Assembly (NCBI GenBank): GCA_964023275.1
Contig: OZ029914.1
Coordinates: forward strand, 32,433,351-32,497,350
Source of the DNA: Norana najaformis
Taxonomy: Eukaryota; Annelida; Clitellata; Crassiclitellata; Hormogastridae
Reading direction: 5' to 3'
Length of the DNA: 64,000 nt
Positions 1 through 64,000 of this stretch are shown here, piece by piece (the first letter of the stretch is position 1; every line of letters starts with the position of its first letter). Below the pieces are notes generated by a model, which did not search any database, had not been told where the DNA came from, and saw nothing but the letters and a program-made list of their open reading frames with translations. The translations under genes and the position numbers were made by a program.

Positions 1-2966
1 CGTAAGCGGAGGACTGACACAGTCTACGGATGGTGGGGCCGAGCTTGCTATTGATTCTGCACATTTGCCTTGTCGCTTTTCTCGATTTTTTACGACCTTT
101 TCCATTCGTTTCTTCTTTTCTGCAACGTCTGCAAAAAACAATAACAGGAACAGCATAAAAACATTTCCCAAGGCATTCCTTCCTGGAAACATCATCGACA
201 CAGAGTCATGGCTTATGGCACTTTTCCACATACAGAATCTAGCAGAAATGGTCTAATTATTCTATGGCTCATTCACTCCTGCTCTACTAGGCAGCTTCAA
301 TCACCATGTAAGGCAAGTAATAGCGGTTCAGTAAGAGAATTTTTCCTGCATTAAAGGTAATTTTTCCACACAAAACCAACAGAAATTGTAATTGCACATT
401 TATATAGCACCGCCTCAAGAAACTCCTCACAGGTGCTGCCGACCTGACAACATACGACTTTGATCAGATAGAATAGCCTTCAATTGCTAGCGAAACAGAA
501 GCAGAGAAAGGATAGGAAGCTCATGTTGCAGCTTGCATGGCACTCTGCAATGGTTTACAAGAAGACAGAAGCAAAGGAATTGCAGAAACAAGTACCCAAA
601 ATAAACAATGCTGGCTTCTGATTGTTTGGGTCCTTGCACACGTGGGACAAGCTGCACTCACTGACCCCTCCCTACTCAGGCAGTTTCACTCACCAAGAAT
701 GAGATGCTTCTTCATCCCGACAGTTAGACATCTCTTCAGACGACAGTAAGGACAGAATCTTCTCGTGTTTACGTCGATCTTACACTGGCCGTCAAACAGA
801 CACTTCATCTGCTGCTCAGGGAAAATGTACAAAAACCCATATAAACAAAATGTTTACCCAAAGAGACTACTGCAAACCCAAGCAATCAAGTAGCAGAATT
901 TTGACTACGAATAATGCACAGTATCATATTTCCATAAATGTACTACGTAATTACGGATGTAGCTGTAAATATATTATGCAGAAAACATAGAGAAAGCACA
1001 ACTGTATTTAAACACAGCTGCACTGTAATCTAATCTAATGCAATATGTTTATATACAGCCACTTAAGAAATTTAGACCATAAAATATACATATGTACTGA
1101 TGCATCAAGAATGTTTATTTTTCCATACAGATCAAAATACAGGTTGGCAATGTAATGTAGTATGCCACTAATATAAAATCTTGCATAAATGCATACTGGT
1201 ATGAGTGCAAATAATGAATGTATATGATGTGTATAAGCAATTGAACCAGAGAGACAGACTCACTGCTTCTTTCATGGCATTTCTACGAAAGAATGCTTTG
1301 CAAGATTCACACGAAATGGCATCAAAGTTGCAGCCAAGCGCCTTATCTCCACAAACGGCACAGATCTTGTCATCCTTTCCAGGTTTCGTACTCAGCTTTG
1401 ACTTCATCTTGCCACCTCCGCAGTTGAGGTTATCCGACAGTGAACCCTCATCTGACAGACTGCATTCACTTAGGATGGATGCATCACCAGCCAGTGGTGA
1501 CAGACCCTGCAACAAGAACAAAAGGACTCAGCTATCGAAACTAAAGACCGGGCAACAGGTTGCCAATTCTGATACCCTTATCAGAATATTTCATTATCTT
1601 CACATAGTTTATTACATAATTTGCACAAGCAATGTCAATGTTATATTTGTAAATATATACGCTAGCACATAATCACCATCACCAGCCAGCTGCAGCATCC
1701 TGTATCTCCCATTCTGCTATATCTGCAGATCATATCTATATTATCATGACCTTCACAACATCACTTTCACCAAATCTGAAACCAATACCAACTACAAAAC
1801 CCACAACTCATCACCAACTACCACCACCATCACCACCACCACCACCACCATCACCACCCACACTTCACTATCAACCACAAACACTGTCACCACCACCAAC
1901 ACCTAATCTAATCTAATGACTTTTGTAGTGCCTTAATCATAATTCACAAAGCAACAACTGAAGGTTGCTTCCAGTGAAATCATAATAAAAATAATAATAA
2001 AAATAATAAAAACACGCCTAATGTGGAAGTCTGGTTGAAATCCAACAGGTTAGTGAAACCAGAAGTCAAGCAAGGTGAGGCAAGTTGAAACAGATGAGTA
2101 CAAAGACTGTTCTGAATGACATTACAGAACTGACAGAATGCGCTGAACTGGGCAGCTAGTTTAAAAGCTTTGGCTCAGTCACCGAGAATGCCCAACGCTG
2201 TTCTGAGGCAAGCACAGCAAGTGTCAAGTATCTGTTGATCAAGTGCGGTATTTGCTAGTATGAGGGGTGGCAAAGAGAGCAGAGGTGGGTTGGCCAATTT
2301 AAATGTAATACAAAACCTCGCATCACCTCAAACCACTGATGTACCTACAACTCACCACCAAATTAACATCACCACCACTGAAACTGCCTCAACCACACCA
2401 CCTCAAACCACCACCTCTCACAACCCATCACCTCTACTGCTACCACCATCACCAGCAAGCCGCTGCCATGGCTACATGGCCCTATGGGTAGAAGAGATTA
2501 TTCTTCTCTGGATATGCTTAAAAGATGATGTGAGGTGAATGGCAAGACAGATTACCTGGACAATGATGACTTCTCTAGCACCATGAGGGAACATCTGGCT
2601 CAAGAACCAGGTTAATAAGAAGCAAAAACTGCTAAATGGTCTTTACATTAAATTATAGGCATGTGAGTTGGTTTAATTGTCAAATGGGGCATCTAAAGTT
2701 TGTCAAAAACTGTAATCTGTTATAATTTGTAATCAGTTAAATGCAGTATTAAGTCAGTTTATATATGCAACAAATTGTTTAGAATTATAGTTTAATGATG
2801 CATGTGTAAATTTATAAATGTTCATAGTTCTTACATTTTTTGTCACAAGTTCCAGTTTAATGTCTTCTAATCCATCAGGCAAGAAGCCTTCTAGATTATC
2901 AGAGGAGGAGTTCTGTGTTCCAAGCAGGGTTGAGTAATACTCAAACATCATCTTCTTTTCTGTAAC
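1..2966 (-). CDS. NR1J (Hr96/DAF-12-like) nuclear receptor, 5' half of the gene
   Basis: Ligand-regulated zinc-finger transcription factor acting in the nucleus. Four minus-strand exons join in frame: 2966-2835, 1506-1264, 811-694 and 128-<1, all with AG/GT borders. Exon 1 ends and exon 2 begins in phase 0. Exon 2 encodes an acidic Ser-rich N-terminus and the first zinc finger, CAVCGDKALGCNFDAISC, followed by P-box ESCKAFFRRNA. Exon 3 encodes the second finger (CLFDGQC ... RRFCPYCRLKRC, then VGMKK). Exon 4 starts the basic hinge (EKKKRMEKVVKNREKRQ) and leaves the window, so the ligand-binding domain is not seen. The ESCKA P-box is typical of NR1J receptors (Hr96, DAF-12, NHR-8), unlike the EGCKG of vertebrate VDR/PXR. 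The first visible ATG is at 2951; exon 1 stays open upstream to its acceptor, so an earlier, perhaps untranslated, exon is likely. Subfamily is fairly sure; the exact paralogue is not. Confidence 0.88.
1795..1985 (-). repeat. CAC/ACC-rich low complexity plus LINE 3' tail of the TCTAA type
   Basis: An ACC/CAC-rich stretch (about 1795-1900) is followed by TCTAATCTAATCTAA and about 75 bases resembling the 3' ends at 31130 and 47488 (ACTTnTATAGCGCC-like). This is a minus-oriented CR1-like LINE tail in the nuclear-receptor intron. A second CAC/ACC-rich stretch lies at about 2340-2460 in the same intron. Confidence 0.55.
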
Positions 2967-3089
2967 CTGCAAATAAAAATTAACTCTGAGGCCAATGACT
3001 CAGAGAAATCTTACATGCAATCGAAGCATTACTTGATGCTGCACAATATTTAAGTTCAAATGATAGAACAGTTTGCTGAACACTGGTAT

Positions 3090-3400
3090 AATTTCTTCTT
3101 CTTCAGTGTCCTGCCCCTAGGCAGGTCCAAGAATCCAACAATGCCACTCCCCTCTGTTCTGTGTCCTCTCCTTGACTTCTTTGTAGCCCCGTCTTCTTCC
3201 TTTATCCATCATCCAGTCCAACCACATATTCTTTGGTCTTCCTGGAACTTTCTTTCCCTCAATTCATCCTTCAGTCACTGTCCTCAGGAGAGAATTTCCA
3301 CACAGTATGAGACCAATCCAGTTCATTTGTCTCGTCCTTTTTGTACTGACCAGAGTCCTTTCTTCCCATACCAAGTGCAAGACCTCCTTGTTTGTTTTAC
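3090..3400 (-). repeat. RTE-type LINE, 3'-terminal ORF2 fragment
   Basis: Minus-strand translation shows a degraded LINE ORF2 C-terminus: RTRQMNWIGLILCGNSLLRT, then, after a stop, a GRPKNMW-like stretch and WLDWMMDKGRRRGYKEVKER. This is the 'WxGH...GRPR..W...LA.DR' tail common to RTE-like LINEs. A short GAAGAAGAAG tail lies at the low-coordinate end. It is 5' truncated and contains at least one in-frame stop. Confidence 0.6.
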
Positions 3401-6400
3401 AATCCTTCCAGCTGACATAACAAGTCTCAGTATTAGAAACTATCACAGGCATCACAGGATAACTTCAAAATCAGAATATGGCATGTTGTACCTACACACG
3501 CATGCGTGCCTGCACAAGCATTCACTTACTGGTAATAAACAAAGATTTAAAGCCAACATTTAAATCAAGTCAAGATTATTTCTATCATGCACTGATCAGC
3601 TGCAAGCCATGTGCCTGGCTACTTTCTGGCCTACTTAAACATTGCTGGAGATCAACAGGAACTTTTAGAATAGTTCACATCAAGCTAGGCTTACTGAAAT
3701 TAAATAAAGCAACTGCAACTCTAGAATAAAACCAGACAAAAGAAACTTACGGAATATGACAATCAAAACACTTAAGTTCAGTCAAGCAGTTCTCATTTCT
3801 GCAGGATGAAGACTCGCGAGTTTCAAACTCTATCATATGAGCAGATCAACTGCCATGGAGAAAATGTGCAACCCCGGAAAAGAGAGGCAGCCTACAAAGT
3901 CAGCTGAGCGTCCCACTTAGAACACGGATACAGCAACCACTCGCTGCCTAAAATTAAGTCGTGATAAACTAATATTCAACATCATCAGCTGCCTCCACTC
4001 AGCAGCAGCTGTAGCTACTCGTTGGCTCACTGGTTTAGCTGCAACCAGGCAGCCTGCAAGCTGCATTACTGGGATGCGTGTGACACTGAGTCAGCAAGGG
4101 CAGCAGTGCAAAAAGAGGTCGACCACTAACTTTCAACCTTGCCTGCTAAGAACAGTGTTTATCAGATTTCATGATTCAACAGTATGAGGTTGATTTAAGC
4201 CCTGGCAGGGTTAATTTTAGGACAAAGCCCACATGAGATAGGAAGCACAAGAACACAGACACAGAGATGCACAGCCATTTGAGCTGATCTGTCAGATGGT
4301 TTCAGTCTTTGAACCTAAACACTTCTGTCAAGAATCCTTAACTGTTCAAGAAGGAAGGATCCGACATGATTAATGAATTCAATTAATGGGAAGGGTTTGA
4401 CCAGATCTCTGCTAAATATCCTCAACAAAAACTGTATAGAACAACGGGAAAGGGTGTCACAGCATCACGATGTCACAGGCAAGACTGTCAATGGGATATT
4501 TAGTGACTGGCAACAGTTACTGGAATCACAGTACATACAAGCAACAAATGTTAGTTGATGAACTTTTAATCATGATAACAACTGTCAGCAAATAGCTAAG
4601 CACATAAAAACATCCTATGAACTGTAATTGCTTAATGTAAAGCTCATTGTTCGAACCCGTAACCTAAGCGGGACCAAAAAATAATTCAATATGAACAGTA
4701 AAATTAAATGTCTTTCACATAAAAATAACTTTCACAGTTAAATGGAAAGTTAACCAGAGTCCAGACACTGAATGTATCAATACACTTAATATAGCTCCTT
4801 TAATGACCTCTCAAAAGTGCTGCATACATGGCCATCTAAACGATCTAAACAGATACAGCATAAGTTAAGCCGGATATCTCCACTGGGCAGAGTCAAATGA
4901 CACAGCACCTAAACATAAGAGATAAAAATAGGGTTCTAAACTGGGTTTCAAGAGCTTAATCTAAAGACCTATTTTCCAAATGTCTTGATCTCAACTTGGT
5001 AATTTTTAGGAGGGTTGGAATTCAATCCTGTCTCGGTATCAGACCACAATTGTCTTGTCAGTATCCTTGATAAATAGTTCTGGTAAATGTTACTTGCAAC
5101 ATACAGAGCTCTGCAATAAAATCCATATAAAAAGACGGTCTAGCAAAAAATAAGAAGACTTGTGAAATTAAACAATAAAAGTGAAAAAGTAAGTAACATA
5201 CTTGTTATAGAACTTCTGAGAGCAAACCAAAAGCATTAACAATTCTACAGCGTTCAATAATATCATCAAGTCAATTAAGTAAGATTGAAATCAAAACTGA
5301 AGTTGAGAACAACAACCAAAAACTGCCAAATGCTAAATATAATGAATTCTGAGGATCAAAACTTTGTGTGACATCAGCTCACCGTGTAACAAAGAGATTG
5401 CAAAACTGTTTACACGATCACTGTGTTGGGACCTTGAGCAAGTCCCCACAAGTTTGCTCAGAGCCATAAATTGATGAACTTTGTTAAAGCGCTCATAATT
5501 TGGTAGTGTGGTACAAAGATACAAGAAATAAGTAAATGAAGCAGCTACCATAAATCAATGAGGGGTTTGGAGGGAGCTTATTCCAAAGCAAGACTCAGTG
5601 ATGCTGGGTACAGCAGTTATTAAGGTCCTGTCAGTCTATACAAGGATTAAAGACACATGATTCTAACAGAAGCAGAACTTATCTGCAATAATTCATGAAC
5701 AAAAATAATGAAAATGTAACTGCATTCCTCAAGATTAATAATCTTCATCGAAGCAGGGTCCAATACAAGTCAGAACATACCAAATAAACCAATGTTGCTG
5801 TATTGTGTAATCCAAAAAGCAAAGATAAAATATTGGACCACCAGGACCCACAAACATACAGAATCCAGGCCAAATCTTTTGCACCACAGGGGGGTCTGCT
5901 CAGAGCCTATTTCATTATGAACTGTGGCCCAGAAGGTCCTTTAGAGTAATCACTTGAAGGCGTCAAAATATTTAGTACACCCTGTAACACCACTGCCCAA
6001 AACCAAAATAACATTTTCACAAACCACATAAATTTTCCATTAGATTTGTTTAAATTTTCAATAAGATTTGCCACAGAAATCAAATGCCTTTTGGGCATAT
6101 ATAGCTGTTTTACATGGCAAAGAACAAGACTGATGTCAAAGAGTAAAGAATTTATCTCATGTTTTTCTGAGATTACTGGCAAAAGGTAATTACCTGTAGC
6201 ACTTTCATTCCAAATAAGAGTGATAAGTGTCAGAGAAATAACTGCAGTCTGCCACAATGTTACAGTTTTTGTTTCTGTACATGGCACCCATTACACTGAG
6301 TTAATGACTGCTTAATCAGGACTTGCAATGTTGTACCCCATTTGCACCTTCATCATCATCTGTGGTGTGCCCCTGTTAGAAGTGTTGCTGTTTCCACAAC

Positions 6401-7099
6401 AAGTTGTCAGCTTTCTCTATCCTAGACTTGTCTCTAGGCTGTGCATAGTTTGAAATTAATGGGTACAGGTCGGACTCTACCACTCCATACCACTCATGTC
6501 CATACTGGTCTGTTCCAGTCTCTTCCAACATTACATGGTAAATATGAATTATGCTGTTCAGAACTTCTTGTATCCATTCCAAATCACTTGCAGAGTCACC
6601 TCAAAAGTGTTCCCATGAAGAAAACTTAAGCAACTCAACTTCACAAGTGAAAAATAAAAGTGGCACAAAATGTGGAATCTGAAGATAAAAAATAATACAC
6701 ACAACAAAGGAATGATACCAAATACTGAGGAAAAATTAATAGAAAAGTCTCATTTTAACTGATATCAATTCTGAAGCATTGCTGAGGAATTTTCGCTAAT
6801 GCTGTGATGCAGTTATTACTTTATGCTGTCTACAAGCATTGTTTCTAGAATTTTGGTCAATACAATCATGCTAAACACAAATTACCGTGAGATCGTAATG
6901 CAAAATCAGTGTGTCAACGCCCTACTTGGAAAGTCGTGTATAAACAAGGCTGATGTCAATATATAGCTGTATTCACAGTCATGCAACCGCAGTTCATGGT
7001 AAACACCGGCAATCATCTATCCTAATAAGGTCTCAAGCACAAAGTCACAATAATTATAGCATTATTATTACGACCATGCAACTATTACAAGCATAATTA
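3401..7099. other. Non-coding stretch upstream of the nuclear receptor exons
   Basis: AT-rich DNA with no exon that I could support by protein similarity together with splice sites. An untranslated first exon or promoter of the minus-strand receptor may lie here or at 7100-7400. The minus-strand open stretches at 5907-6287 and 6376-6582 resemble no family I know. Confidence 0.5.
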
Positions 7100-7400
7100 A
7101 AACTACTAACATCAGACATCGTCTCCGTCAGCTGATCTGTTGAAAGCGACACTTTCAACAGCTGCACGCTCATGCGCATATATTATTCGCCGACAGCTTC
7201 GATCTTACAGCCAATCACACATATCAGGTTTCGAACCGTACTGAAATCTGGCATTTTAATGTCAAGTAAGTGGGGTTTCGTACGTTTTTACACCGGACTT
7301 TTGCCAGTCGATCAAATGACTGCTTAATTGTCATTGTTTTTAGGCTTCCCTAGGTAGTGCGCAAAGGGGCGGACGCAGTAAGTAAGTCAGTTGGGTCAGT
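7100..7400. promoter_or_regulatory. Candidate divergent promoter between the receptor and SFXN5
   Basis: This stretch lies between a minus-strand gene (receptor) and a plus-strand gene (SFXN5) and has more CpG than its flanks. It holds a CCAAT box (7211-7215), a GC box GGGGCGG (7366-7372) and a donor-like GTAAGTAAGT just after it (from about 7378). A noncoding first exon of SFXN5 could end there and splice to the coding exon near 8933. A promoter here is inference from layout and motifs; no TATA box is clear. Confidence 0.4.
7138..7160. promoter_or_regulatory. Perfect inverted repeat in candidate promoter
   Basis: TGTTGAAAG (7138-7146), a 5-base spacer, then CTTTCAACA (7152-7160) form perfect 9-bp arms. 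It could be a palindromic factor-binding site or a hairpin. No factor is assigned. Confidence 0.55.
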
Positions 7401-7604
7401 GACTGTGGAAGTTACGCAGCATTTCAGTAAGCAATATTTCTCAATATTAACGTCATGCATATATACTATAGCACCTGCAATTGAAAACGCTTTAAGCTAG
7501 CTTATTTGATGGTTCTATTAAAGCAATTATATTAACGTTGTATAAAGTTCTTTGTCGGGTTCATCACTGACAAGACACAGAAACTTTAAGCTTCTCTGTT
7601 TTCT

Positions 7605-7704
7605 ACAACGCACAACGAAACCAAGTCGCGGGAACCAGCTTATTCACAGGCGCTCAGTCAAAACAAAATCGATAGGCAAGAAGGGTTCGGTTCCAGGTCA
7701 AGAT

Positions 7705-7708
<4 letters not shown>
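7605..7708 (-). repeat. CR1-like LINE family A, 3' end fragment
   Basis: Minus-oriented copy of a 3' end found at least eleven times here. Its hallmark on the sense strand is CCTATCGATTTTG followed by TGACTGAGCGCCTGTGAATA and AGCTGG, then GGGCGCTGTAGAAATCTCG and a short ATTACG-type tail. Longer copies encode an LWN.LP...FLFH ORF2 C-terminus, which places the family among CR1/L2-like LINEs. Confidence 0.7.
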
Positions 7709-7745
<37 letters not shown>

Positions 7746-7834
7746 TAGGCAGGCAGGCAGGCAGGCGGGCGGGCAGGCAGGCAGGCAGGCAGGCAGGCAG
7801 GCGGGCGGGCAGGCAGGCAGGCAGGCAGGCAGGC
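7709..7834. repeat. (AGGC)n microsatellite
   Basis: About 30 units of the tetranucleotide with scattered G/T substitutions (GGCGGGCGGG, GGTAGG). It abuts a truncated family A LINE tail on the left and another on the right. Open frames through it (repetitive RQAG and LPAC peptides) are artefacts of the repeat. Confidence 0.95.
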
Positions 7835-7844
7835 AATCGTGGGC

Positions 7845-8760
7845 CTAATAGTAATCTCGAGAATGCTACAGCGCCCTGCGAAAGCTAAGTCGCGGAAACA
7901 GCGCTCGTGAATAAGCTGCGCATAGCTTTTTAGTAGCACTTTATAAATTTCGAGTTTACGATTTCGATTTCGATTTCTTTTACGATTACGGAGCCAGGTG
8001 CTCAGTCAAAACAAGATCGATAGGCAAGAAGGGTTCGGTTCCAGGTCAAGATCTAAGTTTCAGTCAGGCAGACAGTCGGACGGCTACGGTGGATGATACT
8101 TGAAATTGGAGAGATAACGGGAAGAGGAAGAATCAGGATAAGAATTTTTAAAGCAATATTTTCAATTTTGAGTGAAAGATCAGCCCAGAGATTGCAAGAG
8201 ATGAAGACTAGCGTGGGTGAGTTCGTATGATGGGTTAGAAAATTGTCGTAGTTCTGGCGGGAGTTTATTCCAGAGGGATGGAGCAGCTATGGCTTTGGAG
8301 TGATTTTCAAATTTTAAGGATGAGGTACGTGGCTGGAGAGCGGAGAAGTGTCATGGCAGAAAATGATCGGGTTGAACGGAATGTTTGGATTGTAGATAAT
8401 TGTAGAAGATAGGAGGATTAGGAGGATTGAAGTGTATTGTAGGTAAATTATTAGACTCTACTTTATTCGCTCAGGTATTTTAAGCCAGTGAAACGATTTG
8501 AGAACAGAGGTGACGTGATGGTGCTTGGGGGATTTCCGTGACAGCACGAGCGAGAACATTCTGGATACCTTGAAGGCGATTTATCTGAGTTGTGTCTATA
8601 TTTAGGAAAAGTGAATTGCAGTTTTCTTGTTTTGCATGGTGAGATTACTTCCAGGAATCTACACTGAGATCGATTGTTCGCCCATGGGCCCTTAATATTG
8701 GTCTCCTTGACTTCTGCACAAGAAAAGTAGTCAGCCGCTGAGTGAAACATTGCACAGAAA
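7845..8760 (-). repeat. CR1-like LINE family A, two 3' copies, one with ORF2 C-terminus
   Basis: A diverged tail copy (about 7845-7925) is followed by a longer one (about 7950-8760). The latter runs, on the minus strand, from an ORF2 fragment resembling LDYCNSLF...IQNVLARAVTE...HWLKIPE down through the 3' UTR to a CGATTT/ATTACG tail. Frames are interrupted. The segment near 8560-8630 is the uninterrupted counterpart of the site into which the hAT element at 28135-32138 inserted. Confidence 0.65.
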
Positions 8761-8932
8761 CAGACTAGTCTGATAAGCCATCAGGTTTAGCCGATGTTGA
8801 GCAGCCCTGGTGATCTTGAGACACTCTTAGCCTTTGACCTCTTGCGGTTATGGGTTGAATGGTCGATAAGAAGAGAAAGTCTTTTAGGCATTATTTAAGT
8901 AAAGAAAATTTTCCTCGAAGAAATCCGTCGAT

Positions 8933-11900
8933 ATGACGAACGCTCGTAGTGACGATTATCCGCCCTTCCAGCTGGGCAGATCGCGATTTGATCAGGTATT
9001 TGTAGGCAACTGGCTGACCGATAATCGAGTAAAAGTTGCAGACAAACTCAAGAACTCTCGTATGGATTTCGCTTTCGGGCTCATAAGGGTCTGGAAATTG
9101 GTCTAGGATTTCAGAACTTTATCGCGCATATAAAACACAAGGGGTAAAAGTCTTGTGAACTGTGAACGTCGGTATATCGGGTTTATTAGCTATTAACTGG
9201 AAAGGCTGCAAAACATTGGATGCATAAATTACATGAAGTTTTGATTGTGTATTAATATGTCACAACCTTTAGCTTTGTTTCGAACAACGTTTTCAGTAAT
9301 TCTGCAACAGAGGTCCATGGTGGAGTTGGTCTCCATTGGGGTGTATGAGTGAGCATTTTAAATTCAAATGCCGTAAATGCCTGCCCAACTCTTGGGCCTT
9401 GACCTGGAACCGAACCCTTCCTGCCTATCGATTTATTTTGATTGTGCGTCTGTGAATAAGCTGGTTACCGCCACTTGGCTTTTGTTGGGCGCTGTAGAAA
9501 TCTCGAGCTTACGATTACAGTTATCAATATTTGAAACTTCACATACGGTGGCGTGTAAATTACAATGCGACAAATGCGTGCAAGTGGCGGCATAAACTTT
9601 GCAAGGAAAATTCATTTTGTGGCTGTAGGGGCCATGGCACAAGTGCCCTATGCTATATATGCCACAAGTTCATAATATCTAACTATTATGTTTTGTTAGT
9701 AATGGTTCTCGACCATCTTTGGATGACCAACCTAATGGAATGCGTTTTCTTCTGATCTGATCAGTGTTCTTACTTTCAATTCAAAACAGAGAAATAATGT
9801 TTGCTTACTTTGTAAGTGGAAGTAACCAGTTTTTAGTGTTTTACAGAATTTGTTAAAGGCTTTTAATAAACATTATTATAGCTCTTAGCTGTCATTTGTT
9901 TCTTATGTGCTTTGTAGCATTTTTATTAGGCTTGTACGTTCTTATTGTAGTCCAACTTCCAGGGTCGTTTGAGGCATTTTCTCGACATTACAGATCCAAG
10001 AACTCTTTTTACCTCAAAGGTAATTCTTCAAGAAAGTGCTCTTGCATTCAAATGACCTTTTTCCTTTGGAAAATAGTCTACTCTTAAATGCTTTGGTTGC
10101 TGTGGCAGTGATTTGGTTTGGAAATTTGGGGATGATTCAGAAATTGGAAGTTTGTATATCATTTCTCAGTGGCAGTTTCATGCTTTAGCTTTGATGCTTA
10201 ATTGTTTGATAGCTGTTAGACCCCTAAATACCTTTAAAATTAAAAAATTATGAAAGATGACAATATAATGTAGTAAGCGGAGGGGGATATATCTCCTCTG
10301 CCCTTCTAGGATCGCCTCCCCCCCGACTGTCCTTCAGTAGTTTCAGCACACTAGGAAATACACTCAGATGACATCACATGATTTGTTGTTGTCTGTATAT
10401 TTGTTAGTTCAAGAAAGGAAGTTATAATTATCAATTAACAGGACTGTCACTGTATTGAATAATATTAATGAATTAATTATTAATTAGTATTAGTTTTAAC
10501 TGGTAGTAACCATTGATCACATTGTAAGGTTAGACAGTTGCTGATTTATTGCATTTCTTTATTAGCTTTAGCTGAAGTCCTATATATGCATAAACCCATG
10601 AAAGTGTTTAGCCAGAAGTGCAAACACAACAGCTGTTATATGGAAACAGTCAAAAATGTTGCAAATACGTGTATTTACTGAAGATTTGCAGTTCCTATTT
10701 CTTCTGTCACAGTGGCTCAACTCCATAGGATTGACATCCCAGCTTTTTCTGATCGTTTCTGTTCTTTTTGTCTAGTTTTGCAAGCAGTTGAAGACACCGT
10801 GCTTTTTCCAACTGCCCACACTTTTGAGATGAACATGCAGATTGGCAGAATAAATATGTCTGATTAATAACACCAAGTAATAAATATGTCTGGGTGCTAT
10901 TTTTGTAACTTTAATAATTTTTTTTAAATATTAGGCTGAACTTGAGCGTTCACTGAAACTTTTGGATCAGTTTAAAACGAATCAGCTTCTGGATGGAGTG
11001 ACTAACAAGGACCTCTGGGAGGCACAGAAGATCAAACAGGTGTTGGCTTACATATCAGGGTGCATGTGAAAAACAAAGATGGTTTGGCAATGAAGATGAT
11101 GTGGAGCAAGAATAGAAATTGGTTAAATGATGCAAGTAAGGGATGCAAAGTGACTGCTAAAGGTTTTGTGTAAATATCTCTTAAAATTTTCTTAAGGAAA
11201 TTATCTTTTGCACAGTATGTTGTCAGCCGTTAACTAGCGAGGGCCTAAGTGTATACCTAGAGGGTTACCTGCTTAGGACCCACTTGGGGTTCATGGCCAA
11301 AATGTCATTGGTCCCATCTGGGCTCACTATAGGGGACCCACACAGTTACCCTTGGGGCTTACTTTACATGCTGTCTGGGACACATCCATAAACCTGCAGA
11401 TACTGAGTTGACATCAGCTAAATAATTCCTAAATTTTCTATGAAGTATTGTAAGTAAAATGCACAGAAAATAAGTGGAAAGACAATGAAATAAATGATGG
11501 AATTTTAGGGTCCAGAGGCCCAGTATCTTTGACCTGGTAGTGGCCACTAACCCTTTTGGCCAGTTCACCTATGAACCTGACTGAATGAATCTATTGTTAC
11601 ATCAACACAGCATCTTTTTGAAATGAATGGTTAGAGTTGCAACTGACATCCATCACCTTAGGCATTGTTCAAGAAACCAGTATGAATTCTCTTACTGATT
11701 GTCACAAATGCTGCAAAAAACTGTGATGCAGATTGCTTTGTTTTTAGGCCATAATTCATCCTGACACTGGAGAGAAGATTTTCATGCCATTCAGAATGTC
11801 TGGTAAATTCTCTGCAGATATATTCAAACAGCTTTCATACAAAATGTAATAATGAATTTTGCATATGTGGGGTACTTACTTTTGGAACAGTGCAGGTGCC

Positions 11901-14900
11901 CACAGATACAACTGATCAAAATCAGTTTTTGAATTGTCATGACTCTTAATGGTACATTTATATAGACAAAACACAAACACAAAATCTCTGCCAAACAGGT
12001 TGTCAGCTGTCAGTGCAACTGAGACAAAAAAGACAGTGAAGCTTATGTAACAGATTATTAGGCAACCTGATCGCAAATGATGGGCAGACCGGACCATATC
12101 ATCACTGTTTTATACTAAATTACTAGGCATAATAATTGTGAATGGTCATCATGTGATCGTGTCGTTAGATAGACGAAAGAGATGACAGGAAGCACATGAA
12201 AAAGTAATAAGAGCAGTTGAGAGTCTGTGGATGGTACTTCCTGTGCACAGCTTCAGTCTGCACTTTTGAACTTATCTGATTTCAGTTGTATTGTGTTGCA
12301 TTTTATGATGCAAAAGGGAAACTCGAGAAATTTAAAAAAAAACGTGACGCATGACTAAACGTGACTAATGACTTGTAGAATGCCACTGTATAAAACCCCA
12401 ACATTAAGAATACAAATAGAAGAACAGCATAAAAGATTAATTAATAGTTAGATGGAACAAAAGTTTAGAGTTACTTGTCTTGTCTTGTCCATCCTCATTG
12501 CTGCGGATCGGAGACCATGGCCAACGACGTCAGTCTTCTCCACTCAGTTCTGTCTCTTGCCTTCCTTGTGCAGTCCGCCATCGACATCCCCATCCACTCC
12601 GTCACGTCATCCCTCCAGCGCCTTCTCGGTCTTCCCCGAGGTCTTTTTCCCTCCATATATCCCTGGCATATGAAGGCCGGTAGATTGTCTGCTCTAATCA
12701 TATGTCCAAAGTAGCTCAGCTTTCTGCTCATCACCACCTCCAGCAGGCGTCGCTCCGGCTTCAGCTCTTCCAGAATCGACTCATTTGTCCTGTGCTCACT
12801 CCAACTGACCCTCAGCATCCTCCTGTACGTCGTCATTTCAAACGCTGTTATTCTTCTTCTGTCTTCTTTCCGCAGTGTCCAGGTCTCACACCCATACAGC
12901 GCCACCGACCACACCAGTGCGCTTACGAGCCTTAGTTTCAGCCAGGTTCCCAGAGCCCTGTCCCTCCAGATCACTGCAAGCGAGCTCATGATCGTGCGCG
13001 CCATCCCCAATCTGGCTCTTATTTCTCTGCCCCCATCTCCAGATTGCTCTATCACAGCACCCAGGTATCTGAAAGACTCCACCTGTTCCAGGACTGCACC
13101 ATTACACATGATCGTAATTCTTTCATGTTCTCTGTCCACTACCATCACCTTTGTTTTCTTGGTATTGATTTCCAGTCCATAGTTATTTGACGCCTCGTTG
13201 ACTCTGTCCAGCAGCTGTTGGAGCTTTTCTCTTGACGTTGCAATCAGCACAATGTCATCCGCATATCGCAAGTTATTTATCGTTCTCCCGCTTATTGTTA
13301 CACCAATCCACGTAAGTTCGTCGGCAGATTCTCTCATCACCTCCTCCGAGTAGCTGTTAAACGACATTGGCGATATCAAGCATCCCTGTCTCACCCCTTT
13401 TCCAATTCTGAACCAATCTGTAATTTCCTTCTCTATGCGGACAGCCGCCTGTTGATTGTCGTAGAGGATTCTAAGTGTTTCCACCACTTGGTTGTTCATA
13501 CCCATTTCTTTTAGCACTTTCCATAGTTTCCCGTGTTTAACTGAGTCAAAAGCCTTTTTGTAATCTATGAAAGCTATGTATAAAGGTGTTTGATGCTCTC
13601 TTGCCTTTTCGATGATAATCCTCAGGTTGAGTATTTGATCCCTCGTACCCACGCCTTTCCTGAAACCCATCTGTACATCCGCTAACTCTTCATCCGCCGT
13701 CTTCTGCATTCTGCAAAGCAAGACTCTGAGCATTATTTTGCTTGCATGACTGATTAATGCAATAGTCCTATGTTCCTCGCATTTCGTTGTACCTTTGACT
13801 TTCGGTATTGTGATGAAAATTGACTTAACCCAGTCCTCTGGCCATTCCTCACTTTCCAATATCCTGTTACACAGTCTACAGAAGACTGCCACTACCTCAT
13901 CGCTGTCCACTTTCCATAGCTCTGCCGGCAGTTCATCCACTCCCGTAGCCTTACCTCTTGGGAGCCTCTTGATTGCATCCCTGACCTCATCCATCAGTAT
14001 CACCATTGGAGTCGCCCTAATATCCATCATCTCCCAATGCGCTATCTTCCGCCCCTTCCTCCTGGTTTTCATCCTTATACAGCTCTTCTGTGTATTGTTT
14101 CCATCTTCTTTTTATGCTCTCCATATCCGACAGCAACCTTCCTTTTTCATCCTCGATGTTCCTTTGCTTAGCCGTCATATCTTGACGGAGCTTTTTTAGA
14201 ACCTCGTAAGCTCTCTTTGTGTTCCCTCTTTTCATGTTGTCTTCAATATCTCCGCATTGTTGTTCCATCCACTCTTTTTTGTCCCTCCTGCAGTATCTCT
14301 GCACTTCACTTTTTGCCTCTTTGTATGCTTTCTGGCCCTCTTTGGTTCTATTCTTTTCTGATTTCAAATTTCTTCTTACTTCAATCAGTTTCAAAGTTTC
14401 CAGTGTCATCCAGTTACATAACCAGTAAATGATAATTTTTAGGCATATGATTAAAAATGCAGATATCACTTAGTTGTCTCTAATATTACCATAGCATACT
14501 CTCTTTCTGCTGTATTTGTTTTCTTTGTAGTTTGTATAAACAGTAAAAGATCAGCTGCCCATTGGTAATTTTGTCTGTGCGATGATTTTGGTTTCTTGTT
14601 TTTCAGGGTTTGTGCCTTTTGGGTCACCGATCGTAAGTGCCAGACTTTCTTATTTAATTTTATTTATTAAATCTTTTGTATTAAAACAGAAATAGTCTTT
14701 CTGATTTTAGTTGCAGGACTGTGATCTCGTTTCAAGAAACTGTTTCAAAAAAGGCACCTAATCTGGTCTATATGTAATGTTGATGAGTGGTGGTGAGACC
14801 ATGGTTATGTTGGAGCAACACTAAGTGAATGTATTATGTTGATCATGGGTATAAGTGGACATTTGCTACTTACTAAGGGTATAAGTTGTTAATAAGAAGT

Positions 14901-17900
14901 GTATTGTTTATATTTTATAATGTTTGTATTATTTATCTAATGCCTTTCATTAAAGAGGTTCTTAACATGTGTTGTATTAAATGTCTTAATCCATACATTG
15001 ATACATCATAAGATGAAGCTGGGCTCAGAAGAGATGGGAGGATCATATAAAGTCACTTAATATGTGATACTGAATTTCATGGATGGTTTTGATTTTTGTC
15101 CTGACAGGTGGTTGGATTGCTTCTTCCAAATCAAACTTTGAAGCAGGTGATATTCTGGCAGTGGCTTAACCAGAGCCACAATGCTTGCGTCAACTACTCA
15201 AATCGTAATGCCACCAAGGTAATCTCCTTGCCACAAAACTGTGACCATTGACTCATGAAGTTTACACCATTATAGAGTTTGTAAAGTCATCCTAAGTTAA
15301 TACCACATAATGTTTTCTGCTGAGGTAAATATGAAAATTTTGATTGACAGGATTTTTAAAGACTGATTGCTGGAGGGCGTTAAAAAAGTCAGAAAGTCAT
15401 CATAATGTTAATGCCGTTAAAGACATGTTAAGCTGTGAAGCTTAAATTATTGTTGACAATGTAATAATCATAATAGGGATAGTCTTAAATAACTGACTGT
15501 TGTACTCCAGATATCTGAAATCATGGATAATAGTGATAGTTTCACTGTTCTATTAAGGTCAGGTTTTTCTGTGAAGCAGCTCTGTTTTTACGGTTTTTTA
15601 ACAGTTGTTCATATCTTAGCCTTTATTCTGCTCTGATCTGTGTGGGCATTCACAAACCTCTAAATTATTAAGTGGTGGTTTTGATTTTGCAGGAGACACC
15701 AACATCGCGCTTTTTGCTGGGGTATTTTGGAGCTGTTACTAGCGCAGTTGGAATAGCGGTAAGAGCTGGAGTCTTGAGTGGCACAGTGGTTATGTCCACT
15801 GTTTGTTCCTCCAAAGGTACTGAGTTGAAACTCTGGCTAAACTCATACCAGATTTTATCTCAGGCTAATGGTGTTTGTGGTAAATATTAGATCAAATATT
15901 GATAAGCATCCATAACAAAAAGCAGCTCAAAGTATTTCTTCTGAGATGCAAGGGCTTGTTTTATTAGAAATGAGAAGTGATAGGAGTTTGAGTTTTCCCA
16001 ATTCAGTCTATTAATTTAAGATTGGGAGAATATATTTGTGCCTTTAATATCATCTGTTCAGTACAGTTGTTGGTTTTCTTTACTTACAATGTTATTGTGC
16101 AAATTGGGCACATTCTTAGAAAAAAGTAAGTTTGAAATGATGACAAAATCGAAATTTCTTGGATTCATGGCATCAAGTTCAGCATGTAAAGTATTTATGA
16201 CATTGCTAATGAGATCTGAATGTATTATTTCCTAGGTTGGATTGAGTCTCCTTATTCGACGTGCCAATAATTTAAGTCCTGCAATGAAGTTAATTGTTCA
16301 GAAATTTGTGCCTTTTCCTGCAGTTGGTGTGTACCTATTTTCTTCTTATTTTCACATAACAGAATAATCTTGTTTGCCTATTCAAACTGTTTAATTGCAG
16401 TATGTGCTAGTGTTCAGTTGAATCACCTGATAATAATACTTGTGTACATAGAGCTTGTGCAGTTAAGAATTAATCAGATGCTGTTTTACCCCATTGGGGC
16501 AACTCATTTTGACAGTAACAGATAAACACATTACCTTAGGAGATGTCATGCATTTGTAGTAACCGATGAAAGCAATATTTGACCAAATAATTCAGCTGTT
16601 GTACAACGTTTTTACTGCACAGATGGATGACCATGAACAATTTTGTGTCCCCAAAACCTGCAAGTATAAGCTTAAACTCAGTTTATTTTAAACTTTATTT
16701 GTGAAACTTTTTTGCACAGTATTCAGTATAACAAGTTCTGTGTTACAGCAGGTTGTTGTTGTACTAGCTGGACTCAGCATTACCTATTTTCACTGTGCTT
16801 GCCAGCACAGTATCCACAGCATGCAGCCACTATCCAGAGTAACAAAATGACATTTATATGGCATATATTGTATTACAAATAAGACTTAATATGTTCTTTG
16901 ATCTCATCTTTTCTATTGTTTATTAATGCAGCCACTGCAAGTACCTGCAATGTCATACTGATGCGTAACAATGAATTGCATGAGGGCATCGAGATATTTG
17001 ACAAGGCTGAACAGGTTGTAGGAACGTCTAAAGTGGCTGCTAAGAAGGTAGGTGGTTTGTTTGTACTTCAGTCAGAGTATCCATCGTCCAACTCCAGAAG
17101 CACTTCTCTGAGAGTGTTTGATCAGATTGGCACATGATAGTAATGGAATAGTATGTTGTGAATTACTCTACCTTTTTTGAGCTTTATGTATGTACAGACA
17201 TACATACTTTCTTTATAGTTCAGTTGTACCTAATATCGGTTAAACATTTTTGTCGCCATATGCTTCTTTCTGTGATAGTCGACCCTAATTTAGCGGGACT
17301 TAGGTCCCTTTTGGGTCTACCATTTGTATCCCAACAATCTATACAATGGTCAGTGTATGTGTTCTTTTGTTTTATTCTTTTGGAATGAATAAAGTTTTTA
17401 TTCATATGCATATACGTATGCGCGTATGTATGATATGTATGTAGTGGCGTTTGATCAATGTCTGTCATGATGGTCATGATCATAGTATTGAATTATGTCA
17501 TGGTCATCACCATCAACATTGATTTTGTTTTAATCTTAATATTAAATTAATAATCAATTAAAACTTATTTTGTGGTAATTAATGTATTGAATATTGAATC
17601 TTTGAAATTGTCATAATATTTTAATTGCAGTGAATCATTTCACTTGGACAGTGCAACCCCATTTTGTTAACCCATTGTTTTTCTCACAAGCAGCACAATG
17701 AGCATTTAAAAGCCATACATTTGCAAGAGCTATTCTTGAATTTCTTCAGTTATTACTCTGCAGATCAAATCCTCTGCTTTGATGTTTCAGGCACTGAAGG
17801 AAATGGCTGTAACGAGAATGATTCTTCCTGCTCCAATTCTTCTAATTCCGCCAGTCGTTATGACATTTATGGAGCGGTAATTACACATTTCATTGTTCGT

Positions 17901-19282
17901 TTGCTCTTACTGCTCTTTTTACTGAGCTTTCATTCTGTGGCCTTTCTGCATATATTGAATAGTATCACAGGACAATGGCTTTCAAATCAGTTCTTCGTTG
18001 TAGATTTTATGGAGTGCAAGCTATAGTTCTACAGGACAAAATATGTGTAAATATGCATATAATTTTGAATGGCTTTCTAGTCTATTCAAAGCTAGAGCAT
18101 TATACAGAGACAGAAGTTGTTATAATATTCAATATTTGAGAATGAAAAGTCTTTCGACCCTTAATAGCGATAACAAAATTAGGGTGTTATATTGGAGTAA
18201 CCTAAGGTCAGTTTATTCATTATGCAACAGTGAGTTCTGTGGACTTAGTTTTTGAAGTTCACCTTTTGAAGTTCTGATAGTTATCTAAGATGAGTGAGCC
18301 AATAAGCAATTCTTCATAAAGGAGGCATTTTTGGAAATGGCAATACATGTTATGTTGACATGGCTGTTTTGGTGTGATGCAGTGCAAGAGACTTGTGTTA
18401 TCTGTGTGATATGATGTTGGTTCTTGTAGGACGAGGTTCCTTCGTCGTAATCCTCGTATGCATTTGCCCATCAATGCCGTTGTCACGACACTTTCCTTTG
18501 CATTTGCACTGCCTGTTGCAATCGCTTTGTTTCCTCAGGTGTCTTCGGTAAGTCAGTTATCACTTGTCTTCCACTAACAGCTTCTTCATCTTTTTAATCT
18601 ACTGTGATATAAAACCTTCGTCAGAGCAGCATCTGTTAGTTGCTGTCATTTGTAAGGCAGTCACATTTTGACGACTGGACACAGGTCCTGTCAGTTTGTC
18701 TGCCATTTGGCTGAGACTTCAAACTCCGTTGCGCTTGAAAATTGTACATGTTGTTTACCTTTTACCGTTTGAATCATTTCCAAAATTCATTATAACCAGA
18801 GTAAGGGCCTTGCAGTTTTAAAGTAACACAAGCCTATTGCAATCTCTGTATGGCATTTAAATGCTGTGCTGAGTGTACCTTGGGACCTGTATGAATGTAC
18901 GGATTGTGTGTGGGTGTGTGTGTGCGTGCATGCGTTTGGTTCCTAAGATGTACTGGATAAGTATTATGCTACAGTTACAATTTGATGTGCATTTTTCTCC
19001 TTTCTATGCCTCTACTTTGCCAGAGGTGGAAGACCATTCTAGTCTACCATCATGGTCCTGTGTAGTCAGGTCAGGAGCACCTCTGATGAGTTTCCTTGAA
19101 GAGGCGCTTTATGAATATGCAGTTACTATGTTTGAAAATTACAAACATACACTTTATAATGTAACAGTGCACTGGATGACTACATACTGAATGATTTGTT
19201 ACAGATAAAAAGAGAAATTCTTGAACCAGAAATACAGAATTCTACGCCAGATGAACTTCTCTTCTACAACAAAGGACTGTAG
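8933..19282 (+). CDS. SFXN5: Sideroflexin-5, complete, 12 exons, 327 aa
   Basis: Multi-pass carrier of the mitochondrial inner membrane; the family moves serine and related small metabolites, and the SFXN5 substrate is less settled. Exons: 8933-8995, 9951-10019, 10935-11039, 11748-11802, 14607-14632, 15108-15218, 15693-15758, 16236-16326, 16932-17047, 17791-17876, 18430-18547, 19205-19282. They total 984 nt, in frame, all GT-AG. The start is set by [12 protein letters not shown] just after the ATG at 8933, matching the family N-terminus, then [32 protein letters not shown] (from residue 80, with the HPDT hallmark), [50 protein letters not shown] and C-terminal FYNKGL all fit SFXN5 better than SFXN1-3. 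Human SFXN5 is 340 aa. Exon 5 is only 26 nt. Intron 4 carries an antisense LINE and intron 7 a SINE. Confidence 0.96.
9390..9510 (+). repeat. CR1-like LINE family A 3' end in SFXN5 intron 1
   Basis: Sense-oriented copy with CTTGACCTGGAACCGAACCC, CCTATCGATTTATTTTG and the AATAAGCTGGTT / GGGCGCTGTAGAAATCTCGA blocks, ending in ACGATTAC. It is 5' truncated to the 3' UTR. Confidence 0.7.
12475..14412 (-). mobile_element. RTE/BovB-like LINE, 5'-truncated, reverse transcriptase largely intact
   Basis: Antisense insertion in SFXN5 intron 4. A 525-codon frame (14072-12495) holds the reverse transcriptase: [11 protein letters not shown], catalytic [22 protein letters not shown] and YADDIVLI, then the C-terminal [15 protein letters not shown] and YFGHMI...GRPRRRW blocks typical of RTE-like elements. 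The linker upstream of the RT ([12 protein letters not shown]) lies in another frame (14017-14469), so there is one frameshift near 14070. The apurinic endonuclease is absent (5' truncation). The 3' end carries a short TTGTC/GACAA repeat, as RTE elements often do. AGTTAC at 12469-12474 and 14412-14417 may be the target-site duplication, but it is short. Clade assignment is by eye. Confidence 0.88.
15771..15900 (+). repeat. tRNA-derived SINE in SFXN5 intron 7
   Basis: A-box-like GTGGCACAGTGGTTATGTCC is followed about 30 bases later by B-box-like GAGTTGAAACTC, the spacing of an RNA polymerase III promoter in a tRNA-derived SINE. It begins only about a dozen bases after the donor of exon 7 (GT at 15759). 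The right end is uncertain. Confidence 0.55.
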
Positions 19283-19399
19283 AGATGATGTCATGTGAAG
19301 ATGAACCATGTTCCGAAACGATGAATCCAGTTATCCCTCCTGGGATCCAAGCTATGGAACCACAGTTCAACTGTGATTACACCATATTGTAATTTGTAA

Positions 19400-19720
19400 T
19401 TAAAATTTGAAATTTATAAAGTGCCTGTTAGAGGATAAACTCAGCAGAGGTGCTTCCGACCCAAAAAAATAAAATCACTGTTAAACATTACAGTGTTTAG
19501 GCACCTGCGGAACACTGAGAGGGGGAGAGAAAGGAGCTCAAGTCGCAATTCTCGAGGGAGACGATTCCAGCAAGTGGGACCAGCGTAGGCAAAGCTTCTG
19601 GACCGCCACAGTGAATAGAGAATCAGTGGTTCAGTGGTGTCTCTTATTGTGCATGATCTGTAGGCTGTATCTATTATATTTTTTTGGTGGCTTGAACTTT
19701 TTGGAAGTAACCATTTGCAT
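19400..19720 (-). repeat. CR1-like LINE, ORF2 C-terminal fragment
   Basis: Minus-strand translation gives SRSFAYAGPTCWNRLPRELR then LSVFRRCLNTVMF, the 'RSFxxAGPxLWNxLP...FKxxLKT.LF' C-terminus of CR1/L2-like ORF2 proteins. It ends at a short AT-rich tail near 19400. It is 5' truncated. Confidence 0.7.
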
Positions 19721-19732
19721 ACTGAAGACATA

Positions 19733-19801
19733 CTGAAGAATTTGCATCTGTTTACCTGAAGAATTTGCATCTGTTTACCTGAAGAATTTGCATCTGTTTA
19801 C
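19733..19801. repeat. Three tandem copies of a 23-bp unit
   Basis: CTGAAGAATTTGCATCTGTT plus TAC is repeated three times head to tail with no visible change. It looks like young local slippage or duplication. Confidence 0.9.
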
Positions 19802-20934
19802 TTGCAGTGTTCACTACAATGCTGGTGTGTTTATGTGCAGTGTTGTTATGAAATTTATTAGAAATGAACTGTTACAACATAGGTCTGTGCTTTTTTTACT
19901 GCTGTGAGTATAAGCTTTATACATTCATGTCAAAGTATTTACGTGTAAACAAACGAACAGAGTAGCGATGTGTGAAATGAAACATTTCTAGCGATTAATC
20001 AAACCAGAGCTCTATGCTGATGCATAAATGATTTTTTAGGGCACAGGATAAAATTCCTTTACTGGGTCGGACCATTCTACACGCTGAGATGCATTCTCAG
20101 TCGCTGCTCTCCTGACGAACAGGCTTCCTCTTTCAACTGGCTGCCTCCCAACAGTCCTCCCTACCCACCCTATGCAATACTGTTGTGCAACTTTCCAACT
20201 GCTGCTGTGCAAAGCTGTTGCACAACTAGTAAAATTCATTGTGTTATGTGTTGCTATTATACTGACCAGTATGTTATACAGATTACATTATATTACTTGC
20301 TTTGCATTAACCAATGTATTGTGATGGTGCCTTATATGAATGTTTGTTAAAGACAGATACTTTTCAAGACTTATTAACTGTTTAAATGACTTTATATTTA
20401 GCCGGAATAATCTGTTTTGTAATATTTGTGCTATCTAAAAGGGTATAAGTATTATCAGTTTCATATCACTCGTATGCATGCCACTTAAGGTTTACAGTGT
20501 ACATGTATTGTTGATTTTTATGATATATACACTGAAGTATTTGCAATAAATTGTGTTTCAAACTAAAGTCGTTCATTTTCGTTTGACCTACAGAAAGCTG
20601 CATGAGTTATGAACACATAGGTCTGTTGGAATTCTTGTTGATTGCTGTCTGAAGCTTTATTTTTGATGGGCGAGTTAGTAATCGAGCTATCGAGGGCAGA
20701 TCCAGATGGGGCAGTCTGGCTATGCTTCCTCTTTGATTCAATGGGGCACACCATTGAACTAGCTGGATAACGGCTTTGCAAGGTTTGAAAGCAGTCAGAA
20801 TTTATACATCCAATGTAGTATTACGATGGGCATATAGCGCTATATAAACCAGTACAAAGGCTTATAGCATGAATAATACAGTGTATTATGCAGTGTGCCG
20901 AATACTAGTGTTGCCTCGAGCGGCAACCCAGTGT

Positions 20935-21300
20935 GCCTGGAACCTGACCTCCCTATCGATGTTGCTTTGACTGAGCGCATGTAAATAAGCTGGGTGCATG
21001 CGGCTCGATGCCTCTTACTTAGTACTTGGTCCTTCCTGTGCTGGTCTGCACATCGGGCAGCGCAGCTTCTCCATTTATCTCTGTCAACGGCCAGTCTTCC
21101 TGCCTCATCCCATGACATCTTCAAACATCCAAGGTCGTCTCTGATGGTTTCTGGCCAGTTGTTGCTGGGTCTTCCCTTCTTCCGTTTCCCTCTAGGAATC
21201 CAGTTCATTGCTTGATTGGCTTGCCTATCTTTGTCCATACGAATTGCATGACACGTCCATTTCAATCAATGCACGTCCATTTCAATCAATGCATCCAATT
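20935..21300. repeat. CR1-like family A tail (+) adjoining an RTE-type LINE fragment (-)
   Basis: A plus-strand family A 3' end (about 20935-20992) stops abruptly after AAATAAGCTGG. From there to about 21265 the minus strand reads an RTE-like ORF2 C-terminus (GKRKKGRPSNNWPETIRDDL, LAVDRDKWRSCAARC). Another family A tail of the same variant (GCGCATGTAAATAAGC) lies at 21825. At 21253-21292 a 20-bp unit, ACGTCCATTTCAATCAATGC, is present twice in tandem. Confidence 0.6.
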
Positions 21301-21824
21301 AGCCTATATAACGGAGCAGCAACTTAGTCTGAGCGTAGAGATAGGTCAATATTTAATGGGAAGAAATACGATGTCAGATGATCCCATGAACAGGCGATCA
21401 GAGGCGCTTAATACTGCAACTGGTCTGATTTCTACTCACGTGATGAGCTGTATTTTTAAACCGAGTCTAGGCACTAATTACTACCCTTGTGTAACACAGT
21501 AGTGTAAGATTTCTGTTACATTCTCGGCTAGACATGAGTGTTAGAGAGGGTGCTTTTACGTCCGGGTCTGCTAGTCATGTGCAGCTACCCGAGAGACGTA
21601 AACAAGATCAGAACTGCATGACTCCAATAGGAAAGGGAAGAAACCTACGACAACGTCTAGTGATAAGTCTTCCACCAGGAATTAAGGGCAAACAGCGGCG
21701 CTCCGATGCCACCAGTCAAGCTGATGCGTGTACCTGCAAAGGCCGTCCATCTCACTTTCAATATCTCTTTGGACACAGTCCATGCGCAACGGCCTGCAAC
21801 ACCTACATGCATACTACTGGTACT

Positions 21825-21920
21825 ACTACCTTACCTTCCTATCGATTTTGCTTTGACTGAGCGCATGTAAATAAGCTGGTTCCTTCGACTTGGCTTCTTT
21901 GGGCGCTGAAGAAATCTAGA
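21825..21920 (+). repeat. CR1-like LINE family A 3' end
   Basis: CTTCCTATCGATTTTGC, TGACTGAGCGCATGTAAATA, AGCTGGTT and GGGCGCTGAAGAAATCTAGA. It shares the CATGTAAATAAGC variant with the truncated copy at 20935. Confidence 0.65.
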
Positions 21921-21964
21921 GTACACGATGTGTGTGACAAGTGGATGAAAACGAAACTGAAACT

Positions 21965-22135
21965 GAACGGTTCAAAGAGCTTATTTTAGAGATTCGAATC
22001 TCGGGCTAGTACGGTCTGTGCGCGGGGACCTTAAATGGCGTGTAGCGGTGGTGAAGGATCTCACCCGTGCGCGGGTGGAGGCCATATGGCCGCTATAGAA
22101 AAACGTGTACAATTTACAATTTACAATCTACAACG
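21965..22135 (+). repeat. SINE 3' part next to the protease stop codon
   Basis: B-box-like AGATTCGAATCTC is followed by TTAAATGGCnnGTAGnGGT, GGCCATATGG and ACAATTTACAATTTACAAT. The same order recurs at 54005-54290 and, in part, at 25690-25800. It lies just downstream (on the minus strand) of the protease stop and may be part of its 3' UTR. Confidence 0.5.
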
Positions 22136-22178
22136 CCAGATAGTCCTAGTTTTCAAACAGCCTAACTGTTGTGTACAT

Positions 22179-27111
<4,933 letters not shown>

Positions 27112-28039
27112 TTCGGTGGCAGACGATGCTGCGGGCATCTGCTGGCGTCACGTGATCAGCAGGTGCCCGCCCGGGTATCCTTTCGCAACGGTATTGATGT
27201 TTCGGTGCTCGAGATCAACTTGCTTAACACCTTGTCCGTCAAGGCGATGGAACCGAGAATCACAAACGCAGCCATGCGAATTAACCTCGCTTGAAAGACA
27301 TGGTCATTTGGAAAACTATTGACTGCGGCTACAAAACCACGTGATTGGATGTCTTCTACAGCGCCAGTGTTAAACCATCGGTCAATGGCGTTTTCCAAAA
27401 GAAGACCGTAAACGATCGTGAAGATTAGCTTGCGTAAATTTGTTCAGGTTCGGATAACGGCGCCATAGAAGTTAGAACCGTCGCGCCAATTAGTCAAAAA
27501 TTGAGCAACGGTCAAGAGATGTCGCGACCTGTTTGCCCCCAGCTACGTATGGCCATTTGACGAGTGAATCGAGATGACCGTGAACTGACCACTGTCCACA
27601 TGTGATGAGCATGCGCACTGCATGGCCAACTTGTGCAATTAGCATTTTCAGTATGTGACCGTGCATAGTTAAATGTACGATGTTACTACCGTGCATTTTC
27701 TGCTCCAGGCAAATTATACAGAAACGAAGAAATTTCACTCCCAGTTACTAAGACCTATACAATAGGCCTACTATATAAACGTGTATTGTATTATGGCATG
27801 AAATAAAAAAATTACGATCGTAACATCCGCAATGCATCATGTTACGGCCTATACCTAAACTTGGAGCTGAGCCATACAACATTACAAATTATGTGTGTGT
27901 ATGTGTGTGTGCGTTGGTGTGTGGGTGTTGTCAAAGGTAGACGCAGAGAGTAACCCGGTCATGCCCCCTTTTGACGTGGACACTATTGGATTGCCCCACC
28001 TGGCCGCACCCCAACCGGTTTCTGCGAGGATTGCTCACA
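27112..28039. other. Upstream flank of the protease gene
   Basis: Presumed minus-strand promoter and intergenic DNA. A minus-strand open frame at 27398-27156 overlaps this stretch, but I found no homology and no splice path that uses it. The part beyond 27400 shows no coding sign. A short TG-rich tract lies at 27891-27928. Confidence 0.4.
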
Positions 28040-28134
28040 GAAATTGTAAAACAAAGTGCAGGACTGTGAAGGTTTTGGTGACGGCACGAGCGACAGCATC
28101 TGGATAGCTTGAAAGGAATTGTTTGGGTGGTGTC
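28040..28134 (-). repeat. CR1-like LINE, downstream half split by the hAT insertion
   Basis: GTGACGGCACGAGCGACAGC ... GGATAGCTTGAAAGG ... GTGTC aligns with the family A copy at 8553-8594. The remainder of the same LINE resumes at 32147 (TATATTCATGAAAAGTG), matching 8595 onward. The two halves were continuous before insertion. Confidence 0.8.
28127..28134. repeat. Left target-site duplication, GTGGTGTC
   Basis: Eight bases identical to 32139-32146, directly flanking the element ends at 28135 and 32138. Eight bp is the length made by hAT transposases. Confidence 0.85.
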
Positions 28135-28405
28135 CAGAGGCGTCGATCCGTAGTAAACTTTGGAGGGGCCCGGGCCTATAGTGGGGTCTGGGCGCAAAGC
28201 CTCTGTCGGGTTCCAGAGGCAAAGCCTCTGGTATGGGGGTCAAGAATAGGCCTAATACAGGAAGAATGAGAACTTTATCAGTACATAGCTGCCTTTTACT
28301 GATTTTACAGGTAAAATATTGCTGGCCAACCAATGGTCGAGCTCTCATGCTCAAAATATTGCCTGAGCCCGGGTTCCGGGGGCACCCATATGATTGACGC
28401 CTCTG
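28135..28405. mobile_element. hAT-type MITE, 271 bp, first end copy
   Basis: CAGAGGCGTCGATCC at the left and GATTGACGCCTCTG at the right give matching terminal repeats. Interior blocks GGGCCTATAGTGGGGTCTGG, AAGCCTCTGGTATGGGGGTC and GATTTTACAGGTAAAATATT recur at 30747 or 32080. Its inner flank (GGAACATT) does not match its outer flank (GTGGTGTC), so it is not a simple independent insertion. Confidence 0.65.
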
Positions 28406-28491
28406 GGAACATTGGTGTCAATCCAAATCTGTGAAGTAGCACCGCAAGAAAATTATTTGCATCAGAAAGACCAGCGTAACTGCTTCCCAAA

Positions 28492-29110
28492 TAGAGGTGT
28501 CGAACTATAGGCCACATTTAGTGAACACATTTTTCCTTTCTACTTCCTCTAATAAAATTACTTATTTAATTCTAGATCCCAAATTTTTCGTTAATAAAGA
28601 CTGGATTGGACCCATATAGATTCCTTGGATTGGACCTAAAGACTATTCTTTGAGCATAGACAAAAGTAAAACCATAATTCTTTTCAAAAATGTTTAAATT
28701 GCATTAGCAAGATGGCAGCACAGGTTCATTAATGTCAGTTATATTCGCTAGGTGACAGCACGGTTTTGAAAAAGACCATTAGATCAAATCGCGCGCTGGT
28801 TACAGGAATCCTATGCACGTGTTGATCACTCCTTCACATTCTTTCGGAATGTACGTCTGGCTGTCCCTGTGCTTGTCTGTCGGTCTGTCTGTGTTTATGG
28901 CGGATTAGGCAGCTGGAAAGTGTGCTGCCTGCAGATACGAGAAGGATTGTTGACGTTATTACTACATTTCGGACGCTTGATTTCTTTGTTTGCATATAAT
29001 TAGTCATGTATGTTATTTCCTGCCCATCCCGCTGAGCACCTGCTTTTAAAGGTTTCGCTGTGAGTGTGGCGTTGCCAGATCCATACGTAATGCACCTGCC
29101 TACTTAAAAT
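28492..29110 (+). repeat. Unnamed repeat, copy 1
   Basis: Aligns in the same order with 30175-30715: TAGAGGTGTCG start, TCTAATAAAATTACTT, TTCGCTAGGTGACAGCACGG, CACTCCTT then a CTGTCTGTCTGTGTTTATGG-like stretch, GATTAGGCAGCTGG, CTGCCCATCCC. No open frame is shared. The family is unknown to me; the TAGAGGTG start is hAT-like. Confidence 0.65.
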
Positions 29111-29224
29111 AGTTTTGCCGCCCTTTCTCGGATCTGGCTGGTCACCGATCCCTTATTAAATGGAAAAAGCCTGAACAGCGCCCTTTTCTTCGGCCTCGGC
29201 TGTGCTACGGCGCTATATAAATTT

Positions 29225-29254
29225 TATTATTATTATTAGTGTTTGTTATTGTTC

Positions 29255-29312
<58 letters not shown>

Positions 29313-29334
29313 CATTATTATTATCATTATTATT

Positions 29335-29381
<47 letters not shown>

Positions 29382-29405
29382 TACTACTACTACTACTATT
29401 ATTAA
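29225..29405. repeat. (ATT)n / (ATC)n / (ACT)n microsatellite
   Basis: A compound trinucleotide tract follows GGCGCTATATAAATTTT, which looks like a LINE or SINE 3' terminus. Homopolymer-like peptides from this stretch are artefacts. Confidence 0.95.
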
Positions 29406-29499
29406 GTGGGGAAGACTTAAGGGCAGGAACAAAATGTTGGAGGAAATGAATCTTCGGTGAGAAATATAGAAAAAAACTGATGTGGAGGGAAGAATGTTT

Positions 29500-29880
29500 G
29501 CACACACGTGCCACACCACTCTGGAATAAACTCCCCCCAGAATTGCCACAGTTTTCTGACCCATCATACAAACTCATCGATGCTCCACCGCTTGCAATTT
29601 CTGCTTCGGCCTTTCATTGAAAGCTCAAAACATTCCTCTTTCACAGATTGTACCCTGACACCCGTTCTTCCTCATCTCTCTCTCCTCTTCAACCCCAAAC
29701 ACCACCACCCGTAGCTGCCACCCTGTCTCTCCATCTGACTTTTTGATCTTGACTTGGAACTGAACCCTTTTGCCTATCGATTTTGTTTTGACTGAGCGCC
29801 TGTGAATAAGCTGGTACTCGCGGCGCGGCTTTCGTTGGGCGCTGTAGAAATCTCAGAATTACGATTACGATTACAACTTT
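29500..29880 (+). repeat. CR1-like LINE family A, ORF2 C-terminus and 3' UTR
   Basis: The longest sense copy: CTCTGGAATAAACTCCCCCC encodes LWNKLPP, then AGCTCAAAACATTCCTCTTT (KLKTFLF), the 3' UTR blocks and a TTACGATTACGATTAC tail. This copy links the family A 3' end to a CR1/L2-like ORF2. It is 5' truncated and has frame breaks. Confidence 0.8.
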
Positions 29881-30174
29881 GTCACCAGGCAGTCAAATTT
29901 GGTAACGATTTATGCTGGAAAGTAAATGGGCCCGTGTCTAGGACCTTGGGATTCATCCATTGCCGGCTCAAGGATCAACGGAGTTGGAATGAACGTGTCC
30001 CATACGTCCTAATGTTGGACATGGTAGCCTTATTGCAGTAGCTTCCAGTGTTTAACATCTTATGGCTGCCAGGGTCGTTGACGTCGACCTTTACCTTACT
30101 TTACCATTAAAGTCATGCGTTTACACAAAATATGCGTGGGGAGGTCAGCTAACTTACTTAAAAATAGAGGTGTC

Positions 30175-30715
30175 GGCGTGTATCCGACATGGAATGAACA
30201 AGTTTGTTCTTTACCACTTTCGCATCTAATAAAATTACTTTAACTGATGTTATGCCCTAATATTTTACTAATAAAAACATAGTTTAGCAAAAAGAAATAT
30301 CTTCGAAAATAAGTAGAAATTAAACAGCGTCTTCTACATTGATTGTGAAAAGACGCATGCCTATTGAAAATGGTTCATTTGCATTCGCTAGGTGGGAGCA
30401 CGGTTTCAAAAGCCCATTGAGCTGGCAGTTTCAACACGAATTCCAAACACGTAAGCTATTGACTACTCCTTTTCGTTGCTTCTCTGATTGGATGTCTGTC
30501 TGTCTCTGTGTTTGTCTGTCTGTTTATCTATGTTTATGGCAGATTAGGCAGCTGGTATGCCTTTATGCAAGTGTAAAAGCCTTGTTGGCTGTATTTCTAA
30601 TTTTAGGCAGTATCCTTTGCATGCACGTGTGTCTACTTCACTGACTGCCCATCCCACACAATACTTTTTAAAGATATTGTTGCGGGTCTGGTGATGACAG
30701 CCGGCCTACTTAGAC
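30175..30715 (+). repeat. Unnamed repeat, copy 2
   Basis: Direct copy of 28492-29110 with visible divergence and small length differences, ending just before the second hAT left end at 30747. Confidence 0.65.
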
Positions 30716-30746
30716 GAGCATGTCTTCGGGGTGGAATGATTGTTCC

Positions 30747-30890
30747 CAGAGGCGTCGATCCGTCTTAAACATTGGGGGGGCCGGGCCTATAATGGGGTCT
30801 GGATGCGAAGCCCTATTGGGCAAAGACCCTGGTATGGGGGTCAAGATCGAAGTAGGCCTAATGCAGACAGACGCAAAGCCCAAAGCTCGG
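30747..30890 (+). mobile_element. hAT-type MITE, second left end
   Basis: CAGAGGCGTCGATCCGT, GGGCCTATAATGGGGTCTGG and CTGGTATGGGGGTCAAGA match the left end at 28135. Its partner right end is most simply the one at 32080-32138, with the LINE at 31130-32010 inserted between. Confidence 0.65.
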
Positions 30891-31129
30891 AAGACAAACA
30901 ATGAGAAATGTCGCTAACATTATTTACAATGGAATGTCAACTTAAGTAGGCCTATACACAGCAGTTATATGGCAGTAATGCTAAAGCAGCGCAATATGAG
31001 CACATAATTATTTATTCGAAAATGAACTTGACAAGATGTTCTTCCTGATTGTGCTTCTTATAGCAAACTTAGCCGCTATTGTAGGTTTCAGATTGCCTGT
31101 CATCTACTTCAGTTTTTATCACTCTAATC

Positions 31130-32010
31130 TAATCTAAGAACTTCTATAGCGTCAATGTAATAATGCTCAAATCATCATTCGATGGTCGCTGCTAAAAAAT
31201 CATTGTCCAAGTCAAATTCCATGGTGAGTCCGGGTCGAAAAGCCTAAGAGGAGTCCAGAAGACACAGAGACAGCCTACGGAGGAAATAAGTTCAGGAAGA
31301 GGTGAGTTTTTAGTCGAGGTCTGAAGGCCGAAACAGACTTTGCCGAGCGAACATTTGTCGGAAGAGAGTTACAGAGTCTAGGACCAGCGACAGAAAAGGC
31401 ACACCTTCCAAGAGCTGTTCTTGTCCACGGAATAGTCAGATTTACACAGCTAGAAGACCTGGTCGAGTAGAGATAAGTCTTGGGAGTCAGAACAGAGCGA
31501 AGATAGCGAGGTTAGCTGAATACATGTAGAGTCTTGAATACAATTAGTCCAGTCTTGAAAAATATGCGCTTTTCTACGGGAAACCAATGCAACGCATTTA
31601 AGATTGGTGATATAATCATATTTTGGAGTTTTAGTGATAGCTCTTGCCAATGTATTTTGGACTCTTTGAAGCTTCAACAAATTAGCTTTAGAAATGCCAG
31701 TAAGAAGCGAGTTGCAGTAGTCAAGACGGCTGGAGACTAGAGCATTAGCCAAACAAACCAGGACAGAGAAGGGAATGCGGTGCCTAATTTTACGGATATC
31801 ACGAATGTGGTAGTGGGCAGACCTACATATAGAATTAATACGTTCATTGAATGACAGGTTGGAGTCAAATACAACACCCAAATTGTGGGTTGAACAGTTG
31901 CGTTGTACGACACAGATGCCTAGATGGACAGAAGTCAAAGAATTAAATTTAGTCAGTTGCTCTGAGGTTCCAAAAAGGAGAAACGTACAATCGGAAATTA
32001 CGGACTGGGA
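31130..32010 (-). repeat. CR1-like LINE family B, ORF2 C-terminus and 3' end
   Basis: The minus-strand frame 31938-31450 reads HNLGVVFDSNLSF...SRLDYCNSLLTGI...LQRVQNTLARAITKTP, a CR1/L2-like ORF2 tail. It continues in another frame as FSVAGPRL(W/C)NSLP...LKTHLF to about 31260. The 3' end is TTAGATTAGATTAGA (seen as TCTAATCTAATCTAA at 31123-31137). It is 5' truncated with at least one frameshift. Confidence 0.8.
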
Positions 32011-32079
32011 TTGTTTACTAAAGTCTTAAAGTGAAGAATGACAACTTTTGTCAGTCCAGAGCTGCCTTGTACCGATTTT

Positions 32080-32138
32080 ACAGCTAAAATATTGCCGGGG
32101 CCCGGGCCCCAGGGGCACCCATAGGATCGACGCCACTG
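32080..32138 (+). mobile_element. hAT-type MITE, outer right end
   Basis: GATTTTACAGCTAAAATATT, GGGGCACCCATAGGATCGAC and terminal GCCACTG match the right end at 28405. The terminal repeat is followed directly by GTGGTGTC. Confidence 0.75.
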
Positions 32139-32146
32139 GTGGTGTC

Positions 32147-32290
32147 TATATTCATGAAAAGTGTATTGCAGTAGTCTAGTTTAGCATGGACTATGGGTGT
32201 GGCAATGGTAGGTGCGGTTTCGAAGTCACGCTTAGGTTGGATTTTGCGAAGGTAGCGGATAGACATGAAGGAAGAATTGAAAAGTGGGTG
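32147..32290 (-). repeat. CR1-like LINE, upstream half split by the hAT insertion
   Basis: The minus strand encodes SIRYLRKIQPKRDF...AKLDYCNTLFMNIDTT, an ORF2 segment that continues in sense on the other side of the element at 28134. Confidence 0.75.
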
Positions 32291-32949
32291 ATATGATCAG
32301 AAAACACCTAAGTTGCGAACATGAGAATTAGGTCTGGTGGTAAAAGTGTGGCTAGAGGCAGAGTCCAGACTGAAGGAGATAAAGCGGTCATGAATTTTTC
32401 GAACTGGTCACCAAGGCCTATAAGTATGAATTCGTTTTTATATGGGTTCAATCTCGAACCAGCGTCTCTACTGGCTCGAATACATAGGCGCTATACCATT
32501 TTTATTTATGCGCTATTTCAGTTCTTTAATGTTGTGTATTTCTGAAGGTTTTGATTTAGAGAGTGGCTTAAGTAAGGATTGTTTAGGCATATACCAATCA
32601 TTTTTGAAGAATAAAAGCGAGTGATCATAAGTTTCCTGGAATATTTCTGCCTGATTTGTAAGAATTACTTCATAATCTACCTGCTTATAATACCTATAAG
32701 TTGTTACAAACTGCAACTTCTACTGCCAGGCTGCTAACCACGTGTGGTTCGAGTCAGCTCACTCGAGTACTTGCTACTTCGATTATATTTTATTTTATTA
32801 TTTCTTGCCTTAATTTTCGTGCATTTATGACATCTGGGTATTATACAACTTCTCGTACGACAACATTCTAGCCTGGGTTTGGGGATTGGATCAACACAGC
32901 AAATTACCCATTATCGCCCAGTTGTTTACTGTGAGTTTGGTTTTGCTAA

Positions 32950-33090
32950 ATCGACCACAATCGTAGTCGTAATTCCGAGATTTCTACAGCGCCCAATGAA
33001 AGCCGCGCCGCGGGGACCAGCTTATTCACAGGCGCTCAGTCAAAACAAAATCGATAGGCCAAAAGGATTCGGTTCCAGGTCAAGATCCAA
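32950..33090 (-). repeat. CR1-like LINE family A 3' end
   Basis: Minus-oriented: CGTAATTCCGAGATTTCTAC, AGCGCCC, CCAGCTTATTCACAGGCGCT, AAAATCGATAGGC and GGTTCCAGGTCAAGATC blocks in order. Confidence 0.8.
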
Positions 33091-33179
33091 AAGTCAAGCC
33101 GAGAGACAGCGTGGCAACTATGGGGGGTGGTGGTGTTTGGCGTTGGAGAGGAGAGACAAGGGGAAGAAGGGGTCTATGT

Positions 33180-33816
33180 AACGGTCCCTAACAAGGGATG
33201 CGTAGCGAATCCCCGAAACGAACTTCTACCGGATCCCCGAAATCGATTCTCTAAGTGCGATCCGGATTCCCGAAAATTAAGAAGACAAGGTTTTTATGGC
33301 GGAATTAGGACTTTTTCCGGAAAGTCAATGTTTACACGACGGGATGGGTTGTTATTACATGGGGGACACTGAGATATTTTCCGCTACTATTGCCAATTCA
33401 GGTACAGCATGTTCTAAATTCTACATCTAAAGCCATAAAACACAATATATCATTATTTTCAGATTTTTTGCTGATCATAGTGATATGAATAGCTCAATAT
33501 CTGCCACGTGGTCCTATCTCACAGAACGCGTCACATATAACAAATTATTTTCTAACGACATATAAAATTTTTTCAAAGAGGATCTGCATACCTAGTCCAT
33601 CTGGTTGATCTATTAACTAAATTTCTTATGCCTATCCTGTAGGTCATCCTAACTTACATATAGGCCTATGAGTCAACCTATCATGTAGATCCATGGTATC
33701 AAAACATTTTCTTACTGGGTGATTCCTGCTTTTTGCAGCATATTTAATCATTTTAAGGCCTTGGGTCATACCTTAAGTCTGAACTGTTTGGCATTTCAGA
33801 AATATAAAGCTGAAAA
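33180..33816 (+). promoter_or_regulatory. NAT10 upstream region
   Basis: The stretch before the NAT10 start codon has a CpG-containing part (33180-33350) and a palindromic ETS-type site TTCCGGAA at 33315-33322, a common feature of housekeeping promoters. No TATA box is evident. The transcription start is not determinable by reading; the promoter call is inference. Confidence 0.4.
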
Positions 33817-36800
33817 ATGTCGACTTCAAGGAAAAAAATTGATCATCGTATTAAGACGCTGATTGAAAATTGTGTTGCAACGAACCATCGAGCAATGTTT
33901 GTTATCCTTGGGGAGAAAGGAGTAAATCAGGTATGGAATCAGGAAGCTTAACCTAATAATAAAAAAATATTCTTCAGCCATAAGATTGAAGCAAGTTAGT
34001 ATGTCAAGAAGTAAAGTTGAGTCAGGATTATGGGACCTCATGTGTGTTTTGAAATCACCAACTGGAATAATTATTATTAATTATGTGTTTAATTAATAAA
34101 TAATTAACAATATTAAATAATGATATTATTAATTTTAAGACATTAGTCAGTTATTAAACAGACATTAATAATTATTATTAATCAGTTATTATATTGTGCT
34201 GATTCATGAAATCACCTCAAATTCACTGGTAGTTGGAAAAGAGATAAGGCTTAATTGTTTGCAGAATGAATTAATAAATGGGGAAGGCCCTGCAAAGCTG
34301 GTAATAGTAAATTCCATCGATGAGGACCAGTGTGCAAATAATACAAATTTAGTATGTTTGGTTTATTAATTTGATTAACTATTTCAGATTCCAATACTTC
34401 ACAATATTCTGATGAAAATTAAACCACAGGCTGACCTTGATGTGTTGTGGGCTTACAAGAGTGAGCTTGCTTTTGAAAGGTAAGATACATGAATTGCTAT
34501 TTCAAGAAAAATGTGAAAGCATTACAAGAAACTTGCATGTTGATGACTCTGAGTTTTACAAAACATAAATTGAGTTTTATGTGCATTTGCAACGATAATG
34601 TTTTATGGTTAGTGGCTACAGGATCTGATAGCTGCATTATGTTTTTTCAAAATTCTGAAATCTAGTTAACAATTATATACTTAATTAACAAGCAGTAACA
34701 TGGCTACTAATCTGCCTGTTCGGTGTTCATAGAAGAGAGATGCTTAACTCAATGACTTAAAACTAAAAGAGATGCTAAACGTCTTAGCTTAAAACTATTG
34801 TCCAGTGTATAATGCTTTTTGTTTAGGTAATTGATTAAAACATGCAAAGTACATTCTGATATTTCAATATTCAGGAAGAAGCATAAAAGCAAAGCAGCTA
34901 AGAGGCGCATCAAGCGACAGAAAATAGTGGCACAAGGACTGAAGGATGCCGATGAAGACGATCCTTTTGAAACATTCCTGCGACAGGCGAAATTTCGATA
35001 CTGTTACTACAAAGAAACCCACAAGATTCTTGGCAAAACTTATGGAATGGGCATTCTTCAGGTTTTTTGTTATTGAACTGTGCTTTGATATGCTCTATTA
35101 TTATGTAATTATTATGGGCTAAACATAAAAAAGTACTATTTTTGACAACTGACTGAAAAGGTGGTGGTGGTGGTGTGATTTCATGTTTTTTTGCAAGGTA
35201 GCTGCTTGATGGCACTGAGTAGTTGACAACACCAATACTTCAAATCCTTCTTCTTCTTCTTCTTTTTCTCCTCCGTCAAGTTTTCACCGACGATGAGGCT
35301 CTAACAAAACTTCTCCATTTCGGTCGATCCCTGGCCAGGTCTATCGCCTCTCGCATTTCCCATCCTCGGGCTTTTATGTCCTGCAGTACATTGTCTATCC
35401 ATTTCTTTCTCGGCCTTCCTCTGCTCCTCACTCCTTCCACCTCTCCGTGCAGCGCCTTTGCTGGTATTCTTTCATTCTCCATCCTGATCACGTGTCCGTA
35501 CCATGTGAGTCTCCTCCTCCTTATTCTGTCCACTATTGTGTCCTTCTGCCCCAGTTCTTCTCGTGTCGTTTCATTTCGTATTTTTTCTCTTCTTGATCTA
35601 TTTAGCAGTCCTCGCAGCCATCCCATTTCCGCCGCCAGCAGTCTCCTCTCGTCTTCCCTCTTTACACACCATGTCTCTGCTCCATACAGGAGGACGGGTA
35701 TCACCAGTGTCTCATACAGCTTAATTTTTGTTTTGATTGATATGTTGCCTGATCTCCATAGTTTCCTTAGTTTTCCGAACATTGCAGACGCTAGTCCTAT
35801 CCTTTTCCTGATGTCCTTTGTCGACTCCGCATCTTCTGTTATTACGCCTCCAAGGTATACAAACTCTTTATCCTGTTCTAGCTCCTCTCCTCCCAGTCTG
35901 ATGTTTATCTTCTCTTTTTTCTTTCCTATTGTCCAGCAACAGAAATCTAGCACATGACTAATAGTCTGTAAGCCGATGACTTGAGTAAAGTACTACAAAA
36001 TTTGTTTACTGGATCAATCAAGCAGCACCGTTGAAAGAACCTTGTTCTTTTCAACTGTTGTTGTTTTTAGGACTTTGAAGCTGTGACGCCAAACACACTG
36101 GCTCGAACGATTGAAACAGTTGTTGGTGGTGGTATGGTGATCATTCTACTTCGAACACTGACTTCAGTTCAACAGCTGCACACAATGGCCATGGTAAAAT
36201 AACAGTTGCTTAATGCCTTATCTACTTTAGGTCATTTTAGAATTCTTATTCACCCTTATAAACATGATTCTTTGGGTTTTTGTTGACAGAAATGTAGACT
36301 GTAAGCTAACCAAATGTGGAATCGTTTCTGCAACCATAACCTTTTTCATGTTCTCATCTAAAAACTTGTTTAATTGTGCACTTAAAACATTGGTCCAAAA
36401 GTCTGTTGCTTATTAACAACTAAATAAAATTAATTTAAATAAAAATTAGTTATTTTTTAGATAGGATGTTTGATCAGATATAATGTTGATTGATTGTAGG
36501 ACGTGCACTCACGTTTCCGAACTGAAGCTAACCAGGATGTTGTTGGAAGATTCAATGAGAGGTTGGTGAACAATCAGTAATACTATTCTGTCTAGGGTTC
36601 TTAATTAATTGCTTGCTTGATTAGTCACACTCAAGGAGAACGTGGTCAGTAATTGTTACTGAAGCTTATTTTTATCTTTTTTGTTAAATTATAGTTTTAA
36701 AAAGGTTGAATTATGAACAAATTTTAGTTTGATGATTTATTATTATTGTATTTTGATTGATAATTATTAATTATGTGTGGCTTTTTGGAATTAGTGACTT

Positions 36801-39800
36801 GTTGAATTAGTTTGAAATCAGTGATAGTCATGTGGAAGCTGATTTACTTACCCGTATGTACTGAGTCTATCGTTGAAGACAGATGTTTGCCTTTTCCTGT
36901 GACAGTTGTAATCTTTGGCCTGTTGTGTACTTTTAAGGGACATTTTAGTGCTGGTTTGTGATTATGAACACGATTTGAAGATTGAGTTTTGATGAGGGAA
37001 GATCTGTGTGTCTAATGTCTCATTATACTACTTACTAATGGTATCATCCAAACACCAGCCCATTTGGTTGTGATGCGTATAAATGAATGACCATTGTTTC
37101 AGTTCTTTGTCAAGTCCAATGCTTCTCATGAATTAGTTGCGTTTTTACTTTTTTAGATTGCACTTGTCTTTGGCTACGTGTTCCAACTGCCTTGTAATCG
37201 ATGATCGTCTGGAAGTCCTTCCGCTTTCGTCCAGCTGTCTCAATGTTGTTCCAGTTCCTCCAAAATCTTGGGTAAAGTATTCCAGTACTAATAGTTGAGA
37301 CTTCATTGTTGACTGCTGTTTTATCAGATGCTGTTGCTTTTTCAAAAGATTTATATATATTTATAAATGGTTTACTTGTTTTTCGGTTGGGGAAAATATA
37401 TCTCCAGTCGAAGATAATTCTCAGCTAGTGAGAAAATTTCTCCACTACCCGATAGATTGGACCCTAATACATTATTTAAACGTAATTGTGACTTGAAACT
37501 CATTCATACATTAAAACAAAGCATTACAATAAAGGGTTAATGAACTACGTACAACTAATGTGATAGACCGTATAAGTGTTAGTAAAGATAGTCTACAGCG
37601 TTGAAGTTTTGATGATAAAAAATTTAGGATGGTTGGCCTTGTGAAAAGTAATTTGCAATGAATTGTGAATGTAATGCAGGACAATAAGTTTACAGAGGAT
37701 GAGTTGCAGTTGAGGAAACTGAAGAAGGACCTGATGGAAGACAAGGACACTCAGCTGGCTGGATCTTTGGTTAAGTGCTGTGTCACACTCGACCAGGTAG
37801 AAAACCTATTATGCATTTGAATAAATTCTAAAGTTACACGTTTTCACTGATCGATTACATCTGCATTTTATATTTTTTCCTAGTTGAAATAAATATATGT
37901 TTACATATGAATATAATTCAAAAATTACATGTAAATGCATTTTAAAAATCAAGATAATAAAGATAATTCTAATTGAAAGTTAAATTTAAAATTGCAAAGT
38001 TAAAATATAATTAGGTTGTGTTCTCTATATGAATGTTATAGATTACTTTCAGTATACGATCAGATTTATCTAAATTCATTGTTTAAAATTGCTGTGTGCT
38101 AATCTATTTCAGGCAAAGGGAATTCTCACTTTCATTGATGCAATTGTTGACAAGTCCCTGTCAACCACGGTCATAATGAAAGCAGCCAGAGGCCGAGGAA
38201 AGTCGGCTGCACTCGGTCTGGCCATGGCAGCTGCTGTGGCGTTTGGGTTTGTATCATGCAATTCTTTACTTACACAGAGCAAAGCTGTGTTCAGTGCATG
38301 TTGCAACATCTAACTGTTTTGGTACGTGAAGTTGTTTCCATTAAGTGAACTACTTGTGGCTCATTGTCATTCTTCATCCTACAACCATCTGGATGAGGGA
38401 CTTTGAGCATACTTGAGCTTTTAACTATGTGTGGAATTCATTGGCCAGTCTTGAGATATTTGCGTATGACGTCCAGTGGAAACCTTCTCTAGCTACTTGA
38501 GCATAATTCACATACTGATGAACTTGTCATTCTATGAAAACTCTAGCATCAGTTAGACTAGCAAGAAGCATTTTTGTGAGAGAAATAAAGGTGCTATAGT
38601 ATTGCACAGGTACAAACACACACCACACGTGCATACATATATGCAAGTACTTGAATAAATGAGTAGGTACATGTATAATAACATATAGAGATGTTGCTTT
38701 TAATCTGTAGACTTACATACATACATACATACCTGCCTACATGCCTAGAGGTAACATGTGGTTAATTAGGTATGTGGCAGATAAGGCCCTCTCATAAAGC
38801 TTTTTTATGTTTTTTAAAGATATTCTAACATCTTTGTTACGTCTCCAAGTCCAGAAAACTTGACAACTGTGTTTGAGTTCATTTGCAAAGGTCTCAAAGA
38901 ATTAAAATACGAGGTAATATTTTCTTTTTTCATGGCTTCATTTTTATAGCTGTGGGGCCAAATTGTTGTTTTTCCTCAGATTTAGTTGGTTTTGCTATAA
39001 ATTTTATTCATTTTAGCTTGCGTTTTGTGTTGATGTGCACTCGGTTGTGTTGCAATAGAGCCAATTTAAATTCCCAAGGTACATGAAATTAATTGAAGAA
39101 TTGTTTTACTTATCAAAACAATTTCTTATGCATGCAGAGTTAGTAAATCTGAATCTGACGGAATTTTGCGAAGATCAGAGTTTAAAAAAATGGGCCTTGA
39201 GAAGAGAAATTGTGAAGTCTAGCCTGTTGGGGCATTTGATTTTGTAAATATTTGATTGTACTTTAGGAGCACACAGACTATGAAAGAGTGATTTCTACAA
39301 AAGCTGATCACAACAAGGCAACTGTGATGATCAATATATTCAGAGGACACAGGCAAATGATCAAGGTATGTAACTTTATAGGGGTTAGTTGTTGGCTGAT
39401 GTATGACATGTGTGAACTTTACAATTTTGATTCTTTCATGAGCATAGAGACAAGTGCTTGTAGGAAACTTGCTGCCATTTCTTTGCTCTCTGCTGTCTGA
39501 AAATAGAATATTTTATGCATAGCATAGAAATATCAAGAACTGTATTGGTTTTTCTCAGGATGTAATTCCTGTTTTGATTTTATTGCTTATGGTCATCTAT
39601 GATTTGCTGTTGTAGAAGTTGCTATTCTGGGAATTTTTTATTCTATGAATTGCTACTTACTGAATTGTGTAGTAGTATAAACAAATGTCGGTGATATACG
39701 ACTGTAGCATTTGTATGAGGTCATTTGCTTGTGATTGTGAATCATGTATAAATGATCTATGCTTTTGCTTTCCTTTGGCAAAAGCCTGTACTGCTTTGAT

Positions 39801-42757
39801 TTTGTTGTCAGTACTTTGATTTTTCTTTGGTAGTATATTGAGCCGGACCGAGGTGCGGAGTTGGCGCATGCTCAGCTTGTTTGCATTGACGAGGCGGCTG
39901 CTATTCCAATGCCTCTGCTCAAGAAACTTCTTGGACCTTATCTAGTCTTCATGTCATCAACAGTTGATGGGTAACTGACTAGATTAACCTTATCTGAAGC
40001 AGAGACCTGTAGCTAATGGGCTAAGCTATCTGCAATCAAATGGCTATGGCCAATGAGAAAACTGCTAAGAGTTGAATTGCCTGGAGTTAATACTCTGAAC
40101 TGCCTGTAACTGATGTTTAGTGCATGTAACATTCTCATGAGTCAGTGCATAATTATGTATAATATGCACACAGTGCATAATTTATGTAGCTCTTCTGCAA
40201 GATATCTACTCAGAGCTGCTCCAAACCCAGCCTTGGTGTATGTAACAGAACAAGCTGATAGACTAAGCTACCTACACTTTTAAGTACTTTTAAAGAGGCA
40301 ATCTGGCAAATGTTTCATATTTCAGATAAGCACGAGTCAAGCACATTTGTAATACAGTGAGGGACTACCTATTGTCCAAAAGATTCTAATAAGCTGGGTT
40401 TTCAAATTATTTAATTTAGTTCCTTATGAAGAACTGGAAGTCTAGTACATGATATTGCCACATACACCAGAAACTTGTTACAATGGTGTCGTCTTGGGAA
40501 CCATATTAAGCAATAAGTCTATGTTAATATGAAATCATTTTCTAAAGCTGAAATTACTTTTCAGTCCATGGACCGCATTACATAAGAATTTCTTTTGTAA
40601 TGAAGCATGTTTTAAGGAAGCTTTGGTGTTCTGTATAACACTTTTTGCAAAAGGACAAAGCACGCTTCCTGACTCGTTGAATGAACTTTTCCAAATGCTA
40701 GTGCTGTTCTAACTCACAATCAGTGGTGGTGGTCATAATTTTGTTTGTGAATTACAAACTAATTCCAGATACGAAGGAACTGGCCGATTGCTGTCGCAAA
40801 AACTCATACAAGATCTCCGAACAAATTCTAAAGTTGGAGTTGGCATCGATTTGGGCAAAATAACCAATTCGCTGAAAGCAGCAAACCGCAGTGGCCCCCC
40901 ACTGCTGTGTGAGTAGTATTTTTATCTGAAGTTTTTAAACCAATGTCGAATTGAGCACTAAATGACCTTGTTTTAAAGGAAATCCATTTCATCTGAAGGA
41001 AATTTCATGTTATTTAGGTTAGGATTGGAGTAAGAGCTGATCTGTGCACAGTCCAGTTGGTCTACCCTGTGGAATAGGTTTAGTGTGTTCTATTGTCATG
41101 TTTTTCTAATCCATATGTAGTTTTGTGGCCTTTTTTAACACTTTTGTTAGATTGACACGGTGATTGTCTGAACCTACTGGTATCTGTTCTTTAGCTATGA
41201 AATTCAAATGATATAATTTTAATCAATAATAAATTATTTCATCTTGGAGCAGAAAATATGTTTCACTAATAATTCATGTCTAACATTATTTATATATGCA
41301 GAGTTATTGCCACAATTCATATCATTTGAATGTTGAGTTTGTTTTTGGGAAATATGTAAGTATCCATCCCACATTACATTATATGCTAATTGGGCTTTGC
41401 ATTGTTTGCTTATTATGAACTTCCCATTTTTAATGACACTTAATATCATTTAGGCTAGCACAGAGAGTGCCTTTGATTAGTTTGCCTTGAGCGGTGCTGT
41501 ATAAATTTCTGATTACAGTTACATTATTATTTGTGTTTGTGTTCTTTACCACACATTTACCTTGCTCTTACTTTATTCACATTTACATTGTTGCAATGTG
41601 CAGTTTATGTATTAGTGTCATTTGTTGTATTAACCTTGTTTGCCTTTCTAGCTGGTCGAACTCTGTATGAGGTGACGTTGACCGATTCGATCCGTTATGC
41701 CAACGGCGATCCAGTGGAGAAGTGGCTGTTCAGTCTGCTCTGCCTCAACATCAGCAAATCTCCGTTGGTTTCCAACAGCTGCCCTGCACCAAATCGCTGC
41801 CATCTCTATTACGTCGATCGTGATGCGTTGTTCTCGTTCAGTCCTGACTCAGAGGAATTCCTTCAGCAGCTTGTATCAATCTTTGCAGCATCAGAATATA
41901 AGGTATGTAAGCAGAAAAGCTAAACATTTGTTCAGATGACTTGGCTAGGCAGCTGCTGTTACCATCTCCACACTGCAAACATTGCACTGGTCTCCTATCA
42001 AACCATGAGTCCCATTCAAAGTTGGTCTCCGAGTTTAAGTCAGCTGGCCTATCTTTCATCCTTGTACAACCCTTGGACTTTTAATTCTATTAGTATTGTA
42101 CCTGATCATCAGACACTGATGTGCTTTACCCAGAACCATTTCACAGACTTTCTGTTTTGCAAACTTGACAGCAACAACTAACTTCCAACTTTTCTTAGGA
42201 GTTGCATTGTTGCCATTTGGCCATGTACACGGTTTTGATTGATGGGAGTTGAGTGTCATCATATCCGGATTTTAAAATAACACACTGATGTAAGAATGCT
42301 TTAATAAATGTGCTGGAATTTGTAAATGGCTGAATGATATTCTGATACTTTAAGTAGGTCGTCTGTGTGTGTGTGTAGCATTCTCCAGATGACCTGCAGA
42401 TGTTGTCTGATGCCCCTGACCATCACTTGTTCTGCCTCCTGGGTCCAGATGCAAGTCCAGCCAAGCTGTCACGAACGCAGATCCTTTGTGCCATTCAGGT
42501 GCGTAGACAATAGATGCAGTTCTCAGGTCATATTAGTTGCATGATATGATGTGTAACATCTAGTTAAACGTTAAGTGTCGTTTCTGTGACTTTTGTTATT
42601 ACATTTAAGTGTTATTTTAAGACCTGATTTTAGGTGACTACTTCTTTCTGGTAAAGTTGATTTCTGTTTGGTCAGATTTTAACATTTTTAAGCACTTCTG
42701 TGAGGTACTTAATAGGTGCTCTAAAATGCCTGAATATGTTTATTTATATATATATAT

Positions 42758-42788
<31 letters not shown>

Positions 42789-45700
42789 TATATATTATAT
42801 ATATATAGATAGATATATTATATATATATATATATAGATATACATACAGACTTGAATACAGACAATCATTTTGAACCCTATCCAGTTCAATCGAGATGCG
42901 CTGGTGCTATTCACTTTGCCCATTCCAGATCCACTTGTTAGGAATTTAAGAACACGAGTTATCAAAAACTTGTTGACATTCTGTGATATTTCTAATAGTT
43001 TGCTGCTTAAAACACAGGTGTCGCTTGAAGGTAAAATTGCAAAGGAGTCAATTGCAAACATTCTGCGTCGTGGAATTCGTTCCGGTGGTGACCTTATTCC
43101 GTGGACCATTGATGAACAGGTATTCTGATTAACTTCTGTCCTTGGGATGCTTTTCATACTTCTATTTGCATGACAGCTGATGGTAATCTTGTGATGAGTG
43201 ATATCTCTTTTTAAAAAGATGTACATTTTAGGGAGTTTGATGTACGATTTCACAAATATGGTGCAAACTGTGATTTGTTACACAATTTAATGTTGATTTC
43301 TCATACTTATAGAGAACCATTGTGTAGTGACTAATATTACTGATATGTTCAAAGTCTCCACGCAGGAACCATCACCATGTCAACTACTGTATCACACATC
43401 ATACTTGGAGGATGTTTCTGTCAGGTGTCAACATTGCTCACCTATTGATTAGGTTTTGTATGGATTCTATGTGAATTTAACATTTCAGTTCTCTACGTTT
43501 TGTGATATTTAATGGCTTTTTTACCTTAATGCTTTTAGTTTGGCGAAAGAGACTTTGCCAGGAAGTCAGGCGCAAGAATTGTTCGCATAGCGAGACACCC
43601 TGACTTTTACGAAGTAAGTTGCTTTCAGTGTAACCGAATGACTGTCTTCCCGATTGATTATTTTGCTTCATGTAATGACTTAACAGGTATATTCTGAGTG
43701 ACACTGGAATTCTGTTTGACTGAAATGGTAAGACACTTGCAGGAAATATCAGTCTGTGATAAGTGCAATTTTTCATGTAATCCATGCCTCAGAATCAGAC
43801 GCTGCTGTTTGACCTGGTGTGTGTGGTTTACATAATTATAATATTAACAATACACAATATCATAATTGCTAAGTGTAACTGTGGTTTCTTATCCGTGGTC
43901 TTTGATTTTTTATTTTTTCATGATTTGATTTCTTTTCTGTGTAGAGAGGCTATGGAACCAGAAGTATGCAGCTCTTGCAGGAATACTACAAAGAGAAGCT
44001 TGAATGTGATACTGAGATTCATATGCATGGCAGTTTAACCAAGAAAAAGATGCTGATAAAAAATGTGAATATCCGTTTGCTTCTACATTACTGGTTGAAA
44101 GTTTAATTATGCATATATTAAAGAAAGTTACTGTGGTGCAAAGTAATCTCATTCAACTTTGGTTTATTGGATGTTGCACACATTATTGGAAAGCGACAAT
44201 ATGATAATAAGGTCAGGTAAGGTAATTACTAATTTATTGTGTCCCTCTTGTAACATTAGTCCTCAGAGTTGTAGTCCTGTTGCTGAAGAATGTATCGGCT
44301 GATGCGTAAACATGACAACAGGAATCAAACAATCAGATGAGCTTGATAGCAAATTGTCCTTTTACCTTGATTTGATTGGTATGGTAACTGGCATTTGAGG
44401 TGAAAAGCAGATGCATTAGTAGTCTGCTTCACAATCGCTTAAGCAAAGCAACTTACACAGGCAGTTGGCTTTATTGCCTTGTTCTCATTTAATGTTTGAG
44501 AGGTTCTTAAAAAGTGCTGACATCTAGATACATACATACATGATCATCAGCTAAAAATATTAACATTTAAAGATATTCGATTATGTCTCAGCCTACATTA
44601 ATTGGTTGAATAGCTGAATGATGAGATCTTTTTCAATCACTACTTTAGTGCAGTGACACGCCACAAAAAATTGCAAAATACTAAGGCTATGAAACATAAA
44701 ATCATACTAAAAGACCTCTGTTATTATTGAAAAGCATATAATTAATTATATCTATTAATAACTAAATAAATTCTTCATTTTTCTGTTGTTAATTTCAGGC
44801 TAATGGTTCAACGATGGAGAAAGATTTGATGCCGCTTTTACGAGTCGAATGTCGTCATCCAGAACCGCTTGATTACATCAGTGTCAGCTATGGACTATCA
44901 ATAAATGACCTGAGGTTAAATTTCTTTATTGTTTGCTAAATTTCCTTGGATGTGACATTGACTCCACATATCTGTATTTTGTTTCTAAGTTTTATAGTTT
45001 AGTTTTTATGTCAATTAGATTCTGTTAGTATTTGTTTTTGTTTTTTATTATGATGCTCATTTTGTGACATATGGCTTGGTGATGACTATGACAAATCGTG
45101 GCAGTGTATTTAAGTTTTTGGTAGCCAGTGGTGAAGCTTGTGATTGAATTATTGTTTTATATGAATTAGTTGTACTTTTATTTCCATCCATATTATTTTA
45201 TTAAATTAGACATTCAAAAGTTTCATCATTTTCAAAGCCACTTCCAGTTGTATGGTGTGAGATTTATATAAATATTTGAAAAATATAACTTGTGGTGTTT
45301 GTAGATTTTTCAAACATTTGGAAATGATGCCAGTTTATGTGGATCCTGTTTCAGTAAGTCTTTTGTCTGCTTTTTCTTAAATTTTTTTAAACATTTTCTT
45401 TCATCTTTTATTGCAGCTTAGTAAGTTGCAACTTAGTCTGTAATATTATACACCTTCTTGACACTGCTTAGTTTATTAAAGTTTAGATTATTCTTGAAAA
45501 TTTAGTGATGGCAAAAGCTTAGGCATCTTTTTCTATTGTTATTTCAGAATGAGATGACTGGAGATCATTCATGCATCATGCTTAAAGTGCTACATAAAAA
45601 AGAGGAAAATAATGATGGCGATGAAGAAGAAGAGGGCAAAGAAGAGGATAGCTGGTTAACTGATTTATGGATCGGTGAGATCTGCTGCATGTCCTTTGCT

Positions 45701-48700
45701 TAGTTACATGCAGTTTAAATGTTTGCTCATAACTTTAATAATTAACCTGCAGTGTATTTTATCTTACACTTAACACTGTATTAAAGCCAGTAGTTGCGAT
45801 ATAAACATATTTAATCTTGAAAAGCCGTATTGATTTAACGGTAAACGTGTTCAGCGAAATGACAATGACTTTTGGTTTTAGATTTCCGAAGACGACTGAT
45901 AGAACTTGTGCCGTTACATTTTCGTCACTGGTCGGCTGCTTTGGCCTATGAACTTCTAGATCAGCCTCATGTCAAACCACATGCAACTGAATGTGAGTTT
46001 CGTAATCTAGTATTTGGCATTGTTATTGCCACAGTCGCATGCATGGCTGCTGGATTCATCTTACTTTAACTAAAAATTGTCATCTGTGTTAAGATGTATG
46101 CTATGGATTGTTTGATGTAATTTTTTGTTTTTTTTGTAATTCATCCCATTTTGGAGTATGTGGTGCTTTTAATATGTTTTTTAATTTGTGTAACTGGAGA
46201 ATGTGATTTGTTTTAAGTATTGTGTTACTTTGAGCACAGTTCATTAATTCTAATCTAATCTAACCTTGAAACCTCAGTGGGGCCTTTACAGCAATGCACA
46301 TTTCGGAGTGAAACCATATTCCATGATCGTAGTCCTTTGGACTGAACCAGTCAAGATGTCATGTCTATATAAAAGCTGGAACCGAAATTGAATTTCCGGG
46401 AAATTCCTGTTCTCTACCCGATTATATTTTAGATTGTAAGATCTTGATTGCAGTAAATATTCTGATCAGTAATACTTTGATGAATGGTTGGATGGGATGG
46501 ACAGACAGACAGGCAGACAGATGAATGATGACTCGTATGGCACTTTATTAGGCTATTAAATGGTAGAGGTACATTGACAATATTTAAACAAACACAGATA
46601 TAACAGATCACAATATTTGAAGTAATATCTTTGTAATATTATGTATTATGTAATTTTTGTGTGTTGCACAATGTAATGTATTGATTTGTCTTAATGATTC
46701 CAGTGATGACTAAGGATCAGCTGAGCTGGGAATTTAGTCAGTATGACCTCAGTCGGTTGGAGAAATATTCATCTCTGCAAGCCGATTATATGCTCGTTAA
46801 AGACCTTGTGGCACGACTAAGTCGCATTTACTTCATCGGTCGGCTCACTGCAACACTGAAGATTACTCAGTCGGTTAGTAGAGATTCTTGCTAATTGTCT
46901 AACTGGTTGCATTTAATTGGTATACTTTAAAGGCCCCTAATTGTTCTTGCACAGAAGACCAGTAGTTGGGTCTATCAGGATTTTATGCAGGAGCTTTTCA
47001 GAGCCTCTTGAAAGTGCATGTATGATGCATGTTGGTATGTATGTATGTATGTATGTATGTAATGTATCTAAATATTTATGTGAAAACTCAGTGGTGCTGG
47101 AACACGGTTGTCTAAGAGAGCCGAATAGTTGTGACGACGTCTTTAAATATATCTGTGCTGCAGTGTGAAAAAATCTTTGTTTGATCTATTAGATTTTTAA
47201 ATCTGCTTTCCACTTATTGTATAAAAATTATAAATTTGCTGTTAACAGAAAGTTCTGATGGGAATTGGTTTGCAAGGTAAATCAGCGATGGATTTAGTTG
47301 CCGAGACAGATTTCTTTAAGGATGGGGAAGGCCTCAAAGACGGCAAAGAAAGCCAGATTGTTGACTACTTCAATCAGTCAATAAAAGTACTACTAGAGGT
47401 AACGGTTAACATCTGATTTGTAGTCAGATGTAATATATCGTCACTTCTCTTTCTACTTGTCTCTTATGTCACTGGCCTCAGAACATTTTGATAATCTAAT
47501 CTAACCTAAATACTTCTATAGCGCCGTTATCGTAATACCCAAAGGCATCTGTCAATGGTTGCTTCAAGTCAAAATCACAATCCAAAATCATCTTCCATTG
47601 GGGAAGCTGGGTCAAATTCTGATAGGTCATAGAATTCCAATAGGTCAGAGATTTCTGTTAGGTCAGAGAAATTCCAATAGCTATATTTTGACTATACTTC
47701 TTCGGTTGGTTTTGATTTTGACTAGATTTCAGTTGAAGAAACTTTAAATACTAAATGCATTCTCTCAAATGTCGTCAACAATCTTTGTAATCGTATGATG
47801 ACAATAAACGATTGAACTGTGTATGGTATAAGTGATGTTCTGTTGTTTTTGAAGTGCCTGCGTTCCATTCAGAATGATGAAGAAAATGAAGAGATGGATG
47901 ACGACGAAGACAACGAAGAGGATGAAGTGAATCTGGAGCCACAGGACAAACAACAGGAGCCTCTGACGGAGGAACAACAGCTGCTGGTATGTTCCTACAT
48001 CATCTTTTGTAGCCAGTTTCACACATGCCTGTTTTGGTGATTTCTAGATGGTACTTTGTGTTCTTGATTTTGGGGAGCCTTGTTGTCTGTGATCATAGGT
48101 TAAGTTGTTGCCTCATCAAGAATGCCTCTTACAGTGTGCAATGAGTTCATTCTGTCCACTTGACTTTGTTGTAATGTTGCCTGTGATTTGTAATATTAGT
48201 TACACTAGTCTGTTTGAAATTTAATGCTTTGGAGAACGTCAAGTAAGGAACAGGCAGACACAATCATTTAATCAGTCCATGAGGAGCCACATGGCTCTGG
48301 CTGAGGCCTCAGGCTTTTACTTGTTATAAAAGCTATAGATATGGGAATGGCCTTACATATTTAAGTAAAACCAGATCCAAATGGCCAAATCTAGAAATGT
48401 CTTGGGCTTCTCGGAAGGCCTTGATGATGTCTGGGCATTTGTACAATTAATACACACATTTGTCGGCTAGAGGATAGATTCTGGATTAAAGGATCTTTGA
48501 ACTAGTTTTCTTGACTCAGAATGACTGAAACAAGGTTTAGGCAGGCATCACCTGCAAAGATTTTAACCTTTAATTAAGATCAGTGGTGAAAGGCCAACTC
48601 ATTTCTCCATTACTGCTGTGTAAATCAGTACTCTGGTGTTAAATTACATTCCTTTGCTGTTTAGAGATAAATTGTGAACCTTATTTGTTTTCTGGTACAT

Positions 48701-49416
48701 CAGGCTCTTGCTGCAAAAGAATTTGCCATTAAAACCAGAGAAGATGACTGGAAAAAGGCATTGGCAAATGGAACTCCTTCAATCGTCAGCATACCGTCCA
48801 GGTTTCTTTCAGGCTCTTTGTAAATGCCACATGTGGTCATTGTTGTCATAGATACCAGGAAAATTGTGAATTAGCTGTTGTTTCAGGCCACTGCTTTGTC
48901 TGCATTGCTGTTATATTTCTTTGCAGAACTGCTGTAAATTAGTATTTAGTATCGAATTGCAGGGATTTTAATGTATTTTCTGTGGAACATTTCTTGTATG
49001 TGCTTTAATTTTTGAAATTTTTCATTTATTTTATTTCATATCAGTCACTAGTGCTTTTTGAGAATGTGTTGCCTAAGTGATATCACTTGAGAAAAATTTG
49101 ATTCAATCGTCTTATGTAGTCTGTGAGGAAATTTAGTTAGAATATTGTTTTCAAATTCCATAACTGTAGCTAGTACATGATTCTGAAGTGTGCACAAATT
49201 TTGAACTGTAAATCTTTTCTTCAAGCTCATCACATTTTGACATTTCAACATCTTAATAACTTATGAAACAGAAAATGATAAATCATATCAGTTCTGTAAT
49301 TGGTTGTTTGTTTTTGCAGACCTGATCGTAAACGAAAGCTACTGGCAGAAGAAGTTAGCTACGAAAGGAAAACAGATAAAAAGAAGTTTAAAAAATTTAA
49401 GAAACGTCGTGCATAG
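33817..49416 (+). CDS. NAT10: RNA cytidine acetyltransferase, complete, 26 exons, 1043 aa
   Basis: ATP-dependent enzyme that makes N4-acetylcytidine in 18S rRNA and tRNA, acting in the nucleolus. Exons: 33817-33930, 34388-34479, 34875-35061, 36071-36193, 36500-36561, 37157-37271, 37680-37796, 38113-38246, 38820-38913, 39267-39365, 39834-39970, 40769-40908, 41652-41902, 42379-42498, 43018-43119, 43539-43613, 43945-44064, 44799-44914, 45305-45353, 45548-45674, 45882-45992, 46704-46873, 47249-47398, 47855-47986, 48704-48801, 49320-49416. Total 3132 nt, in frame, GT-AG. The ATG opens MSTSRKKIDHRIKTLIENCV, close to other NAT10 N-termini. Other landmarks: ETHKILGKTYGM; P-loop ARGRGKSAALG (residues 295-305); CIDEAAAIP (396-404); GNAT acetyl-CoA motif VRIARHP...RGYGTRS (644-661); HSCIMLK; a Lys/Arg-rich tail. 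An acidic insert (exon 24) is lineage-specific. Human NAT10 is 1025 aa. Confidence 0.97.
35225..35955 (-). repeat. RTE-type LINE, 3' ORF2 fragment in NAT10 intron 3
   Basis: A 225-codon minus-strand frame reads FVYLGGVITEDAESTKDIRK, PVLLYGAETWCVKREDERRL, RRRRLTWYGHVIRMENERIP and GRPRKKWIDNVLQDIKARGW. This is the region after the RT palm in RTE-like ORF2. The catalytic YADD region is missing (5' truncation). The low-coordinate end has a CTTCTTCTTCTT run, i.e. a GAA-type 3' tail, as at 3090. The frame is uninterrupted, so the copy is fairly young. Confidence 0.85.
42745..42848. repeat. TA / TATAGA / CACA microsatellite in NAT10 intron 14
   Basis: Compound dinucleotide tract with TAGATA interruptions, within the intron before exon 15. 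Confidence 0.95.
47488..47620 (-). repeat. CR1-like LINE family B 3' end in NAT10 intron 23
   Basis: AATCTAATCTAACCTAAATA, then CTTCTATAGCGCCGTTATCG, parallels the 3' end at 31123-31200. Short 5'-truncated copy. Confidence 0.65.
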
Positions 49417-50470
49417 TAGAGACAATGTCAGAAAAGACTGTATCAAGAAATTCTTATCACTGATCAGTTTTAGTTTCAGCAGGACAACTTTGTTTCCCTA
49501 GGAAATGATTTCTCTTATTTTTACAGTTGGTACATAAATGTCCATCCATTGTGGATGTGAAAAATTTTGTTTTAATGTTTGTTATTGCTGCCTTTCCTAC
49601 AAATATTTATAGAATCATCTTTGTGTTGGGAAGCAGCTGAACTAGTTGAATTTGCCTGAAGGCCAAGTCATAGTGGTTGCTGTAGCAAAGTTTCCCCCAA
49701 ATTTCCATCATATGCTGAAGTTTGACACCAAGAAACTTGACGGTTTGACCCTACCTTTTGAGCAGATTTCTCAAGTTCAAAATTTTACTTAACATGTTAT
49801 GGAACACATTGAACACATGAAAAAGCCTTAGATGTCTGAATGTGTATTCTAATTAGTGCAATGTAAAGTATTAGGTCTTACTCAACAGTCATGTTGTAGT
49901 TGTAGGGATACAGTTAAATGAGTAACTAAATTTTTTTGGCCTTGCAGAGTTAGTTAATCTTGCCTAATTTTTGTTAACAGAAGTCAAAGAATGCTGATAA
50001 CAAAGGTTTCTGTTAGGAGCAGTGTCTGCACTGATTCAATGTCAAATGAAAAGGGATGTTCCAACAAACCTAACAAAACGTTTATACGCTTGGGTATCCC
50101 TAGAATTATATTATACTTGTCGATGTAATTTAACGTTAGAATAGCTTTCATTTACAGACTGTGTATAATGCAGCACCGTGCACATATGCTCAGGAAAAGG
50201 ACACGGAATTCATATTTTGGTGAATGAATATAGACCTCTGACAGAGTTAATGAATTCCAACGGGTTATTGCGCCACATAAATCGCCTTATGCGAGGAAGA
50301 CTTGAGGGAACCAGATTACATTCAGGGTTTGTCCAAAATTGGAGGCAGGCTTTTCCCTTTTAGACAGCATTTGCCACGAAACGCACACAAAAATGCAAAA
50401 ATTAAACGAAGCCTGCTAAGTTTTCGTCAGATAGTCGGACGGTTGTGCTGATAATTACGGCTACTCTTTG
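49417..50470. other. NAT10 3' flank
   Basis: No exon recognised and no AATAAA close to the stop codon. The NAT10 3' UTR lies somewhere here, but its end cannot be placed. Confidence 0.5.
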
Positions 50471-50477
50471 GTCAAGT

Positions 50478-50591
50478 CCAATGGCGTCAGGTCAAAGGTT
50501 GGTTCGTCACTGCGTCAGCGAAACGACTTGCGTCCGAAACTACGACAAAACATAAACGTCATTTCGTGCGTCATAGGTAACGAAGATGACG
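50478..50591 (+). promoter_or_regulatory. Candidate promoter with a cluster of ATF/CREB half-sites
   Basis: CCAAT at 50478-50482. CGTCA half-sites stand at 50485, 50505, 50513, 50557 and 50569, with TGACG at 50587. The stretch is CpG-containing relative to the AT-rich surroundings and lies about 420 bp upstream of the candidate start codon at 51010. Regulatory function is inference. Confidence 0.45.
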
Positions 50592-51009
50592 ACACAGAAG
50601 TGCACGCAGACCGATGCACATAGACGACAGAATGACTCAGCAATCATTCTAGAGAGACGGACACACGGGCAGATGCGTACGAACAGTGATTTGCGCTGGT
50701 TGCCTGCTTTACTAGCTAAATTGTCATCTGGCCCAGTTGACCCGCTAAGGTACCAGCATGTAGGCGGCGGCGTTCAGCCGACGAGCGCACACAACCACCC
50801 TCATCGTCATCCACCACAAGCATCTGGAAGAGGCTGCTGAGAGGAGGAAGACAGACGCAAACTGACGGAGAGCCGGACATAGACAGACAGAACCTTTGCG
50901 GCGTCTTGTAGCAGACCATCGAGCTCTTCAATCGAGAGCGATCGGAGACCGTTGAGTTTTAATAATATTGTATAATTGGCGCCTTTGACGAAAAAAGACT
51001 CTTCGAACA

Positions 51010-54000
51010 ATGGCCGATCGTCTGAGGTCGCTCCAGGTATGTATTTCTACCATTCCTGTTGCATCGAGAATTTGCTTTGAAAATCCGTCGTTAAACCTTT
51101 TTACAGACAGCTCGTTTTCGGGGATGTCGCCGGCGTGAAACATTAACGTGGACCGACTGGACCGAAGGATGGGCCGTAGAGGCATTAAAAATTTTCCGCG
51201 AGCTTTGCTCTTGTATGTATAGAATTAAGGTGAGGGCATACCCGGTTGTTTGGGGCTCGAATGTTTCGACTAGGAGCATGGCTTGCGTCTCCCATCAAGC
51301 GGCTATTGATCCGCATCACAATTGGTGCTGATGGAGAAGCTGCTGCTGGTGCTGGTACTGCCATCATTGCTGTTGCCTGTTGCCTGGATCATAATGATGA
51401 TCATGATAATGACGACGACGACGATAACAGGCAACCCGGATGGAATGTCAATCCGTGCCATCGCATTGCGAGTCAAAGCCTTCAAAGGCCAGGCGCATAG
51501 GACCATGAATATTGGAGCTGAGCTCCGGCCCATAGATTTCCAAGCCAGGCTAAATGCCACCACTGACAAAACTGAGAAAAAAAATCAGGAGGTCAGAGTG
51601 GGGTTAGCAAGTTCAGATAGTGAGTCGGTGGATTAATGAGCTTAGAATGGTGGAAGCTGTGAACACCAGTCATATGTGATGACTTATGCAATTTTGCAGC
51701 AGTTTATGTGAACTAATGCACCAGAAATAAGGGTTAAGTTTTTGTGCTGATGTTTCATATCGTATGCATTAGATACTTGGTCAGACTGATTGCAATCAAT
51801 TGCATCTAAGCCATTTACAGATTCTGCATATGTGATGATTTACTTAATGAGAAATGTAGCAGAAAGTTGCTAAAATGATGTAAAGTAGCTGAAGCTCCCA
51901 TGTCCCATGAAGAACATAGGGTAGGCTCTCATTTCCTTCTTTTAGGCCCTTGAGCCGTCATTGGACGAATCCCAAGGTCCTGAACTCAGATCCAGTGCAT
52001 CGCAGGCTTGCTATTTACTTTTCAGCTTATGCTGGTACCAAATTATACCTCTTGGTAAGAGAGGCATGTGTGCACAAACAACTTGCCCAGGGTTGTTACA
52101 CGGAGTCGAACCCACGACTGCATGATCATTGACCAAAAGCATTGCCAATAGACCACTGTGTCACACAAAATGATGTGCTGGTGCTTAACTGGTCTGAGAG
52201 GGGCAGACACGAAAGACAAGATGACAGTTTGGAGCAAAGCCCTCAGGTGATATCTGCTTGCTATAATTTGACTGGATGAGACAGATCATGGATAGTTGAA
52301 CAACAAGCTGACAGTTTGTTGTTTGAAATTGTCCTGTTTTCCCTAAGTAGGTTATTAAGACTCTTACTTGCTGTTATCTGAAGTTTGTGTTGTAAGGAAA
52401 TGTATTGCATTGCATATTCTGGTTGACAGTTTCATTATTGCTTAATTTGGTTTATTTGCTTTTTGTGGTTGATCAGTATGCGGAATTAGATCTTCAAGTC
52501 TGTCACATACATATTCAGAGCATCTCATTTCCGAACACCTGCTAGCAAGGCTTGCTGGATAAGAAGGCCTTGAGCAAGTTCAAGCACGCAGTAGCTCAGC
52601 ACCATCGATTTTTCCTAGTCATTAGATAATAGCATCATATGCGGACGTTAAATTATTATTTCTGCAGTTATTAAGCGCCACTATCTAATGACTACACAAG
52701 TCCACTGCACTGAGCAGTTGTGAGTGAAGGACTTGTGTAAGGTCCTTACACAGTAAGCTTCTGAGGGGAGGCTCAAACCCATACTCTCCGCATCACTAGC
52801 CAAGCGCTCTATCCAATTGGCTACCATCAGCTTATCGAATGTCGTTATAACGTCATGTTCATGATAAGTTGGACGAAGAAAGAGTCTGAAATCCCGGTGA
52901 AGTAGAATTCTTATTAACCTAAGCCACTGCTACTATTCTGAAGTAGCACTCCTGAGTACTTTGTAGCCTCCAGTCAACAGTTGAAAATGTCCCGTTTTTT
53001 TGGTAATATAGTGTTGATTCTGAGGGCATCTTTGCACTAGTGCTATGTAAATAATCACTGCGTTATATTATTGTTATGGTGTTAGAGGCTGATGTATGCA
53101 TACATATCCTTTCGAGTCTGCCTTTTATAACCGTGGCAGACATTTATTATGTATTATGTTGTTTTTATTGGGTTCAATAAATAAACAAATGAATGAATGA
53201 ATGCATTAATTAATACAAGCTGCTGAATATAAGCTACTGAATGTAAGCTACTGAATGCTGCTATGGTAGCTGCATGGCATTCTGTGCTTGGACACATGGA
53301 TACCTTAGAAATTTTTGCAAGAGAGGGCAAACCATGTTGTGCAAAAATCATGTGCATCTCTGCATGGCTGAAGCTGGAATGTATGGATTTTAATAATAAT
53401 AATTTTTTTCCCTCTACCCTCTGGGTCACTGCAGGGTCGGAGGGTCAGCCTGTCAAGCAACTCCTTCCCCATCACACGAAATATGCCACCGATACAGAGG
53501 TGGAGAAGAAAGACCATGTGCACCCACCTTGTTGTCTTGGATGTATGACTGACTCATTCTTCATCATGCTGCTGTATCCTCATTATAAAAAAAATAATAG
53601 AGTATTAACAATACCAGGAACTTGCACCAAAATACCAGATTTTCAGTCTACAGCATTCTTCTTGGGATGGTATGGTCCCTAATAAAGCATGATATAATAA
53701 CTTATTATATCATGCATTATTAGAGGCACACCCAACCGGCTGTTATTTGCGCATCGCCCCGTAAAACCTGCAGCTCATCTGATACTTCGCTCATTCCACT
53801 CCTCTTTGAGGCTCAACATACTAAAAATTGATGATTTGTGTTATTGTGACCTTCATGTTTAAGCTGAAACATAATATTTTGCCTCCTGTATTTAAAACCT
53901 GGATCTTTTCTGTATCCAACGTGCACCCTCAAAGTCCGTCCTCATGATTTGAATAGTGCATATGCAGTTCTTGAGAGTGTGTGGGTGGAAATCGTGATGT

Positions 54001-55798
54001 ATTCGTAACTGCACTGGCCTAAGTGGCTACGTTGGTTAAAGCGTACGTCTAGGCAGCTCTGTGTCTGAGGATGCCAGTTCTCTTTCCGATCATAGCTTAT
54101 TTTAAGGATTTGAGTCTGTGCTTAGCATGGTCCATACACAGCGACTTCACTGGCATGGACCATTTTAAATGGCCAGTGGTAGTGATGGACCTCACCCAGT
54201 CTGTTCGTTGAAGACTGAGTAGTGTCAAGGCCATATGGTTGTTATAGAAAACTTGTACATTTACGTTTTACATTAAAATATGCAAGGATGATTTCTGACG
54301 GTAAATCCTAGCCAGGCTGCAGTGTCTAAATGCTGAGCACTCGCGTTGTGATCCGGTGAGACCCAACAGTCTGCTGCAGGATGTAGCTGGACCTATTTGC
54401 AATTGGTTTCTTGATCTCTGCCGTTACAATTCATTTCTTGAAATGCTACTGAGTTCTAGTGAAGCAGTTGTCTGGAACTTTTAAGTCTTTATCTGAATTT
54501 CTGATGCAAATGCACCAAAAACAGACAATAAAGAACTATGAACATCAAGGCTGAATCATCATGAAATCGAAATAAATCGAAACAAACAAGATCTGTTTGG
54601 TAGCCTCCTTTAGCACCCTTCAGAGGTTCTTAGAAAGCGCAGTACAAAGAGCCAGATACATGCATACATAGAAATTAAGAAAAACCAATTTAATTCAGTA
54701 TGAAATCTTGCTTGAGTTTATCTGTAACCAAATTTAGTAGTGAATATAGAGAAGTAAAAAAGTGCATTATTCAAACTTGTTATAAGTCACCACTACAACA
54801 TTCTTTTTGCTCTTATCCAAAATATAATAATAATAGTGCAAAGCTAATATGTCCAAATAGCTATCCACAGGTTTATCTCTTAAGATTCTGAATTTCTGTT
54901 GAAATTTTTGATCACCAATATCACTGTCAAACAGTATTTTTATAAAATAAAATTACCAAGTCTGTGGTACAATGAATTTCCCCTGTATTAGGAAAACCTT
55001 GCATTCTAGCAGGGCCTATGCCATTATACTAAACACTTTATCACTGTACTTCATGTTTTGAGAGGCCCTGTTTCAAGTGGTAACTGCTGTAATCGGCCCA
55101 CTGCCCACTGGTTATTAGCATCATTATTTTCACAAAAGAAGCGCTGTTAAAGGTCGTGGGGTGAAATCCAAGATGTTTGAAAGACATGCTCTTTTCTTTC
55201 CGTTCGTCAGCAACCAACCAACGCAACTGGTCTCTTGTCAATGGGCTGTCACTTCACTCGACATGCATTTGCTCACATCTTGCTGCTGAGCTGATGATAG
55301 GGGTTTATTTGGCTCTGTATGATAACAGTAGGCCTATATTGCACAAAAACAAATACCACAGTTGCCATTCAGATGGTGGTCAAGTGCCTTTTTTGCCACC
55401 AATCATGAGTTTGACTAACATCCTTCAATGTGTTAGTAAGCAAACAAACCAGATGCCGGTTTAACCTATTTTAATTATTTAAAACTACTAATATTTTTAA
55501 TTTTGCATCTTTAGATTTAATTTCTGTGGGGACAAGTGTTCTCCCTCATATCCCAACATGTGAGTGCTCATGGTTGGACAGCTAGGAATTTTTTACAAGC
55601 TTCAGAATAGTTATTTTGAACATTTTGAAAGCGGTTGTAGATACTAGTTAGTAGATAAATGCCTGTTGTGCTGGAGCTAAATACCACTGGTCACAAACTC
55701 TGTTACAGATGGATATGGTTGACCTAAAGTTTGCTCCGAAACTCGAGGCAAACGAGATTACCTGTCCTGTGATTGGGAAAATCAATGCCTACATTCAG
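51010..55798 (+). CDS. Unidentified gene, first two candidate coding exons
   Basis: I do not recognise the product. Exon 51010-51036 starts at ATG in a good context (ACAATGG), encodes MADRLRSLQ and ends at CAG/GTATGT in phase 0. Exon 55709-55798 (acceptor TGTTACAG, donor CAG/GTGAGT) is open in phase 0 and encodes 30 residues including MDMVDLKFAPKLEA and EITCPVIGKINAYI. The two join in frame across a 4.7-kb intron, and the second has strong splice sites and ordered, conserved-looking sequence. No further exon was found before the window ends, so the gene probably continues to the right. Pairing of the two exons is inferred from phase and position only. Confidence 0.45.
51945..52165 (-). repeat. 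tRNA-derived SINE
   Basis: On the minus strand GTGACACAGTGGTCTATTGG, CAATGC (A box) is followed by GGGTTCGACTCCG, a near-perfect B box. The body continues to about 51945. It lies in the candidate first intron of the unidentified gene. Confidence 0.75.
52640..52840 (-). repeat. tRNA-derived SINE, second family
   Basis: On the minus strand GGTAGCCAATTGGATAGAGC (A box) and GGGTTTGAGCCTCCCC (B box), then AGTCATTAGATAGTGGCGCT near the 3' end. The head differs from the element at 51945. Confidence 0.75.
53687..53715. repeat. Perfect 29-bp palindrome
   Basis: GCATGATATAATAA, one base, then TTATTATATCATGC. The arms are 14 bp and identical. It is AT-rich and could form a cruciform. Confidence 0.9.
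54005..54290 (+). repeat. tRNA-derived SINE, longest copy of the GGCCATATGG family
   Basis: AGTGGCTACGTTGGTTAAAG (A box) and a degenerate B box (CCAGTTCTCTTTCC) are followed by the body with ATGGACCATTTTAAATGGCC, GTGATGGACCTCACCC, GGCCATATGG and a TTTACGTTTTACATT tail. The 3' half matches 21965-22135 and part of 25690-25800. Confidence 0.65.
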
Positions 55799-55934
55799 GT
55801 GAGTCATTTAGGAGTATGACTATTGCCCATTATTATTACTATTACTGTTATTTTTTTCTCCTTGAGGTACATATGATCCCTTGAGGCTTAAAAACTTACT
55901 GTAACAGCAACAACATCTGGAATGGCTTGCTATT

Positions 55935-56000
55935 ATTGTTGTTATTATTATTATTATTATTATTATAATAATTAGTATTATTAGTATTATTATTATAATA

Positions 56001-56037
<37 letters not shown>

Positions 56038-56045
56038 TTATTAAT
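55935..56045. repeat. (TTA)n microsatellite
   Basis: Interrupted TTA/TAA tract, about 140 bases after the second exon of the unidentified gene. Confidence 0.95.
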
Positions 56046-57032
56046 TTTTCCCCTAGAGTTACACATGATCCCTCAGGATTACAAAAATTAGAACTGCATT
56101 TTCGTTGAATGATTACTGTATGTTACTGGTGTTACTGTGGAATGTTTATATTTTTGAATCCAAAGTAACAGGTTCCAAGAGAAATGTTAAAGGTTATATG
56201 TATGATGAAAAGCGTTTTTTTTGCACAAATGGTCTTGGTGATGCATTGTTCTAGGAAGGAACTCATTATTTTTTCCTTTTCGTCTTCCGTGTTTGTCAGA
56301 CTGAGATGTTCTTGAACTGGACCAAAATTCAGATGAAGTAATAGATTTTTCAGGGCTTGGATCTGTTGGGTCAAGGAACCCATTGAGATCAATAAGAATC
56401 TTTGATGCAGATTGCCTTTCACTGGATGAAAAGCCTAACTCAGCTGAAGTCATTGCATGTTTAAATTCTGATAAGTTTAAAGTGTTGACAAGGAGTCATG
56501 TATTTCCTGAACAAAAAACTAAAATAAATCTTGTCATTACTTAACTTTGTAATTATCATTACGAAGGATGTTAGACGACGTGTTACATATTATTAGCATT
56601 TTAGGCAGATGTAATCTGCCTGTTGTTGCATTTGGGTCCAGACAGGGAGGGCTGTGCATTATGCGTAGCCATGTCTTTATGTCTTATGCACTCAGGAAAC
56701 TGAAGGTGCAAGCATGTAGTTGTTTGAGATTTTCCCTAAATTGCAGACGGGTTCAATCACACTTCACTTTTTTCAGCAGGTGGGTCCTGGTGGTTCCGAG
56801 CTCTGGTACACGAATTTAGACACTCCTTTTTTCTGGTGTGTTGGACCATCCTTTGGAACAGTCTTTCATTCAAAATTGTAACTTTGTTGCCACAAACAGC
56901 TCAAGAAACATTTTCAGCTTGTCTGCATCTGTTTAGATCTGTTAGAGAGCAGTTTTTCAACGTTTTTTTGATGTAGTCTAAAAGCGCTATATAAATGTTC
57001 AGATACATACATACCGTACATGCATGCATAAA

Positions 57033-57067
<35 letters not shown>

Positions 57068-58324
57068 CAGATTCAGTAACCTACTGATAATGCTTACTCA
57101 CTTAGAAACAAACCTTAGGTTGGAGACCTTTTCTTAATCAAGGTTTACCATGTTTTAGTGTGAATTGGTCATTTGAACTGATGCACTCGTATCTGATGGT
57201 CAGGCGCTCCATGGAAACACATTTCCACTTGAGCCAGAGCGATGCAGCCAGTTGCCTAAGTCCATAGCTGTTTGCCGAGTGATTCATTTTGTGGAGTGGA
57301 ATGATTAATATGTCTCTCTGGCATCGTTAATGGAGTATTGTATAAATTACCCTAGGAGCAGACCTCGGCGGAATTAATTTCTGTTATAATTGCACGCCGG
57401 CATTAATCCTGAACGGACTCTGCCGGGCCACAAGCCGTGTGTAACCGATATGGTGTTTTGTCACACTCAGTCCACCTGTTGATCGTTGGCAGCAAGTGTT
57501 TTTCTCCGTGTCCCCTCTTCTTTTGGCCTTCTATTGTTTATTCAGAGACTACATGTAGTGCATGTAGTGGTGCACTGAACAGTCGATGGAACACTTGGTA
57601 ATTGCAAAAACTCAGGTTCAGTTGACGTTTAGTGTCGTGTCCAGAGGTGATCTCGAACAGCGCAGAATGCCTTCCTTCTGTCAGTCAGCATGATATTTCC
57701 GAGATGCTTACCAATCTCCTCGACTGTCTCTCATTAAAATCTGCTGTTTGATGTACGGTGCGTGCTAGTGTGCGAAATAGATTCTCGCTTGGCTTAGAAA
57801 AATACAGTTGTTAGCTGGCCCAGGTAGAATATAATTTGCCTGGATGTCCATTGTCTTCAGGCAGACAGTTGCTGTCTATGATTAGGGATTCCATCCAGTG
57901 AGACCTATGATAAAAGTAGCCGCCAGAGGTCCTGGGAATGCTGATGTATGTCATTGCCTTGCCAGTTAACCGTCAGATAGAGAAGTGCACACTGGCCATC
58001 TTAACTTACACACTGGATGAGCGCTATCTGTTTTGTCTTAAAGTTAGGACAAGCATCAGTTGAAGGCGGTGAGCAATTGTATGCAAAGGACTTGCTCCAG
58101 GTAACCATTACACTGTAACCATCTCAGAGGAGATGTGAACCTGCACACTGCATTACATTACAAGCACTCAAACTGTGGATTACCATGTCACATGATAGCC
58201 TTATCAAAACTGACTTTTAACCTCAAGGTTTGCTATAAGGAGCTGAACTAATTTTGAGTTGTAATGAAGCTTGTTGTAATGAGGGTATGGTGTACCTGAT
58301 ATGTTAGAAGTAAAAGTGTATATC

Positions 58325-58465
58325 TGTGTTATCGTAATCGTAAACTCAAGATTTCTACAGTGCATATTGAAAGCTCAGTCACGGGAGCCAGCTTATTCAC
58401 AGCTGCTCAGTCAAAACAAAATCGATAGGCAGGAAGGGTTCGGTTCCAGGTCAAGATCTCGTATG
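58325..58465 (-). repeat. CR1-like LINE family A 3' end
   Basis: ATCGTAATCGTAAACTCAAG, CCAGCTTATTCACAG, AAAATCGATAGGCAGGAAGG and GGTTCCAGGTCAAGATCT in order, minus-oriented. Confidence 0.75.
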
Positions 58466-60260
58466 TTATGCCCTGATAGAGCTACTGGTAGGCATTCAAT
58501 GATGCTAATGATGCGTGTCTCTCTCTCCAGCATTAAGGTTTGTTAAATTAATAATAATGAAATTAATGACAGGAACTGGACCATGGATGTTTCCATGGTA
58601 GACAGAACTGATGATAGGAAGACAAGATGTGCTCATTTAATGATGATTCCGACATTTTGGAAATTAATCAAGCTTTGGGAGTCTTTGAAGTCAGACGCAC
58701 CCTGCGACCTCTAGCCATGATTTGGTGATTTTTAAAGCAGTAATTGTTGTAAGCCAGTCATAACAACAGTTTACCAAAGTTCAGGATCGATTTAAATTCC
58801 TCTTTAATCTGATTTGTTTTGCAGTTGAGCTGATGTGCATTAGCCCAGAAAGAGTTATAGAAATTGTTTTGATAAAGACAGATTGTTGTTACAAATATCT
58901 GGTTTTTATGGTAAAAATTAAATTTTTAAACTGTTTAAGAAATCTGTTAGCTGATAAAACACATAAATAATGATAATAATAAATAAATAAATAAAACACC
59001 AAACAAGTCCAGTGGAGTTGAAGATATAACAGACATACTCTCCCCCTTACCCTTAAACTTGGCATGCTGACAGTTTTCCTAAATGTTTTACTAATTAAAG
59101 AAAAAATTCACTTGTCCTCCAGCTTAGAATCCTCGATCTGCCTCTGGAGCCAACTTAGTTCAACTGTTAATAAATCGTTTTATGTGCATAATTATTATTT
59201 GTGGAAACAAAGTGAATGGAGGATCTTAATGTTTGAATTTAGCTGGTTCATTTTGTGTATGTTATCATCTCTCAGTCTCAAACAAACTCGCATGGCTGGC
59301 TTGCTCTGGGCCACTGGTGACAGCTGGCTGCTAAGAATGGACCAATGGGGGCCCAATAAGCGTGGCTATCTGTCTGGAAAATCTACCAAATTCCTTATCG
59401 TGGCTCTCAGCCACATCTTTGACATCATCGACTTAGTATTGTCTGAATTTGTCCTGTGGAAAGGTTATTTCATTAGCTAGATTGGTTCATTTTTATGCTG
59501 TTGTGTTTTGGCTTTGAAAGTATGATCATAAGCCATATAGGGTATAAAATAATGGCAGCCCTTTCATTGCTTGAAATTGTCTTGATTTTCTTGTCTGATC
59601 ACTGTGATCCACCCATGCCCGTGACTCTCGCTCTGCTGATGAACATATAGTGTGTTAACAAACAAGTTACTTACTTACTTACTATCTGAGTAGGTTTGAT
59701 ATCACTGTTTCAGGTGTGTGCAAGATCCAAAGACGATCTTTTTTTCATAAGAGAAGAAGAATTGGCTTAGACATTTCAAATAGTGGTGATGGAATTGCTA
59801 ATGAAGCTCGTCAGAAACCTTGAACTCCTTGAATTTGAGGCCTAAGTATTAAAAGTACAAGTCGAGTGAGATCTCAACCAAGGCATTGACCAGCGAGACT
59901 CAGGGTGCATTTTTTATCTTTTCCAAATTGGTAGAGATGTCTTTTGAATACAGAAGAGGCCAATGCAAGAAATGGCCTGAAGAGTTTTAGCAGAAGTTTC
60001 TGGGAACGTCTTTGTCAGTGTATAAGACAAAGCTCCCTGATCTTGGTACATATGAAATCATCTTTATTTTGACTTGGCCTTCTTGTACAGCAGCAGCAAC
60101 AGGTTTAGTTTTCACTGATATATAGCCTATATATTAGGTATTTTTGCTTTTTTAAAAATATTGCTTTTCAACATGCAGACAACCTATAAGCCATATTGGA
60201 AACTGTGCTTCTGCTTTTTAATAGAATACTGAGTTCTTTTCCCGTTTTGGAAAAGGAAAA

Positions 60261-60432
60261 AGTTAGCAACGGCCAGAAGCCTCTTTCAATATAGGGAAGA
60301 TATATGTTTCTTTTGAAATCCCAAGCATGCAATAAAGAAAGAAAGGAGGAAGTTAGCAACGGCCAGAAGCCTCTTTCGATATATCTAAGATATATGATCT
60401 TTCTTTTGAAATCCCAAACATGCAATAAAATG
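60261..60432 (+). repeat. Two-copy tandem duplication, 90-bp period
   Basis: AGTTAGCAACGGCCAGAAGC begins both copies (60261 and 60351). Each continues through CTCTTTC, ATATATG, TTCTTTTGAAATCCCAA and CATGCAATAAA with small differences. Confidence 0.9.
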
Positions 60433-62839
60433 CAGCTAAAGTCCACAACATAAAAATCTCTGGTGATTGCTTGGATGAGACTTCCATCCCTGCCATATGA
60501 GCCTTGGTTTACCTGGTAACATCGTAGAAATCATGGTCTTGTTTACTGTCTCCTTTCAAATTTCACTGCCAACTGAAAAATATCCTTTTTAAGCTAAAAT
60601 CTTAGTGGCTGTGAAGAAATGCCATTGAGATTGGTGTTTTTCAGTTGGCAGTTTGCCATAATTTTAAGAATTGGTAAGTCAGGGTGACTTTTCCCTAAGT
60701 ATGGACATTGTGTTCGGAGATATATAAAATTTAACGGGAGATGCTGTAATACTGTTTTAGCACCCTGGGGGATTTGAATGTCAAGTGAGTTCTGTTATGA
60801 TTTTGAGAGATGTAGAATTGTTTTTGTCTCTTGAACTGTTTGCTATTTCCTCAGGGTTAAATGTTGCCAAGAGTACTGCGTAGTTTCCACACTCCACAAT
60901 CAGAGATTCTTTTCATCTCCGTTTTTAATTTTCTTGGTACATTCAGAACAGATTTTGATATTTATAATTTGTTCTAAAGATGCTTCTAGCAATAATTTGG
61001 CAAGAAATCCAAAGAATAATTGGTTGTGGAACAAAGAAAACCTTTCATTGTAGGCTACAGTATCAGTGTTTCATTTGCATTCCTTTATAGGAATTAGTTT
61101 TAAAATGCTTTGTGTTGAATTTATTTAAATAGTACATTTATACCGGTAGTCAGATTGTGTTCTTGTGGAGTCTGCTTGCATGCAATTCTCTCTTTTCAGA
61201 TCGATTTATAATAATTTTAGTAGCAAACGTTTTACCAGTAAAGGGTCATCAGTGAAGGGCGACTGCAAAGAGGGACATACGCAGAGAGGGGTTTTACCCA
61301 ATGCGGACATCCGCATGTTAGTTTTTTTTCAGTACCGCCTGTGCCTTAAGCAACAACTTCAGTCAGACAACAGAAAGTCTGAACTGCGTTGGATCTAATT
61401 AAAGTCCTTTTGCTGGACTTCGCAGTAAAAAGTACCCCACTCCCTAGCCCGGTCAGCTCAGCAAGATCAACAGGAAGCCTAATAATCTGTGCCTTTGTAC
61501 TCAGCTGAAGTGCGGAGGGATAGGAGAGGGTAATGCCATATGCAGACAGAAGGGAGGGAGGGTCTAAAGTAGGTATTGTTTGCCGACAGCCTTTATGGAC
61601 AACCCTAAATACCTATAAATAACTTTTTTATAAATAGCTTAGATTTTATTTCACTCTCGGAAAATTCAAAGTTTCATTGAAAGGCAGAAAATTAATTCTG
61701 ATATTACTTTGCTGGATGGGAAGTCTTCGGAAAGTGACTGGCTAAACAATGGTATCTACTGCTCAGTGCCAGGAGGATGAAGGTGTTGTCTCAATGGAGA
61801 TGTGTTGTGGAAACAGGAAAGTGTATGCAGTTGGTGAGATGACTTCAGACCAAGAAAGAAGAATTGGCCAAATCCATGGAAGCCATGTCTGTCAGTTTCA
61901 TTTGTCACAGACATTTTCCTGCTGTTTTATGGCCACTTTACTCATATACATCCACATGGTGTATCCACGCTGTCTGTTGGGTGAGCACTTGGTCCCCAAG
62001 GGTAATTTTGGAGATAGGGGAACAAACTGTTTGCTTGAATGCACTTTTTGAAACTCCTTTCCCTAGAGAAATAGTTCACTGGAACCATAGAGTCACAGAT
62101 GCTTCAGTGGAGTTCACAGGCCAGAGATATTGCAGGGTCAATACAGTTGTGAAGAGATTTGGCCGGTGGCTAAGTGTAACGTCATTTATTGTAATGGCAA
62201 ATGTAATAGGGTAAGGTAATTGCTTATTTATTACGTGCACCTGTCAGGAGCAGTTCTGGCTCTGTGAGTGTGTTTGTGTGTAATTTGCTATTTATATAGT
62301 GCCTTTAAAGAACCTCAAATTGGAGGTTTTATGGTTGTTGGGCTCGGATTTTGGAACTCTCTCCCATTATCTGTTATTTCTATTTCTCTTTCTTAATAAT
62401 AATAGTATTAGTAATAATAATAATAATAAATAATAATAATAATGTAGGAAAGATTGTGTATTATATACTTAAGCATTTGGGACTTTTGAAAGAGGTGCTG
62501 TGTAAATGTCACGCATATGCATACACTTAGAATCGTACGACTTCAGTGAAATTCCAGTTCACGCCTCTTTCAACATTAGTTCCCAGGAGCGTCTTCTTGA
62601 AGTTGAAGGATCTACGAACCAAGGTGCAACACAACAGTGCAAACTTAGCAGGCTGCATGGTTTATACCACTAACTGTCAATATCAGATGATGCGCTGTGA
62701 TTTGAACGACAGAAACAGAGATGAAATGCGTCCATTGTAGCAATCTGCCTCTGTGCAACAGATCTGTGTGGCTTGGCTTTGTGCTAGTGCAGCTTTGATG
62801 CTGTCAGTAGTTCTTATATGCATGATCTTGTGAGCAATG

Positions 62840-63150
62840 GCTGCGAAATTGAGTCTCCTTACATCATCAAAAACATTCCTCTTCCACAAATCCTAGCCTG
62901 ATTCCTACTCTTCCCTTGTTTATCTTGCCACTGCAATTCGCAATTCCCAACACCATCCACCGTAGCCGGCTGACTTGTCTGCCTGCCTATATGACCGCAG
63001 GATCTCGACCTGGAACCGAATCTAACCCGTCCTGCCTATCGATTTTGTTTGACCGACCGCCTGTGAATAAGCTGGTTCCTGAAACTGAGCTTTATGTGCT
63101 GTAGAATAGAAATTTCAAGTTTATGATTATGATTATGATATTAATGTTTT
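62840..63150 (+). repeat. CR1-like LINE family A, ORF2 tail and 3' end
   Basis: CATCAAAAACATTCCTCTTC (KTFLF) leads into the 3' UTR, then CTCGACCTGGAACCGAATCT, CCTATCGATTTTG, CGCCTGTGAATAAGCTGGTT and a TTATGATTATGATTATGA tail, a variant of the usual ATTACG repeat. Confidence 0.75.
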
Positions 63151-64000
63151 ACCCAATGTTACACATATTAAAATAAGTTGAATTCTTATCGTTGTTGATA
63201 TACATTTCCAAACGACTTGTTAAAAATCTACTGATCTTAAGCAGGTTGGTTTTGCCAGTGCCAGAAATGTTGCCATATTGGCCACAGCATTTATGGGACG
63301 AAAATTAATGGGAACTTGGCATTTATTCTGTACGCTGTATTCTGTGAGGTTGACATGATTTCTGTGGTTACGAGTCACTGAGCAGAGCCTCTCTTGCACT
63401 TAGCTGATCTGTTTATAAACTGAACAAAATTAATCGACAGCCAGATGCCTAGGTATCTGTTGCGCTGTATAATGTTTTGTGACACTGCATTTTGCATACA
63501 TTCGCGAATGGACAAACACAGACAAACAGACGAGACAAAGCATACAGACAGACATGCAACTGTACTAAGGCATGTAGATTGGTATTACACATTATGTAAA
63601 TGTCATGTAATGTAATGTATTAATGTAAATTCAACAGAATCTCGACTATTATGGCGGCAGAGTGACACATTTATAATAAAGGCTTAAGATGTCATCAGGT
63701 AGTTGAAATATAGATCCCAGTGCTGCATACTGGCTTAGACGTTGATCGTATTGCCAAACTACCGGGTACGTGAAACCTCAGTGGCCGTCTGATATCACAA
63801 TACATGTTTGGGTCCCTCCTTAAATCCGATACAGCATATACGACTCCTAGGAGTTTATTTACACTGATCAACATTTATGTGGAAATAGCGCATGACTTGA
63901 GTTCCTGTATAGATAGATAAAAGCATTGACATAATCTCCCGAGTTTCTTAAATTCTGCCGAAAACTGTGCTTGTTAATCTCTATTATATGATTACTTATC

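Follow-up and report, generated by a model that had tools for sequence, protein, structure and literature searches.

Positions 28127-32146 (4,020 bases) of the window, by which is meant the whole 64-kb stretch of DNA analysed, carry GTGGTGTC at both extremities and enclose a unit of 4,004 bp. The unit has 15-bp inverted ends with a single mismatch, reading CAGAGGCGTCGATCC from 28135 on the left and, when reverse-complemented, CAGTGGCGTCGATCC on the right up to 32138. A preliminary description of this DNA had claimed identical 8-bp flanks and 15-bp terminal repeats with one difference, and both prove to be exact. A G precedes each GTGGTGTC copy, giving an alternative 9-bp direct repeat, GGTGGTGTC, in which the additional G at the right is the element's final base. 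The 8-bp reading is preferred because it keeps the CAG...CTG symmetry, as found at all four ends of the two MITE-like copies, M1 and M2, that lie within the unit (Table 1).

Table 1. Features of the MITE-bounded unit, its host LINE and the uninterrupted reference copy (LINE assignments are presumed)
Feature	Position	Strand	Remarks
Uninterrupted paralogous LINE copy, empty-site reference	8533..8639	-	collinear with host LINE
Host LINE, left part	28073..28134	-	78% identity to 8533-8596 over 64 columns
Target site duplication, left copy GTGGTGTC	28127..28134	.	identical to right copy
M1, complete MITE-like element, 271 bp, TIR CAGAGGCGTCGATC..GATTGACGCCTCTG	28135..28405	+	both ends align with M2 ends
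X1, first copy of diverged direct repeat	28406..29107	+	best local alignment 28450-29106
Interior filler	29108..30101	.	microsatellite and high-copy repeat; limits set by eye
Trinucleotide microsatellite in filler	29224-29383		
High-copy repeat in filler	about 29509-29875		nine other alignments in window
X2, second copy of direct repeat	30102..30746	+	best local alignment 30127-30712
M2, second MITE-like copy, both ends	30747..32138	+	three alignments to M1, 77-86% identity
LINE fragment inside M2	about 31124..32025	-	191-aa open frame at 31450-32025
Target site duplication, right copy GTGGTGTC	32139..32146	.	identical to left copy
Host LINE, right part	32147..32189	-	stretch 32139-32189 matches 8589-8639, 84% over 51 columns

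The sequence that receives the unit is a degraded copy of what we take to be a LINE, both this identity and its strand being assumed from a reverse-transcriptase motif recognised by visual inspection. Following removal of the unit and one 8-bp copy, the host LINE is collinear with 8533-8639, a reference copy which is an uninterrupted paralogue and not an allelic empty site. When 36 x 36 trial junctions were compared, this same removal gave the top score of 61, a value also reached by the equivalent slides along the repeat and by two near neighbours. The collinearity and the junction score bear out the earlier statement that the LINE stops at 28134 and resumes in register at 32147. The second LINE copy then put forward as the uninterrupted site (8553-8630) is confirmed at 8533-8639, with the qualification as to paralogy already given.

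The whole 64-kb window was scanned, independently of the coordinates in the preliminary description, for exact 8-bp direct flanks accompanied by 15-bp inverted ends with no more than two mismatches, within 8 kb. The scan returned one match, namely the 28127-32146 pair, and 100 first-order Markov resamples treated in the same way returned none. At the spacing of the unit, an 8-mer is common to two of the 59,980 position pairs in the window, both of which correspond to the GTGGTGTC repeat. The structure at 28127-32146 is real and not the product of chance.

Going beyond the preliminary description, inspection of the unit shows that two MITE-like copies, each possessing both ends, furnish its termini. 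M1 and M2 share the same orientation and align at both ends with matching polarity, the order of the four MITE ends being +,-,+,-. The alignment of M2 to M1 falls into three pieces (77%, 86% and 85% identity over 137, 66 and 54 columns, respectively) and, with the interruption of M2 omitted, the two are 83% identical over 220 columns. This interruption, between about 30872 and 32032, consists of about 250 bp of other sequence and a fragment, presumably of a LINE to judge from a motif, that has no Pfam match; the fragment, at about 31124-32025, lies within M2 and not between M1 and M2.

A profile search recovers both M1 and M2, but the profile was built from these two copies and the result is no independent test. 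The same search adds, at 22436-22518, a degenerate third copy of the MITE right half (16.3 bits, E 1.4e-4), and a left half sought for this copy yielded no convincing end. The presence of this third right-end copy means that the MITE family is dispersed. Searching for the TIR with up to three mismatches gave 10 matches against 3.3 expected, four of which fall on the M1 and M2 ends, while a further two lie just within M1. The MITE right-end pattern, searched for exactly, had no match in either viral_contigs or genome_contigs, and the TIR strings had none in a literature text search.

The flanking octamers show which ends belong together. Those on either side of M1 alone agree at 2/8 positions and those of M2 alone at 4/8, whereas the outermost flanks, to the left of M1 and to the right of M2, agree at 8/8; the two copies of GTGGTGTC therefore adjoin M1 on its left and M2 on its right. 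A duplication shared in this way by the outer ends of two elements is the mark of a macrotransposon, and the same figures uphold the earlier suggestion of a larger unit whose ends were supplied by two MITE copies, with one 8-bp duplication. Between themselves, the inner flanks (GGAACATT and ATTGTTCC) have a direct agreement of 0/8 and are reverse complements at 7/8 positions, a level reached at a rate of 0.0006 among random window pairs (400,000 draws); this figure should be read as coming from one of several after-the-fact comparisons.

The interior of the unit contains the direct repeat copies X1 and X2, which are about 61-63% identical and whose limits are approximate, the left limit of X1 against M1 being uncertain. 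A search of the window with an X1/X2 profile revealed no further copy above threshold, the one weak match being of low complexity (23408-23467, E 0.026). Rfam gave one match, at 29165-29258, under the gathering score of its family and partly over the microsatellite, and the tRNA scan of the window gave none. The microsatellite and high-copy repeat of the middle, as well as the LINE in M2, could be later insertions. If the middle repeats and the M2 insertions are indeed later, the unit may have been about 1.85 kb long on landing (271 + 702 + 645 + 232). It had been proposed that the unit moved as one block carrying other repeats: the flanks support the pairing of the outer ends that this implies, but not that the entire present interior travelled.

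Short TIRs of the CAG...CTG type are typical of hAT elements, and the unit ends in such repeats (CAGAGGCGTCGATCC / CAGTGGCGTCGATCC). The unit also has the 8-bp target site duplication (TSD) of this superfamily, a length that P elements too produce, as the available text of one mosquito study records (PMC1562414). On the TIR type and the 8-bp duplication, the unit would be a non-autonomous member of the hAT type, although other superfamilies that make 8-bp duplications could show the same sequence features. Two attributes of a macrotransposon are present, in that elements each having both ends occupy the two extremities of the unit and that a matching TSD is found only at the outermost ends. 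No transposase domain was detected by Pfam in the 10 of 23 frames of at least 60 aa that were scanned in the unit. A frame in X2 did match a viral profile at 18 bits, below the cut-off of 25, and this is taken as chance.

We infer that the unit is probably a hAT-type macrotransposon, bounded by MITEs, which inserted en bloc into an old LINE copy. At the donor locus, M1 and M2 would have been neighbours in the same orientation, and a hAT transposase supplied in trans would have taken the M1 left end and the M2 right end as a pair. Everything between the paired ends would then have been inserted into the LINE as one macrotransposon, making one 8-bp duplication; the route would be cut-and-paste and the cargo at least M1 - X1/X2 - M2. 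The macrotransposon reading is favoured because full agreement is seen at the outermost flanks (8/8, as against 2/8 for M1 alone and 4/8 for M2 alone), because the LINE resumes in register with only 8 bp duplicated, because such a pair occurs once in 64 kb and not at all in 100 resamples, and because the alignment of M1 to M2 takes in both ends, with equal polarity. Against it may be set the restriction of the evidence to a single locus, the lack of a transposase in the 10 of 23 frames scanned, and the near reverse complementarity of GGAACATT and ATTGTTCC, which plain macrotransposition does not predict. Furthermore, gene conversion from a donor of MITE-interior-MITE structure would give identical anatomy.

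This last consideration leads to recombination into a resident MITE, whereby one GTGGTGTC-flanked MITE would have stood in the LINE until later ectopic conversion or crossover with a different MITE-bounded segment introduced the interior together with a second MITE. The dispersed nature of the MITE family, as evidenced by the third right-end copy at 22436-22518, suits such an exchange, which, occurring within MITEs, would leave the outer junctions intact. We nevertheless regard it as rather unlikely. Its single-crossover form, in which a circle carrying one TSD-flanked MITE integrates, should leave the two inner flanks equal and is rejected on their agreement at 0/8. Its double-exchange form requires a donor in which two MITEs already surround the same interior, and about 2.3 kb would have to enter a target offering no homology. 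The same 0/8 rejects the reinsertion of facing ends into an excised interior circle, for which direct inner 8-bp repeats are predicted. The order of the MITE ends, +,-,+,-, decides against two other arrangements. One MITE opened by later insertions between its ends, the alternative named in the preliminary description, predicts +,- and is excluded by that order and by the two both-ended copies seen; a MITE nested in another predicts +,+,-,-. Coincidence, with two independent MITE insertions that happen to have matching outer flanks, gains something from the presence of at least one further MITE remnant in the window, but is extremely improbable: each MITE would be expected to have a TSD of its own and neither does (2/8, 4/8), the collinearity of the LINE would require the whole interior to lie within the LINE, and 0/100 resamples yield such a pair.

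Transposition of reversed ends during replication, in the style of maize Ac/fAc, would have brought facing MITE ends into the LINE with re-replication of their flanks. The product would be MITE-flank-junction-flank-MITE within one 8-bp duplication, X1 and X2 being parts of the two flanks. In outline this equals the Ac/fAc cases, one of which is TSD-flanked without tandem duplication according to the available portion of the report (PMC4270019), and each MITE does have a direct X repeat next to it, the two repeats being separated by a break. At about 61-63% identity, however, X1 and X2 are old paralogues and not fresh flank copies; the supposed junction is masked by repeats, and there is no known donor locus. 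These points render the reversed-ends alternative distinctly unlikely.

Maize Ac/Ds macrotransposons were reportedly the subject of work by Huang and Dooner in 2008. As is probable for the present unit, they comprise a linked pair of hAT elements that mobilise the intervening DNA through their outer ends, with an 8-bp TSD and repeats as cargo. In maize, however, Ac, fAc or Ds elements are involved, the transposase is known and excision has been observed, whereas the unit has MITE-like ends, is old and is known here from sequence alone. The available text of the maize studies describes a macrotransposon, bounded by one Ds and one Ac, that mobilised up to 100 kb (PMC3260210), an Ac macrotransposon of 28 kb whose excision was marked by a modified 8-bp footprint, and another, of 10.3 kb, that reinserted (PMC9910405). 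Maize Ac/fAc composite insertions, attributed in the accessible parts of two reports to re-replication (PMC4270019, PMC9910405), have the order TE-flank-junction-flank-TE at a target with an 8-bp TSD, an outline that the unit may share, but the flanks there have been newly copied from a known donor while the X repeats are only about 61-63% alike (PMC4270019, available text). Alternative transposition is also recorded, in the available text of a further paper, for snapdragon and for Drosophila P elements, and has been proposed for Arabidopsis VANDAL21 (PMC12312487).

Outside plants, it has been proposed that AgaP2-P12MITE of Anopheles gambiae arose when two P elements underwent en-bloc macrotransposition (PMC1562414, as available). 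As is probable for the unit, the host is an animal and two neighbouring elements with 8-bp TSDs move as a block, although the element belongs to the P superfamily and the proposal, as given in the available text, came from a chimeric 5'/3' MITE left after internal deletion (PMC1562414). In the unit, by contrast, neither bounding element has been lost and each keeps its two ends. In bacteria, the TIME-COMPs consist of two Tn3-family MITEs which bound and mobilise the sequence between them, and they share with the unit a segment bounded by two non-autonomous miniature elements, these being direct or inverse in TIME-COMPs; their cargo, in the available text of that study, consists of antibiotic resistance genes (PMC13367494). 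No cargo gene was recognised in the unit. Pack-TYPE transposons of plants, like the unit, are non-autonomous DNA transposons with host DNA. Their cargo, however, is held within the ends of one element, whereas the unit is bounded by two both-ended MITEs and no gene fragment was recognised in it.

The unit is probably one well-preserved instance of a type of event already known, made notable by its MITE ends and its probable animal host. That the window comes from an animal genome is suggested by matches to a nuclear-receptor zinc finger, a domain specific to animals, and to trypsin. If the macrotransposon reading is right, two gene-free MITEs sufficed to mobilise a segment of other DNA in what is probably an animal genome, and the mechanism worked out with maize Ac/Ds would be extended. 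That M1-X1-X2-M2 represents either a self-sustaining MITE-bounded macrotransposon lineage in an animal, with several copies bearing different 8-bp duplications, or a replication-coupled product of reversed MITE ends is unlikely; were either true, gene-free miniature elements would be a route for kilobase cargo in animals. Many genomes contain large numbers of MITEs, and scanning genomes for MITE-interior-MITE arrangements with an 8-bp duplication at the outer ends only would make the frequency of such block moves measurable. As for the preliminary description, it was right on the sequence and largely right on its meaning, and as a whole is partly supported.

Between the two MITE-like copies that bound the unit, M1 and M2, lie the diverged direct repeats X1 and X2 (about 61-63% identity), so placed that each MITE is adjoined by one repeat copy; no further copy was found above threshold elsewhere in the window. 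The 8-bp inner flanks, directly right of M1 and directly left of M2, are reverse complementary at 7 of 8 positions, a figure seen at a rate of 6e-4 in 400,000 random pairs drawn from the window, this comparison being one of several made post hoc. Just inside M1 are two TIR-like motifs, each with 3 mismatches in 14, which are perhaps the ends of a related element.

Coordinates of the features (window positions)
Feature	Positions	Strand
X1	28450-29106 (best local alignment)	
X2	30127-30712 (best local alignment)	
Inner flank, M1	28406-28413	
Inner flank, M2	30739-30746	
TIR-like motifs	28410-28423; 28492-28505	
MITE right half	22436-22518	
Serine protease gene	22179-24025	reverse
Further frame, possible start of the protease gene	24644-25105	
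zf-C4 frame	1168-1527	reverse
RVT_1 frame	12495-14111	reverse

A degenerate right half from the MITE family of M1 and M2 is also present in the window, a left end having been looked for and not found; this copy overlaps a frame with a trypsin match. The trypsin-like serine protease gene is in pieces, with Pfam Trypsin matches in two frames, and a further frame looks, by eye alone, like the start of this gene. Elsewhere, an exon-like frame matches zf-C4, the zinc finger of nuclear receptors, at 40.8 bits. A long open frame of 538 aa matches the reverse-transcriptase family RVT_1 (E 4.6e-39) and probably belongs to a comparatively young LINE copy.
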